From Candidatus Peribacter sp. (lineage in GTDB: Bacteria > Patescibacteriota > Gracilibacteria > Peribacterales > Peribacteraceae): 64,000 nucleotides of DNA. The translations under genes and the position numbers were made by a program. The notes beneath the pieces were generated by a model. The model was given only the letters and a program-made list of their open reading frames with translations. It ran no database searches and was not told where the DNA came from. The stretch is taken from NCBI GenBank assembly GCA_018652955.1, contig JABIBA010000009.1, forward strand, positions 1-64,000, given 5' to 3'. Below, one piece after another: positions 1-64,000 of the stretch (positions are counted from its first letter, which is position 1; the number at the start of each line of letters is the position of its first letter).

Positions 1-255
1 AAGCAAGGACAAGCAATTCGCATGAAGCTTAGTGATATCCCTTCACGTGGCCGAGCTACACAGGGTGTGATTGTTATGCGTCTCAAATCAAACGATAAAG
101 TAGCAACAATGAGTGTTGTTATGGAGGACAAAGAAGGAGAGGAGGCAGTGCTTGAAGCAGCTGGTGAAGGTCAAGAAGAGGAGCTTGAGGCAATTCTCAA
201 AGAAGAACGTCGTGTAAAACGAGCAGCGAGTGCTGGAAAGAAGAAAAGTGCATAA
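1..255 (+). CDS. gyrA: DNA gyrase subunit A, C-terminal fragment (truncated by window edge)
   Basis: Frame open from base 1 (KQGQAIRMKLSDIPSRGRATQGVIVMRLKSNDKVATMSVV), typical GyrA beta-pinwheel tail plus acidic/basic extension. Confidence 0.85.
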   Translation, partial: KQGQAIRMKLSDIPSRGRATQGVIVMRLKSNDKVATMSVVMEDKEGEEAVLEAAGEGQEEELEAILKEERRVKRAASAGKKKSA

Positions 256-308
256 TAAGACTACTTATTCTTGCATCTGAGCTTAAATTCCCTAAAATCC
301 TCTCACTC

Positions 309-527
309 ATGAAACCTGGAATCCACGCGGAAATACATCAAAAGGCCAAAGCTACATGTTCTTCATGTGATTCTGTTTTCGAGATTCCTACCACAGTAGA
401 GTCTATTACTGTTGAAAAGTGCCGAAACTGCCACCCTGTATACACAGGTAAAGAGCAGCAGGCAGCTTCTGGAGGACGTGTAGAGCGATTCCGCAAGCGA
501 ATGGCCGCTCAGAAGAAGGACAAATAA
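309..527 (+). CDS. rpmE: 50S ribosomal protein L31 (Cys-containing form)
   Basis: MKPGIHAEIHQKAKATCSSCDSVFEI...CRNCHPVYTGKEQ; two CxxC pairs and HPVYTGK motif. Confidence 0.95.
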   Translation: MKPGIHAEIHQKAKATCSSCDSVFEIPTTVESITVEKCRNCHPVYTGKEQQAASGGRVERFRKRMAAQKKDK

Positions 528-561
528 GAGTTTCTCTGACTATTGCTGCTATCTAGATTGG

Positions 562-588
562 ATGGCACTCTTTGCTAAAGAGTGCTAA
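562..588. promoter_or_regulatory. CIRCE operator (HrcA binding site) upstream of hrcA
   Basis: ATGGCACTC-N9-GAGTGCTAA inverted repeat, close to consensus TTAGCACTC-N9-GAGTGCTAA, 9 nt before hrcA ATG. Confidence 0.9.
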
Positions 589-597
589 AATATACAT

Positions 598-1308
598 ATG
601 AACGAACGTCAATCACGGCTTCTAGAGGCCATAATCGATCAGTTCATCCTGAGTGCTTCGCCAATAGGTAGCAAGAAGCTTTTGGAGTCTGGAACGTTTG
701 ATTGTAGTAGTGCGACTATTCGAAACGAAATGGGCCAATTGGAGGATGAGGGGTACCTAGAACAGCCTCATATCTCTGCTGGACGTATCCCAACAGCATT
801 AGGGTACCGAATGTATGTACGAGAGCAGATGAAGCCTAATAGCCAAGAGGCGTTAGTACGGAAGCGATTCGCCACACTCAAAGATCAATATCTTATGAAG
901 AAAGACCAAGAGAAGGCTTACGAAGCTGTATCTTTGCTGACTCATATGATCCCCAACATTGCCTTTGCCACGGTTCCTCATAAGGAGCGTGTGTACTATT
1001 TGGGCCTCAGTAATGTTTTGAAGCAGCCAGAGATACAGGCGGATCCTGTTATGGCTTCTGGTATTGCAGAAGTATTAGAAGATCATCTGACGACTATGCT
1101 TGAGAAGATCGAAGTTGATGATCAAGTAAGATATTACATCGGAGAAGAGAATATTTTAGAACAAATTCATAGTTGTAGCTTGATGGTTACTAATTATCAG
1201 ATGAGAGACTTTGAGGGAGTTATAGGTATACTTGGTCCAATGCGTATGGATTATGGATATAACACTGTGGCTCTAGATCTTATTACTGACATGATGAAAT
1301 CTGCGTAA
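598..1308 (+). CDS. hrcA: Heat-inducible transcription repressor HrcA (short, 236 aa)
   Basis: N-terminal winged helix (RQSRLLEAIIDQFILSASPIGSKKLLE...SSATIRNEMGQLEDEGYLEQPHISAGRIPT) typical of HrcA; CIRCE upstream. Confidence 0.92.
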   Translation: MNERQSRLLEAIIDQFILSASPIGSKKLLESGTFDCSSATIRNEMGQLEDEGYLEQPHISAGRIPTALGYRMYVREQMKPNSQEALVRKRFATLKDQYLMKKDQEKAYEAVSLLTHMIPNIAFATVPHKERVYYLGLSNVLKQPEIQADPVMASGIAEVLEDHLTTMLEKIEVDDQVRYYIGEENILEQIHSCSLMVTNYQMRDFEGVIGILGPMRMDYGYNTVALDLITDMMKSA

Positions 1309-1309
1309 C

Positions 1310-3985
1310 ATGAAAGAAACACTACTCTATATTCGGGCACCAAAAGAAAACGAAGAACGCGGTCCTCTGTATGCGGAGTCTGCAATTGCTGCTATTCACT
1401 CTCTTAAGGGTGCAGATGTTCCAGTATCTCTGGAGATTGGAATGGGGCACGATAGCAAGATTGGTTTTTTTGTAAGAGCTGCTCGAGGTGCTGTGCGACT
1501 CACAGAGTCTCAGCTCTATGCACAGTATCCAGAAATTGATATCGAATATCTCAAAGAAGATCCGTTTGCTGTAGCAGAAGGGGAGCAGGTTGTTTCTATG
1601 GATCTTGTTCTTACCGACCCTGAAGTATTTCCTATCAAGCGTCATCCACAGTTCGATGACATGCTTACACGTGTAAACGTAGATCCTATTGCAGGCATTA
1701 CTTCTACACTTGCGCACTATAGCGTGCCAGGAATGCGCGGACATGTAGGAATTGTTATCAAGCCTCTAACTGGAAGTTTCCGTAGAAGGTCTTTGCGGTT
1801 TTTACCACTGCTTACTAAAGGTCTTTCTTCTATCTCCGTAAAACATGCACAACTCTTTACTCGAGTGCAACTTGCGCGCGGTTGGAAGCGTTTGCTGTAC
1901 TTGCCTTTAGCATTTTTCTTGGGAGGATTTCGAGCATGGCCTGGAGTATCGAAGTTTGCTGGGAAGAGCTTGGCTGCTATTGAGTCCGATTCGTACGATC
2001 CAGATCTTCAAGAAGAACAGCAAGCATCAATGCGATCTCATGACCGTGAAGATTCTATTTCTGCAGCTGCAGATAAGGTAAATCGACTCATGTTTACCTG
2101 TAATATTCGTATTAGTGTTATAGCTCCCGCAGGGCATGAGGAAGAGGCTAAAGAAAAACTCAAAGAGATTGCAGGAAGCTTTAGGCAATTTGCCTTACCA
2201 CAGTGCAATGCATTTGGACCGCGGAAAATCCGATCATCAGATACTGTAAACCACGGATTTATCGAACAGCCCTATATTCTTTCTGTAGAAGAGATCGCTA
2301 CTCTTTGGCACATGCCTACGATTTTGGTGCAGACACCGAATATTGACTGGGTAGTCAGCAAGAAGCTTGAGCCACCAAACAACCTTCCGCTAGCAGACAA
2401 AGAGCCTGATCTTACGGTTCTTGGTGAAGCAGTGTTCCGTGGCCAGCGTCATAAGTTTGGTATTCGACCTGATGATAGGCGTCGACATATCTACACGATT
2501 GGAAAAACAGGTATGGGTAAATCTACTATCTTAGAGAATATGATTTATTCTGATATTCACTCCGGTAAGGGTATTGCTGTTATCGACCCTCATGGAGATT
2601 TGATCGATGATATCCTGAGGTTTATTCCTAAAGAACGAAGTAACGATGTGATTCTTTTCGATCCATCGGATACAGACTTCCCACTATCGTTTAACGTATT
2701 GGATTGTGCAGATAAAGACCAACGTGTCCTTGTTGCCTCTGGGTTGATGAGTGTATTTACAAAGCTATGGCCTGATGCATTCTCTGGAAGAATGGAACAC
2801 ATCTTACGTAATACATTGCTCGCACTACTCGAGGCTGAAGGGCAGTCTATGCTTGGAATTATGCGGATCTTTGCCGATGATAGTTACCGCGCAAAGATCG
2901 TAGAAAAAGTATCTGACCCTATGGTTAAAAGTTTCTGGGAAGATGAATATGCGAGCTGGTCAGATAAGTACAGAACAGAAGCTATCGCTGCTATTCAAAA
3001 CAAAGTGGGACAGCTGCTTTCTACTCCACTGATTCGAAATATTGTCGGTCAGGTAAAGAGTCGTCTCGACGTACGTCATGCTATGGATACTGGGAAGATA
3101 ATCCTCGTAAACTTGAGTAAAGGAAAGCTTGGAGAAGACAGCTCTGCGTTTATTGGATCTATGCTTGTTACCAAGTTCCAGATCGATGCGATGAGTCGTG
3201 CAGACATTCCAGAAGAAGAGCGCAAAGACTTTTACCTTTACGTAGATGAGTTCCAGAACTTTGCGACAGAGAGCTTTGCTACTATTCTTTCTGAAGCGAG
3301 AAAGTATCGTCTCAACCTTACGATGGCAAACCAGTATGTGGCTCAGCTTCTTATTGGTGATAACAGTACCAAGCTTCGTGATGCTGTATTTGGAAACGTC
3401 GGAACAATGATTAGTTTCCAAGTAGGTTCTGATGATGCAGAGGTTTTGAGTCTACAATTTGAAGAGACTGTGACACCAAAAGACATTCTCAGTCTTCCAA
3501 AGTATCACGCCTATGCGAGACTCATGGTAAACGGAATGACGAACTTACCGTTTTCTGTCAGTACACTTCCGCCACCAGAGTTTGAGCAAGATGCTGGACG
3601 TGTAGATCTTATCCGTAAACTTTCACGCGAGCGTTATGCAGAGAAGCGAGAGGTGGTAGAGGACAAGATTAATAAATGGTCTGCGCAAGCTGCCGAAGGA
3701 AAGAACGAGGCTAAGAAAGATGCAAAGGCAAAAGAAAAAGCTGATGACGAACTCAAGAAAGCACGCAAGAAGGGGATGAAGATTGAAGAGTATCGCGCAT
3801 GGCGTGACAGAGAAATGTGGCTCAATGATTTTAATATGCTGCGCAAACAAGATCTTCTGGAAGCAAACTTAGATGATGCTCAGAAGAAAGAGATGGCAGA
3901 GCTAACAAAGAAGCTGGAAACATCTGGTGGCGTACCGGAAATCAGCAAAACGCTTCAGGCAGAGATCGATAAGAAGAAGGCTTAG
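1310..3985 (+). CDS. VirD4/TraG/TraD-like type IV secretion/conjugation ATPase
   Basis: Walker A GKTGMGKSTILENM, GIAVIDPHGDLIDDIL, YVDEFQNFATESFATILSEARKYRLNLTMANQY typical of VirD4-like coupling ATPases. Confidence 0.85.
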   Translation: MKETLLYIRAPKENEERGPLYAESAIAAIHSLKGADVPVSLEIGMGHDSKIGFFVRAARGAVRLTESQLYAQYPEIDIEYLKEDPFAVAEGEQVVSMDLVLTDPEVFPIKRHPQFDDMLTRVNVDPIAGITSTLAHYSVPGMRGHVGIVIKPLTGSFRRRSLRFLPLLTKGLSSISVKHAQLFTRVQLARGWKRLLYLPLAFFLGGFRAWPGVSKFAGKSLAAIESDSYDPDLQEEQQASMRSHDREDSISAAADKVNRLMFTCNIRISVIAPAGHEEEAKEKLKEIAGSFRQFALPQCNAFGPRKIRSSDTVNHGFIEQPYILSVEEIATLWHMPTILVQTPNIDWVVSKKLEPPNNLPLADKEPDLTVLGEAVFRGQRHKFGIRPDDRRRHIYTIGKTGMGKSTILENMIYSDIHSGKGIAVIDPHGDLIDDILRFIPKERSNDVILFDPSDTDFPLSFNVLDCADKDQRVLVASGLMSVFTKLWPDAFSGRMEHILRNTLLALLEAEGQSMLGIMRIFADDSYRAKIVEKVSDPMVKSFWEDEYASWSDKYRTEAIAAIQNKVGQLLSTPLIRNIVGQVKSRLDVRHAMDTGKIILVNLSKGKLGEDSSAFIGSMLVTKFQIDAMSRADIPEEERKDFYLYVDEFQNFATESFATILSEARKYRLNLTMANQYVAQLLIGDNSTKLRDAVFGNVGTMISFQVGSDDAEVLSLQFEETVTPKDILSLPKYHAYARLMVNGMTNLPFSVSTLPPPEFEQDAGRVDLIRKLSRERYAEKREVVEDKINKWSAQAAEGKNEAKKDAKAKEKADDELKKARKKGMKIEEYRAWRDREMWLNDFNMLRKQDLLEANLDDAQKKEMAELTKKLETSGGVPEISKTLQAEIDKKKA

Positions 3986-4368
3986 TAACTACGAGGCTCA
4001 CCGTAATCACACTTGGTGTAGCGAGTGCGCGGAGCTATTTTGCGGTTGTAATCATCGTACTGACAATCTGAGTAGTTTAGGTTGTCTCCGTAGGATGATA
4101 CTCTTCGATAGTAGTTTTTTGGTTTTCCTCCTCCTGGGTGGTTGTCTGGACGGTTGCCTTCTACATAACTATAGACCACGCAGTCACCTAAGAAGTTTTT
4201 GATCTTACATTCAAATCCTGGGTAACGCGTAACATCGAGACCGCGGTAAGGGTTTTCCCACTTTATAACTCTTGGAACCCAGTCCCAGCTCATAGCATTT
4301 GCTTGAGCAGGTACAGTGAGACTTGCAGCACATAGGCAGGCAGCCAAAAATGAAGGAAATCGCTTCAT
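3982..4368 (-). CDS. Small secreted protein with YPG-x-x-C motif
   Basis: Signal peptide (MKRFPSFLAACLCAASLTVPAQANA), motif RYPGFECKIKNFLGDCVVYSY; start set at second Met. Confidence 0.6.
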   Translation of the reverse strand: MKRFPSFLAACLCAASLTVPAQANAMSWDWVPRVIKWENPYRGLDVTRYPGFECKIKNFLGDCVVYSYVEGNRPDNHPGGGKPKNYYRRVSSYGDNLNYSDCQYDDYNRKIAPRTRYTKCDYGEPRSY

Positions 4369-4403
4369 ATAGCGCAATATCCTAAGTTTTAGGTCAAGTT
4401 ATG

Positions 4404-5288
4404 TCAACGAACTAGTGCCTCTTTTTGAAGTACGAGATTTCGCTGATAGGCGCAGTCTTTGCTGCAGGTTTGGCGATCCATGGATTTGATGCATCGTACA
4501 CACATCATTCCAGGCTTTTGACAGTGCTCACAGCTGATATGCTGGTCTCCTGGATCTCCACAGTGTGGACAGAGCCCGTAGCGCTCTGAGGGCTTTAGGT
4601 CTTCATTTACGGCTACTCTGTGGTCGAATACGAAGCATTCTCCCTTCCACTTCTTCTGAGGCCTTTCTTTCATATATCGCAAGATTCCTCCATCGAGCTG
4701 GAATACGTTCTCATATCCCTGTCTTTCCATCTCTAGACAGGCCTTTTCACAGCGAATACCGCCTGTGCAGTACATAAGTACTTTCTTATCTTTAGGAATA
4801 TCACATTTTTCTACGTATTCAGAGAATTCTTGGAATGTACGTAGACTTGGGTCTATTGCTCCTTCAAACATGCCAATTTCGGTTTCGTAGGTGTTTCTTG
4901 TATCAAGAACCACTACATCTTCTTCTTCCATCATACGATCCCACTCTTCTGGCGGAATGTGATTATGTTTGCCGTGAGGGATAATCTCGGTGTCTCCAAG
5001 GCTTACAATCTCATTGCGAATCTTCACAAACCATCTCTTAAACGGCTGATCATCAGAAAAAGAGTCCTTAAAGACAATTTCTCCAAAGCATGATTCTAGT
5101 TTTTGCTTCCAGATGTTCAAGATCTCTTCGGTTTCTGCAGCCACTGTTCCATTGAGTCCTTCTGTTCCTACAAGGACAAGGCCTGTCATTCCTATTTCTT
5201 CTCCAAATGCAAAAAGCTCATCGCGCATGCGTTGTGTCTCTTCTGGTAGAAGAGGAGTGAACTTGTAATGAGCTGATATATAGAACAT
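4404..5288 (-). CDS. trhO: tRNA uridine(34) hydroxylase, rhodanese-domain family (TrhO/YceA/UPF0176)
   Basis: Rhodanese CTGGIRCEKA active site, GTEGLNGT motif, C-terminal Cys-rich zinc-like region. Confidence 0.9.
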   Translation of the reverse strand: MFYISAHYKFTPLLPEETQRMRDELFAFGEEIGMTGLVLVGTEGLNGTVAAETEEILNIWKQKLESCFGEIVFKDSFSDDQPFKRWFVKIRNEIVSLGDTEIIPHGKHNHIPPEEWDRMMEEEDVVVLDTRNTYETEIGMFEGAIDPSLRTFQEFSEYVEKCDIPKDKKVLMYCTGGIRCEKACLEMERQGYENVFQLDGGILRYMKERPQKKWKGECFVFDHRVAVNEDLKPSERYGLCPHCGDPGDQHISCEHCQKPGMMCVRCIKSMDRQTCSKDCAYQRNLVLQKEALVR

Positions 5289-5384
5289 GTGCCTATCATA
5301 GTCACCTCACTGAGCTTTTGAAAAGAAGTTTTCTAGTAAAAAAAGCCCCTTACGGGACTCTTTTTACAACCTTCCTCAGTCTAA

Positions 5385-6008
5385 TCAGTATCGAAAGTAA
5401 GTGGAGCTGCAATCGCTACCCGTACAAAAGAATCGGGTGTGCTCGTAATCTTCATGTTCATCATCATCGTTCCAGTAGTTCCAGTAATCTTCGTCTTCGT
5501 CGTAGTAATCGTTATCGTCATCGTCTTCGTAGTAGTCATCGTTTTCGTAGCGGTAACGATTGTAGGTGTCGTCATCCTCGTCGTAGTACCAACGCCATGC
5601 ACCTCTATCTTCGTCATCATCATCTCCGTAGAAGTGGTTGTAGGCATCGTCATCATCATCGATGTAGTCGTTATCGTCATCGTCTTCTTCGTACCTATAG
5701 GCTCGGTAATAGTTGTTGCGGTTGTTTGCTCGGTTGTCCCAGATATTTTGCGTTGTAGACTGCGCATTAAACATTGCACGGAATGGATACGTCTGACGGT
5801 TACCGTAGAGGCTACGCGACTGTGTTCCATATGACCCGTTGAGGTAATAAGGGTTCTGTGTTTGGTAACTTAGACAAGAGCCTGAGATATCTCTGTAGTG
5901 ACAGGTGTATCCAGGGTAGTAACTAGCAGCGTTCGCAACGCTCATTGGCAATAGGGACGCACTAATGAGTGCTGTTAGAGCCAATAATGGTAGAAGTTTC
6001 TTCTTCAT
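5385..6008 (-). CDS. Secreted Asp/Tyr-rich low-complexity protein
   Basis: Signal peptide MKKKLLPLLALTALISASLLPMSVANA then YPGYTCHYRDISGSCLSY and long D/Y/N-rich tract. Confidence 0.7.
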   Translation of the reverse strand: MKKKLLPLLALTALISASLLPMSVANAASYYPGYTCHYRDISGSCLSYQTQNPYYLNGSYGTQSRSLYGNRQTYPFRAMFNAQSTTQNIWDNRANNRNNYYRAYRYEEDDDDNDYIDDDDDAYNHFYGDDDDEDRGAWRWYYDEDDDTYNRYRYENDDYYEDDDDNDYYDEDEDYWNYWNDDDEHEDYEHTRFFCTGSDCSSTYFRY

Positions 6009-6073
6009 AATTTTTTTGGAAAGGGAACTAGCGTACGTCGACAGTTTTCCTTTGGCAATAGCTTGTTGAGTAC

Positions 6074-6099
6074 AAAAAAAGATCGATACAAGATCGACC
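6074..6099 (-). terminator. Intrinsic terminator ending the candidate ncRNA on the minus strand
   Basis: Minus strand GGTCGA-tcttgta-TCGATC followed by TTTTTTT. Confidence 0.65.
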
Positions 6100-6745
6100 T
6101 TTTTGTGTTTGTGTTACTCAGTTGACTATCAGAGTCGGGGGGTTGGAGGTTGACCCTGAGTCGGTAGAGACAAAGTGAGAGCAGGCACTCTCTACTTACT
6201 GCCAAGCTACGGTCGCTTGTTTATACTCGCGACCAGACGAGACCTCTGGAACTGGCTCCAAGACAAGGGCAAGCCCAAGGGAACCAAAGAGAATTGTGGT
6301 TGCATCATCCGAAATCGCCTAGGGTTTCAGTGATGTCTACGCTTAGCAGAGAGGACGCTCAGCACGTGTGGCGCGACTAACGCCTTGCCACGTTTCAAAG
6401 AAGTGGTTGATCGGGAAGAACGTAACGCCGAGACGCGGTGTTGAGCGATCTCTCTGCGGGGGACTCTATGTGAGTCGTGCTGTGGTGTGAAGGATCTAAA
6501 TGGGTCGGGACCCCGGTGCTATGTTTGTTTCTGTGTTTGACTCCTTCTGTGTTTGTTTTTGGTCGGAGTCCCGACTGTTTGTGTGAAGTGCTCCTAGTTT
6601 GGGAGCGAGAGGGCGGTCCCTTAGAGCGGGACGAAGGCTGATGGACTTAGACCTCTTCTCGAGGTAACGATCTGCCCTTTGCAAATCATCACATCGTACC
6701 GCGCTGACGATTTTGTGCAACTTTTCGGGGTCGCCCTAATCTGTG
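6080..6745 (-). ncRNA. Candidate large structured non-coding RNA, family not identified
   Basis: No credible ORF; multiple strong hairpins on minus strand (GGUCGC..GCGACC, GUAGAGA..UCUCUAC, GCUCC..GGAGC, ACCUC..GAGGU, GUCCC..GGGAC, 11-bp GUCGGGACUCC..GGGGUCCCGAC); TAAAAT -10-like box at 6750-6755 and U-tract terminator at the 3' end. Confidence 0.55.
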
Positions 6746-6868
6746 AATCATTTTATGCATACAAAATTTATACAATACTTAACATTGCAGTTTTTCCCTT
6801 TTGCATAAGTAAAAACAGTTATGTTTGTATAAAAAAGTATTACAACAGAAAAATGCTGTAATAATCTA

Positions 6869-7984
6869 CTAATATTCCATTCCCATCATCACACGATAGA
6901 CGATCTCTGCCATATCACCCCTCGTCAGCTGCTGGTTAGGATCAGAGAATGTGGATGGTAATCCACCAATCTTTGCGAGTGCAAAGACGTAGGGACGCCA
7001 CCATACTCCTAGGTGATCTTCTGGGTTTGTCTCTATGCCAAATGCTCCAACGACAATCTTTGCAGCTTCTGCAAAGTTTACAAAGTCTTCTGGCTTAAAG
7101 GTTCCGTTAGGGTATCCATCTATAATGTTGTCGTTCTTGGCAACGCATACGTAGTCTGCAAACCAATCGCTTTGGGATACATCGGTAAAGAGATCATTGG
7201 ATTCACAGGTTTCTATGGCGCTGCGTGCAAAGTTTGCTGCAACGATGATCTTCGTAAACTCAGCACGAGTAATGCGCTGGTCGGGCTTAAATGTATTGTC
7301 ATCGTATCCTTCTACAATCCCTTCATCCTTTACAAAGGAGATAGCAGCAAAGTTCCTATGCCCATTGGGGACATCAGTAAATCCTTCTGGTTCTAGTGGT
7401 TCTTCTGGCTCTCCTTCTCCTCCGCTAAATTGGCATGGGTTAACGATATAGGTAATAACGGTTTCACCTTCACAGCGAGGGAATCTGTCACCATTCTTAC
7501 AGCTATATGGTATGCAATCGATTGCAATGGGAGGTTCTACTACTGGAGGTTCCTCTGGAAGAGGGGGGATACTCGTTCCATCGTAATTATTGAGCCACTC
7601 AACGAGTGAATCGGTAGCTTGCGCTGTTCCAGAGCAAAGTCCTGTGTGATATTGGCCTTCGGACTCGTAAGCAAAGATAATAACAGGTTCATTGAGCTGA
7701 AAATCTATTCCACATGCAGCGCTATCGAGTGCAGTGGCTATATCTGCAAGTGCGTCCGCTTGTCCTTTCCATACTTTTTCTACTGATACGGAGTAGTGCT
7801 TTAGTCCGTCTTTCTCAAATCCTACCTCTATTGGCACTCCTTGAATTACGAGGTCTGAGTTGTTGTAGTAGGAAGATTGCCTTTCATCCTCATCCTCGTA
7901 GTACATGCATGAACAAGCGTATGCACTCTGGGGGGAGACCAAAGGAGCTAATATCAAAGCGGCAAGTAGAGAGAGCTTTCTCAT
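6869..7984 (-). CDS. Secreted protein with N-terminal CxC (TIMP/NTR-like) region and C-terminal SLH domains
   Basis: Signal peptide then ACSCMYYED...VEKVWKGQ; FTDVPNGHRNFAAISFVKDEGIVEGYDDNTFKPDQRITRAEFTKI and second SLH copy. Confidence 0.8.
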   Translation of the reverse strand: MRKLSLLAALILAPLVSPQSAYACSCMYYEDEDERQSSYYNNSDLVIQGVPIEVGFEKDGLKHYSVSVEKVWKGQADALADIATALDSAACGIDFQLNEPVIIFAYESEGQYHTGLCSGTAQATDSLVEWLNNYDGTSIPPLPEEPPVVEPPIAIDCIPYSCKNGDRFPRCEGETVITYIVNPCQFSGGEGEPEEPLEPEGFTDVPNGHRNFAAISFVKDEGIVEGYDDNTFKPDQRITRAEFTKIIVAANFARSAIETCESNDLFTDVSQSDWFADYVCVAKNDNIIDGYPNGTFKPEDFVNFAEAAKIVVGAFGIETNPEDHLGVWWRPYVFALAKIGGLPSTFSDPNQQLTRGDMAEIVYRVMMGMEY

Positions 7985-8043
7985 AGAAATGACCGAACCA
8001 GTATAGCGTAAAAACCTCTCGTCAACAGGGGTCTTGAGGGTTT

Positions 8044-9312
8044 TTACTGCCAGTTTTCAGGCGTAATTCCAGGGCAGGGGAAGCTCTGACAGAGTTCTTC
8101 TACTTCACCGGCTATACGCTTAAGAACTGCTTCGTCGGATGCGTTGTCGATTGCTTCGCTCATCCAATCTCCAAGCTTAGCCATCTCATCTTCTTTCATA
8201 CCACGAGAAGTGATCGCTGGAGTTCCAATACGAACACCTGAAGGCTTAAATGGTGGGTTTGGATCGAACGGAACAGTGTTGCAGTTGGTAACAATACCTG
8301 CAGTATCGAGAGCTTTAGCAGCGTCACGACCGGAGATACCTTTAGAGGCTTGTGTTTCAAACAAGATCAAGTGGTTATCTGTTCCTCCTGTTACGAGACG
8401 GAAACCGTGACTGTTTAATTTCTCTGCTAGTGCCTTTGCGTTTGCCACAATCTGAGCTGCGTACGCCTTAAACTCTGGTGTCTGAGATTCCTTAAGGGCA
8501 ACAGCGATTGCTGCTGTCGTGTTGTTGTGTGGACCCCCTTGAAGTCCTGGCATGATTGCTTTGTCGATCTTCTCTGCATGTTCTTCCTTGCAGACAATAA
8601 GAGCACCACGAGGTCCGCGGAGAGTTTTATGTGATGTCGTAATACCAGTGTCTGCCATTGGGTATGGGCTTGGGTGTACTCCTCCTGCGATAAGTCCTGT
8701 GATATGTGAAGTGTCTGCGTGGAAGTACGCACCAACTTCGTCACAGATTTCACGGAACTTCGTCCAGTCAATTGTTCGTGGGTATGCGGTGTACCCTGCA
8801 ATGATCATCTTTGGCTTTACTTCTCTTGCTTGCTCTAGAATTTTGTCGTAGTTCAGAAGCTCTGTCTCTTGGTCGAGTTCGTATGGAGAAGAGTGATAGG
8901 TTTTTCCAGAGAAGTTAACCTTCCAACCGTGCGTTAGGTGACCTCCGTGAGGAAGAGCGAGTCCCATAATCGTATCTCCATGTTCGAGTACTGCGTGGTA
9001 GACCGCCATGTTGGCAGGACTTCCAGAGTACGGCTGCACGTTTGCGTGTGGCATGTTAAATACTTCTTTTGCTCTTTCTATAGCAAGAAGCTCTACTTCA
9101 TCAACAACCTGCTGACCTTCGTAGTATCTCTTCTTTGCGTATCCTTCTGAATATTTATTCGTTAGACACGAACCTGTCGCTTCCATAACGGCATGTGACG
9201 CGTAGTTCTCGGATGGAATCAACCGCATCTTGTCCCACTCACGTTTTTCTTCAGTGATAATGAGATCGCGGATAGTAGGGTCAGTGTCTTTAAGGGCTGG
9301 GAGGTATGTCAT
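8044..9312 (-). CDS. glyA: Serine hydroxymethyltransferase
   Basis: MIPSENYAS, NVQPYSGSPANMAVY, TSHKTLRGPRGALI; start placed at MTYLPAL. Confidence 0.97.
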   Translation of the reverse strand: MTYLPALKDTDPTIRDLIITEEKREWDKMRLIPSENYASHAVMEATGSCLTNKYSEGYAKKRYYEGQQVVDEVELLAIERAKEVFNMPHANVQPYSGSPANMAVYHAVLEHGDTIMGLALPHGGHLTHGWKVNFSGKTYHSSPYELDQETELLNYDKILEQAREVKPKMIIAGYTAYPRTIDWTKFREICDEVGAYFHADTSHITGLIAGGVHPSPYPMADTGITTSHKTLRGPRGALIVCKEEHAEKIDKAIMPGLQGGPHNNTTAAIAVALKESQTPEFKAYAAQIVANAKALAEKLNSHGFRLVTGGTDNHLILFETQASKGISGRDAAKALDTAGIVTNCNTVPFDPNPPFKPSGVRIGTPAITSRGMKEDEMAKLGDWMSEAIDNASDEAVLKRIAGEVEELCQSFPCPGITPENWQ

Positions 9313-9430
9313 AGTGGAGGGGGAACGAGATTGTCGCAAAGCAGTGGTCCGGGCATTGTCTACCGCGGATTCCGTTGTGCCTTTTTCTGGGCGTGTTGTC
9401 TTGTTTGCATGGTGATAGTAGCATCATTTC

Positions 9431-10012
9431 TTACGCGAGTTCAATAACTTCTTGGGCAGTTATCACGGTGCTCATTGGAACATCATGTAACTCCACTGGA
9501 ACATTCATTACGAGTTGGCATTGCAGGCACGTGCCCCAAAGCGGTGTGTCTGGGTGGTGTTTTTTGTACCACTCAAGCCAAGTGTCGTATCCTCCAGATC
9601 CTCTTCCGAGTCTGCGACCATTGCGGTCAAAGGCTCTACCTGGAACGAGAATAATATCTACTTCCTCGCTTCCAAGTTCTTGCGCTGATTCTGGTGGCTC
9701 GGGAATAGTAAATTCTCCGGGGGGAAGATCGTGCAGGTTTTGTGCTCTGCGATAGATCATCTTCTTATCTTTTCCTGCAAACACAGGAAGAAAAACAGTA
9801 TCTCCTCGGTCGAGTAACTCTTTGAGAAGTAGCTGAATATCTACCTCTGACTTTAGAGGGAAGTATGCACAGATAGTTGATCCTTTTGGAATTCTTTCGA
9901 GTAGAACTCGTGAAAGAGTTCGTCCTTCTGCACGTCTGTGTTCTGTGTCCATATCATCAATACGCTTTTTAATTTCTTGCCGTAGGATCATTTTTTCTTC
10001 AGATGAATGCAT
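9431..10012 (-). CDS. 5-formyltetrahydrofolate cyclo-ligase family protein
   Basis: IILVPGRAFDRNGRRLGRGSGGYDTWL signature; near glyA (folate metabolism). Confidence 0.9.
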   Translation of the reverse strand: MHSSEEKMILRQEIKKRIDDMDTEHRRAEGRTLSRVLLERIPKGSTICAYFPLKSEVDIQLLLKELLDRGDTVFLPVFAGKDKKMIYRRAQNLHDLPPGEFTIPEPPESAQELGSEEVDIILVPGRAFDRNGRRLGRGSGGYDTWLEWYKKHHPDTPLWGTCLQCQLVMNVPVELHDVPMSTVITAQEVIELA

Positions 10013-10029
10013 GTGACTATTGTACGCGT

Positions 10030-11571
10030 CTAAAATATTTCTGCTGCAGCATCTGCCATATTTACAATGTCCTCTCCAGTAGAAACTGCAGGAGCTTCAT
10101 TGGTATATGTGCCATTCTCCAGTTCGCATTCGAGTCGCAGATTTGCCTTAAACATATTCGCAAGTACCTCTTCTACTGCACGGCTAGCTTCTGTTTCTTT
10201 TACTTTGTCTCTGTGGAATGCAGAAGAGAACGTTATAACAATTTTTTGATTATCTAGATTCGTTACTCTCCCATTTTTCAGTGACATCTTTACGGATGCG
10301 GGCGATGTATTGTTAAGAACATCTGGCCATGCCTTTTGCACACTCTCTATAGAAAGGTCTGGTGCTTGGATAATGGCATCTTGTATAGAGCTTTCTTCTA
10401 CAACAGGTTTTTCTTGCACCTCTTCTTTTACAGGTTCAGGTTCTTCTTTCTTTTCTTGTTCTACTGGTGACTCCGAAACTTCTGGTACTTCTTTTTTGAT
10501 CTCAGGTACTTCTTTTTTTGGTTCTTCTTTTGGAACGGCAATTGCTGGAGTTGCAGCACCTGGTGTACCAGATTCTTCGCAGAGGTTTAAGAGGGCAGCT
10601 TCGAGGACGAGCCCTGGCACAGGACTGACTCGAATATCTGCGATAGCATCGAGCAGTGCTTTTTGTAGTACAAGGAACGCATCTGTTGGTTGTGAATTCT
10701 CTATGGCATCGTGCACTGCATTACGCACAAGTCTCAGTAACTGCCTGGTAAAAATATCCAGTGGAACACCGGCCTCTTCTACCTTGGCAATACTCTTTAG
10801 GAGAGCGTCACGATCTTTTTGGTGCAGTGCTGAGATAACATCTTCAACGAATGCCTGACCTGTGACTCCGGTGCGCTGTGCAACGTCTTCGAGAGTGATG
10901 CTTTCTAGAGACTGCATCTGATCGAGTAGAGAAATCGCATCACGCATTCCTCCCTCACTAACGTGCGCTATAGATCGCAACGCCTCCCTATCTATTGTGA
11001 TGTGTTCTTGGTCTGCAATGTATTGCAGGCGTCTTACAATATCCTCTTCTCTGATATGCCTAAAGGGGAAGCACTGGCAACGTGACTGCACGGTAACAGG
11101 AATTTTATTGAGCTCCGTTGTAGCCAAAATAAAGTATGCATAGGCAGGTGGCTCTTCTAATGTTTTAAGTAGTGCGTTAAAAGCTTCTTTAGTAAGCATA
11201 TGTACCTCATCGATAATGTAGACCTTTGCAGAAGCGACGACAGGGGAGAACTGAATCTTCTCAATAATCTCTCGTATATCATCGATACCACGATTACTTG
11301 CAGCATCAATCTCTAAGAGATCTACAATATTTCCTTCATCTACTGCCTGCTCAATTTGTTTTTTGATAGTGGCATCTTCGATGTGTTGAGTCATTAATAT
11401 CTTTGCCAAGATACGAGCAACAGAAGTTTTCCCTGTTCCTCTAGTCCCCGCAAACAAATATGCGTGCGCTAATTTGTCTCCTGTGGCTGCATTTTCTAGC
11501 GTTCCAATGATATGTTCTTGGCCATAGACATCTGCAAATAGTTTCGGCCGATACTTGCGGTAGAGAGACAT
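10030..11571 (-). CDS. dnaX: DNA polymerase III subunit gamma/tau
   Basis: MSLYRKYRPKLFADVYGQEHIIGTLENA, AYLFAGTRGTGKTSVARILAK, IIDEVHMLTKEAFNALLKTLEEPP. Confidence 0.97.
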   Translation of the reverse strand: MSLYRKYRPKLFADVYGQEHIIGTLENAATGDKLAHAYLFAGTRGTGKTSVARILAKILMTQHIEDATIKKQIEQAVDEGNIVDLLEIDAASNRGIDDIREIIEKIQFSPVVASAKVYIIDEVHMLTKEAFNALLKTLEEPPAYAYFILATTELNKIPVTVQSRCQCFPFRHIREEDIVRRLQYIADQEHITIDREALRSIAHVSEGGMRDAISLLDQMQSLESITLEDVAQRTGVTGQAFVEDVISALHQKDRDALLKSIAKVEEAGVPLDIFTRQLLRLVRNAVHDAIENSQPTDAFLVLQKALLDAIADIRVSPVPGLVLEAALLNLCEESGTPGAATPAIAVPKEEPKKEVPEIKKEVPEVSESPVEQEKKEEPEPVKEEVQEKPVVEESSIQDAIIQAPDLSIESVQKAWPDVLNNTSPASVKMSLKNGRVTNLDNQKIVITFSSAFHRDKVKETEASRAVEEVLANMFKANLRLECELENGTYTNEAPAVSTGEDIVNMADAAAEIF

Positions 11572-11651
11572 TGGAGGAGGAGTATATATTGATCACACAA
11601 CTTAGCATAGTTATTTGTCATTCACAGAAATAGCTGTACTCTACGCTTACT

Positions 11652-12230
11652 ATGAAAACACCACTCACCCTCCTATCCCTTTGTCTCTTCCTTACTGCTT
11701 GCGGCGAAGTTGAAGTTTCTTCCCGGCAACCAAAAGGAAACCCTAACGCTTCTGTACTTGTAGAAGAATTTGCAGACCTTCAGTGTCCTGCATGTGCTGC
11801 TGCACACAGTCGAATTGTTGAACCACTTCTTGATAAGTATGGTACTGAAATTCGTTTTGAGCATAAGCACTTCCCACTTCGTTCTATTCATCGATTTGCA
11901 TTAGATGCCTCAGAAATGAGTGAGTGTGCTGCAGACCAAGGAAAGTACTGGGAGTACATCGACATAGCATTCACCAATCAGTCAGATCTCAGCCTCGACT
12001 CTATAGTTGAGTGGGCAGAAGCTCTAGGACTTGATGCTGATAAGGCAGAGCGTTGCTGGAAGTCTCACAGCAAACGCGATACCGTTCTTGCCGATTACAA
12101 AGAAGGACGCGAACGTGAAATCAATGGAACCCCATCATTCTTCGTAAACGGAGTGCGCGTGGAAACAGGTTTCGACACTCTCAGCGAAGCTATTGATAAA
12201 GCGCTAGAGGGAACGATGATGCGTCTGTAA
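11652..12230 (+). CDS. DsbA-like thioredoxin-fold lipoprotein
   Basis: Lipobox LTACGE, EFADLQCPACAAAHSRIVEPLL (CxxC), GTPSFFVNG cis-Pro loop. Confidence 0.88.
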   Translation: MKTPLTLLSLCLFLTACGEVEVSSRQPKGNPNASVLVEEFADLQCPACAAAHSRIVEPLLDKYGTEIRFEHKHFPLRSIHRFALDASEMSECAADQGKYWEYIDIAFTNQSDLSLDSIVEWAEALGLDADKAERCWKSHSKRDTVLADYKEGREREINGTPSFFVNGVRVETGFDTLSEAIDKALEGTMMRL

Positions 12231-12235
12231 GAGAA

Positions 12236-12829
12236 CTAGTACAGTGGAGAAATCTGAGCGAATCCATAGAGGCGATTTAGCTTCGAGTCCCAAAGTACCA
12301 CTGTTCGGTATTTGATCGGATCTGCAACCTTCTCTGTAAGATAGTAACTCTGTGCACCGTATGGCATGAGTACTTCTCCAATATCTATAGCAGACTCATC
12401 AGGAAACTCTACGTCTCTTGGATCTACAGCTGTCGTAAGAACAACGTGGACAGATGGTCCTGGAGTTACTGTGAAGGTAGGGCCAAAGTGCACAGCACTT
12501 CCATCTTTCGTAAGCATTACTTCTCCAGCAACGTATTCTTTTATCATGATAAATGAGCCTTTTGAGCTTTGACGCTGAGCCTTGCGAGATTTTTTAGCTT
12601 CAGCGAGCCAGTATTTCTTAGTGTCATCTGCAATCTTCTTTTTAGACTCATCCTCAATCAATGGATCTCCATATACTTCAAGATTTACCATAGTATCAAC
12701 AAGCTGCTCTGAGTATTGCTCTAGGTAGAGTGGGTTATTGAGCAAGGCTTCGTGGTTTTGATTTAGGGAGTTACCGTTACACGCAACAAGGAATAATGGT
12801 GCAAGAAGGGCGATTGAGCGAATTTTCAT
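12236..12829 (-). CDS. Hypothetical lipoprotein
   Basis: Signal peptide with lipobox LFLVACNG; no recognised domain. Confidence 0.6.
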   Translation of the reverse strand: MKIRSIALLAPLFLVACNGNSLNQNHEALLNNPLYLEQYSEQLVDTMVNLEVYGDPLIEDESKKKIADDTKKYWLAEAKKSRKAQRQSSKGSFIMIKEYVAGEVMLTKDGSAVHFGPTFTVTPGPSVHVVLTTAVDPRDVEFPDESAIDIGEVLMPYGAQSYYLTEKVADPIKYRTVVLWDSKLNRLYGFAQISPLY

Positions 12830-12874
12830 AATAGTTAGAGGAAATGAGTGCGGATACTATATAGGCAGCGGATA

Positions 12875-14950
12875 CTAATTCAAGGAAGAAAGGGGACCTA
12901 CTGGGCTATAGGTCATGCCATGGCTTTCGAGTACTCGGGCTGCCCGTTTGATGCGGTGATTCAGTGCATATGCGACATAAGCGTTCTTTCCTGCTGAGAC
13001 GTCTTTATCAATATAATTCGTCCAATACCAAAATGACCATGTGTTTTTATTGGCATTAGCTTGTTGAACGAAAGCATCTGCCCCTGATCCACTCGAAAAT
13101 ACATTCTGAGGACCAATCCCTTTCGCTCGAATAGAGGGCTGGTTAAATCCATCAACGAAATTATTTTCGTAGCCATCTCCATGACCAGGTCCTGAGTGGC
13201 TGAGTCGGTCTTCTGTTTCGGAAATTGATTGTGTTCGTAAGCTGTCTTCCATGCCTTCAGTCAGATAACCACGCTCTTGGCACCACGTTCGGTTATACAC
13301 ACAGGTGGTGACACATTGCAGGCAAGCGGAGCCACCCGTGGCCAATGCTTTGCTGTAGAGCTTTTGGTATGACGGTGGAAGTTGTTCCATCACTGTGTCT
13401 ATTTCTTCTCTTGCCCAACGCACGTCTTCGTCTGCATTTTCTTTCTCTGTTTCTGAGTCACTCTTCTTACCAAAAGCATTGAGGTGCTTTTCCATAGACT
13501 GCAGTTCTGCACGATCTTCAGGTGTGATGGCAAGTGGCCATGCTTTTGTAAGTTGGAACTGCGCTTCGTCCCAGTTCTCGAGATCCAGTGCATGACGCAC
13601 TTTTCCTTTTGCGTCTTGTATTGGAGTGTCTTTAGGGTCACTTGTTTCAATGTGCAGTCTGCGTTCTGCCTCTTCTACGTAACTGACACGTTGCTGGTAG
13701 CTCAGACCTAAAAACTTTTCTTCGGAGAGTCGTTGCAATCCTTGTGGCACACGGCCGGTGAGCATTTTTTGTTCCACCTTGTCATAACGGTGTCGTATGC
13801 GTGCCCAGTCTTTCATGAAATTCTTCATCTCACTAAGAGAGCGTTCTCCACTAAGGACGTGTTCTATCCATGGTCCTACTTTATTACTGCTGATGTATCC
13901 CGCTGCAGCTGCAGCTTCTAGTGCACTCTTTGTGTCGTTGTGTAATTGTAACTTTCCCTCTTTGTATGCAGTGATCGCAGCGCGAGCTTCTGCCACCATT
14001 CCTTCTTTGATATCGAAGTGTAACGTTTTGAAGTTCGCATCCTTTTTAAGGGCGCCAATGTTTTTAAATTCTTTATCAGTGAGCTCTGCAAACAGAGGGT
14101 CTGCAAGAACGTTGGTTCGTTCTTTGTGTACGGTTTTCCATGCGCCGACGTAGGAAGGGAACTGTGATTTTACGAAGTATTCTTTTGCCTTAGGTGTTAC
14201 TGATGGGTCGTTAAATCGAGCAATCCATTTCTTCTTAGAGCTTGCAGAGATCAATCCGTCTTTTACTGCTTTATCGAGTTCTGTTTCAAATCCTTTGAAG
14301 AGGACTTTTTGCGACGCAGCAATTGGCAAAGCATTGAGCACTTCTACTACGAGCTCTTTTCTCTTTTCGAAAGTCAGTGAGCCAAGGAAGTAGCTGTTAT
14401 CAGAAAGTTTTTCAGCAAGGCTCTTAAGCTTAGGATCTGTAGATTTTTCGAGAGCAGCAAATCGCGCATCACGTAACACACCTTCTTTTTTCGCAAAGAG
14501 CGTCTGTCTTTTTTCGAGGTAGTCAGGGAGTACGCGTAAAATAGAAGATTCTTTCTCTTTATAGTCCCTGCTCTTATCTTTTACCCACGCTACCCATTGG
14601 TCTGAGGATTCTTTTGAGATCACACCAGCAGAAACGGCACGTTGCAACGGAGGCAGGAAGTCTCCATGATACAGGTCCAACGCAAACTCCATACGTTTTG
14701 CGTAGTCGAGTTGATACCATTTTTCTGCTTCTGATATTTGTTTAGCATCGGTAGGGGCGATGCTATCGATCCACTTTTTAAGTGGTTCAGTTTCTTTTGT
14801 AGAAGCAAGACCAAGCTTGTCATGTGTTACAGAAAAATACTGATCGTACTTTCGGCGCATTGCTTGGTACTGATTTGATGTTGCCATTCGGTTATCTTCT
14901 TTCGATTCAAATGCCACTTCCTCTGTCGATGTGTAGTTGCTATTTGGCAT
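12875..14950 (-). CDS. Hypothetical protein built of repeated alpha-helical units
   Basis: Long ORF; recurrent pattern LxxAVxxGxISxxSxxxW (three copies); start moved to MPNSNYT at 14950 behind TTGCAG-N16-TACAAT. Confidence 0.65.
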   Translation of the reverse strand: MPNSNYTSTEEVAFESKEDNRMATSNQYQAMRRKYDQYFSVTHDKLGLASTKETEPLKKWIDSIAPTDAKQISEAEKWYQLDYAKRMEFALDLYHGDFLPPLQRAVSAGVISKESSDQWVAWVKDKSRDYKEKESSILRVLPDYLEKRQTLFAKKEGVLRDARFAALEKSTDPKLKSLAEKLSDNSYFLGSLTFEKRKELVVEVLNALPIAASQKVLFKGFETELDKAVKDGLISASSKKKWIARFNDPSVTPKAKEYFVKSQFPSYVGAWKTVHKERTNVLADPLFAELTDKEFKNIGALKKDANFKTLHFDIKEGMVAEARAAITAYKEGKLQLHNDTKSALEAAAAAGYISSNKVGPWIEHVLSGERSLSEMKNFMKDWARIRHRYDKVEQKMLTGRVPQGLQRLSEEKFLGLSYQQRVSYVEEAERRLHIETSDPKDTPIQDAKGKVRHALDLENWDEAQFQLTKAWPLAITPEDRAELQSMEKHLNAFGKKSDSETEKENADEDVRWAREEIDTVMEQLPPSYQKLYSKALATGGSACLQCVTTCVYNRTWCQERGYLTEGMEDSLRTQSISETEDRLSHSGPGHGDGYENNFVDGFNQPSIRAKGIGPQNVFSSGSGADAFVQQANANKNTWSFWYWTNYIDKDVSAGKNAYVAYALNHRIKRAARVLESHGMTYSPVGPLSSLN

Positions 14951-15023
14951 GCCGGTCAATTGTAGGTGGGGACAAAAAAACTGCAATTGGTTTCTGAGGA
15001 TTTTGTGGTAGGATTGTCTTCCT

Positions 15024-15653
15024 ATGATCCTATCTGACAGAGACATCCGACAGGCCATTACCGATGGACGTGTAAAGGTCCAATCTGACCAGCAAGAGCT
15101 GTTCCAGCATATTCATGCTTCTTCTATGGATTTCCGTCTAGGGAATACATTCAAGCTCTACGAGCACAGCAAATTTGCAGTACTCGACCCTATGAACCCG
15201 GATTCCTTCGCGGGAAACATGCGAACGATCACCGTCCCAGATGGAGAATCGTTTATCGTGCAGCCAGGGGAGTTTGTCCTTGGGGTAACGCAAGAGTCTA
15301 TCTCTTTGCCTGATGATCTTGTTGCTCGTGTAGAAGGACGTAGCTCTCTCGGACGTCTTGGAATTATTGTGCACTCAACAGCAGGGTTTGTAGACCCTGG
15401 ATTCTCTGGAACGATCACTCTCGAAATCAGTAACTTAAACCGCTTACCTGTGGCTCTCTATCCTGGAATGCGTGTATGCCAAATTGCCTTTGAGCAGATG
15501 AGCAGCCCTGCAGATATGCCGTATCACAGTAAGCCATTTAGTAAGTATCAGGGGCAGGTATTACCTGAAGAGAGCAGACTCTCTGTAGACCCTGAATTCG
15601 CCGCAGATGCCAAAGAATTGCCAATCGGAGAAGAAGTGAAAGTGGGCTCTTAA
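15024..15653 (+). CDS. dcd: dCTP deaminase / dUTPase family
   Basis: MILSDRDIRQAI, SSMDFRLGNTF, VEGRSSLGRLGIIVHSTAGFVDPGFSGTITLEISN. Confidence 0.95.
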   Translation: MILSDRDIRQAITDGRVKVQSDQQELFQHIHASSMDFRLGNTFKLYEHSKFAVLDPMNPDSFAGNMRTITVPDGESFIVQPGEFVLGVTQESISLPDDLVARVEGRSSLGRLGIIVHSTAGFVDPGFSGTITLEISNLNRLPVALYPGMRVCQIAFEQMSSPADMPYHSKPFSKYQGQVLPEESRLSVDPEFAADAKELPIGEEVKVGS

Positions 15654-15655
15654 TT

Positions 15656-15692
15656 AAAAAAGACAGGCCTCCACGGGGGAGACCTGCCTGAA
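15656..15692 (-). terminator. Intrinsic terminator of nhaA
   Basis: Minus strand CAGG-t-CTCCcccgtGGAG-g-CCTG hairpin followed by TTTTTT. Confidence 0.75.
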
Positions 15693-15706
15693 CAATTCGG
15701 TTTGCT

Positions 15707-16981
15707 TTACACAGCACTGATATCCGGTTCGTGGATACCGGTCTTCGCTTCGTCTGGATGCTCAGGTTGGAAGTCGGGACACTCTTTGATGAGGCCTAAC
15801 TTACCAACCACCCACGCTTGGATGTAGACGGCGGGAACCGTCAAGAAAAATCCAAGTATGGCCTGCTGAGCGTCGACATCGGTGCAGTATTCATTCTTTA
15901 ACGCCATTTTCACGAAGAAGATAGCGACGGCCCCGTTGACGGAACTGAATAGCGCGAGCCCGTAGATCTGGCTATTTGGCACGTTGACGTACACCGACTT
16001 TTTGCCTTTACCAGACCACCAGCGACCAAGTAACGCCCCCAATCCCACGAAAATCTGCTTGCCGAACATTCCACCAGCGAAACATACGAACGTCATAGCT
16101 CCCCAACTGTTGGGATCCAAGACGTTGATCGCGCCGTTGATGAAACCGAATACGACAAGTAGTAACGGGATGATGGGTTTCAGCATGTAGATCAACTTTT
16201 CCTTCGCGACACCGCTCGCAAGAATTGCGGCGAAACACCCTCCAAGCACCCAGTGAACACCGGCTGCCTTCAGGATGAATGTGTTTGCAATTGCGAGGAA
16301 AATCCAGAACTTCCAGTTTTCGATTTCCACGACGAGCTCGATCGCTCTTCTCGTTTCCGGTTGTCCCTTGTCTTGTATTCTGCCGGGAACGGTTCCCCGT
16401 TCTCCGCAGAAGTAGGTGAACACGAACATGAGTCCTTCGACGCAAAGCCAAAATATCGAGATGGCAGTCACGTAGACGCAAGCCGCAGCAACGATACCGC
16501 CGAGGTCATCACCTACGGCAAGCATGAGCAACGCCGTCATGAGAAGTACCAAGGCTCCTTTTGCACCCTTGGTGACAAATTTTGACGCGCCGATTGCGAA
16601 AGCGACGTCTGTTGCGGATGCTGCCAATGCGATGCGCCAATTCGTTTCATCAAGGAACATGAACATTAGACAGAATGTCAGAACGGGTGGGCCAATCATT
16701 CCTCCGGCAGTTGCGCATCCTGCGAACTTGCCAGCTGAAATGATTTCTCGGATCAGTAGTTCTAATCCGAGGTAGAAAAAGAAAGCCCACATGACGTACT
16801 CGTTTGCAATCTCATCTGCCAGGTGTGAGTGCAGTCCGTGCACCCAGTGCCAGTCGAAGAACTGGTCTCCGAGTGTGTAGAGAATCATCGAGGCAGCGAC
16901 AGCCCATGTAATCAGGGGGACTTTGTTGTCGCGGTCGATAATTTTCTTTCTCCATCCAGTGTACTCAAGGTCGTGTGACAT
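15707..16981 (-). CDS. nhaA: Na+/H+ antiporter NhaA
   Basis: NEYVMWAFFFYLGLELLIREI, ALAASATDVAFAIGASKFV, AVGDDLGGIV. Confidence 0.93.
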   Translation of the reverse strand: MSHDLEYTGWRKKIIDRDNKVPLITWAVAASMILYTLGDQFFDWHWVHGLHSHLADEIANEYVMWAFFFYLGLELLIREIISAGKFAGCATAGGMIGPPVLTFCLMFMFLDETNWRIALAASATDVAFAIGASKFVTKGAKGALVLLMTALLMLAVGDDLGGIVAAACVYVTAISIFWLCVEGLMFVFTYFCGERGTVPGRIQDKGQPETRRAIELVVEIENWKFWIFLAIANTFILKAAGVHWVLGGCFAAILASGVAKEKLIYMLKPIIPLLLVVFGFINGAINVLDPNSWGAMTFVCFAGGMFGKQIFVGLGALLGRWWSGKGKKSVYVNVPNSQIYGLALFSSVNGAVAIFFVKMALKNEYCTDVDAQQAILGFFLTVPAVYIQAWVVGKLGLIKECPDFQPEHPDEAKTGIHEPDISAV

Positions 16982-17215
16982 TTTTCGTTTTCTCCCAAAA
17001 AGGTTCTAGTGACAGTTTGTAGATCAAGATCCTCTTACTCCATGTAAGAGGGGGGTTAGGTGTTGTAATTACTGTGTTTGAAACCGCAATCTGTTCCCCA
17101 CACAGAGGCGCAGAATGCGGCTTCAGAGCAAACCTATGAATTGTAAGGATCACTCTGATTTAAAAAATCAGAGGGAATTTTTTAACATAATTCCCTATAT
17201 TAATCAAGGCTCTAA

Positions 17216-18721
17216 GAGCTTCTATTTGGCGAGATAGGGACATTTACGTACAATCCAACCATCAACCTAAAACGCCTCCAACAGCTCGGCTCTGTACTTC
17301 TCGTGGTTGCAATCCTCATTGCTACTGCAGGGCTACTCTCTCGTGCATGGTTCGAGGTGTCTTCTGGAGTGCTGCACATTGATGCACAGATATTTCAGAC
17401 CGTAGGGCAGGGGATGCTCAATGGTTTATTGCCGTATGCAGATTTGTTTGAGACGAAACCTCCGGGAATATTTTTATTGCATGCATTGTCTCTAAAGATT
17501 TTTGGATCACAATTTCTCGTAAAACTATTACAAGCAATTGTCTTACTAGGGATTCCGGTACTTGTCTTGGCTCCTGCTATTGCTCGTGCACAGGGAAAAA
17601 CCAATGCAGACCGAAGACTTATCAGTCTAATGTCATTACTCTTCGGAGTTTTACTTTCGCTTTATACAGCCAATCAAGCAGGGCTCGGACTTCCAGAAAG
17701 TTATGGAGCGTTCGCTGTTATTTTGTATTTTGTATATCTCATCACCAATCATAATTCATCAATTGCTCGCTCAATTATTTTAGGAATATTGATGTTGATT
17801 ACTGTCGGACTTAAAGAGCCATTCTTATTTGTCATTCTTGCAGGAGTTATCTTGCTACAAAAAGATCTCCTCTCGTCGTTTGTGTATCCGTTATGCATTG
17901 CGATTATTTTTGGGCTGATTGCCCTACTTGCTCTCGGACTGGCTGTACCGTTTTTCCAAGTCTACTTACCGCACATGTTTGGGTATCACATAGCGCAACA
18001 CGAGGGCAGTGCATTTGTGCACGCTCTAGAAATCTGGAGAACGTTTATCAATATTGGAGCGTATTCATGGTGGTTTGCAGTAGTCATTGCTGCGGTCTGG
18101 GTTTCTGTACTTACTCGTAGTAAATCTGTTCTCATTCGTTGGGGGATTGCTTCGTACATTACACTTCTCGCTATCGCTATTGGTGGAGACTTTTATGGTC
18201 ATCACTTTATTTTTGCAGTGCCGGTGTATGCAGTACTGTGGTGGAAGTTTGCAGAGCGCAGTAAAAACTTCTGGTTCATAGTTCCTCTATTAGTTGCTGC
18301 GGCACTACTTAATACTCAGCTGTCTTTCTCAGATCAAAAGACATTATGGAAAGACGACGAACAAGAGATGCAGCGCACTGCCCAAATAGTAGATGAGGTA
18401 ATGAATCGTTGTGAGTGGGACAGGTATTTACAGATGATCGTACGAGAAGGAGGGCCATACGCGTATACGAAGCACAGTCCTTATGGTCCGGTGTTCGTAC
18501 ACTACTCTCGATTCCTTGGAGGGAATCCTTTGTATCAAAAAGCACACATTAGAGCATTGCAAGATGCTCCTCTTATTCTTCTTGATGATCTTGAGAACAC
18601 AAATCTGACAGACATTGCCAAAGAGTACTTGGGTGTTCGTTATGCGCAAGATGCTCCTGCATGTGCAGGAGAGGATTTTGTACAGCCGCTTCCGTTTCAT
18701 CTGCTCTTCCGTCAGAGCTAA
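17216..18721 (+). CDS. Polytopic membrane protein, glycosyltransferase (GT39/ArnT)-like
   Basis: Multiple TM helices, DLFETKPPGIFLLHALSLKIFG typical of GT-C enzymes; frame open from 17216, no ATG/GTG/TTG before GTG at 17303. Confidence 0.7.
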   Translation, partial: ELLFGEIGTFTYNPTINLKRLQQLGSVLLVVAILIATAGLLSRAWFEVSSGVLHIDAQIFQTVGQGMLNGLLPYADLFETKPPGIFLLHALSLKIFGSQFLVKLLQAIVLLGIPVLVLAPAIARAQGKTNADRRLISLMSLLFGVLLSLYTANQAGLGLPESYGAFAVILYFVYLITNHNSSIARSIILGILMLITVGLKEPFLFVILAGVILLQKDLLSSFVYPLCIAIIFGLIALLALGLAVPFFQVYLPHMFGYHIAQHEGSAFVHALEIWRTFINIGAYSWWFAVVIAAVWVSVLTRSKSVLIRWGIASYITLLAIAIGGDFYGHHFIFAVPVYAVLWWKFAERSKNFWFIVPLLVAAALLNTQLSFSDQKTLWKDDEQEMQRTAQIVDEVMNRCEWDRYLQMIVREGGPYAYTKHSPYGPVFVHYSRFLGGNPLYQKAHIRALQDAPLILLDDLENTNLTDIAKEYLGVRYAQDAPACAGEDFVQPLPFHLLFRQS

Positions 18722-18745
18722 GGCGTATGGTACGATGGTTTACTA

Positions 18746-20815
18746 GTGAGCCAAGAACCCATTAGCAATCAGGCCTTAGTGGCAGTCGGAACAATTACTG
18801 CTGTAGTTGTCGCTATTTATGCGGGCAACTGGCAGGCGGATTTGTTGGCTCAAACAGGTGCACCAAGTTTCGATCCGCAATCTGTTTGTGGAAATGAAAA
18901 ATGCGAACCAGGAGAGGATAGGATTATATGCGCATCATGTGCTCGCGATGAGGAAGGAAATCCTATGGGGAATTGTCCTTGCGAAATGATGTGTGAGAAA
19001 GACTGTAAAAAGCCAGATGATGATCGTTGCAAGCCTCTTGTGTGCCCTACTGGTAAGCAGCATCCTCGCTGTAGTGCAGATGGAAGCACAATTAATTACT
19101 TTAGAGATCCGTGCGGACCTATTTGTCCAAGTATTCTTTGCTCGGCTCCTCCAAAAGGATGTAAGTATGTTCCTCCTTACAAGGAAAACGAACAAGGTTG
19201 CCAAGCGAGCTGTGGAGAGTTGGCTTGTGAAGAGCAATGCCAGACCGTGGATTGTGTAGCCCCTCCTGAAGGTTGTAAATATGTGAACCAAAGGTTTGAT
19301 GGAGAGTGTCAGGTGAATTGTGGAGAGATAGTGTGCGAAACAAAAAACCTCTGTGGCAATGGACGTTGTGAAGAAGGAGAGGAAGATAAATTTGATCCAG
19401 GAGGTTGTGGACCGGGAGCTGATAGCCGGTGTCTTGGACCTCCATCTCGATTTATCCCAGGCTCATGTCCTAGAGACTGTAAGCCTCTAGATAAGTGTGC
19501 ACAGATGTTCTGCCCGAATGGTTGCCGCGATGGACAGTGTCTTCAGCCGGCTGCACCGAGAGTATGTAACTTCGAGGGAGGAGTGTATCAAGCTGGGGAT
19601 GTCTTTAAGGCTCCAGATGGATGTAACAAGTGTTACTGTAACCAAAACGGAACTGTTGAATGTACAGAGATGGCTTGTGTCGATGATGACGATGATGAAA
19701 TAGCCGAAGAACGCTTTCGAAATGTCCAATTTGGATGTCGAGATGGATTGACGTTAAATGAAGGGGGTCCTACATCGTGTAAGTCTCGCAAGGAGTGGAA
19801 GAATTTTGTTATAGAAACATGTGGAAATCATTGTGATGATCATGGGTGTGGTGAAACTGCTATGAATGTATATGAACCTTGCAGTGGGAGTGATGGCGGA
19901 AGTGCTTCATTCTGCCTGTCTGGAGGACAGAGATATTATCCAGGTGATAGTTTTGTGGCAGAAGATGGTTGCAACAAGTGCCACTGCAGTGAAAATGGTA
20001 CTGCAGCTTGTACCAAGATGGCTTGTATAGATCCTCCACAACCAAGCTTTCCAAATCCAAATGACCCGACTGATCCAGACCAAGGGTGTTACTCCACGCA
20101 AGATTGCGGACCAGGAACTATATGTACTGTAGAACTTGGAGAGTGTAATAGTGGACCATGTGATGCAGCAGGCAACTGCGCGGATGTATGCACAGGACAT
20201 TGTGTTGAGAGAGGTTCCAATTCACCTGATTTCCCAGAAGATCCTGTGGAATATGAAGATGAAGTAAAAACTGCACCGGTAGAAAATCGCTTCTCTGATG
20301 CGCAGACAGGAACGCTCGAAGGTACTGCAGCAAATGATCTTGCTCAGCGCGGAGTAATTGGCGGATTCCCTGATGGAACATTTAGAGGAGAAAAACCTGT
20401 AAATCGTGCAGAAGCTGCGAAGTTCTTACTTATGGCTCGATTCGGATTTGTCGGAGAGGCACGGAACAATAACCTCTTCCTCGATGTCCTCGAAGGGGAG
20501 TGGTACGTGAAGTATGTGGTAAATGCTGCCGAGCTTGATATTATCTCTGGATACTCCGATAGGACGTTTAGGCCTGCAAATACGGTAAATACAGCAGAAT
20601 TTCTCAAGATGCTGAGCAAGACCTTTGGACTACCGCAGGATCTCCCTCATAATTACTCAGACGTCCCAGAAGGCGCTTGGTTTAGCACATTTGCTGGTGC
20701 TGCCCAGCAATACGGATTATTCCCAGGAAGGCCTGAGGGCAGGCTACAGCCTGATAAATTGCTGACGAGAGGAGAAGTGGCGATTGCGATTTACAAATTG
20801 ATGGAGAATCAGTAG
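18746..20815 (+). CDS. Large Cys-rich secreted protein with VWC-like repeats and C-terminal SLH domains
   Basis: Two copies of xxGDxFxAxDGCNKCxCxxNGTxxCTxMAC; two or three SLH repeats (RGVIGGFPDGTFRGEKPVNRAEAAKFLL); GTG start. Confidence 0.8.
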   Translation: MSQEPISNQALVAVGTITAVVVAIYAGNWQADLLAQTGAPSFDPQSVCGNEKCEPGEDRIICASCARDEEGNPMGNCPCEMMCEKDCKKPDDDRCKPLVCPTGKQHPRCSADGSTINYFRDPCGPICPSILCSAPPKGCKYVPPYKENEQGCQASCGELACEEQCQTVDCVAPPEGCKYVNQRFDGECQVNCGEIVCETKNLCGNGRCEEGEEDKFDPGGCGPGADSRCLGPPSRFIPGSCPRDCKPLDKCAQMFCPNGCRDGQCLQPAAPRVCNFEGGVYQAGDVFKAPDGCNKCYCNQNGTVECTEMACVDDDDDEIAEERFRNVQFGCRDGLTLNEGGPTSCKSRKEWKNFVIETCGNHCDDHGCGETAMNVYEPCSGSDGGSASFCLSGGQRYYPGDSFVAEDGCNKCHCSENGTAACTKMACIDPPQPSFPNPNDPTDPDQGCYSTQDCGPGTICTVELGECNSGPCDAAGNCADVCTGHCVERGSNSPDFPEDPVEYEDEVKTAPVENRFSDAQTGTLEGTAANDLAQRGVIGGFPDGTFRGEKPVNRAEAAKFLLMARFGFVGEARNNNLFLDVLEGEWYVKYVVNAAELDIISGYSDRTFRPANTVNTAEFLKMLSKTFGLPQDLPHNYSDVPEGAWFSTFAGAAQQYGLFPGRPEGRLQPDKLLTRGEVAIAIYKLMENQ

Positions 20816-20836
20816 ATTGTGAGGGTTACAGGGTAT

Positions 20837-20864
20837 TTGACAATACTTATTTATATTGTATATT
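20837..20864 (+). promoter_or_regulatory. Sigma-70-type promoter TTGACA-N16-TATATT
   Basis: Perfect -35 and good -10, 6 nt before ATG at 20871. Confidence 0.8.
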
Positions 20865-20870
20865 AAATTA

Positions 20871-21194
20871 ATGAGCATAGCAGAATTAGATGTACTAGGA
20901 GTGCAAGTGGCAGGCGAGCAGCAATCAGAGAAAGTTACAGCTGAGGAGTTTGCTGTATTACTAATGCAATTTTCTGTTGATGAAGCTGCAAGGAGAATCA
21001 TCTTTGCAGAGCCTGATATGTATTATCGCAGAGAAATAGTACGGCTGATTCCAGATGAACAATTTCAATATGATGTAGCCAATACGGTATTTGGAGAAAA
21101 GCTTGCTGGAGATATTGGCGCTCGTACTTGTGCTACTCATCCAAAAACTGATTACGGAGATCCATGTTGTAAGGATTTGATGTCTGATAAATAA
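20871..21194 (+). CDS. Hypothetical protein (107 aa)
   Basis: ORF preceded by consensus promoter; no recognised domain. Confidence 0.6.
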   Translation: MSIAELDVLGVQVAGEQQSEKVTAEEFAVLLMQFSVDEAARRIIFAEPDMYYRREIVRLIPDEQFQYDVANTVFGEKLAGDIGARTCATHPKTDYGDPCCKDLMSDK

Positions 21195-21217
21195 ATTGTT
21201 TCCTCTATAGTGAATAT

Positions 21218-21871
21218 ATGCCTATAGCTCAAGACCGCATCCTCTACGAGGACGACCACCTTCTAGCGGTGAATAAACTCAGTGGAGAACTGACGGTGCG
21301 TGGAAAGGGGAAAGTACAGAAGCTCCCACTGCTGGATTTTTTGAAGCAAGACTACCCAGGAATTAAAGCAATACACCGTATTGACTATGAAACTTCTGGA
21401 GTAGTGGTATTCGCAAAAAACAGCAACGTAGAGCAGAAAATACTGAGTAACAAATTTGAACAGTGGAGGAAGACATACATCACATTGCTGATGGGAAGGC
21501 TCGAGAGAAACCAAGGTGCTATTCGTAAAAAACTTCCTGCTCGGGGACGCGGAGTAGTAGATGCAGAGACTCTTTATCAGGTGCAGGATATGTTTGCGAA
21601 CTCCACACTTGCTGAGTGTGTTATCACCACAGGTCGTCATCATCAGATTCGTTTGCACTTCGCAGGAATTGGTCACCCTCTTGCTCTTGATAGTGAGTAT
21701 GGACATGGAAAATTTAATCAAATCTTTAGACAAGAACTTGGGTATTCAAAATTCTTTTTGCATGCATCGAAGATTTCTTTCCCGCATCCAATAACAGGGG
21801 AGACGGTGACAATAGAAGCTCCGATGCCAAAGCCATTTGCTGCGTGTATAAAAAAGCTGCGATCGTTGTAA
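21218..21871 (+). CDS. RluA-family pseudouridine synthase
   Basis: ILYEDDHLLAVNKLSGELT, IKAIHRIDYETSGVVVFAKN, GRHHQIRLHFAGIGHPLALDSEYG. Confidence 0.93.
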   Translation: MPIAQDRILYEDDHLLAVNKLSGELTVRGKGKVQKLPLLDFLKQDYPGIKAIHRIDYETSGVVVFAKNSNVEQKILSNKFEQWRKTYITLLMGRLERNQGAIRKKLPARGRGVVDAETLYQVQDMFANSTLAECVITTGRHHQIRLHFAGIGHPLALDSEYGHGKFNQIFRQELGYSKFFLHASKISFPHPITGETVTIEAPMPKPFAACIKKLRSL

Positions 21872-21894
21872 GGAGAAGAGATCTTCCCTACAAT
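21866..21894 (+). promoter_or_regulatory. Promoter of trpS, TTGTAA-N17-TACAAT
   Basis: Good hexamers, 7 nt before ATG. Confidence 0.7.
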
Positions 21895-21901
21895 CAATGC
21901 A

Positions 21902-22858
21902 ATGAAAGTCTTATCTGCAATGCAGCCGTCCGGCACTCTTCACTTAGGAAACTTTTTTGGCTCTATGTTGCCAAATAGAGGGTATCAAGATAGTGCAGAA
22001 CAGGCGCTGTTTTTTATTGTTGATTTGCATGCAATGACCACGGTGCACGATGGAAATCTCTTAAGGCAGCTTCGCCAAGATGCAGCACGTGATTATATCG
22101 CAGCGGGCTTCGACCCAGATAAAGCAATCATCTTCTTTCAGTCTTACGTACCAGAGCACGCAGAACTTTCGTGGATACTTTCAACTCTCACACCCATGGG
22201 TCTTTTGGAACGGTCGGTGAGTTATAAAGATAAAGTGCAAAAAGGAATCGATACAAACGCAGGACTCTTTACGTATCCGGTCCTCATGGCTGCGGACATT
22301 TTGCTTTACGATGCAGACACCGTTCCTGTGGGAAAAGATCAGAAGCAACATGTCGAAATGGCGCGAGATATAGCGCAAAAGTTCAATAATGCCTTTGGGG
22401 AAACCTTTGTACTTCCAGAGCCTGAGGTTCGAGCAGAAGTCGCGGTAGTCCCAGGGACAGACGGGCAAAAAATGAGTAAGAGTTACAACAATACTATTCC
22501 ACTCTTCGGTGATGAAAAGGCTATTCAAAAAGCGATTATGGGTACAGTGACAGATAGTAAAGAAAAGGATGATCCTAAAGACCCAGATTCCTGTGTGATC
22601 TATCAGATCCACAAGCTCTTGCTCGACGAATCTGCAGCGAGTGCCTTGGCTGATGAGTATAAAAATGGCCTCCCGTATGGAGATGCGAAGAAAAAGCTCT
22701 TCGAAAGCTATATGGATTACTTCGGAGAAATGCGCAAAAAGCATGAATCCCTTACAGAGGACTATTTATCTGATGTATTAGAGGAGGGGGCTAAAAAAGC
22801 TCGAGCAATAGCAGGACCAAAGATGGAGGCTGTAAAAAAGGCTGTAGGATTGCTCTAA
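21902..22858 (+). CDS. trpS: Tryptophanyl-tRNA synthetase
   Basis: MQPSGTLHLGNFFGSM, VPGTDGQKMSKSYNNTIPLF. Confidence 0.96.
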   Translation: MKVLSAMQPSGTLHLGNFFGSMLPNRGYQDSAEQALFFIVDLHAMTTVHDGNLLRQLRQDAARDYIAAGFDPDKAIIFFQSYVPEHAELSWILSTLTPMGLLERSVSYKDKVQKGIDTNAGLFTYPVLMAADILLYDADTVPVGKDQKQHVEMARDIAQKFNNAFGETFVLPEPEVRAEVAVVPGTDGQKMSKSYNNTIPLFGDEKAIQKAIMGTVTDSKEKDDPKDPDSCVIYQIHKLLLDESAASALADEYKNGLPYGDAKKKLFESYMDYFGEMRKKHESLTEDYLSDVLEEGAKKARAIAGPKMEAVKKAVGLL

Positions 22859-22879
22859 AGCACAGTATTTGGTCATGTA

Positions 22880-22908
22880 TTGAAAAATAGCGCTATTTTT
22901 GCTATAAT
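22880..22908 (+). promoter_or_regulatory. Promoter TTGAAA-N17-TATAAT upstream of tandem secreted paralogues
   Basis: Near-consensus hexamers with 17-nt spacer. Confidence 0.75.
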
Positions 22909-22933
22909 AATATGAAACCTACACAAAAACCCT

Positions 22934-23686
22934 ATGACTAAACAGACCAAGCACACCGCTCACATTTCCCGCGCTCTCGTGGCTACCCTCATTGGTGTCG
23001 TTGCAATACCAGCAACTATGACCGGACTATTCCAGTCTATCGATGACGATGGTACGAATGCAGTTCCTCTTATCGATCTGCATCAAAGAGCAATTAACGA
23101 CCGATCTCGTGTACGGTATATCCGAAGAAACTACTGGAGGGCTGTAGGAGTATATAACGAACTTATTCGTCTTGGAGTAGAGGGGATTAACCCACCAGAT
23201 ATTAATGATACTGATAGTGTGAACTATTACCTCGACCCAGAAAACTTTGCTCACGTAGAAGGAATGGGTACTCCGGTACATGCAGCCGCTCCCCTAGAAG
23301 AGGGCGACGGATACGTGTCTACAATATCTTCAGCTCAAGCTGAGTATAGAAGCATGCCAGAGCGATACCGTGATCTCCTTGATGGATACATCACAACAGG
23401 GTTTTGCCCAGGTTCTCTTCGCCAGTATCACCTCGCAGGATTTTACGATCTCTGCACAACGCTACTCGATGAGCACGTTGCTGCTGTAAGCCCAAGTTTG
23501 ATTAATCGATCTGTCTATCTTCGTGGCTTCCAGTCACTTGGATTTGCACCGCTTCGAAACCTCCGCAATCGCTTAGAGGTTCTTGAAGAATCTTTGATTT
23601 ACGAAGGTGGTACATCTGTGAGGCCTCGGACTCATAGCGGGTTCCGTCCACGTCTTAATTACTCTGATCTTCACACAGGAAGATAA
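22934..23686 (+). CDS. Secreted/membrane-anchored hypothetical protein, paralogue A
   Basis: N-terminal TM; motifs PDINDTDS and YITTGFCPGSLRQYHLAGFYDLC shared with next gene. Confidence 0.65.
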   Translation: MTKQTKHTAHISRALVATLIGVVAIPATMTGLFQSIDDDGTNAVPLIDLHQRAINDRSRVRYIRRNYWRAVGVYNELIRLGVEGINPPDINDTDSVNYYLDPENFAHVEGMGTPVHAAAPLEEGDGYVSTISSAQAEYRSMPERYRDLLDGYITTGFCPGSLRQYHLAGFYDLCTTLLDEHVAAVSPSLINRSVYLRGFQSLGFAPLRNLRNRLEVLEESLIYEGGTSVRPRTHSGFRPRLNYSDLHTGR

Positions 23687-24369
23687 TGCAGCGTCACCCA
23701 TTCGCCACTCACAGGCTTATGACGGCTCTCCTTGTAGGAATTGTTGCAGTGCCTATGACTTCAACTGCACTATTTATTCGTCAGGAGATTGCTCCTGTAG
23801 ACGTATCAGCTGAAGAGCTTCGCAATAGCGCATTTGAAGATCGCAGTAGACTTCGTGCACAGCGCAGACTCTACTGGCAAGTCATTGAACATATGGAATC
23901 TGGAAAAATCGATATCGAAAAACCAGATATCAACGATACAGAAACATTGCACAAGGCTCTAGAAGCTCCAGAAGAAGAGGTAGTAGAAGAAGTTATTGCC
24001 GAAGAGAATACTCTGACATCTCGCAGCTTAAATACGCAAGATAGAGGATTGCTTCGCCGTTATACGAGAGCGGGATTTTGTCCTGAGTCACTAGCAAGTT
24101 TTCGCGTTCCTGGGTTTTATCAGCTGTGTGTATCTCTTGTAGGATCTGCTGTTAAGAAAACTCCTGTAATGGGTCTGCTCAATCATAATGCTGCTCTGTA
24201 TCGAGCATTGCGTCCTTCTGCTCCAAATGTTGGAGCATTCAAGCTTCGTATGCAGATGATGCAAGAGGCAGGGGATCGCAATAACCGTCGTGGAACAGGT
24301 GTAATGCCTGGTCGTCCAACGACTTGTGTCATGAATCTTGATTGTCAGATGCCACGATATAACAACTAG
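23686..24369 (+). CDS. Secreted/membrane-anchored hypothetical protein, paralogue B
   Basis: TAATG stop/start overlap with previous gene; PDINDTET and YTRAGFCPESLASFRVPGFYQLC. Confidence 0.65.
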   Translation: MQRHPFATHRLMTALLVGIVAVPMTSTALFIRQEIAPVDVSAEELRNSAFEDRSRLRAQRRLYWQVIEHMESGKIDIEKPDINDTETLHKALEAPEEEVVEEVIAEENTLTSRSLNTQDRGLLRRYTRAGFCPESLASFRVPGFYQLCVSLVGSAVKKTPVMGLLNHNAALYRALRPSAPNVGAFKLRMQMMQEAGDRNNRRGTGVMPGRPTTCVMNLDCQMPRYNN

Positions 24370-24385
24370 GTGGTAAACTGAGAAT

Positions 24386-24964
24386 ATGTCTCAGCACTTA
24401 GTCTTAGCGTCGGCTAGTCCGCAACGAAAATATCTCTTAGAAGGATTAGGGCTGACCTTTGAAGTACATCCTAGTAATTTTGATGAATCGACCTGCACTA
24501 AAACAGATCCAGTTGAGCGCGCAAAGCATCAGGCGTATCACAAGGCTATGGATGTAAACGAACGCTTTGCAGACAGCTTTGTTATTGGTTGTGACACCTT
24601 GGTCGTATCGGAAGATGGAGAGCTCTTAGAAAAGGCACCTTCTGCGGATGCTGCTAGAGAGATGATTGAGAAGCTGTCGGGAAAAACCTGCACAGTACAT
24701 TCAGCTCTTTCTGTGGTTGATCCTCATCAAAAGCATTTCGAAGGAGTGAGCTCATCGACTGTTCGATTTAAAGAACTTACCGAAGAGGAGTTAGATTGGT
24801 GGATCGGAACTAACTTGTGGAAGGATCGTTCTGGATCGTTTCAGATTGATGGACCGGGACAACTGATGATTGATAACCTCGAAGGAGACTGGAGCTCAGT
24901 TGTTGGGCTTCCAGTATTTTTGCTTGGAGACTTGCTCAAGAAAGCGGGTTACATTTTCGTCTGA
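24386..24964 (+). CDS. maf: Maf family nucleoside triphosphate pyrophosphatase
   Basis: LVLASASPQRKYLLEGLGLTFEVHPSNFDE, VIGCDTLVV, SGKTCTVHSALSV. Confidence 0.95.
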   Translation: MSQHLVLASASPQRKYLLEGLGLTFEVHPSNFDESTCTKTDPVERAKHQAYHKAMDVNERFADSFVIGCDTLVVSEDGELLEKAPSADAAREMIEKLSGKTCTVHSALSVVDPHQKHFEGVSSSTVRFKELTEEELDWWIGTNLWKDRSGSFQIDGPGQLMIDNLEGDWSSVVGLPVFLLGDLLKKAGYIFV

Positions 24965-25761
24965 GTCCAATCCCATAGCTCGTCGAAGATATCTGCTGTG
25001 CTAGCAGCACAGAGGTAACCACCTTTGGGGTTGTCTGGTTCTTGCGCAATATATTCCATTTTTCCTCCAGCCTCTTGTATTAGCAAGAAGCCCACAGCAA
25101 TATCCCAGAGGCGAATACCATCAAAGAACACGCCATCTGTGTTACCTCTTAGTATTTCTCCAAGCTCTTCGAGAGCAGACCCATAGTTATGGACCGATCG
25201 GCACCTCGGAAGGGTGACATGAATTTCTCCGTCAATAATTTTACCTCTATGAATAAGGTTACTATTGAGAATGGCATTCTTTAAAGCTCCAGTTTTGCGA
25301 AGCTTCACCGGATCTCCGTTATAAAAAGCTCCTGCACCTTTTCCTCCCCAAAACCATTGCTTGAGCAGTGGTATGTGCATAGCTCCAGCGAGTATTTCAC
25401 CATCTTTTTGCACAGCAATAATCGTTCCAAAGCTCTCGCGGCCATGGATAAAGTTTGTGGTTCCATCTAAAGGATCGATAATCCATTCGTAGGGACTATT
25501 GGGGTCTCCTAAGTCTTCGGCTCCATCTTCTTCTCCGATAAATCGATGGTCTGGGAAATGCTTTTGGATGGCTGCTACTACAGCTTCTTGAGTCTTTCCA
25601 TCAACTTCAGTAAGCAGGTCTATAGCTGAGGTTTTCTCCGAGACATCCAGTGTTTTTCCTTGAATGTGAATCTCCTCATATTCTCGTACGAGAATATCAG
25701 TCCCAACAGTTGCTGCTTCTCTGGCGATTTCTATGAGTTGATCTATTGAAGGGTCGGTCAT
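24949..25761 (-). CDS. Inositol monophosphatase family protein
   Basis: FIGEEDG, WIIDPLDGTTNFIHG, LWDIAVGFLLIQEAGGKM. Confidence 0.95.
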   Translation of the reverse strand: MTDPSIDQLIEIAREAATVGTDILVREYEEIHIQGKTLDVSEKTSAIDLLTEVDGKTQEAVVAAIQKHFPDHRFIGEEDGAEDLGDPNSPYEWIIDPLDGTTNFIHGRESFGTIIAVQKDGEILAGAMHIPLLKQWFWGGKGAGAFYNGDPVKLRKTGALKNAILNSNLIHRGKIIDGEIHVTLPRCRSVHNYGSALEELGEILRGNTDGVFFDGIRLWDIAVGFLLIQEAGGKMEYIAQEPDNPKGGYLCAASTADIFDELWDWTQTKM

Positions 25762-25770
25762 AGACCTAGT

Positions 25771-26622
25771 CTATATGGTTGGGAGTCTATAGTCATACAA
25801 TCCCTCTCTTGCTTTCTCATATCCAGGCATAGCCCACTCGACCCATTGCCAGTATTGAGGACTGTGATCTGCCCGCTTCCTGTGAGCGAGCTCATGGAGA
25901 ATGACGTACTTAATAACCTCAGGACGTACAAAGAGGAGAGCTGAGTTGAGCATGATTGTCCCACTCGGGCTACAGCTACCCCACTGAGAAGAGGCAAATT
26001 GCAGCTTTACGTCCGAGACATGGACGCCAAAGGTCTCATCATTGAGACGCATTACCATCTGCTCAACGCGACCTAGCTCCTCTTTGGATACTGCCTTCCA
26101 TAGAAGTCGGTGGAGCCCCTTACGGCGCATACTTGGGCCAATCTGGACGTTCCAGCCACGGGTGGTGCGGCGGATGAATGTCTTCTTTCCAGGCTTAAGA
26201 CAGAAACAGTACTTCTTGCCATTAGCCAACGTGATAGTAGCGCTCTCTCCTTGGTCGAGAAGCTTTCCAAAGGGGTTGATCAGGATCTTCTCCTGTTCGT
26301 CTTCTACCTGCTTGAGCATGCGTTCTAGAAGGTCGTCTACATGCTCTTTCTCCTCATCTTGAGTGAGGCCCTTGGCCAGACGAATAATGATAGTATCGTC
26401 ACGAAAAACCGCACGACTATGTTTGTTCTTAGTACGTTCAACCCGGTGACGAACTGGATGTTGTTTCATGTGGGCTGACGAGTATACATGCTCGTCAAGG
26501 GGGGGCTTTGGGTCGGGGGGTCGACGAAGAATGCGGGACATCGAAAAGAGGAGCTCTGTCTTTTTAGCTTCTACAAGCCATTCAATTTTCTGATTAAGAG
26601 TTTTTGGCATCAGCTTGCTCAA
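25771..26622 (-). CDS. YgjP/DUF45-type metallopeptidase
   Basis: YVILHELAHRKRADHSPQYWQWVEWAMPGYEKAREGL (HExxH). Confidence 0.88.
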   Translation of the reverse strand: MSKLMPKTLNQKIEWLVEAKKTELLFSMSRILRRPPDPKPPLDEHVYSSAHMKQHPVRHRVERTKNKHSRAVFRDDTIIIRLAKGLTQDEEKEHVDDLLERMLKQVEDEQEKILINPFGKLLDQGESATITLANGKKYCFCLKPGKKTFIRRTTRGWNVQIGPSMRRKGLHRLLWKAVSKEELGRVEQMVMRLNDETFGVHVSDVKLQFASSQWGSCSPSGTIMLNSALLFVRPEVIKYVILHELAHRKRADHSPQYWQWVEWAMPGYEKAREGLYDYRLPTI

Positions 26623-27496
26623 GTTCTGTGTTCAACTTCGCGGCATCGCGGGCCGAATGAATGCAAAATTTTACATTGGATTGCTCTTGACGAAAACGTT
26701 CTATCAAAGCGTCGTTATCATCCAAGGATAAAAGTGACTTTATTGCGTCCTCTTGCGTCTCAAAACAGTCGATTGCCTCCCTGATTTTTCCGCGCACAGG
26801 CTCCGAAATTGCGGAGCTCAATCTCGCATTATCGAGTCGGATAATGAGGTGATTTATCCACGCCAGAGACTTGCTGACGCGTAGCTTTGTCATCGCTAGA
26901 CGCTTGTTCTCTCTGTAGAGAGACCCGAGCTGCTCCTTGGCATCTTGTACCGCCGATTTTTCTTCATAGAATTCTGAATCAATACTCCTGATAATGGTCG
27001 AAATCGCATCTGAGAGGCTTTCTATATGGAACATAGCTCCATTGATATATTGCTCTGAAGGTCCTGGGATCGTAGAGAGGTATTGCTTCTCCTTCCTCAG
27101 GATCTCAAGCTCGGTTGTAAGGACCGCTGCAAAGCACTTAAGGGTAATAGGCATCATCGCTCCTCGGCCGGCCTTCCGAATGTCTGTGCGGCACTCAAGA
27201 CGCTTTAGGCGGCGTTCTTCACGGCGTGCAGTGTGGTGCTCTTTAAAATCTGCCTCTGCCTTTCGGTGATTCATCATGTCAGCCCAAAAACCTTGGTTGC
27301 GAGCCCTGCGGTCGTTCCACTTTTGATCCACTGGAGAAATCGACGAATCTGTTGAAACAGAAGATACCGAAGAAGATGTGGCAGAAGGGTAGTAGACCTG
27401 AGGGTATTCGTAATCGGTTTCAATAACATACGCAGCCGCCGTAGAAGGGAGCGTAATAATGCTGAGCACGATGAGAATCCGAGACGTTGGGGTCAC
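26594..27496 (-). CDS. Hypothetical secreted protein
   Basis: Signal peptide, helical; GTG start; overlaps downstream metallopeptidase start. Confidence 0.55.
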   Translation of the reverse strand: MTPTSRILIVLSIITLPSTAAAYVIETDYEYPQVYYPSATSSSVSSVSTDSSISPVDQKWNDRRARNQGFWADMMNHRKAEADFKEHHTARREERRLKRLECRTDIRKAGRGAMMPITLKCFAAVLTTELEILRKEKQYLSTIPGPSEQYINGAMFHIESLSDAISTIIRSIDSEFYEEKSAVQDAKEQLGSLYRENKRLAMTKLRVSKSLAWINHLIIRLDNARLSSAISEPVRGKIREAIDCFETQEDAIKSLLSLDDNDALIERFRQEQSNVKFCIHSARDAAKLNTELEQADAKNS

Positions 27497-27544
27497 GGGA
27501 AGATAGTGTATCAGATAGTTCGTTTATTATGATACTCTCTTGCT

Positions 27545-27949
27545 ATGTTGCTTATAGATATTGTTACTGTTCCTAAAAAAGGTTTGGTAATGCGGGACCC
27601 TCCTTGGATAACTGCTATTTTTGCCTTTTTGGTTATTGCGAGTTGCATAGTTCCCATTATCATAATCCATTGTTGGATATGGGTTTATGAGAAGGTGTAT
27701 TTCTCTGCTTTTGGTATTCCTCATGTATATTTTCGTGATTATCTGATTATCGATAGAGGACGTCTGAGCAAACTGAATCTGATTCAGAAGATTGCATGTG
27801 TGTATTGTGGATATGGAAATGCAGTAGCTGCGTGGCTCAAGACTGTTGCAAATCACACAGAGCTCTACTCTTGTGCAATACAGCACAATAAGAAAAAACT
27901 CGGTCAGGAACATCAGAGTACATTTGCAAAATACGACACGTACTCTTAG
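27545..27949 (+). CDS. Hypothetical membrane protein
   Basis: N-terminal TM segment, TATGAT box upstream. Confidence 0.45.
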   Translation: MLLIDIVTVPKKGLVMRDPPWITAIFAFLVIASCIVPIIIIHCWIWVYEKVYFSAFGIPHVYFRDYLIIDRGRLSKLNLIQKIACVYCGYGNAVAAWLKTVANHTELYSCAIQHNKKKLGQEHQSTFAKYDTYS

Positions 27950-27951
27950 TA

Positions 27952-28872
27952 CTAGGCCTTTACTCTTTCAAGTACCAATCCTCCTAGTTGACCTACTACT
28001 GTGTCGACATTGTCGTTTACGATCACGTCATCAAATAGTTCGCTGCGTGTCTTAAAGAAGTCGAGATCTGCCTCTGCGTTCTTGAGACGGTCTTCGATCT
28101 GCTTTTCGGTGTCACGTCCACGGTCTCTTAGTCTGTGTAGAAGCGAGCTGAGCATTTGACGCTTACTTTTCCCTGGTGGCATCAATCCAAATGAGAGGAT
28201 AGATCTGCGGCCGTAATGAGAGGAGAGACCTTGTAGTAAGTTCATCTCTGTAATAATCACGGGGATCATTTTCTTTTGCCAGATGGCATCGATGTCTTCT
28301 GTGCGATACCCATACCAGCGCTTTTCATCGCGAGAAGGAATACAGGTGCTTGTTGCGAGCTTCCCTTCATTCTTAAGTGCGAGGAATTCTTCTGGAGATA
28401 CGTGGACATACTCATCAGCGTCACCTTCTTTTGGTTCGCGAGTTGTGAGAATCGGCACACGCTCCACGTACTTTCCGACCTTAGTAGATAGCAGTACAGA
28501 GACTGTAGTTTTTCCAACCCCCGAAGGGCCAGTGAGCGCCAAGACGTATCCAGGGAACTCTTGCTTTACGGTTTGTTGTACTGGGATTTCATACGAGACA
28601 TCGTACGTGCGAAGCCCTTGAGTATTTACACTCGATAGGCGCATTTTTGGCAGCACTTTCATGCCGATAGCTATTGGTTGATCTGTTTCTGAAATTAAAT
28701 GTCCGCTTACCTTTTGTCCGTCTTCTAGTTCGATCAGTCCGATATTGCGAGGTCCCGCTGGGAAACCTTCTGGTGTGTGGTGCACTGTGGTAAACGACAA
28801 GATCGTCCCTTCTTGCAATTTTCGCTGCAGGTCTTTTTGGGCGCGGTGAATGGCAGCTGGAGTATTACGCAT
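27952..28872 (-). CDS. Fusion: DUF35-type OB-fold domain + guanylate-kinase-like P-loop kinase
   Basis: N-term GTILSFTTVHHTPEGFPAGPRNIGLIELEDGQKVSGHL (DUF35 OB fold, no Zn ribbon); C-term LTGPSGVGKTTV, TTREPKEGDADEYVHVSPEEF, LRDRGRDTEKQIEDRLKNA, DDVIVNDN (GMK-like). Start set at 28872, overlapping thiolase stop as ATGCGTAA. Confidence 0.8.
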   Translation of the reverse strand: MRNTPAAIHRAQKDLQRKLQEGTILSFTTVHHTPEGFPAGPRNIGLIELEDGQKVSGHLISETDQPIAIGMKVLPKMRLSSVNTQGLRTYDVSYEIPVQQTVKQEFPGYVLALTGPSGVGKTTVSVLLSTKVGKYVERVPILTTREPKEGDADEYVHVSPEEFLALKNEGKLATSTCIPSRDEKRWYGYRTEDIDAIWQKKMIPVIITEMNLLQGLSSHYGRRSILSFGLMPPGKSKRQMLSSLLHRLRDRGRDTEKQIEDRLKNAEADLDFFKTRSELFDDVIVNDNVDTVVGQLGGLVLERVKA

Positions 28873-29971
28873 GAGAGAGAATGTGGATGCCGCAGGTAGC
28901 GGCTGCTCCTCCAAAGTTATGAGCAAGTCCGTAAGAGGACTTCGAGTTTTTGAGTTGTTTCGATACATCTATAACTTGCTTAATTCCTGTAGCCGCCACT
29001 GGGTGACCGCAAGCCTTTAGTCCTCCGCTTTGGTTGATGGTCATCGGGCTTTCTTTTTCGTAGAGCGCTATAGCATTACCAGGTGTTGCAAATCCCATAT
29101 CTTCAAGAGAGATGAGGGCAGCAATAGAGAAGCAGTCGTGGAGTTCTATGTGGGCGATTTCTTCTCGCTCGATATTAGCTTCTTGTAGAGCAGCACTCAT
29201 AGCATCTTTGGTTGCTGCAAATGATGTAATAGTTGGACGGTCAGTAATACTCAATGTATCGGTAGCCAGCTGTGAGGCGGCAATCTTAATTGGGCTTTCA
29301 AATTTTGTAGACAAAACAACGCTAGCCGCCCCATCGGAGATAGGGGAGCAGTCTAGCATGCAGAGTGGGTCTGCTACTTTTGGAGACATTGAAATTGCCT
29401 CTGCGGGTATCTCTTTGCGAAATTGTGCGAAGGGATTTTTCACACCATTCTTATGATGGCGTGCACTAACATGGTTTAGGCGTTCACGGCTCAGGTTAAA
29501 TTCATGCATGTATCTATTGGCAATGAGGCCAAAAATACCAGGGAAGGTAAGGCCACATGGTGCGTCTTTCTCTGCATCAGCAGCTCCCATAAGTCCTGCG
29601 GCTATTTTGCTTGGAGCGATATCGGTCATCTTCTCTACTCCGACAACAAGTACAGTTTGTGCTTTACCACTTTCGAGTAATGCACACGCAGTATGCAGAG
29701 CGACAGCGCCAGAGGCGCAGGCAGCTTCTGCACGCAAAGCAGGTGGATGGTGTGGGAGGAGGGATGCAGCCATTGCACCCAAGTGCGCTTGATTAGATGC
29801 GACTTCACCAAGCATATTGGCGACGATAACCATATCAATATCAAGGGCGGTACAGCCTGCATTCTCAATTGCTGCATCTATAGATTCTTCCATCAGATCT
29901 TTAATCGACATATCCCAGTGCTCCCCAAAGCGAGTTTGTCCTGTGCCTGTGAGGTAGATTGGAGATTGCAT
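28865..29971 (-). CDS. Thiolase (archaeal/SCPx-type acetyl-CoA acetyltransferase)
   Basis: AEAACASGAVALHTA, HDCFSIAALISLEDMGFA, GGLKACGHPVAATGIKQ. Confidence 0.92.
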   Translation of the reverse strand: MQSPIYLTGTGQTRFGEHWDMSIKDLMEESIDAAIENAGCTALDIDMVIVANMLGEVASNQAHLGAMAASLLPHHPPALRAEAACASGAVALHTACALLESGKAQTVLVVGVEKMTDIAPSKIAAGLMGAADAEKDAPCGLTFPGIFGLIANRYMHEFNLSRERLNHVSARHHKNGVKNPFAQFRKEIPAEAISMSPKVADPLCMLDCSPISDGAASVVLSTKFESPIKIAASQLATDTLSITDRPTITSFAATKDAMSAALQEANIEREEIAHIELHDCFSIAALISLEDMGFATPGNAIALYEKESPMTINQSGGLKACGHPVAATGIKQVIDVSKQLKNSKSSYGLAHNFGGAAATCGIHILSHA

Positions 29972-30993
29972 TAATGAGCTGCTGTAAGTTTTTGGTATTC
30001 GCAGTAGTTGATGTAGGTCGTTTCTCTAGTATCAGGTGCAAGTGCTACACCATCGCGCATCATCGTCATTAAGAATGCATCAGATCCTGCGCCAGAACCA
30101 TATGAGACTAGTAGAATGCGGTCACTCTTCTTTGCCTGTTGTAATACATGGGCAAGGCCGAGTGGACTGCAGGCTGAGTAGGTGTTTCCAACAGTTGGGA
30201 CGATAAATCCGTGCTCAAGTTGCTCTTTGGTAAAGCCTAACTCTTTGGCGATGCGACTTGGGAACTTCGCATTTGGCATATGGAAAACTACATGATCGAT
30301 GTCTTCTGGTTTGATCTTTCCTACTTCGAGTATCCCTTTGGTCGCTTCTCGTACGTGGTGAAAGTACGCAGGCTCTCCAGTAAAACGACCTGCATGTTCT
30401 GGGTGCTGTTTTCCATTTGCCCTCCAGAAGTCTGGTGTGTCTGTGGTAAACGACAGAGTCTGATCTATCTGGCAGAGTGCGTTCTTATTATCAGTCGACC
30501 CCATAACGAATGCAGCGGCACCTGCTGCTGCAGTGTATTCGAGTGCATCACCGGGTTTGGATTGTGCGCAGTCTGCACCTATCGCCAGTCCATGACTTAT
30601 TTGCTTTGAGCGAATCATACTATCGACAATCTGCATCGCCGCTGTTCCTGCTTTGCAGGCAAACTCGAGGTCTGCGCAATGACAGAACGGGTCACACTCA
30701 AGAGCGGCTGCTACCATTCCACTTGTTGGTTTTACGGCGTACGGGTGGCTTTCGGATCCTACAAATACTGCAGAGATCTGAGAAGTTTTAATATCTGCTA
30801 ATTCAATTGCCTGACGCCCTGCTTCAAATGCGAGGGTGAAGGTATCTTCTCCTGCATCTGGTACAGATTTTTCTGTAACCCCTAGACCTGCTTTCATTGT
30901 CTCTGGATCTTGTTTCCAGGCGTGCGCAATCTCTTCCGACGTTATACGTCGGGAGGGGATGGATATACCGAAACCAAGGATGGCGGATTTCAT
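29971..30993 (-). CDS. Hydroxymethylglutaryl-CoA synthase (archaeal type)
   Basis: AVFVGSESHPYAVKPTSGMVAAAL, DLEFACKAGTAAMQ, HMPNAKFPSRIAKELGF, GNTYSACSPLGL. Confidence 0.93.
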   Translation of the reverse strand: MKSAILGFGISIPSRRITSEEIAHAWKQDPETMKAGLGVTEKSVPDAGEDTFTLAFEAGRQAIELADIKTSQISAVFVGSESHPYAVKPTSGMVAAALECDPFCHCADLEFACKAGTAAMQIVDSMIRSKQISHGLAIGADCAQSKPGDALEYTAAAGAAAFVMGSTDNKNALCQIDQTLSFTTDTPDFWRANGKQHPEHAGRFTGEPAYFHHVREATKGILEVGKIKPEDIDHVVFHMPNAKFPSRIAKELGFTKEQLEHGFIVPTVGNTYSACSPLGLAHVLQQAKKSDRILLVSYGSGAGSDAFLMTMMRDGVALAPDTRETTYINYCEYQKLTAAH

Positions 30994-31071
30994 CGAAAGA
31001 GATTTTAGCAGAGATTCGGCTCTGTAAAGCTATTTAGAAGGGTATTTATTGGTTGTGGCAAGAGGTCTTAT

Positions 31072-31484
31072 TTGTAACTTTTCAGATGAATAGTTCTAGT
31101 TCTTGTTCATTTTTGCCTTAATGCAAAAACGAACCAAAAAAATCAAGACGAGCGCAGACTCGTGCGAAGCAAAGTTTCTATTGCTTTAGATGTGCGCACT
31201 TTCAACCAAGCTTGCTTCGCAACTTGGCATTCAAGTGCTAAACACGCATTATGACCATATTCTTCGCTCTCAAACAGGTGCGCTCGTCGCTTACGGATAT
31301 AACATTCGTCGTCATGCCACTGTAATGTGGACGAAGATCACCCCGCCTTAGTGTCATCGTAGCGACGCAGTGCGAAGCTGCGCAGCAGACTTCGTCCAGG
31401 AGCGCTCGGGTTCATATTGTCTTTATTTCTTCGTTCACGTCTGTGGCAAAGATTTTTGGTTACTTTTCATCTGAAAAGTTACAA
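31072..31484. repeat. 413-bp intergenic element bounded by perfect 19-bp inverted repeats
   Basis: TTGTAACTTTTCAGATGAA (31072-31090) and TTCATCTGAAAAGTTACAA (31466-31484); subterminal hairpin TTTTTGC-cttaat-GCAAAAA at 31110-31129; no ORF. Confidence 0.7.
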
Positions 31485-31489
31485 CAAGA

Positions 31490-32647
31490 TTATCTAGCCA
31501 ATTTCTTATGACTACTTGCAAGCTTCTGTGCAGCTTGAGCAGCTAGAAGACTGATTTCTCCTGCGAGGACTGCAGCTCCAATAGATTCAGCGAGCTGCTG
31601 AGCAGGTTTAAGATTGGTCTTTGGTTTCATGAGAAGATCTAAGCACTGACGCTGTGCAGGAAGCTCTGTTCCTCCTCCACGTACTCCAACGAGTAAAGCG
31701 GGGATACGCACACGTACAGAGATGCCATGTGCTTCTTCGGATACTGTTGTATCGGTCATCGATCCTTCTACTGTATGTGCAGTATCTTGCCCCGTTGAAA
31801 GATAGAGAGCAGCGATGACGTTTGCTGCATGCAAGTTAGACCCTATTGCTCCTGCAATGTTAGAGCCTCTTTTGAGCTTGGCTTCATACACATCAAGTAG
31901 TTTACTTGGCTCTACCTTCAGGATTTCTTTGATGATGTGTGGCTTGAGGAGTGCTTCGGCGATCACTTCGTATCCACGACCTTTGTCGTGCGTTCGCCTG
32001 CTTGGCTTTTTATCGCTATCAACATTTCCTGCAATCGTGATGAGTTCTGCATCAAGTTTTTGCGCAATCCAGTCTCCAATTTGTTGCGCAGCAATCGTGA
32101 TCATATTCATTCCCATGGCTTCATCAGTATCAGCTCGCAAAGATAGGAAGACGTAGTTATCGTCTTGGTCGATGTCGTATCCAAGGATTTTCAAGTGACT
32201 ACTTGTTGCTTCTCCGATCTTCTTCCACTCATCAGATTTTTGGTTTATTGAATCAATAAATTGTTCAGGTTTTTTATTTACTCTAAAAGCAATAGACCGA
32301 GTAATACCATGGTGAACCGATGTAATTTTTATCCCTTCTCCTTCGGACGCTGCTTTACATCCACGGTTCACGCTGGCAACCAATGCACCTTCGGTAGTTG
32401 CGAGTGGCAGATGCAGCTGCGATGTTTCAAGTGAGCTGAATGTTGCCTTCAGTGGACCTGCGTATCCGACTGGAATCGGAATACTTCCAAACATCTGTTC
32501 GCAGTTATTTACTTCTGCCTGTCCTATTCTGTTTGGCTCTGTTCCAAGTAACGACAGATTTAAATCCAAAGTATCTTGGATCTTCATTCTTCGTACGGCA
32601 CAGCGCTCGTGAGAGGAGAGTGATTCTGGAAGGTCGCGGAGGTTCAT
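31490..32647 (-). CDS. Hydroxymethylglutaryl-CoA reductase (class I-like)
   Basis: IPIPVGYAGPLK, LATTEGALVASVNRGCKA, DTDEAMGMNMITIA, GNVDSDKKPSRR, SNLHAANVIAALYLSTGQD. Confidence 0.94.
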   Translation of the reverse strand: MNLRDLPESLSSHERCAVRRMKIQDTLDLNLSLLGTEPNRIGQAEVNNCEQMFGSIPIPVGYAGPLKATFSSLETSQLHLPLATTEGALVASVNRGCKAASEGEGIKITSVHHGITRSIAFRVNKKPEQFIDSINQKSDEWKKIGEATSSHLKILGYDIDQDDNYVFLSLRADTDEAMGMNMITIAAQQIGDWIAQKLDAELITIAGNVDSDKKPSRRTHDKGRGYEVIAEALLKPHIIKEILKVEPSKLLDVYEAKLKRGSNIAGAIGSNLHAANVIAALYLSTGQDTAHTVEGSMTDTTVSEEAHGISVRVRIPALLVGVRGGGTELPAQRQCLDLLMKPKTNLKPAQQLAESIGAAVLAGEISLLAAQAAQKLASSHKKLAR

Positions 32648-33624
32648 TAGACTAAGTATGCCCCTTGGCCTACTGATGCCTCAAACACTTTGCAGCTTTC
32701 TTGGGCGTGCGCATATTCAGTTATTCTCTCTTTTGCCTCATCCGTGCAGAATAAATGGACCGTAGGGCCTGCATCCATGGTATAGAGAACAGGGAGGTGG
32801 TCCGCCTTCCTCATGCTTTTTACCTCATCTAATATCCGATAGGTCTCATCACTTAAGTAATTCAGAGGTGGATCTTGGGTCTGCATACAGTGGTGCATTT
32901 CCATACAATCTTCTTCTACGACTGCCTGCAGCTTCTCGAAATCTTTCGCAAGGAGTGCGTCGATACATTCTTGCTGTCGGTGATTATTAATATCTTCAAC
33001 ACGCTTCGCAAAGTCTGGGCTTGTCCACGCCTTAGGGTGTCCTTCGGAGGACCCGACTTTCTTCTCTTCGGTACTTGGAACGATGATGATGTCATGAAGG
33101 TTCCAGTGATGCTCGTCTGCAACCTGCCATCCTTTAGATCCATCGATAAACAAGTTCTCTTCATTACGCACTGCACCGTATCCACCAAAGATACTGCGAG
33201 CAGCACTACCTGAGCCGAGGCGAGCCATGACACTGATCTGTTCATCGGTGAGATCCGCATCGACTAAACCAGAAACAGCTTTTGCGAGTGCAGAAAATAC
33301 TGCAGCAGAAGAGGCGAGTCCGATACTTGGTGGAATCTGAGAGTCGATAGTTATCGTTAGATTGGAGACTTCAGTTGGTGCAATTGTTGCGAGGTAGACT
33401 TCTATCAAGTTGAGAGTTTTCTGAAACCGCACTGTGTCTTTTTCGGTCATCTCTTTATTGGCAGAGGTAACCGAGAGTGTCTCTGCAAGTTCTATGGATA
33501 CATCAACATGAGGACCATCGAGCGTCATCGCGAGGTTCTCATTTGCACACAGACGAAATTCGTCGTGTCTGTTTCCCCAGTATTTAATAAGCGCGATGTT
33601 TGGTGTAGAGCGGGCGGTGATCAT
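32647..33624 (-). CDS. Diphosphomevalonate (or phosphomevalonate) decarboxylase
   Basis: STPNIALIKYWGNR, IPPSIGLASSAAVFSALAKA, ARLGSGSAARSIFGGYG. Confidence 0.92.
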   Translation of the reverse strand: MITARSTPNIALIKYWGNRHDEFRLCANENLAMTLDGPHVDVSIELAETLSVTSANKEMTEKDTVRFQKTLNLIEVYLATIAPTEVSNLTITIDSQIPPSIGLASSAAVFSALAKAVSGLVDADLTDEQISVMARLGSGSAARSIFGGYGAVRNEENLFIDGSKGWQVADEHHWNLHDIIIVPSTEEKKVGSSEGHPKAWTSPDFAKRVEDINNHRQQECIDALLAKDFEKLQAVVEEDCMEMHHCMQTQDPPLNYLSDETYRILDEVKSMRKADHLPVLYTMDAGPTVHLFCTDEAKERITEYAHAQESCKVFEASVGQGAYLV

Positions 33625-34442
33625 AATCGGATTATAGGGTACGTGTTATCCGCTAAAGAAGCATCGGTATTAATGGCCAAAATCATTCCACATCCACCTG
33701 TGCGACTTCCTGCTCCTATTACCTTGGCAGATCCGCCTTCTTGTTCAATTTTTGTGATCAATTCTTTTGCCTTATCTGTAACAATACCAAGTGACTGCTG
33801 CGCTTTATTATGCTCTTTAAAAATCTCTGATAAATCTGTATTTTGTTGCAGTTTCTTACTACAGTTTCCAATGATTTCGAGTGGTTCAGATAACTCTTCT
33901 TTTCGCTCAGTTACCCATGCAACTAACTCTGGTGTTTGCTGCTCAGGATCTCCGGTGTCTATAAGAAGTGCTCCATCGAGTAGATTCTTTGGAAGGTCGA
34001 TGACCTTGGGCTCAGATCCTTTAATAAACTGCACGGGGCTTTCATTCCAGATCACTGCAAAGTCGATACCACTGTTTCCAGGGTTAACGATATCTTCGAT
34101 CTCTGCAGCGCGCTCTTTGCAGTCCTCTCCAAGAAGACATTTGCATACTGCAATAACCAAAGAAGTAGAGCTTCCCATTCCTTTACCGAGTGGAATCTCG
34201 CTCGCAATTGCTAGTGCACCTCCAAACGTACCGCATTCATGAATGATCTGCTTGAGATACTGTTGCCACTCCGGCTGTCCGACCATTTGCTCCCAAGCGA
34301 CTGAGAGATCACCTGACTCTGCATCTTCCTCAAAACTCACAGCCATCTTAAGAGGAGAGGGTACTGCTATCCCAGGGTAGCCAAAGAGAACCGCGTACTC
34401 ACCCGTAAGGATGATCTTTCCTGAAACAGTTGCAGTACTCAT
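33621..34442 (-). CDS. GHMP kinase, probable mevalonate kinase
   Basis: GKIILTGEYAVLFGYPGIAVP, IPLGKGMGSSTSLVIAVCK, NSGIDFAVIW. Confidence 0.85.
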   Translation of the reverse strand: MSTATVSGKIILTGEYAVLFGYPGIAVPSPLKMAVSFEEDAESGDLSVAWEQMVGQPEWQQYLKQIIHECGTFGGALAIASEIPLGKGMGSSTSLVIAVCKCLLGEDCKERAAEIEDIVNPGNSGIDFAVIWNESPVQFIKGSEPKVIDLPKNLLDGALLIDTGDPEQQTPELVAWVTERKEELSEPLEIIGNCSKKLQQNTDLSEIFKEHNKAQQSLGIVTDKAKELITKIEQEGGSAKVIGAGSRTGGCGMILAINTDASLADNTYPIIRL

Positions 34443-35107
34443 CCTCCGAACCTTCGGGTACGATCTGCAAATGTTGTGACTGAAGTTTCTAGATCTTCTA
34501 CAGAGAAGTCAGGAAAGAATTTATCAATAAAGTCCCACTCCGCATACGCTGCCTGCCATAAGAAGAAGTTGCTGGTGCGATGCTCTCCTGAAGTGCGAAT
34601 TATCAAATCAATATCAGAAAGTTCTGGGTGGTCGAGTGCGGCAGAGATCCCATCTTCACTTTTGTCATCAGTTTTGCCGAGGGCACGCACAATTTCATCT
34701 TTTCCACCGTAATCTATAGCAAGATGCAGTGTAAATTCTGTTTGGTCTTTTGTTTCCTCTTCTACCTCTGCAATAAGTGCTGAAAGAGAAGCGGGGATAC
34801 GGTCCTTGCGACCACTGTGAACAAAGCGCGTTTTATTCTCTAAGAATGTTGAACGTTCTTTTTCTAGATATTCTTCGAGTAGGCCCATCAACATATCAAT
34901 TTCTTTCTGATCACGTTTCCAGTTCTCTGTTGAAAAGCACCAGACGGTAAGAGTGTTTACACGGGAATCTTCTCGGCACCAGTCTGTAAGGGTACGGAAG
35001 TTTTCTATTGCTACCTTGTGTCCTTCCCAAGGTTTAAGGGTACGGGTTTTTGCCCAACGCCTGTTTCCGTCAGGAATGATAGCAATGTGTAAACCGTTAT
35101 CTGGCAT
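34439..35107 (-). CDS. uppS: Isoprenyl transferase (undecaprenyl diphosphate synthase family)
   Basis: LHIAIIPDGNRRWAKTRTLKPWEGH, TVWCFSTENWKR, DLIIRTSGEHRTSNFFLWQAAYAEWDFIDKFFPDF. Confidence 0.95.
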   Translation of the reverse strand: MPDNGLHIAIIPDGNRRWAKTRTLKPWEGHKVAIENFRTLTDWCREDSRVNTLTVWCFSTENWKRDQKEIDMLMGLLEEYLEKERSTFLENKTRFVHSGRKDRIPASLSALIAEVEEETKDQTEFTLHLAIDYGGKDEIVRALGKTDDKSEDGISAALDHPELSDIDLIIRTSGEHRTSNFFLWQAAYAEWDFIDKFFPDFSVEDLETSVTTFADRTRRFGG

Positions 35108-35618
35108 CGAGAGCTATCGGTAATGCGAGGTGAAACCACGGAGCGTATGTTTCTGGGCGCTCTTCCATATCCTTTTTAAGCTCATCAAGTTCTATCCATT
35201 TCATCTCCATAATTTCTGCAGGGTCTGGATGCATTTGCGTTGATTCTTCAACAGTTCCTATCAGTACTGTGTCATATTCGTATTCTGTCCCTTTGCCATC
35301 AGGGTCGTCAGCTTTATAAACAAATGAGTCTGCAACGGAGAGTCCTGTGCGAAACCCACACTCTTCTTTGAGCCTGTCTGCACCTTCTATCTCGATAGGA
35401 AACTTCTCTTTTGGGTGAGAGCAGCAGGTATTTGCCCAATATCCTGGGAAGAGCATCTTTACAGAAGCACGTCTCTGGATGAGGATTTTGCTCATATCAG
35501 GGCTAAATATAAAGACAGAGAAGGCTTTATGGAGCTTTCCACCCTCGGTGTGAGCCTCGATAATTTCGGACTTCCCAAGCGATTCTCCCTGTTCATTAGT
35601 TAGAATGACGGATTTCAT
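35097..35618 (-). CDS. idi: Isopentenyl-diphosphate delta-isomerase, type I (Nudix)
   Basis: KLHKAFSVFIFSPDMSKILIQRRASVKMLFPGYWANTCCSHPK, RLKEECGF. Confidence 0.93.
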   Translation of the reverse strand: MKSVILTNEQGESLGKSEIIEAHTEGGKLHKAFSVFIFSPDMSKILIQRRASVKMLFPGYWANTCCSHPKEKFPIEIEGADRLKEECGFRTGLSVADSFVYKADDPDGKGTEYEYDTVLIGTVEESTQMHPDPAEIMEMKWIELDELKKDMEERPETYAPWFHLALPIALDAR

Positions 35619-35657
35619 GGGTTTATTATAACACTAAATTACGCTATAATAGTCTTA

Positions 35658-36710
35658 ATGGAACAAATACAACAGATTCTGCAATATCAAGTACTTAGCA
35701 ACACCGTTGCTCAGCTTGGGGTCGCAATTGCGATCTTCTTGGGTATTTTCATCGCTATGAAGATAACGAGAAAGCATGTCATTGGACGTATGATCAAGAT
35801 GTCTGAGAAAACAAGCTCCAGAGTAGATGACACCGTTTCTGCTTTCCTTGGAGGTATAAAAACTCCTATCTATCTGTTGGTTGCTCTTTTTGTAGCTTTG
35901 CAGGGGATAACAGTACCAGATTCTATGAATTTGATTATCGATATCGCCATATTGGTGGTGGTTGTTTCACAGGTAATTAAGCTCTTAGAAGAGGTATTTT
36001 CTATGATGCTTGGAGCACAGTTTAAGAAGACCAACCCAAACTCTGAACTTCCTGGAATCTTTCGTGTAGGTATTCGCCTACTTCTTTGGTCTATAGGAGT
36101 TTTATTGATTCTCTCGAATGCAGGTGTAAATATCTCCTCTCTTATTGCAGGTCTTGGAATTGGAGGTTTAGCGATCTCCCTTGCTTTGCAAAATATCCTC
36201 TCGGACCTCTTTGCATCGTTTTCTATCGCAGTGGATAAGCCATTTGAGATAGGGGACTTTATTATTATTGGAGAGCACAAAGGAACCGTAAAACATATTG
36301 GAATGAAGACCACACGCATTACAGCGCTCGAAGGAGAAGAGATTGTTATCTCTAATGCAGAGCTTACGACTGCCAGAGTGCAAAACTATAAGAAGATGCA
36401 GAAGCGACGTATCGTATTTGGATTTGGATGCACGTACGATGCTAAGCCTGAACAGCTAGAAAAAATAGCTGCTGACGTCGGAAAGATTATTGAAGATCAT
36501 GCACTCGCAGAGCTTGATCGTATTCATTTTAATGCATTCGGTGATAGCGACTTACAGTTTGAGGCGGTATATTACATGACAACAAGTGACTATAACGATT
36601 ACATGAATACACAGCAGGATATTAATGTTCGTATCCTTAAATACTACGCAGAAAATGGCCTAGAAATGGCTTTCCCAACACAAACTCTTTACGTAAAGAA
36701 AGACAGTTAA
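35658..36710 (+). CDS. MscS family mechanosensitive ion channel
   Basis: LIAGLGIGGLAISLALQNILSDLFASFSIAVDKPFEIGDFIIIGEHKGTVKHIGMKTTRI. Confidence 0.94.
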   Translation: MEQIQQILQYQVLSNTVAQLGVAIAIFLGIFIAMKITRKHVIGRMIKMSEKTSSRVDDTVSAFLGGIKTPIYLLVALFVALQGITVPDSMNLIIDIAILVVVVSQVIKLLEEVFSMMLGAQFKKTNPNSELPGIFRVGIRLLLWSIGVLLILSNAGVNISSLIAGLGIGGLAISLALQNILSDLFASFSIAVDKPFEIGDFIIIGEHKGTVKHIGMKTTRITALEGEEIVISNAELTTARVQNYKKMQKRRIVFGFGCTYDAKPEQLEKIAADVGKIIEDHALAELDRIHFNAFGDSDLQFEAVYYMTTSDYNDYMNTQQDINVRILKYYAENGLEMAFPTQTLYVKKDS

Positions 36711-36787
36711 TTCTGCAGTGAAGAAATAGGGTTACAGAAAAGAATGTAAGTACGGTAGTATGTGAATGTTTCTTTCATGCTTTTCAT

Positions 36788-37765
36788 ATGCTTGGACTTC
36801 AGTGTACAGAATCTACTATTCGAATTGCTGCCGCTAAAAAAAGTGGACAGCTTCTTTCGGTGCAAGCCAGAGCAGAGCAGAAAATTCTTAAGGATGTTAT
36901 TAGCGAAGGAATCGTTATCGACAGCGAGCAGACTATTGATGCATTAAAAAAACTAAAGTCATCTATCAAACGATCGGGCAAAGCTACACTTTGCTTATCT
37001 CCAAGTACTGTTCATACGCGATTGTTGCGTATTCCAAGATTAAGATCTGGGAGACTTACTTCGGCTCTTCGTAAAGAGATAGAGTCTGTGCTTCCTGGAG
37101 AGATGAATGATATGCATATTCTTATCACTCCTGTTCGTCGAGATAATAGAGGGACACGTATCGCTGTAACGGCAGTACGAAAAGATGTTATTTCCTCTTA
37201 TAGAAATCTATTAAAAGCGTCGAAGCTTTCTATGGGCAGAGTAACAACGACTGCGCTTGCACTTGGCGATATGTTGAAACACACCAATGCGTTTGTATTA
37301 GTAAATATCGAAGATGCTGAACCGAGTGTTGTTGTGTTCTATGGAGGGCAACCGGTTGATGAACACGTGCTTTCTTCTGCTGCACCGCAAACAATATTGT
37401 CTACAGTACGCGCTCTTATTGCAGAATACAGAGAAGATGATATGCATATTCAACACGTCGCTGTGCATGGTTCTAAAGAAGCATTCGCTAAGATAGAACA
37501 GGGATTTATCCCAAAAAAGAATGCTGAGGAGAAGAGAGAAGAAATGGAAGGCGCAGTAACTGTAGAGCATGTACTTCCAGGTTTAAAAAAGGATGATTTG
37601 GTGTGGGGAGGTCTCATCGCTTCATCACTCGGAAAAGGCTTAGATATACGAAAGAGCGCATCTTCTTTATCATTTAAGCAATGCGTTCTCTTTGGATTTT
37701 CTACAGTTGTAGCATCATATTTCCTTTGGAGGATTGTTCAGATACAGCTTGTGAGTTTTTCATAA
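36788..37765 (+). CDS. PilM-like (type IV pilus assembly ATPase-fold) protein
   Basis: LGLQCTESTIRIAAAK..., actin-like fold layout plus C-terminal TM; weak family match. Confidence 0.5.
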   Translation: MLGLQCTESTIRIAAAKKSGQLLSVQARAEQKILKDVISEGIVIDSEQTIDALKKLKSSIKRSGKATLCLSPSTVHTRLLRIPRLRSGRLTSALRKEIESVLPGEMNDMHILITPVRRDNRGTRIAVTAVRKDVISSYRNLLKASKLSMGRVTTTALALGDMLKHTNAFVLVNIEDAEPSVVVFYGGQPVDEHVLSSAAPQTILSTVRALIAEYREDDMHIQHVAVHGSKEAFAKIEQGFIPKKNAEEKREEMEGAVTVEHVLPGLKKDDLVWGGLIASSLGKGLDIRKSASSLSFKQCVLFGFSTVVASYFLWRIVQIQLVSFS

Positions 37766-37820
37766 GAAATACGGCCACTTTTCTCATTGTTTGAAGTTCT
37801 AAGTGGTACTCTGTTGCTCT

Positions 37821-38693
37821 ATGAGCAATCAAAATACTCTCGGTGAAAACCTCGCAGCAATGTTAAAAGGCGGCGTTATTATGGATGTAGTAAATGCGAA
37901 ACAAGCACGTATTGCTGAGAATGCAGGTGCCTGCGCTGTTATGGCTTTAGAGAGAGTGCCGTCTGATATACGCAGAGATGGGGGAGTAGCGCGCATGAGT
38001 AATCCAAAGCTGATTAAAGAAATCGCTGAGGCGGTAAGCATTCCTGTAATGGCAAAGGTTCGCATAGGGCATACAGCAGAGGCACGGGTACTTGAGGCTC
38101 TTAACGTCGATTTTATCGATGAGAGTGAAGTACTTACTCCTGCAGATCCGTTTGATCACATTGCTAAGTCTGATTTTAAGATTCCTTTTGTCTGTGGAGC
38201 GACGAATTTAGGGGAAGGACTGCGAAGAATTGATGAAGGTGCTGCGATGATTCGTACCAAAGGAGAGGCAGGAACAGGAAACGTTGTTGAGGCAGTGCGA
38301 CACTTGAAGATGATCAAAAAACAGATCGCAGATCTTAAAAGTGCATCTAAAACAGACAGAAGTGTGTTCGCAGAGACAGAACGTATTCCTGTAGAGCTAC
38401 TCGATCGCGTACTAGAAATAGGGAGACTGCCTGTTGTAACATTTGTTGCTGGTGGGATTGCTACTCCTGCAGACGCTGCTCTTATGATGTCCCTTGGTGC
38501 AGAAGGAGTGTTTGTTGGTTCTGGCATCTTTAAATCTGAGGATCCAGCGAAAACTGCAGAAGCTATTGTGCAGGCAACAGTACACTTCGAGGATGCAGCA
38601 CTGGTTGCTAAAGTATCTGAAGGACTTGGAGACGCAATGAGCGGACAGAATATTGAAGAGTTAGAAACTACTCTCGCAAGCAGAGGATGGTAG
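37821..38693 (+). CDS. pdxS: Pyridoxal 5'-phosphate synthase lyase subunit PdxS
   Basis: [65 protein letters not shown]. Confidence 0.98.
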
Positions 38694-39244
38694 TTGGAGT
38701 ACTTGCCCTGCAAGGCGACTTTGCAGAGCATATCAATATATTGCATCAGCTTGATGTGGATTCTTTGGAAGTACGAACAATCGATCAGTTAGAACAATGT
38801 GATGCGCTTATTATCCCTGGAGGAGAGAGCACAGTGATGTGGAAATTACTTACAGAGACTGGAATCGATCAAGTAATAATCAAAAAAGCACGTGAGGGAA
38901 TGCCTATTCTTGGTACATGCGCCGGTGCAATTGTTCTTTCTGATTCTCATTTGAACTTGATAGATATAACAGTAGAACGCAATGCATACGGATCTCAGTT
39001 GCAAAGCTTCACTGATCGGATATCAATAGAAAATATTGGAGAGATAGAAGCCATATTTATTCGAGCTCCTCTTATCACGAGAGCGGGAGACGATGTATCA
39101 ATTTTGGCTCACCATAAAGAAAATCCTGTGTTCGTACACAAGGGAGATATACTCGTGGCGACCTTTCACCCAGAGCTTCAGGAATCTTGCTGTATCCATA
39201 AGTATTTTCTAAGTGAAGTAGCGTGCTGTAGTATTGAGGCGTGA
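38687..39244 (+). CDS. pdxT: Pyridoxal 5'-phosphate synthase glutaminase subunit PdxT
   Basis: [49 protein letters not shown]. Confidence 0.96.
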
Positions 39245-40320
39245 GTCGAATCTTTCAACTTGTAGGCTTGATACTCTTTTTGTTACCTGCTGCAACTATT
39301 GCACAGAGTATAGATACCACTCCTCATAGACAGATTGGTATTTATCTAAATGCATCTAATGCAGGAGATGAGGAGTTTGTATATGGAGTGATAGATCGCC
39401 TTCCAGATCGTGGTATTCCTGCACTGGTATTCGATGTAAAAGATCACTACGTCTATTTTGATAGTCAGTCTGGGTTGGCGAACGAAGCTAATCTTGTTGT
39501 TCCACTTATCGAACTCCCTGAGCTTGTTGCGCGGGCACATGCAAAAGGTATCTACACCATTGCACGGTACGTTGCCGTCAAAGACAAGTATCTCGGTCGC
39601 CGATTTCCAGAGACACGAATGTCACACCCTATATCTGGAGAGTCGTTGCAGACTGATTGGGTGCATCCATCGCACGAGACGGTGCTGCAGTACAACCGTG
39701 AACTCATAGGGGAGATCGCGCGTGCAGGTGTCGATGAGATCAACTTAGATTACATTCGCTATCCAACAGATAATCTCTCTTCTCTTTCTGCGATGTCTAC
39801 AGGAGAAAAAATTGTGCACCTAGAAGCTTTTGTGCGCATGGCTCGTCGTGCCATCGATATGGCAGAATCAGACACCAAGCTCGGAATAAGTACGTATGCA
39901 ATTTTGGGTTGGTACTACGATAGTACGTTAAAAAACATTGGCCAAGACGTCGTACGGTTTGCTCCATTTGTTGACGTTATTTCTCCAATGGCTTATCCAC
40001 AGACATTTGCAAAGGGCGCGTATTTTAACCCTGCACTTCATCCTCGTTCTCGTGAATATTATCTCGTGCTACGTACTCTCGAAGGGTACATTGATATTCT
40101 TGGAGAGCATGCATGGAAACTTCGTCCATGGATTCAGGGGTATTATGTAGATGCAGGTGATATGACAGAGCAAATAGCAGCGGTATACGACTCTGGTCTT
40201 TGTGGCTTTACTGTGTGGAGTGCGAGTAATTACTATCAACCGCTCTATAGTTCGTTGCAGCACTTTGATATCCCTCAAAAGTGTAGCCTTCCAGAAAAAG
40301 TTGCTCAGGCTCTTGAGTAA
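39241..40320 (+). CDS. Putative glycoside hydrolase (DUF4015-like), secreted
   Basis: Signal peptide; ALVFDVKDHYVYFDSQS, GVDEINLDYIRYPTDN, DVISPMAYPQTFAKG, WIQGYYVDAG. Confidence 0.85.
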   Translation: MSRIFQLVGLILFLLPAATIAQSIDTTPHRQIGIYLNASNAGDEEFVYGVIDRLPDRGIPALVFDVKDHYVYFDSQSGLANEANLVVPLIELPELVARAHAKGIYTIARYVAVKDKYLGRRFPETRMSHPISGESLQTDWVHPSHETVLQYNRELIGEIARAGVDEINLDYIRYPTDNLSSLSAMSTGEKIVHLEAFVRMARRAIDMAESDTKLGISTYAILGWYYDSTLKNIGQDVVRFAPFVDVISPMAYPQTFAKGAYFNPALHPRSREYYLVLRTLEGYIDILGEHAWKLRPWIQGYYVDAGDMTEQIAAVYDSGLCGFTVWSASNYYQPLYSSLQHFDIPQKCSLPEKVAQALE

Positions 40321-40402
40321 GTTTTAAGTTCACTGAAACCTAGAATTCTTGTGTAATCTGGCGCATAGTGTTTATCCTCTTTGACATTCCACTTTTTCTC
40401 TC

Positions 40403-43400
40403 ATGCGTTCTCTTCGTCGTTTCTCTATCACGTTGCTTTCCGGAGCACTCGTTGTATTTCCGTTTATCTCTACTGTAGCCGCTGCTACTTACAAGACTCC
40501 TGATGTCTTTATCGAAGAGATAAGCAAATTTCCAGGGAGTATAGAAGGAGTAGAATCTAGTATTCCTTCATTTATAGGAGGAAGTGAATTTCAAGTAGAT
40601 AGCTTCTTTGATGTCTTTACAGAGATTTCTGTCCAAGACACCTGTGATCCTTGTAAAATAATTGAGAATGAAATTGCAGAGAAAGAAGCACGCATTGCAG
40701 AAATTAAATTAGGTATTGCAGCTATCGATGATCTTCTTGCTTTGGCTAAGCAACAACAAATCGACACTCAAGAAGATATAGACTCGATAAGTGACCAGTT
40801 AAAAGAAATGCAAAATCCACAGAACTATGTGGAAAGCGAAGGGCGCCGATATGATAGTTCTGACAACGCAGCAATGAGTCGCAGGAGTGCAAACTTATGG
40901 GACGCATACAAGTCAGGAGATTTGTCTGCACAAGAATATAGTGATGAGATTGCAAAAGATTTCGATGACCCAGAAGTGGCTAAAGAACTAGAAAAGATCA
41001 AAAAAGAAATTATTAAAGAGCTAGAGGAGGGCATCAAAGAGAATAAAGATCTCCTAGATGACCTTTCGGATATCATTGATCTCCTAAACGAGAATGCACA
41101 AAAACTTACGAAGGAATTGAAAGACTGTTTAGATAAACTTGAAGAATTAATGAAAGCACTCGAAGCGTGCAAGAAGCAATGTAAAGAAGGTCCTATAGAT
41201 GTAGGAGGACTTGGTCTTACACCTGAGCCAAGAGGATTTGTAGATAGTTTCTTCGATATTTTTAGAGGACCAGAACCTATTTTACCGGGAGTCGATACCG
41301 TTATCGAACGTCTAGATCCTCAGTTACCTGGAGGGGCAGGGCAAGTGCCTATCGAATTAGTTGAACTTAGTCTTACAGGTACAGAGCCAATACAGGTGAA
41401 TGCAGATAGTTTCTTCGATGTCTTCTTTGAGATAGATGTTCCAGCACAAATACCGGAAACAAAGTGTCATATGTGTGATCCTCTAGCCAAAGAAATAGCT
41501 AAGAAGGAGGCTAAGCTCAAGATGTTACGCGAAGCCGTGACGGCAGGAGAAGCTCTTGTAAAAGATATTGATACTGCAATATCAAACGGAAAAGAAGTCG
41601 TTGAAGAGATAAAGGAGGAGTTAAAAAAATTAGAAAATCCAACCGATTACGTAGAGAGCGAAGGTCGACGTTTCGACAGTGCAGATCATGCTGCGATGCA
41701 GGTGCGCAATCAGCGTCTTTGGGGAGATTATCGCTCTGGCAAACTCTCTGCTCAACAATTAGAAACAGAGTGGGAAAAGCCGTTTGATGACCCGGATGTT
41801 GCGAAAGAGCTCGACAAAATCAAAGATCAATTAGCAGATGAATTGGAGGATGTTATTGAAGAGTCAGAGGAGCTGATAGAAGATCTTGAAGCACAGAAAA
41901 AAGAGTTTGAAGATGCAATTATAGGAGCAAAGATAGATATCGGGTTATGTAATACAAATCTTGCAGCCATGCGTATTCAACTTGCTGATTGTGAAAAGCG
42001 CTGCAAGTCTTTGGGTGATGCCATTGGATTCATTGATGATCTCCTTAAGCAAGATCCGCCTATCTGGAATCCACCTGAAAGAGAAGTTGATACCAATGAT
42101 TCATCAGAAACTTTTGACCCAGAAGATCCAGAAGACCTCGATGATGTCCCCAATTGTTTAGCGAAAGAAAATACATTCTCTACTACAGCTTCTTGCATGG
42201 CACAGTGTGAAACAAAGCATTGTGTTCTAGCGGATGGTGCAGAATGTTATACATGCGTAGGTGGAGAATGTAAGGCAGAGAATAATGAATACCCTACTTC
42301 AGATTCGTGCTTTAAGACGTGTGACACAAAGCACTGTGTAAAATCTGAAGGCTCAGATTGTTTCTACTGTGTAGGTGGAGAATGTAAGGCAGAAGATAAC
42401 GAATACCCTACGGCAGACACATGTTTTAAGACGTGTGACACAAAGCACTGTGTAAAATCTGAAGGATCTGATTGTCATTACTGTGTAGGTGGAGAGTGCA
42501 AGGCGGAGGATAATGAATATCCTACTGCAGACTCATGTTTTAAGACGTGTGACACAAAGCATTGTGTAAAATCTGAAGGATCTGATTGTCATTACTGTGT
42601 AAAAAAAGAGCCAAAGGTTAGTTTTATCTGTGATTGGTTTGGAGTGTTTTGTCCGAAGCCACCTGAAGCCAGTCTCGATAGCTTCATTGGTTGTGCTGAA
42701 GACACAGATACAAGTGCTGATTGTTCAGACTATGACCACAACGAAGATGGAACAGTGGATGCTGCAGATTTGAGTGATTGGGATCTTTCTCTTCAAGGTC
42801 CTGGTGGCATTTCCTTCCCACTTATTGTTGATGGATTTGACGGTGACCCAGGTGTAAGTGTTGAGGATATAAATGCTCTTAATGATTGTCTGTCTACAGG
42901 TGGTTCAACGTGTGATGGGCTCGACTTTGGCTTACCTCCACCAGATATATTGTTTGGTGACGATCTTTTGGGTCTTGGTGGCAATGGATTTGGTCTTCAT
43001 GCTCAAAATGGTAATGATGTTCTACTGGGAGATCCTCTTCCACCAGGTTTCTTTGGGTCCGATGGATTGAATGATATTGCCCAACCAGACGGCCCTCCTA
43101 TTCCACCAGATTTCTTTGGTCCAGGGAGTGATCCGTTTACAGGACCTGGAGGACCCGTTGATGTCACACCATTTGGTCAGCCAGATCCAGGTACATTTGG
43201 TGGGATTCGGTTTGACCCAGTGCTCCCTCCACCAGTTCAGCCTCAGACAGAGCAGGTTCCACAGGCGGTACAAGATCTTATCGCAAAGATTATTCGTGAT
43301 AACCCTCTAGAACCTTGTGAAAAATTAATTATCAGCGTCAGACGTATTCGTATCGGAAATAGGGTGAGTTACACCGTCACTGTTCGAAGAGAGCGCGATG

Positions 43401-44818
43401 AAGAGAAGTGTGCACCGAAATGCGACAAAATAGATGGATTCAATAGCATGGAAGATTGTCAGAGCGGTTGTCTAAATCCAGATTCTTGTGGGTACGATGG
43501 TGGACTCTGTTGGACATGTAGTCCTGAAATATTTGAAGATGGTTTTGAATCTGGTGATACATCCAAATGGAGTACTGGAGACGATGTAGTTGAAGAAGAT
43601 AAGGATGAAACAGAGGATGACGAAGGTGAGACAGATTTGTGTAAAGATTCATCACGTTGTGACGATGCTGATGAGTGCACACAAGATAACTGTGATCCAG
43701 AGACAGGCGCTTGTTCTAATACTGCTATCCCTGGATGTGGTGAACCAGAGCGAAACTGTAGCAATAACGATATATTGCCGTTTGATAGCAAGGCTGCATG
43801 CCAAGCAGGTAGCCCACTTTGCCCATCCCAGACTGCGGAATGTCAGAGTCATGACACAGATGAGGGAATGTGTTGGGGGTGTGTTCCTAAGGAAGTGGAT
43901 AAGCTTTCTCCATGTCGAGAGAGTGACCGCTGGGTTCTAGAATCCGAAGCACGCTCTGCATGTTCATCACAGAAGAAAATTCATTACAGAGTTACAGATG
44001 AGTGTTGGGGCTGTAAAGCTGATCAGTGTGATTCACCACTAGTCGACCATGCAGGTGCTACTGCGCTTGAGTCCGATGGATATGAATGTAGTCCTGTTCG
44101 AAAGGATAGTGGCTTAACGTGTTACGACTGCAAAGAAGTTGAATCAGATCCACCACCTCCACAATGTGATGCAGGACTTGTTTCTGATTGTGGTCAGTGT
44201 CCAAGTGGTACTGAGTGTGGAGCTCGAAACAGCAATGGTTGTCATATTTGTAATCCAGTAGATACAGGTCCAAGTTGTCCAAGTGGAACAACGGCAAGTC
44301 AGTCTGACTGTGAGTCGCAGTGTCCGAGTGATGGTATCTGTATTGGAGAAGATGGTTGTTACAGTTGTGTAGTTGTTAATTGTCCATCTGGGACTACGAG
44401 AGATGAATGCCCAAGTAGTTGCAGCAATGGTTGTGACGTTGCAGGAGAGCAGCACGGGGTAAAGTGCTACCAGTGTAAGCAAGATTGCGAGACTGCATGT
44501 TCTTCTAATGGGTATGGTCCAGAGAGCACAGATCATTCTGATGCAATTCTCTCAGAGCTTAACGGATACAGTTGTGTTTCTGGTGCAAGTATCAGTATTC
44601 AGACTGCAACAATAGGAGAGTGTAATTGTATTGGTGAATACAGTCTTTCAGTCGACACTACTCCTCCTGTCTGTGCAGGTACTCCTTGTGGAGACGTGGA
44701 GTGTGGAGGCTCTGCAAGTTGTCCAGGAGGGCCAAATGAAACCATTACGGTGAACTGTAACTGGGGTGGATGGGAGAAATTACAGAAGCATCAGTTTAGG
44801 CCAGTGGTTGGTAATTAG
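40403..44818 (+). CDS. Giant (1471 aa) secreted Cys-rich repeat protein with coiled-coil modules and dockerin-like segment
   Basis: Signal peptide; duplicated ESEGRR(Y/F)DS module; tandem 38-aa CxGGECKAE repeats; DHNEDGTVDAADLSDWD. Confidence 0.8.
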   Translation: MRSLRRFSITLLSGALVVFPFISTVAAATYKTPDVFIEEISKFPGSIEGVESSIPSFIGGSEFQVDSFFDVFTEISVQDTCDPCKIIENEIAEKEARIAEIKLGIAAIDDLLALAKQQQIDTQEDIDSISDQLKEMQNPQNYVESEGRRYDSSDNAAMSRRSANLWDAYKSGDLSAQEYSDEIAKDFDDPEVAKELEKIKKEIIKELEEGIKENKDLLDDLSDIIDLLNENAQKLTKELKDCLDKLEELMKALEACKKQCKEGPIDVGGLGLTPEPRGFVDSFFDIFRGPEPILPGVDTVIERLDPQLPGGAGQVPIELVELSLTGTEPIQVNADSFFDVFFEIDVPAQIPETKCHMCDPLAKEIAKKEAKLKMLREAVTAGEALVKDIDTAISNGKEVVEEIKEELKKLENPTDYVESEGRRFDSADHAAMQVRNQRLWGDYRSGKLSAQQLETEWEKPFDDPDVAKELDKIKDQLADELEDVIEESEELIEDLEAQKKEFEDAIIGAKIDIGLCNTNLAAMRIQLADCEKRCKSLGDAIGFIDDLLKQDPPIWNPPEREVDTNDSSETFDPEDPEDLDDVPNCLAKENTFSTTASCMAQCETKHCVLADGAECYTCVGGECKAENNEYPTSDSCFKTCDTKHCVKSEGSDCFYCVGGECKAEDNEYPTADTCFKTCDTKHCVKSEGSDCHYCVGGECKAEDNEYPTADSCFKTCDTKHCVKSEGSDCHYCVKKEPKVSFICDWFGVFCPKPPEASLDSFIGCAEDTDTSADCSDYDHNEDGTVDAADLSDWDLSLQGPGGISFPLIVDGFDGDPGVSVEDINALNDCLSTGGSTCDGLDFGLPPPDILFGDDLLGLGGNGFGLHAQNGNDVLLGDPLPPGFFGSDGLNDIAQPDGPPIPPDFFGPGSDPFTGPGGPVDVTPFGQPDPGTFGGIRFDPVLPPPVQPQTEQVPQAVQDLIAKIIRDNPLEPCEKLIISVRRIRIGNRVSYTVTVRRERDEEKCAPKCDKIDGFNSMEDCQSGCLNPDSCGYDGGLCWTCSPEIFEDGFESGDTSKWSTGDDVVEEDKDETEDDEGETDLCKDSSRCDDADECTQDNCDPETGACSNTAIPGCGEPERNCSNNDILPFDSKAACQAGSPLCPSQTAECQSHDTDEGMCWGCVPKEVDKLSPCRESDRWVLESEARSACSSQKKIHYRVTDECWGCKADQCDSPLVDHAGATALESDGYECSPVRKDSGLTCYDCKEVESDPPPPQCDAGLVSDCGQCPSGTECGARNSNGCHICNPVDTGPSCPSGTTASQSDCESQCPSDGICIGEDGCYSCVVVNCPSGTTRDECPSSCSNGCDVAGEQHGVKCYQCKQDCETACSSNGYGPESTDHSDAILSELNGYSCVSGASISIQTATIGECNCIGEYSLSVDTTPPVCAGTPCGDVECGGSASCPGGPNETITVNCNWGGWEKLQKHQFRPVVGN
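42257..42604 (+). repeat. Three tandem 114-bp repeats inside the giant Cys-rich gene
   Basis: gtaggtggaga(a/g)tgtaaggc... units beginning at 42257, 42371 and 42485, near-identical at DNA level. Confidence 0.9.
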
Positions 44819-44833
44819 GGTTATAAAAAAGGG

Positions 44834-44862
44834 GAGTCGGACAGAAGTGTCTGGCTCTTCTT
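44834..44862 (+). terminator. Probable intrinsic terminator after giant Cys-rich gene
   Basis: GAGTCGGACA-gaag-TGTCTGGCTC stem followed by a T-rich stretch. Confidence 0.5.
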
Positions 44863-44945
44863 GTATACAATATTTATTCAATAATTTGTAATACGTTTTA
44901 CAGGTGACATTCGTCATCTTGCATCGAGTCTCCTATCATGTGCAC

Positions 44946-46379
44946 ATGAGAAAAATAGTTTTTGGTGCGGCGCTTTTGGTACTTACGTCTTGCTCTTCGA
45001 AGCAACCAGAACAAATAACATTGCTTGATGGCACCCCTGTTGAACTTTCTGAGTTTACAGAGGGAGTTCCTGCAATTGTAAATTTCTGGGCTTCTAGTTG
45101 TAGCTTCTGCAAAGACGAACTTCCGTACTTCGAAAAGATATCCAGAGACTATCCAGAGATTGCAGTCATTGGAATCAATCTTCAAGAGAGTCCTACAGCT
45201 GCTGCAAAGTATTGGAGGCAGGGTGGATATACATTTCCTTCACTACTAGATCCAAGTTCTCAGTTAAAAGCTCAGTTTGATGTTATTACTCAGCCAACGA
45301 CTATATTTATTGACATGAATGGTGATCATATAAGTAAGAAAAACGGCCCGATGCAATGGAAAGAGATAGAGCGAAGAACAAAAGAATTACTAAGCGAAGA
45401 AAAGAAGATCGTCGAAGAACCTCAAGAGATAGACCTATTGCCTGCCGTGAATCACGAATTGCCAATCACTTCTGCTGTACCGTCACTTCTTTCTCAGTGG
45501 TATTACCGAACAGTCGATCATCTTATTCCTTTGGATCAGATTCTTTCTGGTGGACCTGCCAAAGATGGAATTCCTTCTATCGATAATCCGCAGTTTCTTC
45601 TTTCTCGAGAAGTAGACTTCTTAGATGACGATGATATTGGAATACTCGTAGAGCACGGAGGTCACATTAAGTTTTATCCTTATGCAATTTTGAATTGGCA
45701 TGAGATTGTAAACGACCGAATCGGTGGAGATGATGTTACCGTTACGTATTGTCCGCTCTGTGCTACGGGAGTTGTGTATAGCAGTCTTATTACAGAAGGA
45801 GTTACCGAGTTTGGTGTATCAGGATTTCTCTATCAATCTAATTTATTAATGTATGACAGAGCGACAGATAGTTTGTGGAATCAGGTAACAGGACAGGCAG
45901 TAGTAGGACCACTCACTGGAGAAAAGCTCACCTTCATAAAGAGTGACATCGTGCGGTACGCAGCTGCAAAAAATGCATCGATCGACTTACTTGTCCTTTC
46001 TGCAGATACAGGATTTAACAGAGATTACAGTCGTACACCATACGACGGATATGAAGATGAGGATCGAACTATCTTCCCAACAAATGCAGCAGGGGATACG
46101 AGGTTACACCCAAAGGATTTGGTGTATGGAGTGACCATTGATGGGAAAGCTCTCGCAATTTCTGAAGACTTTATTCACAACAATGGTGTGTTCCAGGGGT
46201 ATCTCGGAGAGGGCGTAAAGAAGATTCCTCTGCAGATAGCATTTGATTCTCGCACCGAGCGCTTAGTAATAACGAGATATTACAAAGAAGAGCCTGGACG
46301 CAAAGAAGAGCTTGTTCCTGTTCCTGCATTCTGGTTCTCTTGGCTTTCACAGTATCCGGATACAAAGCTCATGAAGTAG
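44946..46379 (+). CDS. Lipoprotein: TlpA-like thioredoxin domain fused to DUF3179 domain
   Basis: Lipobox LTSCSS; NFWASSCSFCKDELPYF; QPTTIFID; then KDGIPSIDNPQFL, VTYCPLCATGVVYSS, SGFLYQSNLLMYDRATDSLWNQVTGQAVVGPLTG. Confidence 0.88.
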   Translation: MRKIVFGAALLVLTSCSSKQPEQITLLDGTPVELSEFTEGVPAIVNFWASSCSFCKDELPYFEKISRDYPEIAVIGINLQESPTAAAKYWRQGGYTFPSLLDPSSQLKAQFDVITQPTTIFIDMNGDHISKKNGPMQWKEIERRTKELLSEEKKIVEEPQEIDLLPAVNHELPITSAVPSLLSQWYYRTVDHLIPLDQILSGGPAKDGIPSIDNPQFLLSREVDFLDDDDIGILVEHGGHIKFYPYAILNWHEIVNDRIGGDDVTVTYCPLCATGVVYSSLITEGVTEFGVSGFLYQSNLLMYDRATDSLWNQVTGQAVVGPLTGEKLTFIKSDIVRYAAAKNASIDLLVLSADTGFNRDYSRTPYDGYEDEDRTIFPTNAAGDTRLHPKDLVYGVTIDGKALAISEDFIHNNGVFQGYLGEGVKKIPLQIAFDSRTERLVITRYYKEEPGRKEELVPVPAFWFSWLSQYPDTKLMK

Positions 46380-46436
46380 GTCTATATATAGAGCAGATTT
46401 GTATTATTGAGAGGTATTTCCTATGATGACGATATT

Positions 46437-46619
46437 ATGAAAAATCTTGGACTTCTCCTACTCATCCCTCTTTCTTTGCCGATATTGCTTCATGTTTATA
46501 ACCCATCTATGCAGCTGGGTGGCTTAGGATTGCTCTTAGGGGTGATTGGCATGACAATTTCACCTTTAATCCTTTTCTTAAGTTTAGGGTTTTATGTAGC
46601 TAAAAGGTGGAATAGGTAA
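46437..46619 (+). CDS. Small membrane protein
   Basis: Two hydrophobic segments, MKNLGLLLLIPLSLPILLHVY. Confidence 0.4.
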   Translation: MKNLGLLLLIPLSLPILLHVYNPSMQLGGLGLLLGVIGMTISPLILFLSLGFYVAKRWNR

Positions 46620-46721
46620 GGATTCTTTGTTATTATCCGCTCGTAAGCTTACTTTTGATGAGGTAGAAATGCTTCTCGCAGAGTTACAGGTTACATTTCT
46701 ACTTATTTTCATCCTATTATT

Positions 46722-46916
46722 ATGGATACAGGAGTAATAAAGAAACTGTTAAACGGTTTCGGCTTCATCTCTCGCGAGGGAGGTGACGATCTATTCTTCC
46801 ACTCAGCTGATCTAGTTGAGGTACAGTTCGATGATCTCCAGGAAGGAGACAACGTTCAGTTCAAAGAAGGAAGCGGTCCTAAAGGACCAAAAGCAGAAGA
46901 GGTTTCAAGAGTTTAA
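46722..46916 (+). CDS. Cold-shock-domain protein
   Basis: GVIKKLLNGFGFISREGGDDLFFHSADL. Confidence 0.88.
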   Translation: MDTGVIKKLLNGFGFISREGGDDLFFHSADLVEVQFDDLQEGDNVQFKEGSGPKGPKAEEVSRV

Positions 46917-46937
46917 TTCTTAGAAATCAATAAAAAT

Positions 46938-46963
46938 ACACGGGCGAAAGCTCGTGTTTTTTT
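46938..46963 (+). terminator. Intrinsic terminator after CSD gene
   Basis: ACACGGGC-gaaa-GCTCGTGT followed by T-run. Confidence 0.9.
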
Positions 46964-47017
46964 ATACTTTCCCTACACTAGCTGCCAATTCCCCCTTTTT
47001 CCTTATAGACCACGGTG

Positions 47018-48456
47018 ATGTCATACTTCGGTTCCAAGATGTGTCGTTTCAGTACGAGCACAAAAAGCCCATTATGGAGGAGGCGAGTTTTGTTGTACGA
47101 AAAAAGGCGAAGCTGACTATCGTAGGTCAAAATGGAGCTGGGAAAAGTACTATCTTTAAAATGATTATGGGAGAGCTAAAACCAAATCATGGAGAGGTTC
47201 ACATCAAGAAGGGGACGACGATTGGTATCGCAAAGCAGGTTGTTAATCCGGAAGATCTAACAAAGACTGTTCAAGAGTTTTTTGAGGGTGCATTTACAGA
47301 AAAGAAATATGATATAGAACGAGACATAGCTCGTGTGCTCGAAGTCGTTAACCTTCGTGCCGATCGTGACAAAGTAATTTCTGCTTTCTCTGGAGGGCAG
47401 AAGGCTCGTTTGCTATTAGCATATGCCATTATTCAAGAGCCAGATATTTTGCTCCTTGATGAGCCTACAAACAATTTAGATGCAGAAGGGATATATCATC
47501 TTACGCAATTTTTGATTGATTACGAAAAGACGTGTGTAGTGATTTCGCATGATGCGGGGTTCCTTAGTAGTTTTACACACGGAGTGTTGCACCTTGATAG
47601 TAATACCTACACAGTGCAGCAGTATGTAGGGGATTACTTCGATGTAGTAGAGCAGATCAAAGCACAGATAGAGCGCGACCAACGCCAGAATGCTCGTATG
47701 AAAAGAGACATCGCAGACCAGAAAGATAAGATCAACTTCTTCGCACATAAAGGAGGAAAGATGCGAAAGCTCGCCTCGAAGATGCGTGACTCTGTCGAGG
47801 AGGCTGAGTCGAATAAGGTCGATGTCCGCCAGGAGGACAAGACTATTGGCTCGTTTACGATTGGTATTTCTGAGTGCACTAAGCCACTAGTAGAGATAAC
47901 GTCACTGACAGTGATGAAAGACCACAAGCCGACTACGCAAAAGGTGCAAGTGACCGTACGCAAGAAGCACAGGCTACTTATTACAGGTCCGAATGGAATT
48001 GGGAAGAGTACATTGCTCGAAGCGATGGCAGGGAAGACAGAGCAGGGAGCTATTATTCCCCCAGAAGTAAAAGTGGGATACTACCGTCAGGATTTCTCGG
48101 GGCTTGATATGCAAAAGACGGTATACGATACATTGGCAGAGGTTATGGAGATGCCAGATCATCAAAAAATTTACGCAACAGCTTCGCATTTCTTGTTGAA
48201 GGGAGACAAGGTTAAAAACGTAGTAGGAAATTTATCCGAAGGACAAAAAGGTCTTCTGTGTTTTGCTCGTTTTGTCTTACTTCAACCGACTCTGCTTATT
48301 TTAGACGAGCCGACAAATCATATTAACTTCCGTCACCTTCCTGTTATTGCGCAGGCGTTAAACAAGTTCGAAGGGGGTATGATTCTCGTGAGTCATGATG
48401 ATGAATTCGTCTCCCAGATCACTATGAATGAAGAGCTTAATTTGGGAACTTTGTAG
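47018..48456 (+). CDS. ABC-F family ATP-binding protein (start uncertain)
   Basis: Two ABC domains: TIVGQNGAGKST...FSGGQKARLLLAYAI...LLLDEPTNNLD; LITGPNGIGKST...LSEGQKGLLCFARF...LILDEPTNH. Confidence 0.9.
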
Positions 48457-48476
48457 AATTAGTCGCTAGGTATGTT

Positions 48477-48785
48477 TTAACTAAACTTTGAAAGATTCTT
48501 TGGGATCTTCGTAAAAGGAAAAGGCTTTTCGTTTGAGACAAAGGTGATATATCGCAAGAGGATATAACACTGTGTGTTCCATGGTTCACAAAACTCTGCG
48601 ATGTCTTTGCTTCGCTTTCCAGTAAAGAGCACCCAGAAGAAATGTATAACAACGAGAACGGTGATTAACATTTTCCAGATCCCAACAATGAGTCCTGAGA
48701 TGAATCCAACAGGGATTCTAAGAACCGCTTCTTGCTTTTCACTTGGCTTCTTCGACTTTGATTTTGCTTTAGAGGTTTTAGGCAT
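48477..48785 (-). CDS. DUF4389-like membrane protein
   Basis: LVVIHFFWVLFTGKRSKDIAEFCEPWNTQCYILLRYITFVSNEKPFPF; start set downstream of tRNA. Confidence 0.7.
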   Translation of the reverse strand: MPKTSKAKSKSKKPSEKQEAVLRIPVGFISGLIVGIWKMLITVLVVIHFFWVLFTGKRSKDIAEFCEPWNTQCYILLRYITFVSNEKPFPFTKIPKNLSKFS

Positions 48786-48794
48786 AAATACGAT

Positions 48795-48869
48795 TGGAGC
48801 GGGCGAGCGGAATCGAACCGCCGTCATCAGCTTGGAAGGCTGGGATAATAGCCACTATACGACGCCCGC
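48795..48869 (-). tRNA. tRNA-Gly (anticodon TCC), CCA encoded
   Basis: GCGGGCGTCGTATAGTGGCTATTATCCCAGCCTTCCAAGCTGATGACGGCGGTTCGATTCCGCTCGCCCGCTCCA; cloverleaf arms identifiable. Confidence 0.95.
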
Positions 48870-48910
48870 ATGTGTCTAAAAGAACGTGCCTATCTTATGG
48901 AATTTGAGGC

Positions 48911-49192
48911 TTACTGTGAAGTGATTTTCATTATCTTCTCTGGACTCAGTGGTTTCCATGGATGGCAGCTACACAGCCTTTTTAGGGTCATCAGAGAGCC
49001 GATTACGACTCCTCGGTCTGTAAGTACCTGTTGAGAGTACTTGGAGCAAGTAGGCTCATGACGGCAGTATCCATAGGTGTATAAACCTTTTAATGGGCCG
49101 TGATCGGGAGAGAGCGTTGCCTGATACACAGAGATCAAAGCACAGCAGATTCTTCGTGGTATGTGCCAGATGAAAGATCCTGTATTGCGCAT
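48911..49192 (-). CDS. yidD: Membrane protein insertion efficiency factor YidD
   Basis: ISVYQATLSPDHGPLKGLYTYGYCRHEPTCSKYSQQVLTDRGVVIGSLMTLKRLCSCHPW. Confidence 0.9.
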   Translation of the reverse strand: MRNTGSFIWHIPRRICCALISVYQATLSPDHGPLKGLYTYGYCRHEPTCSKYSQQVLTDRGVVIGSLMTLKRLCSCHPWKPLSPEKIMKITSQ

Positions 49193-49221
49193 GGCGTAAG
49201 AGGAATGTAATCTAAGTCTAC

Positions 49222-49491
49222 ATGGAAACAGTAATTACCAGCGGCGATGTTCTCGCATATCTTCAGATTACGGTCGCAGTATTGCTTGTAATAGTGCTGT
49301 ATCACCTCCTGTTTATTACAGTAGATCTTCGCAAGGTGCTACGAAGAGTGGAGGGGATTACAAAAGAGGTGGAGAACATCATTATGAAGCCCATTAGTGC
49401 TGCAGATCAGATTCTCGAAGTAATACTGAGCTTTGTAGAGTCACAATCAACTGAGAAGCCAAAGAAGAAGAAAACTTCCAAGAAGAAATAA
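49222..49491 (+). CDS. Small membrane protein, conserved hypothetical
   Basis: N-terminal TM and Lys-rich tail; co-directional with next gene. Confidence 0.5.
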   Translation: METVITSGDVLAYLQITVAVLLVIVLYHLLFITVDLRKVLRRVEGITKEVENIIMKPISAADQILEVILSFVESQSTEKPKKKKTSKKK

Positions 49492-49494
49492 TAG

Positions 49495-49776
49495 ATGATA
49501 GGCAAAAAGAAAGAACCGGAGTCTAAGAGTCTCGTAAAGACGATGAAGAGTTTGGATAAACACATGGAAATGCTCGCGAGTCACTATCAGCCTAAGAGAT
49601 ATCTTTGGATGGGATTTATCCGAGGTATTGTGTATGGTCTTGGAATCATTGTTTCGATTGCGATAGTACTTCCATTTCTATTGGCAATACTAAGTACGAT
49701 AGATTGGATCCCGTATGTAGGGGACTTGATCTCAGAAATTGTGTTTAGAATGGAATCTGCACAACGTCCGTACTAG
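49495..49776 (+). CDS. DUF5665-like membrane protein
   Basis: YLWMGFIRGIVYGLGIIVSIAIVLPFLLAILSTIDWIPYVGD. Confidence 0.65.
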   Translation: MIGKKKEPESKSLVKTMKSLDKHMEMLASHYQPKRYLWMGFIRGIVYGLGIIVSIAIVLPFLLAILSTIDWIPYVGDLISEIVFRMESAQRPY

Positions 49777-50261
49777 ATCGACTGCTTGTCGATGAATACA
49801 CGGATGAATATTCTTTTGAGTACATCAACAGATGTATCAAGTAGTTCTGCAAGTAAGCTGTTTAGTCTGCGGATCTTGCTATACAGATCATTAAGCTGAC
49901 ATGCAGAGCCAGGCTTCGATGCACGAAACGCCTTTTGGCGTATTTGTTTACGCATTCCTTTGATCTCTTTTTGGATATACAAGCCAAGCTCTTTTCGCAT
50001 CTCAGGTGCATCAGGAAGATTGGCGATTGCTTGAGCGCGAGTAGATGTAGTGCCGTCATCATCATCTCCTTTACTGGTAGCAGCTCCACCTCCACCCATA
50101 TCACCGGACTTATCTTCACCCATTGTTTCAGAAACCTTATCCATAAGAGTTATGGTTTCGAGCAGACCCTCGAATTTCTCGGGCTGCGCAACGACAAGAT
50201 TCGCACCTTCGTTGGATTCTGTTTGTAGTGCCTGTTTTTCTGGACTTGCTCCACTTGGCAT
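49773..50261 (-). CDS. Hypothetical protein
   Basis: 162-aa ORF with helical C-terminus; no recognised family. Confidence 0.5.
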   Translation of the reverse strand: MPSGASPEKQALQTESNEGANLVVAQPEKFEGLLETITLMDKVSETMGEDKSGDMGGGGAATSKGDDDDGTTSTRAQAIANLPDAPEMRKELGLYIQKEIKGMRKQIRQKAFRASKPGSACQLNDLYSKIRRLNSLLAELLDTSVDVLKRIFIRVFIDKQSI

Positions 50262-50368
50262 AGATCTATTGTCTCATGTTTTGGCAAAAAAATCAATGTC
50301 GATTTGCTGTTTCACGTACGAATTCTTTGTTGTTTGCGCGATTCATTGAATTTGGGTACCCTGCATTT

Positions 50369-50704
50369 ATGACGGAACCCACTCTTTTTCATAAAATCGT
50401 CTCAGGGGAGATTCCTTGTGACAAGGTCTACGAGACTGATGAGGTCTTAGGATTTAAAGATATCCACCCAAAAGCCCCTACACACATTCTTTTTATAGCC
50501 AAGAAAGAGGAGCATTTCGTCCCATCAATTATGGATATCACCGATGAAACACATCATGTTACCTGCATGCTGATTCGCGCTGCACGAGAGTTTGCTTCTA
50601 AGCAGGGAATAGAAGGGTACAAGCTGAGCTTCAACTGTGGTGCAAAAGGAGGACAAGAAGTCTTCTATTTGCACCTACACTTTATGAGTCAGGAATCTCT
50701 ATAA
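50369..50704 (+). CDS. HIT family (HinT-like) protein
   Basis: MTEPTLFHKIVSGEIPCDKVYETDEVLGFKDIHPKAPTHILFIAKKE; GGQEVFYLHLHFMSQ. Confidence 0.9.
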   Translation: MTEPTLFHKIVSGEIPCDKVYETDEVLGFKDIHPKAPTHILFIAKKEEHFVPSIMDITDETHHVTCMLIRAAREFASKQGIEGYKLSFNCGAKGGQEVFYLHLHFMSQESL

Positions 50705-50709
50705 GAGAT

Positions 50710-52125
50710 TTACGCTGAGTACCCAGCAGCTTCTGCTTCTTTTTCGTCTTTAAAGTACACACGCTTTTCTTCTTTGATCTTCTTTCCTCCAGCGCTGTCT
50801 ATAGAGTAGTACTTCTTACCAGAAGAGCTAGCGACGAAGGCTGCATCAGGAGCGTCTCCAACATCGAGGCTGAGTTGCTCAGCTTCTTTTTCTTCTTTCT
50901 TAGCTTTTGGCTTCTCTTCTTTTTCAGCTTTTTCTTCTTTCTTAGCTTTTGGCTTCTCTTCTTCAGCTTTAGCCTTTTCTTCTTCTTCAGCTGCTTGCTC
51001 TGCCTTAATACGAGCAAGAGTTTCTTTATCGATAGGGAGAAGTGCTTTTACAGAGAGTCCGATACGGCGCTCATCAATATCAATATTGATTACCTGTGCA
51101 TCGATCTTCTGACCAATAGTAAGTGCTTGTGATGGGTCTTCGATCTTTGTGTGTGCAAGCTCTGTAAGGTGCACTAGACCGTTGATGTCCTTCTCTAGGC
51201 GGAGGAATGCTCCGTAGTCTGCAAAGCGAACTACAGAACCTGTTACCTGCTTTCCTACAGGGTAACGCTCTGCGATCTCTTCCCATGGGTCTTTTGTAAG
51301 TTGCTTAATAGAAAGGCTAAGTTTGTCTCCTTCGAGACCGATAACCTTAACGCGAACCTTGTCACCTACGTGTGCGTGCTCTGATGGGTTCTTTACGTGT
51401 CCCCAAGCGATCTCAGAGATGTGTACGAGTCCTTCGAGTCCATCGAATGCAACGAATACTCCAAACTTCACAATACCGGTAACTAAACCATCTTTCTCGT
51501 CACCAATAGTGAGAGACTCAAGAGATTTCGATCGCTCTTCAGCCATAGCTTCACGTTCTGACACAACGATCTTTCCTGCTTCTTCATCCATGGTAATAAT
51601 CTTTACCGTGAAGTTGTGACCGATGTACTTCGCAAGTCGTGAGATAATCTCACTGCTGTCTGCATTGTTTACACGAGGGTAGTGCATTGGTGCCAATTGG
51701 CTTACAGGCAAGAATGTTCGGATACCATCGATGTTAGAGAGAAGTCCTCCCTTGTTTGCTTCCTGAGCAACGAACTTCATAGTTCCTTCTGTGTCGACAA
51801 GTTCGTGGAACCTATCCCATGCTTTTTGCTGACTCGCCATACGTAGGCTGAGCACAATCATTCCTTCGTCGTTTTCATCCTCTAGTACAAGAGCGGTAAC
51901 CTCATCTCCAACCTTAAGTTCTCTGAAGGTATTAAAAGAGTCTCGAAGCTCGCGCCCAGAAACAATACCAACAGCAATTCCGTTAATATCAATAAGGAGT
52001 TTGTTCTTTCCACGGAAGACAACTTTTCCATCTACAGATTCTCCAGGGCGTACTCTAAGAGGTTCTGGAGCTTCTGCGAGAAGCTTGTCCATAAGGTCTG
52101 ATTTTTGTGCGGTAGCATTAGCCAT
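50710..52125 (-). CDS. rpsA: 30S ribosomal protein S1 / multi-S1-domain RNA-binding protein
   Basis: Four S1 motifs (GLVTGIVKFGVFVAFDGLEGLVHISEIAWG; GSVVRFADYGAFLRLEKDINGLVHLTELAH) and K/E/A-rich linker. Confidence 0.9.
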   Translation of the reverse strand: MANATAQKSDLMDKLLAEAPEPLRVRPGESVDGKVVFRGKNKLLIDINGIAVGIVSGRELRDSFNTFRELKVGDEVTALVLEDENDEGMIVLSLRMASQQKAWDRFHELVDTEGTMKFVAQEANKGGLLSNIDGIRTFLPVSQLAPMHYPRVNNADSSEIISRLAKYIGHNFTVKIITMDEEAGKIVVSEREAMAEERSKSLESLTIGDEKDGLVTGIVKFGVFVAFDGLEGLVHISEIAWGHVKNPSEHAHVGDKVRVKVIGLEGDKLSLSIKQLTKDPWEEIAERYPVGKQVTGSVVRFADYGAFLRLEKDINGLVHLTELAHTKIEDPSQALTIGQKIDAQVINIDIDERRIGLSVKALLPIDKETLARIKAEQAAEEEEKAKAEEEKPKAKKEEKAEKEEKPKAKKEEKEAEQLSLDVGDAPDAAFVASSSGKKYYSIDSAGGKKIKEEKRVYFKDEKEAEAAGYSA

Positions 52126-52261
52126 AGTAAATAGGGGGTGCAAGTGGGAGTAAGTAGGAGGGGGTGTTCTGGATGCCCTTGCACGAGCAACAGGCCAGAA
52201 TTCGCTCCTAATATCCCATTAGAGCCCTAATAGGTCAAGAATATAGCTTAGAATCTTACGT

Positions 52262-52966
52262 TTAGATCTGTACCGGCGATGTATTTAAGTCTTTAGGCAG
52301 CTTTTGCTCCTGACTTGTCGTTGGGTTGTATATCTCGTAATACATCTCAATAAGCTCCATTGTACTTAGACGACGCGTTGAAAGCCCGATATTACGCAGG
52401 CCTGCATCTACGAGGTTTACACGGTCCTTAAGCTTTGATGCTTTCTCATTGAAGTACTTTCGGTGGTAGGTGATTTTAGCCTTAGAGTCATCGATACCAA
52501 TCCAAGAGAAGAACTGTGAGAGAGGGGATTTCTTTTCTTCAGTATCATCTAAAGGTACTACAACTAGGAATCGTTTTTGCATAATGTCTGCAACCTCAAC
52601 AATCTTTTCTACAAAGAGTCCATAGCTTTCTGTTTGCTCTCGCAGCAAGTCGTTATCTTGGACAGCAGCCTTTTGGCGAATTTGCTCGATGTATGGATCA
52701 ATATTTACCTTAGTAGAGCGAATAACAATTTGTAGTGGGAAGGTGAGGGTATTTATAAATGATTCGTACCCTGCAATGATTCCTTGCTGCTCTGTTTCAC
52801 TTTTTAGGTTAAAGTTGAGCGTTTCCACTTCGAGCACAGCACGGAGTCCACCTTTCTTAAGGAGTACGGTGTCGTTGCGAATTTCAGAGATCGGAACGAA
52901 CCTTTGTGTTGCGATCTTCTTGTTACGCTTACGCCTGCGAACGAGATTGTTTTTCTTCTTAGGCAT
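52262..52966 (-). CDS. TraC/VirB4 N-terminal-like protein without ATPase domain
   Basis: TQRFVPISEIRNDTVLLKKGGLRAVLEVETLNFNLKSETEQQGIIAGYESFINTLTFPLQIVIRSTKVNIDPYI. Confidence 0.7.
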   Translation of the reverse strand: MPKKKNNLVRRRKRNKKIATQRFVPISEIRNDTVLLKKGGLRAVLEVETLNFNLKSETEQQGIIAGYESFINTLTFPLQIVIRSTKVNIDPYIEQIRQKAAVQDNDLLREQTESYGLFVEKIVEVADIMQKRFLVVVPLDDTEEKKSPLSQFFSWIGIDDSKAKITYHRKYFNEKASKLKDRVNLVDAGLRNIGLSTRRLSTMELIEMYYEIYNPTTSQEQKLPKDLNTSPVQI

Positions 52967-53552
52967 GGGAAGGTGGAGGAGTAATGTCGCGCATCAAGCC
53001 GCCTCCGAATGAGTCGACATTTTTTTCTGGAGGTGCAATGTCATCAACCGGCTTCTTACGTTTTTCTGCTTGAACGCGACCGGGGTTAACAGGCTTTTTT
53101 GTCTCAGTAGTTTCATTTTCTGGTGGTCCTTGATCGAGTAACTTACTAAGCTCTTCGATCTGTGTTTCTCCTTTCTGTTGTGACTTCTTTGCAATTGCTG
53201 GATCTTTACTTTTTGTCTTAGGCTTTGTCACTATGTTGATGTAGATCCCTTGGCGAGGCATCCATATTCGTCTGGATGGCTTATCAATTTTCTCTATAGA
53301 AAGAAGCATGATGCGCAGTAGCGAGATGCCGTTAATCTTTACAAAAGAAAAGACGATTCCAATCCCAGCTGGAATCCACGCAATAGAAGTTTGTAATCCA
53401 GAGATGGGACCACTTGCTTTCATTGCAGCCCATATTGCGTAACTGATCCCTGTAGAGATCATAACGATCATAATCTGGCGTAGCGTGATGGGACCGATAA
53501 TTCGGTCTTCTACGTACACGTTCTGCGGAATTTTGACGGGGTCTATAGCCAT
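52959..53552 (-). CDS. PrgI family membrane protein
   Basis: VKIPQNVYVEDRIIGPITLRQIMIVMISTGISYAIW, two TM segments; precedes TraC-like gene. Confidence 0.8.
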   Translation of the reverse strand: MAIDPVKIPQNVYVEDRIIGPITLRQIMIVMISTGISYAIWAAMKASGPISGLQTSIAWIPAGIGIVFSFVKINGISLLRIMLLSIEKIDKPSRRIWMPRQGIYINIVTKPKTKSKDPAIAKKSQQKGETQIEELSKLLDQGPPENETTETKKPVNPGRVQAEKRKKPVDDIAPPEKNVDSFGGGLMRDITPPPSHA

Positions 53553-53641
53553 GGATATTTGTTTTAGGTAATTCTTATGATTATAGCATATTTTCCCCTT
53601 CCTTAGTACGAAGGGAAGTTGACCAATATGCTATTTATTGC

Positions 53642-56263
53642 TTATTTAGACTCTTTTTTGCCGGCTGCAGTTTCTTCTTGAATAGGTGCTTTAACGGCTA
53701 GTCGTGATTTTCGCTCTCCATGGAGGAAATCGAGCTTATCCTTACCCTTTTTGACTATGCTGATCACGTCTCCTTCCTCGAAGATGCCTTTGAGTATATG
53801 TTCGGCTATCTCGTCCTCAATACGGTCCTGAATGACACGTCTGACGGGCCTAGCACCGTATTCTGGGTCAAATCCAAGCTCTCCCAATAGATTGATTGCC
53901 TTCTGGTCGATCTCGATAGAGAAGCCTTTCTCTTTAAGGCGAACCTCAAGCATGTCGAGGTGCATCTTAACAATCTTACGAATGGAGTGCTGGTCGAGTG
54001 CATTAAAGACCATAATGTGATCGATACGGTTGATGAACTCTGGGCGCAAATGCTCTTTGAGTTCTGCGGTTACCTCTTTGCACTTTTCTTCGTATGCCTT
54101 TTCTTCTGCAACGGCGTCTTCTTCGAGTTTGAAACCAATCTTTGCAGCCTGCTTTGTAAGCTTGTCTGCACCGATGTTACTGGTCATAACAATAACAGTG
54201 TTTCTAAAGTCGACTTGCTTTCCTGAGGCATCTGTAAGAACTCCGTCTTCAAGAATCTGTAGAAGAATGTTGAAGAACTCTGGGTGTGCCTTTTCGATCT
54301 CATCGAAGAGAACTACTGAGTACGGCTTGCGGCGCACAGCTTCTGTAAGCTGACCACCTTCTTCGTATCCGACATATCCTGCTGTAGCTCCAACAAGACG
54401 AGACACGTTGTGCTTTTCCATGAACTCAGACATATCAATTTTGATCAGTGCATCTTCGCGGTTGAATACTTCTGTAGCAATAGTGCGCACTAGCTCTGTC
54501 TTACCAACTCCCGTAGGACCAAGGAAGAGGAAAGAACCAATTGGTCGCTTCTGGTCACCGATACCAATACGGCTACGCCTAATAGCTCTCGCAACCTTCT
54601 TGATAGCATCGTCTTGTCCGACAACTTGCTTTCGCATAAGTAGTTCAAGGTTTTGGAGTTTCTTACGATCAGATTTCAAAAGTTTTGTTACAGGAATTCC
54701 TGTCATGCGACCGATAACGTGTGCGATGTCATCGCTATCAATTTTGAGGGGAGTGCGCTTGTCTCCATCGGCTGCTGCACGCAACTCGCTAATCTTTTCT
54801 TGAAGCACCTGCTGTTCTTGCTTCAGCTTAAGTGCTGTGTGGTACTTCTGCTCTTTTACCGCAGACTGCTGCTTGGCAACGAGCTTTTCTAGCTTGTCTT
54901 CGTGTTTCTTAAGTTCTGGATCTGCATCCATCTGTTGAAGACTGCGACCTGCAGCTGCTTCATCGAGAACGTCGATAGCTTTGTCTGGTAGGAAGCGGTC
55001 TGAGATGTATCGCTTACTAAGCGTTACAGAAGCCTCTAGTGCTTCGTCAGTAATCTCTAGGTTATGGAACTCTTCAAACCCTTTACGGATACCCTTGAGG
55101 ATCTCAATAGAGTCTTCTGAAGTTGGTTCAGGGACCGAGATAGATTGGAATCTACGCTCAAGCGCACGGTCTTTTTCGATTGTTCGATATTCATCGAGTG
55201 TTGTTGCCCCAATAACCTGGATAGCTCCACGAGAGAGGGCAGGCTTTAGAATGTTTGCAGCATCGAGTGACCCTTCGGCAGATCCTGCTCCTACTACTGT
55301 GTGGATTTCATCGATAAAGAGAATGATCTCATTTTCGCTTTGCAAAGCCTCTTTGATGATGTCATCAAAACGCTGTTCAAATTCTCCACGGTACTTTGTT
55401 CCTGCAATTAGAGAACCCATGTTCAGTACGAGTACACGTTTGTTCTTTAGTGAACTTGGGACATTTCCATCGTTGATAAGCTGTGCAAGTCCTTCGACTA
55501 TCGCCGTCTTACCAACACCTGGTTCTCCAATAAGGACAGGGTTGTTTTTAGTTTTACGATTGAGGATGTGCACAACGCGTTCAATCTCTCCATCACGTCC
55601 AATGATTGGATCAAGTTTCTTTTCTTTTGCACGTTCAATCAAATCATCTGTGAAGTAGTCGAGCACTGGCGTCTTGCTTTTTCCGTCAGCCTTTTGCTTC
55701 TTTAGTGCTTCTGGATCTGCAGAGGGCATACCATTTTGCATTCCAACAATTGCACCCTGCAATCCTTGGAAGAATGACTCTAGTGATTGCTCCATGTTAC
55801 GACCCTGAGATTTAAACTGAGAGATCTGCCCAAACATTTCTTCTACATGTGTTTTCAAGTCTTCTGGCTCTACTTGCATCTGTTCGAGTAGTACGGTTGC
55901 TGCATTCTTTCCTGTAGATACGAGAGAGTGCAGAAGGTGCTCTGTTCCAACATTTGCATGGCGGAACTTGTGAGCGGTAATCACACTCTGTTCAATAACG
56001 TTATGAAGGTATGTAGATAGTCCGTGCTTAATATGTTTCCCTTCAACGCTCGGTGACTTCATTGACTTAAGAAGTATGCGAACGTTTTCCTGTGTAACTC
56101 CTGCACCGGTAAAGATAGAGAATCCCAAAGACTTTGGGATACTAAGGAGACCAAGCAATAAGTGCTCGGTACCAATATAGTTACTCTTCATGTTCTTTGC
56201 TTCTTGCTCTGCGATTTGCAGTGCGAGTTTAGCGTTGGGAGTAAAGCGATCGAAGGGGTGCAT
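53642..56263 (-). CDS. clpC: ATP-dependent Clp protease ATP-binding subunit ClpC/ClpB family
   Basis: Clp-N repeats, GEPGVGKTAIVEGLAQ, GPTGVGKTELVRTIATEVF, C-terminal D2-small domain. Confidence 0.95.
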   Translation of the reverse strand: MHPFDRFTPNAKLALQIAEQEAKNMKSNYIGTEHLLLGLLSIPKSLGFSIFTGAGVTQENVRILLKSMKSPSVEGKHIKHGLSTYLHNVIEQSVITAHKFRHANVGTEHLLHSLVSTGKNAATVLLEQMQVEPEDLKTHVEEMFGQISQFKSQGRNMEQSLESFFQGLQGAIVGMQNGMPSADPEALKKQKADGKSKTPVLDYFTDDLIERAKEKKLDPIIGRDGEIERVVHILNRKTKNNPVLIGEPGVGKTAIVEGLAQLINDGNVPSSLKNKRVLVLNMGSLIAGTKYRGEFEQRFDDIIKEALQSENEIILFIDEIHTVVGAGSAEGSLDAANILKPALSRGAIQVIGATTLDEYRTIEKDRALERRFQSISVPEPTSEDSIEILKGIRKGFEEFHNLEITDEALEASVTLSKRYISDRFLPDKAIDVLDEAAAGRSLQQMDADPELKKHEDKLEKLVAKQQSAVKEQKYHTALKLKQEQQVLQEKISELRAAADGDKRTPLKIDSDDIAHVIGRMTGIPVTKLLKSDRKKLQNLELLMRKQVVGQDDAIKKVARAIRRSRIGIGDQKRPIGSFLFLGPTGVGKTELVRTIATEVFNREDALIKIDMSEFMEKHNVSRLVGATAGYVGYEEGGQLTEAVRRKPYSVVLFDEIEKAHPEFFNILLQILEDGVLTDASGKQVDFRNTVIVMTSNIGADKLTKQAAKIGFKLEEDAVAEEKAYEEKCKEVTAELKEHLRPEFINRIDHIMVFNALDQHSIRKIVKMHLDMLEVRLKEKGFSIEIDQKAINLLGELGFDPEYGARPVRRVIQDRIEDEIAEHILKGIFEEGDVISIVKKGKDKLDFLHGERKSRLAVKAPIQEETAAGKKESK

Positions 56264-56310
56264 GTGAGGAGTGGATAGTAGATAACGTTTGAACTCGATT
56301 CGAATGCGTG

Positions 56311-56337
56311 TTAGCAGTCTACTTTTTGGAGTGCTAA
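56311..56337. promoter_or_regulatory. CIRCE operator upstream of clpC
   Basis: TTAGCAGTC-N9-GAGTGCTAA, one mismatch from consensus. Confidence 0.9.
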
Positions 56338-56443
56338 CTGTCGATCAATGTTCCGATTATCTTACCAAAAAAATGCACTCCCCAACAGTTACAGAAATAG
56401 GGTAAATGTCGTGAATTACTGTATTGAAAAGTATAATTTGCTT

Positions 56444-57691
56444 TTACTTTTTCCCTCCCATTCGCCAATCTTCGAGGAAGATGGTGATGAGTGTAGTGGT
56501 CGGAACAGCAAGCATAATACCGAGAACGGGATGTACGGTGTCTGGGAAGCTTACTCCAACCAGCATTGCAAAGAGGATAGCGATAGGGGAAAGCCCTACA
56601 GCACGCTTCATAATAAGCGGTACAAGCAGGTTATTCTCACACCACTGAATAATGTAGTACACACCCATGGTTACCATTCCCATAATGAATCCTCCTTGAG
56701 TAAAGGCGATAAGCACTGCAGGGACTGCAGCGATGAACGGCCCAATAGCAGGGATAAATTCACAGATACCAGCAAGTACTGCCAGTGTCAGTGCGTATGG
56801 CATACGCAGGATAAGCAGGGCTACAAGGGTAAGTGAGAAGATCGTCAGCATCAGGAGAAGCTCTCCTCTGGCCCACTGGCCAATCTTTGAGTGCATAGCC
56901 TCGAACTTGTTGTCGACGTACACACGGTGGTCTGCAGGGAAGAATGAGCGGAACCATTGCACGATTCCTTCTTTTTCAATCTGCATGAAGAAAGCAAGTA
57001 CCAACACAATAATCATGTTAATAAAGAATCCAAAGACACCACCTGCAAGTCGGGTTGCAAAGCGGACACCGCCTTGAGCTGCACTAGAAAGGCTCTGGCC
57101 AAATTGCGCTAGTGCATCAGTAAACTGGTTGATGTTTAGGTTTTGTAGGGTAGATTTTGCAAGTCCTGTCAGACGGAGGTTCGCTTCATCTTTGACGAGT
57201 GGAAGATCTATTTGAGGGTTACTAAGGAATGCATCCACCTCTGCAGAGATGATGATGGAGATACCCTGAATTTGTTCTGCAATAATTGGAATAAATGAGA
57301 GTAGCAAAAAGAGCAGAATAAAAATCGCTAAGAAGTAGTGCAACAGAATCGCGATACCTCTTGGTACACCGTGCCGTTCCATCTTATCTACGCTAGGGTC
57401 GATGACCGCTGCAACGAATGCTGCAAGGAAGAGGAGAAGGATCTTATCGCGCAGGATATATACAAGTAATGTTCCTGCAGCTACTGCCAAAATTCCAAAC
57501 GCCGCACGCACGACACTCTGTGTAGAGATGTGCATAACTACTTCATCATGAGACTTGTGTGTTGATGGCCTTTTTACAGCCTTCTTCGTTGTTCCTTGAT
57601 CTGAGTCTTTTGCACGCTGCAAGAGTCGCTGAGCTTTTTTTCCGATGACTCGGATGGAAGTAAATGCGTTCGGATTTTTTTTAGACGGCAT
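56444..57691 (-). CDS. AI-2E family transporter (PerM-like)
   Basis: AAFVAAVIDPSVDKMERHGVPRGIAILLHYF, GICEFIPAIGPFIAAVPAVLIAF. Confidence 0.9.
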   Translation of the reverse strand: MPSKKNPNAFTSIRVIGKKAQRLLQRAKDSDQGTTKKAVKRPSTHKSHDEVVMHISTQSVVRAAFGILAVAAGTLLVYILRDKILLLFLAAFVAAVIDPSVDKMERHGVPRGIAILLHYFLAIFILLFLLLSFIPIIAEQIQGISIIISAEVDAFLSNPQIDLPLVKDEANLRLTGLAKSTLQNLNINQFTDALAQFGQSLSSAAQGGVRFATRLAGGVFGFFINMIIVLVLAFFMQIEKEGIVQWFRSFFPADHRVYVDNKFEAMHSKIGQWARGELLLMLTIFSLTLVALLILRMPYALTLAVLAGICEFIPAIGPFIAAVPAVLIAFTQGGFIMGMVTMGVYYIIQWCENNLLVPLIMKRAVGLSPIAILFAMLVGVSFPDTVHPVLGIMLAVPTTTLITIFLEDWRMGGKK

Positions 57692-57703
57692 GAGAAGAGG
57701 GGG

Positions 57704-58060
57704 TTAACCACCAATGGCAGAAATAATGAAGTCCATGATAAAGAAAGACGCTGCTGCCATGATGAATCCAATGATAGCCCAAGTGAGCCTATTTTTGCCA
57801 GACTCGCTACTTCCGCCTGGCAAACTTCCGATCACTATTTCGTATCCTGCAAACATAATCATCACTATTGCGATACCGGCAGAGAAGGCAAAAACGAACT
57901 GAATAGTGTGCGAAATAAAGAGCGGGATACAAAACCCTGCATTCACGATACCTTCCCTCAGGTTGCACCGATTCTGCAGAAACGTGCTATCTATTAAAGA
58001 TGGGGTCTGCGCGACTGCTCGGTTTGCAGATGTAAGAAGCGTGAAGAGGAGGTTCGTCAT
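57704..58060 (-). CDS. TrbC/VirB2-like pilin family protein
   Basis: Signal-like N-terminus, two TM helices, FAGYEIVIGSLPGGSSESGKNRLTWAIIGFIM. Confidence 0.75.
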   Translation of the reverse strand: MTNLLFTLLTSANRAVAQTPSLIDSTFLQNRCNLREGIVNAGFCIPLFISHTIQFVFAFSAGIAIVMIMFAGYEIVIGSLPGGSSESGKNRLTWAIIGFIMAAASFFIMDFIISAIGG

Positions 58061-58139
58061 TAGGTATATGTTGCCACATCAGGGATTCTCAGAAGCTCTT
58101 TCTGGCTTTACAAAGCTAAATATTGTTATACTACTGCCA

Positions 58140-59102
58140 ATGAAGTTTTCTTGGGATACGTATCCACGGCCCTTTGTCTGTCTTGCTCCTATGGCAGGTG
58201 TGACTGATGGATCCTACCGGCAGCTCATAAAAATGCTCGCTCCAGAAACCATTGTGTATACAGAATTTTTAAGTACAGATGCTATTCACTATGGGGCGAA
58301 GAAGACGATACAAGAGTTAGAATTTGATGCAGAGGCAGAACATCCGTTTATTGTGCAGGTGTTTGGTAAAGAGCCAGATCACTTTTTGTCAGCTGCTAAG
58401 ATTATCGAAGAGATGGGTGCAGATGGTATCGATATTAATATGGGATGCCCTGCGGCAAAAGTAGTTTCCAGTTGCCATGGGTCAGCCCTTCTAAAGAATG
58501 CAGACCTTGCTAAGCGTCTTGTTGAAGCGACAAAGAAAGAAGTTTCTATCCCTGTATCCGTAAAGACACGACTGGGTTGGGATTGTATTGATGATCTTAT
58601 TCCTTTTTGCCAAGGCCTTGTAGACGCTGGTGCAGATGCCCTTGCGATACATGGACGTACGTATGAAGGAAAGTTTGGAGGAGATGCGAACTGGGATCCT
58701 ATCTACGAATTAAAAGACAACATATCTGTTCCGGTAATCGGAAATGGAGATGTATGTACAGCACAAGATGCAGTCGACAAGATCAAAAACCTCGATGGAG
58801 TAATGGTGGGTCGAGGAACATTTGGAAACCCTTGGGTGATGAAGGATATCTGCGATGCACTTATCCATGGCAAAGAACCAGGTGAACCTACAGTGCAAAC
58901 CATCAGCTTCGAAGAGAAGATTCCATTTATCATTGATCACTGTGAACTGGCTGTAAAAGTAAAAGGCCAGAAGAGGGGAATGCTGGAGATGCGCAGACAC
59001 TTGGCCAGTTACGTCAAAGGTATAGATGGAGCATCAGACCTACGCGCACAATTGGTACGTGTTGAATCTGTAGAAGAGGTGAAGAATATCCTGTGCTCTT
59101 AA
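58140..59102 (+). CDS. dus: tRNA-dihydrouridine synthase
   Basis: VCLAPMAGVTDGSYRQL, DGIDINMGCPAAKV, ALAIHGRTYEGKF, VMVGRGTFGNPWV; start after TATACT box. Confidence 0.95.
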   Translation: MKFSWDTYPRPFVCLAPMAGVTDGSYRQLIKMLAPETIVYTEFLSTDAIHYGAKKTIQELEFDAEAEHPFIVQVFGKEPDHFLSAAKIIEEMGADGIDINMGCPAAKVVSSCHGSALLKNADLAKRLVEATKKEVSIPVSVKTRLGWDCIDDLIPFCQGLVDAGADALAIHGRTYEGKFGGDANWDPIYELKDNISVPVIGNGDVCTAQDAVDKIKNLDGVMVGRGTFGNPWVMKDICDALIHGKEPGEPTVQTISFEEKIPFIIDHCELAVKVKGQKRGMLEMRRHLASYVKGIDGASDLRAQLVRVESVEEVKNILCS

Positions 59103-59800
59103 ACTGCGACGCGAATTCCAGGTCCCATGCTTGGGCTGATAGAAATCGTCTGGATGTACTCACCCTTAATTCCTACAGGCTGAGCATCTTTGATTTCTGA
59201 GAGGATCACTTCGAGGTTTTCTTTGAGCTTGTCTGCACCAAAGGAAACTTTTCCGAATACAGCGTGGATGATTCCTTGCTTATCCATTTTGCACTCGATA
59301 CGTCCTTTCTTAAGTTCGTCGATAGCTTTAGCAAAGTCCGGTGTTACTGTTCCTGCTTTCGGGTTAGGCATAAGCCCTCGTTGTCCGAGAGTCTTTGCAA
59401 CCTTACCAAGCTGTTTCATGACATCAGGAGTAGCAACGGCGATATCAAATTCGATCTTCTCCTGTTCGACTGCTGCGAGAAGTTCTGTGATTCCTGCGAT
59501 ATCCGCACCTGCCTTTTTAGCGGCCTCTGCTTGGTCGTCTTTTACGAATGCAGCGATACGTACTTTTTTACCTGTTCCATGTGGAAGAGCAACAGTTGTA
59601 CGCACAAGCTGGTCTGCCTGAGCTGTATCTGCATTGATCTTAATGTGGATCTCAGCAGTTGCATCGAACTTTACAGTGCTTAGCTTCGGTAAAAGATCAC
59701 ACGCTTCTGCAACTGTATAGATTTTTCCTTCTTCGGTAAGCTTGAGTTTTTCCTCGTACTTTTTACCGTGTGCACGAGCGATTGGAGATGCTTTCGTCAT
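59099..59800 (-). CDS. rplA: 50S ribosomal protein L1
   Basis: VRTTVALPHGTGKKVRIAAF, LGKVAKTLGQRGLMPNPKAGTVT. Confidence 0.97.
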   Translation of the reverse strand: MTKASPIARAHGKKYEEKLKLTEEGKIYTVAEACDLLPKLSTVKFDATAEIHIKINADTAQADQLVRTTVALPHGTGKKVRIAAFVKDDQAEAAKKAGADIAGITELLAAVEQEKIEFDIAVATPDVMKQLGKVAKTLGQRGLMPNPKAGTVTPDFAKAIDELKKGRIECKMDKQGIIHAVFGKVSFGADKLKENLEVILSEIKDAQPVGIKGEYIQTISISPSMGPGIRVAV

Positions 59801-59890
59801 AAGTTATAGGGGAATGTGGTGCTAACGCCCTAGAAAGGGCTCCCACAACAAAGTAACGGCAGTTTGGGGTAGAATGGGGGGAGGCGCAAG

Positions 59891-60529
59891 CTATTTACGC
59901 CTCTTTCTTGCAGCAGGACGCTTCTTCTTTGCTTTAGGCCTTGGGCTTGAAGCTCGAACTGGCGTACTACTTACTTGGAGTGCTTTCATAAGCTCCCAGT
60001 CTTGGTTCCCTTTAGTGCACCAGCTAAGGAGCATTCCGTAGAGAAGAAGAACAAAAGGAGTCACCCACCAGCCAGGCTGGAAGGAAGCGAGAACAATACT
60101 TAGGAAGATAGATACTCCAGAGAGAAGGGCGATCACGTTTCCGATGATCTTAATTGTCGTAGTATAGATTGCTTCTGTTACAGCACTTGAGGCTGAGTCG
60201 AGAGAGCGCACTGCTTGGTCTTGGACCAAGAAGAGTAATCCTCCACAGGCAAATACCAATAGAAGAGCAATGTATGTTCTACCAGTGTAGGCAACACCTG
60301 CGAAGACAGAGAATACCGTTGGTAGTGCACCGACAGTCATCAAGATTACTGATACACCGTGCATCAAGTAGCAGTAGATAGCATCACCAACACGGCGAGG
60401 CTTAGCTCCAGGCACGCTCATGCTTGCGAGGAACATTACTGTAAGGAAGAAGATGATTAGGAGCGGAAGCACCAAACCATAGAAGGATCCAATGAATCCA
60501 AAAATTGTTGATAGGGGATTTTCAATCAT
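59891..60529 (-). CDS. Polytopic membrane protein located between rplK and rplA
   Basis: About 5 TM segments, basic tail PKAKKKRPAARKRRK; no recognised family. Confidence 0.65.
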   Translation of the reverse strand: MIENPLSTIFGFIGSFYGLVLPLLIIFFLTVMFLASMSVPGAKPRRVGDAIYCYLMHGVSVILMTVGALPTVFSVFAGVAYTGRTYIALLLVFACGGLLFLVQDQAVRSLDSASSAVTEAIYTTTIKIIGNVIALLSGVSIFLSIVLASFQPGWWVTPFVLLLYGMLLSWCTKGNQDWELMKALQVSSTPVRASSPRPKAKKKRPAARKRRK

Positions 60530-60625
60530 ATAACAGTTAGGAAGGGTGCAGATAGGTTACGGTTATAACGCAAAAGTTGCACATTAAAGATATTGCACTT
60601 TTCACAAGAAATGCTGAAGTACAAA

Positions 60626-61048
60626 TTACTCTACTGTCACACCCATGCTTCTTGCGGTCCCCGCAATAATCTTCATAGCCCCCTCAACGTCGTTTGCATT
60701 AAGGTCTGGCATTTTTGCTTCTGCGATTTCTTTCAGCTGAGATTTGCTTAGTTTTCCAACCTTGGTCTTGTTTGGTTCTCCACTTCCTTTCTTTAATTTA
60801 GCTTTTTCGATGATCATTGCAGCAGCTGGTGGCTGCTTGAGCTCAAAATCAAAGCTACGGTCATCGTAGACTTTGATAACAATAGGAATCAGTTGACCCT
60901 GCTTGTCTGCTGTACGCTCGTTAAACTGTGTACAGAATGCATTAATATCAACACCAGCCTGTCCGAGAACAGGACCGAGTGGCGGAGCAGGATTAGCCTG
61001 TCCTCCACGTGCTTGTGCCTTTATAACTTTGGTAACTTCTTTTGCCAT
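60626..61048 (-). CDS. rplK: 50S ribosomal protein L11
   Basis: [38 protein letters not shown]. Confidence 0.97.
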
Positions 61049-61099
61049 TGCCGAGGCAGTTTACGAAGGTGAGGGGCAGCGGTCAAATGGAAATCTCTT

Positions 61100-61726
61100 C
61101 TATTTCGTTAAATCCTCTATCAAATTGAATATGGCATTAGAAGAGCCTTCTGCAATGTGGAATTCGTACAGTCTTTCTCGAACACGCACGAATACTACCC
61201 TTTCTGGCAAAATTCCAGGATCAAAGAAGGTGAGAAGGTTTCTGGTAGGGTGATTTTCACGTCTTTGGGTCTCATCGAGCAAATCTTTCACTTCTGGGGT
61301 AAAAGCAGAGTGTAGCGCCTCTTTAAGGACAAGATAGTGCTTTTTAACGTTTGGAGAGCCTATCCAAGCTATTGCTCCTGCGCGATCTCCATCTATCAGC
61401 AGTGCCTTGGTGGTAACGGTATCGGTGTTTCCTTCTAATACCTTTGTAAGAACAAACCGCTCTCGAGTGTTGTCGAAGGTAAAGGAGTTTTTAACAAGTG
61501 CCTCCAGAACATCTGGGCCCGTAGCTTTACGTACGCCTCCTCCTGTTGCTGGAGGAGTATTTGGTGTCGGGCTTTTTGTTGGTGGCGGAGTAGTTGGCTG
61601 TGTGTCGATGGATATCACTTCTGCCTGTGCTTCTTTAGGCATACCTTCTATAAGAGTTGCGTCTGCAATAAATAACAGAAGCATGAGAGTGAGTACGCCT
61701 GCGGTGACCTTCATCTTTTCATTCAT
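61100..61726 (-). CDS. Hypothetical secreted/anchored protein
   Basis: N-terminal TM then Pro/Thr linker; start at MNEKMK behind TACAAT box. Confidence 0.55.
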   Translation of the reverse strand: MNEKMKVTAGVLTLMLLLFIADATLIEGMPKEAQAEVISIDTQPTTPPPTKSPTPNTPPATGGGVRKATGPDVLEALVKNSFTFDNTRERFVLTKVLEGNTDTVTTKALLIDGDRAGAIAWIGSPNVKKHYLVLKEALHSAFTPEVKDLLDETQRRENHPTRNLLTFFDPGILPERVVFVRVRERLYEFHIAEGSSNAIFNLIEDLTK

Positions 61727-61768
61727 TGGATATGATTGTACATCGTTCTCTGGTATTATCCACCTCCC

Positions 61769-62815
61769 ATGGCGATCAAGCGACAAAAACGAAAAGAACC
61801 GGCGGTTCAACCAACACAAGCGCCGAGTGAGAGTGACACGTTCGAAACAACGCTGCGTCCAAAACGTTTACACGAATACGTCGGACAGAGTTCTATTAAA
61901 GAGCATCTTATTGTGCATATAGAAGCTGCAAAAAAACGCAGTGAGCCATTGGGGCATGCAATATTGCATGGGCCTCCGGGTTTGGGTAAGACAACGCTCG
62001 CAAATATCATTGCGCGTGAGATGGGTTCACAAATGCGCGGTACGTCTGGGCCTGCAATCGAAAAACCAGGTGACCTTGCATCACTTCTGAGTAACTTAGA
62101 AGAGGGAGACGTATTATTTATTGATGAGATTCATCGCATGCGTCCTGCTATAGAAGAGGTTCTTTATAGTGCGATGGAAGACTTTGCACTCGACCTTGTT
62201 ATTGGTAAAGGTCCTGCCGCACGGTCTATGCGCTTGGAGTTAAAGCCGTTTACTCTTGTAGGAGCGACGACAAAAGTTGGTTCGATTAGCGCACCACTGC
62301 GCGACCGCTTTACGCATAATTTTAAACTCAACTTTTATAACACGATCGAAATGGAACAGATCGTAGAACGCACAGCAGGAATTCTTGAAGTTCCTCTCGA
62401 AGAGGGGGCCGCGCATCTCGTAGCCAAGTCTTGTCGCAGTACCCCGCGTATTGCTAATCGCTTGGTGCGATCTATCAGGGACTTTGCTCAAGTAAGCAAT
62501 GAGGATCGTGTGAGTAAAGATCGTGTAGAAACAACGCTTGGTAAATTAGGGATAGATGACAAGGGGCTCGATCACACCGATAGAGAAATCTTACGCACGA
62601 TCATTGAGAAGTTTGCAGGAGGTCCTGTCGGACTTTCTACTCTCTGTGCTGCAACTGCAGAAGAGGCGGATACACTAGAAGATGTATATGAGCCGTTCCT
62701 TATGCAGTGCGGATATCTTCAACGAACGCCAAAAGGTCGTACAGTAACAGAGCTTGGATACAAATTGTTAGGCATTACTCTCCCAGAGGATGCACAGAGC
62801 AAACTCTTCCAGTAG
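61769..62815 (+). CDS. ruvB: Holliday junction DNA helicase RuvB
   Basis: LRPKRLHEYVGQSSIKEHL, LHGPPGLGKTTLANIIAREM, DEIHRMRPAIEEVLYSAMEDF. Confidence 0.97.
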   Translation: MAIKRQKRKEPAVQPTQAPSESDTFETTLRPKRLHEYVGQSSIKEHLIVHIEAAKKRSEPLGHAILHGPPGLGKTTLANIIAREMGSQMRGTSGPAIEKPGDLASLLSNLEEGDVLFIDEIHRMRPAIEEVLYSAMEDFALDLVIGKGPAARSMRLELKPFTLVGATTKVGSISAPLRDRFTHNFKLNFYNTIEMEQIVERTAGILEVPLEEGAAHLVAKSCRSTPRIANRLVRSIRDFAQVSNEDRVSKDRVETTLGKLGIDDKGLDHTDREILRTIIEKFAGGPVGLSTLCAATAEEADTLEDVYEPFLMQCGYLQRTPKGRTVTELGYKLLGITLPEDAQSKLFQ

Positions 62816-62825
62816 ACTGTCGTCC

Positions 62826-63266
62826 ATGAGTCCACAAACATACGGAATAATTATCGGTGGAGTAATGCCAGGTATTATTTTTGGTCTGACCAATACACTT
62901 GTAAAGGCAAGTACTGAGAAGGGGATCTCTATTCCTTTTTATGTCATATGCACTGGAGCTGGAACACTTCTCATTGGTGCGATCATGTTAATGGTCATGA
63001 AAGATACGAAAGTCTCACTTGCTTCTGGAGGGTATGCGTTTACAGCAGGTGCACTCTGGGCTGCTGGCGTCTCTGGCATTCTCATCGCTCTACAAAATTA
63101 CGACGCATCTATTAGCATTATCACGCCGCTGTTTAACATGAACACTCTTGTGACTGTAGCCCTCGGCTTGTGGTTATTTTCCGAATGGCAGACGGTTAAA
63201 GTTCCACAACTACTTCTTGGATCTTTGTTGATTGTGATTGGTGGTGCTGTAGTCGCTAAAGCGTAG
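62826..63266 (+). CDS. EamA/DMT-type small membrane transporter
   Basis: Four TM helices, ISIITPLFNMNTLVTVALGLWLFSEW. Confidence 0.75.
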   Translation: MSPQTYGIIIGGVMPGIIFGLTNTLVKASTEKGISIPFYVICTGAGTLLIGAIMLMVMKDTKVSLASGGYAFTAGALWAAGVSGILIALQNYDASISIITPLFNMNTLVTVALGLWLFSEWQTVKVPQLLLGSLLIVIGGAVVAKA

Positions 63267-64000
63267 CGACTGCTTCTCTAATTTGATTCTCGAAACGCGT
63301 CTGAGAAAACTCTTTTGCTCGTGCTTTGCAGGCATCTGATGAATACAAATTGTGATCAAAGTTTTGCAGTACAGCACTGAGTGATTCAGGAGTTTTCTCG
63401 TTAAAGAACACTCCAGTTTTTCCTTCGACAATTGTCTCGAGTGCACCTCCTCCTCTAAAGGCTACGACGGGTGTTCCGCAGGCCATCGCTTCTAGCGGAA
63501 CCAGTCCGAAGTCTTCTTTTCCTGGGAAGATCACCGCGGTTGCATCTGCATACAAGTCTCCTAGTTCATCGCGTTCTCGGTATCCATAAAATTCAATCGT
63601 TGGCCCTGCTATTGCTTGTAGGGTTTTCTTGTGTGGACCTTCACCGACAATTTTGAGAGGAAGCTTGAGTGTGTTGCAGGCCTTGATTGCGATGTCGATG
63701 TTTTTATAAGAGACCAATGTGGAAACGATCAGAAAATATTTTGATACTTCTCTCTGTGCTCCACCAAAAGATTTTTGCATCCAGAAGTTATCTATCGGAG
63801 GGTAGATCACATCACTTTCTTTGCGCCAGTAGAGTTCTACTCTCCTCTGTACATCTTTGGAGGCGGCAAAGAGTTTATCTGCTCTTCCAGATGCCATTGC
63901 ATCCCATGTTCTTAATGGATGGAATGTTTTTTGTAAGTGTCTTTTCTTTAGTGATCCAAATAATCCCATTGATGCTTTTTCGGTGACGTCGTGTGTTCTA
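63256..64000 (-). CDS. Glycosyltransferase family 4 (partial, runs off window end)
   Basis: FAASKDVQRRVELYWRKESDVIYPPID, IVGEGPHKKTL, FPGKEDFGLVPLEAMACGTPVVAFRGGGALETI; frame open to 64000. Confidence 0.9.
   Translation of the reverse strand, partial: RTHDVTEKASMGLFGSLKKRHLQKTFHPLRTWDAMASGRADKLFAASKDVQRRVELYWRKESDVIYPPIDNFWMQKSFGGAQREVSKYFLIVSTLVSYKNIDIAIKACNTLKLPLKIVGEGPHKKTLQAIAGPTIEFYGYRERDELGDLYADATAVIFPGKEDFGLVPLEAMACGTPVVAFRGGGALETIVEGKTGVFFNEKTPESLSAVLQNFDHNLYSSDACKARAKEFSQTRFENQIREAVATL

Follow-up and report, generated by a model that had tools for sequence, protein, structure and literature searches.

The mevalonate operon of a Candidatus Peribacter genome ends in a gene for a fusion protein, the kinase half of which appears, from its sequence and setting, to supply the one phosphorylation that the pathway is missing. 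The gene lies in the window, the 64,000-nucleotide stretch of DNA analyzed here. We propose that this terminal gene of the Peribacterial mevalonate operon encodes a bifunctional protein, in which an N-terminal OB half would replace the stand-alone DUF35 scaffold joining acetoacetyl-CoA thiolase and HMG-CoA synthase (HMGS), and a C-terminal guanylate-kinase-fold (GK) half would act as the third ATP-dependent kinase of the pathway, otherwise missing. That the kinase half is this third kinase, working either on isopentenyl phosphate (IP) or as a phosphomevalonate kinase (PMK), is quite likely. Its most likely reaction would be the phosphorylation of IP to isopentenyl diphosphate (IPP), and the combined reading, with an IP kinase (IPK) in one half and a thiolase/HMGS scaffold in the other, is one towards which we lean slightly. 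The route would then run from mevalonate kinase (MVK) through a phosphomevalonate decarboxylase, encoded by the MVD-like gene, to the IP kinase, and the kinase half would be a non-orthologous replacement of the IPK with the amino-acid-kinase fold. A step thought to be absent from Peribacteria, very small bacteria that are for the most part uncultivated, is thus probably performed by an unrelated type of enzyme. We infer the kinase activity, the substrate and the binding to thiolase and HMGS alike.

The fusion protein and its operon

The fusion is encoded by a continuous ORF of 306 amino acids on the reverse strand (27952–28872), as indicated by the ORF itself, Pfam matches, conservation in relatives, and AlphaFold and Foldseek analysis. 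Its ATG at 28872 overlaps the stop codon of the thiolase gene, as ATGCGTAA, and it is the last of the eight genes of a mevalonate operon, the other seven lying upstream in the same direction. The single ORF, the overlap and the position at the end of the operon had all been proposed in the initial annotation, and all were borne out. Continuing upstream, the reverse strand encodes the acetoacetyl-CoA thiolase (28865–29971; Pfam Thiolase_N/C; PRK06064, 369 bits), an HMGS of the archaeal type (29971–30993; TIGR00748, 405 bits, above the cut-off), HMG-CoA reductase (HMGR; 31490–32647; Pfam, 5.9e-92), an MVD-like decarboxylase (32647–33624; TIGR01240, 187.8 bits; nearest PDB entry 6n0x) with the signature N18, R24 and H196 in our residue table, and a GHMP-type MVK (33621–34442), which scores 96 bits on TIGR00549, below the cut-off of 163, and the PDB matches of which are mevalonate kinases. 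The remaining two genes encode undecaprenyl diphosphate synthase (UPPS; 34439–35107; Pfam, 9.2e-66; TIGR00055 above the cut-off) and a type 1 isopentenyl-diphosphate isomerase (IDI; 35097–35618; TIGR02150, 108.7 bits, above the cut-off). The gap between the HMGR and HMGS genes (30994–31489) is about 500 bases long and contains no ORF of note; in the close relative L035 it measures about 40 bases. Elsewhere in the window, 18746–20815 encodes a long cysteine-rich protein with an end resembling SLH-type repeats, which brings to mind the surface proteins, likewise rich in cysteine, that have been reported for Peribacteria.

The N-terminal half had been read in the initial annotation as a DUF35 OB fold without its zinc ribbon and the remainder as a guanylate-kinase-like P-loop domain, and profile searches agreed with both assignments. 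Residues 21–73 match OB_ChsH2_C/DUF35 in Pfam (4.7e-12; 46.1 bits against a cut-off of 27.1), and residues 111–296 match Guanylate_kin (3.5e-11; 43.6 bits against a cut-off of 25.2). No zf-ChsH2 match was found in Pfam, and there are no N-terminal cysteine pairs. An AlphaFold model, based on an alignment of 38 relatives, had a mean pLDDT of 86.4 and displayed an all-beta, OB-like N-terminal half, with strands in residues 22–95, and a C-terminal half with the guanylate kinase (GMK) fold. The OB half was delimited to residues ≈1–104 (28561–28872, reverse strand) by Pfam and the model strands, and the GK half to residues ≈105–306 (27955–28560, reverse strand) by Pfam, Foldseek, and the pattern of conservation and decay described below. 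By Foldseek, the C-terminal half was closest to guanylate kinases, with a TM-score of 0.88 to yeast GMK (1gky) at 22% identity. It has a P-loop, GPSGVGKT, at residues 115–122, acceptor-phosphate residues R145, Y155 and Y187, and LID-region arginines R247, R251, R253 and R262.

In archaea, DUF35 proteins scaffold thiolase and HMGS, according to a passage of PMC6996347 that cites Vogeli et al. 2018. The fusion belongs to the same OB family as the archaeal DUF35/OB_ChsH2_C protein (PF01796; 6et9 chain E), its gene stands beside those for thiolase and archaeal-type HMGS, and stand-alone homologues fill its operon slot in other CPR. Unlike the archaeal scaffold, the fusion has no zinc ribbon and carries a C-terminal kinase, and it is the gene neighborhood that suggests a bridging role. 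The zinc ribbon is also absent from L155 and L156, two stand-alone DUF35 homologues in other CPR mevalonate operons; going by these proteins, its absence from the fusion is nothing special.

The family sample consisted of 56 genomes, 46 with at least two GHMP genes, counted as having the pathway, and 10 without GHMP genes. The architecture, which the initial annotation had suggested seeking in other CPR genomes, was present in 45 of the 46 and in 0 of the 10 (Fisher p 3e-10, with relatedness ignored), the only exception, G413, having its operon cut by a contig end. Thiolase adjoins the fusion in nearly every locus whose contig reaches far enough. A scan of genome contigs gave matches only in three very close relatives. 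Among 381 genomes of the phylum, the full fusion appeared only within the family; other members of the phylum have stand-alone DUF35 proteins, some without a zinc ribbon, adjoining thiolase in mevalonate operons. A chance fusion was excluded because relatives at 42–84% identity keep the full architecture, and a frameshift artefact was ruled out by its presence in 45 genomes. Our literature search found no description of a DUF35–GK fusion. One genome, G107, has a lone kinase domain (L143:5501-6424) that has lost the OB half and kept the main catalytic residues; no GHMP, IDI or UPPS genes were found in G107, and by these signs the enzyme has been orphaned or repurposed. GK homologues that occur alone in other members of the phylum (L158–L164) resemble ordinary GK-family proteins and have no mevalonate neighbors, bar a weak match to IDI next to L160.

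The missing kinase and the acceptor site

Every ATP-dependent route from mevalonate to IPP that we considered uses three ATP. The genome of the window (1.2 Mb, 99% complete) contains only two GHMP genes, those for MVK and the MVD-like protein, with no recognizable PMK, and its one amino-acid-kinase gene is pyrH-like. IPK, searched for with NF040647, was not found above the cut-off in any of 47 family genomes, the genome of the window included. Within the operon, the fusion is the only candidate for a third kinase. The pathway was described as "near-complete" in the Peribacteria genomes published in 2016, with genes leading to MVA-5P and from MVA-5PP only (PMC4736985).

Comparison with guanylate kinase (PF00625, 1gky) suggests how the acceptor site has changed. 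In yeast GMK, Arg38, Tyr50 and Tyr78 presumably hold the acceptor phosphate, and Ser34 and Glu69 read guanine. The fold, the P-loop and the LID arginines are common to the fusion, as are the first three residues, kept as R145, Y155 and Y187. In contrast, Ser34 is replaced by Ile141, which is invariant in 38 sequences, the Glu69 column holds a variable small residue, Ser80 has become Tyr, and the fusion has an extra PPGxSxR segment and extra arginines at an overall identity of about 22%. Retention of the phosphate-holding residues together with loss of the guanine readers is as expected for a kinase of a non-nucleotide monophosphate. The suggestions in the initial annotation that the GMP site is altered and that the enzyme may use another substrate therefore stand. 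IP and mevalonate 5-phosphate would both qualify as that substrate. Of the two, phosphomevalonate would fit the conserved polar residues of the acceptor region (S180, R185 and E209) no worse than the greasy IP would.

The fold and Pfam family of the kinase half are those of guanylate kinase, as would be the case for a second guanylate kinase or another nucleotide kinase, tethered to thiolase and HMGS either through an accidental fusion or to supply ATP/GTP locally. Such a function is very improbable: the base-recognition residues are lost, and the fusion scores only 73.1 bits on the GMK equivalog model TIGR03263 (cut-off 160.45), on which the other gmk of the genome scores 136.7. That separate gene, at G000:C11:30042-30602, has the usual GMP residues. 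Moreover, the presence of the fusion tracks the mevalonate pathway, and its catalytic decay tracks a PMK-like gene. An ordinary gmk with a divergent leader, the alternative named at the outset, was ruled out by the separate gmk and the lost GMP residues.

The fusion matched neither NF040647 nor the amino-acid-kinase fold in NCBIfam. It is not a GHMP protein, as a PMK of the TIGR01220 or NF040957 type would be. To our knowledge, a PMK is either a GHMP protein or a P-loop enzyme of the animal type. If the kinase half were a PMK, it would convert mevalonate 5-phosphate to the 5-diphosphate, with decarboxylation by the MVD-like protein completing the classical pathway. P-loop PMKs would then have arisen twice, here and in animals. 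This would explain the same genomic gap, and R185, S180 and E209 could serve as contacts for the carboxylate and hydroxyl of mevalonate 5-phosphate. The animal-type PMK also shows that a P-loop kinase can act on a monophosphate of the mevalonate pathway, human PMVK being an enzyme of the NMP-kinase family (PMC4823745). However, the fusion has no sequence match to that enzyme, P-mevalo_kinase being unmatched in Pfam and NCBIfam; it belongs to a different P-loop kinase subfamily and has an OB domain fused to it. Taken with the survey that follows, we consider a PMK the main rival reading, but an unlikely one.

Decarboxylase signature and IPK survey

The Peribacterial MVD has N18 and R24 in place of Lys21 and Ile27 of S. 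epidermidis MDD. Both residues are present in 34 of the 34 readable MVDs of the window type, and H196 in 35 of 35. MPD-like enzymes without the Lys conserved in MDDs and with Arg for Ile27 are listed in Table 4 of PMC3857490, and absence of the Lys with the His kept is the PMD/dual pattern of PMC11052028; the switch and the dual activity are described in PMC9254496 and PMC11052028. Read at these positions, the Peribacterial MVD carries the published phosphomevalonate decarboxylase signature, Lys to Asn with the His retained. In sequence, it agrees with 6n0x, a PMD/dual MVD from Anaerolinea (Chloroflexota), in having Asn and His at the two sites that distinguish this entry from the variant 6n0z, whereas its equivalents of Ser139 and Ser192 are MDD-like. 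We take the Anaerolinea enzyme, with its same N/H signature, to accept both substrates. In line with a PMK in the kinase half, the Peribacterial MVD scores above the diphosphomevalonate decarboxylase cut-off of TIGR01240, and its signature would also allow dual specificity (PMC11052028).

Among other CPR sampled, 15 MVDs have Lys or Arg at this position; none of their genomes has IPK, and in most cases the operon also contains a PMK-like gene. Only two MVDs have no basic residue (Met or Gln), in G157 and G019, and a canonical IPK above the cut-off was found only in these two among 64 genomes. The operon of G019 (L187:2109-2915 and 8146-9282) contains the canonical IPK together with a Gln-type MVD, and the GSSA motif is absent from the PMK-like gene beside the IPK. 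IP is favored as the substrate because the non-basic MVD signature goes with IPK elsewhere in CPR. By the same comparison, sampled CPR operons with an intact PMK-like gene have MVDs with the basic residue that the Peribacterial decarboxylase lacks, which speaks against a PMK. PMK was at first taken as the best reading of the kinase half, and was demoted to a rival because of this residue survey and the IPK search.

The amino-acid-kinase IPK (NF040647) would share with the fusion the proposed reaction and the type of partner decarboxylase. Its fold, in contrast, is unrelated, and no Peribacter genome tested has a homologue above the cut-off. In the phylum of the class Chloroflexi, IPK was not found outside that class (PMC3857490), which counts against an IP kinase here.

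Two genomes, G304 (L122) and G416 (L128), have a third MVD type, with KYMGK followed by an 8-residue insertion, together with an intact kinase half; no PMK-like gene was found near either locus. They are a discriminating case between IPK and PMK. The combination in G304 of a Lys-type MVD and an intact kinase half, with no PMK found, favors a PMK. It also counts against an IP kinase, as do the lone kinase domain of G107 and the intact kinase half of G395, described below.

Kinase-half decay and its meaning

Eight family genomes (G385, G392, G393, G394, G395, G410, G412 and G415) contain a third GHMP gene that forms a pair with an MVD of another kind, the usual MVD having been lost. The extra gene resembles the second GHMP gene of other CPR operons and carries the motif GSGFDVA. 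Its best NCBIfam score is for MVK. We infer that it is a PMK, because its CPR counterparts stand beside an MVK with the PSGGDN motif, and because it has GSGFDVA and outscores that MVK on PMK models.

Decay was measured over 65 near-invariant positions of the kinase half. In seven of the eight genomes with the PMK-like gene, 8–14 of the 65 are changed, against 0–4 in the 37 fusion genomes without it, where the catalytic residues are kept and there is next to no variation in the P-loop, acceptor-phosphate or LID residues (Fisher p 2e-7, relatedness ignored). The changed positions include R145, Y155, Y187, R185, S180, R253 and R262; the Walker A lysine, K121, is changed once, in G410. On a tree built from thiolase, HMGS and HMGR, the PMK-like gene and the decay each require five changes, and four independent contrasts went the same way in 3.7 cases on average and the opposite way never (sign test p 0.125, four contrasts being too few to reach significance). 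The one exception is G395 (L130/L131), in which the PMK-like gene and new MVD are found beside a fully conserved kinase half; G416 may likewise keep an intact kinase half beside a PMK-like/MVD pair.

The PMK-like character of the gene that accompanies the decay, with its GSGFDVA motif, would fit a PMK in the kinase half. However, MVD and kinase were swapped together in the eight genomes, which is required only if the route changed. The OB half persists in the genomes with a decayed kinase half, which fits a scaffold function separate from catalysis. The kinase domain itself also persists in the seven genomes after loss of catalytic residues, so the fold is retained; together with the physical fusion to a scaffold domain, this could point to a non-catalytic, MAGUK-like GK domain, which would bind protein or regulate the thiolase/HMGS complex in response to a nucleotide or intermediate. 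We regard this as quite improbable, since the near-invariant P-loop, acceptor-phosphate and LID residues in genomes without the extra gene are as expected for catalysis, and the pathway would be left one kinase short. Given the missing kinase and the decay beside a PMK-like gene, the earlier suggestion that the kinase may use a different substrate or act in regulation can be sharpened into a proposal for a specific enzyme activity.

An enzyme of the guanylate kinase fold would be new to this pathway step, yet built from known domains in a known pathway. Known IPKs have the amino-acid-kinase fold (PMC3857490), so an IP kinase here would, if true, represent a previously unseen non-orthologous replacement within a core pathway. 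With nearly even confidence, we suggest that it may be the first IPK outside the amino-acid-kinase superfamily, derived from guanylate kinase and fused to the thiolase/HMGS scaffold, in which case a single multi-enzyme assembly in Peribacteria may combine the entry to the mevalonate pathway with its final kinase step. Should the kinase half prove to be an IPK or a PMK, isoprenoid engineering would also gain a new tool of the GK fold. The relatives with a PMK-like gene and a decayed kinase half are natural experiments that make the claim directly testable. The fusion offers a concrete candidate for the step reported missing in Peribacteria, and suggests that these bacteria use the alternative, IP-kinase route of the mevalonate pathway.
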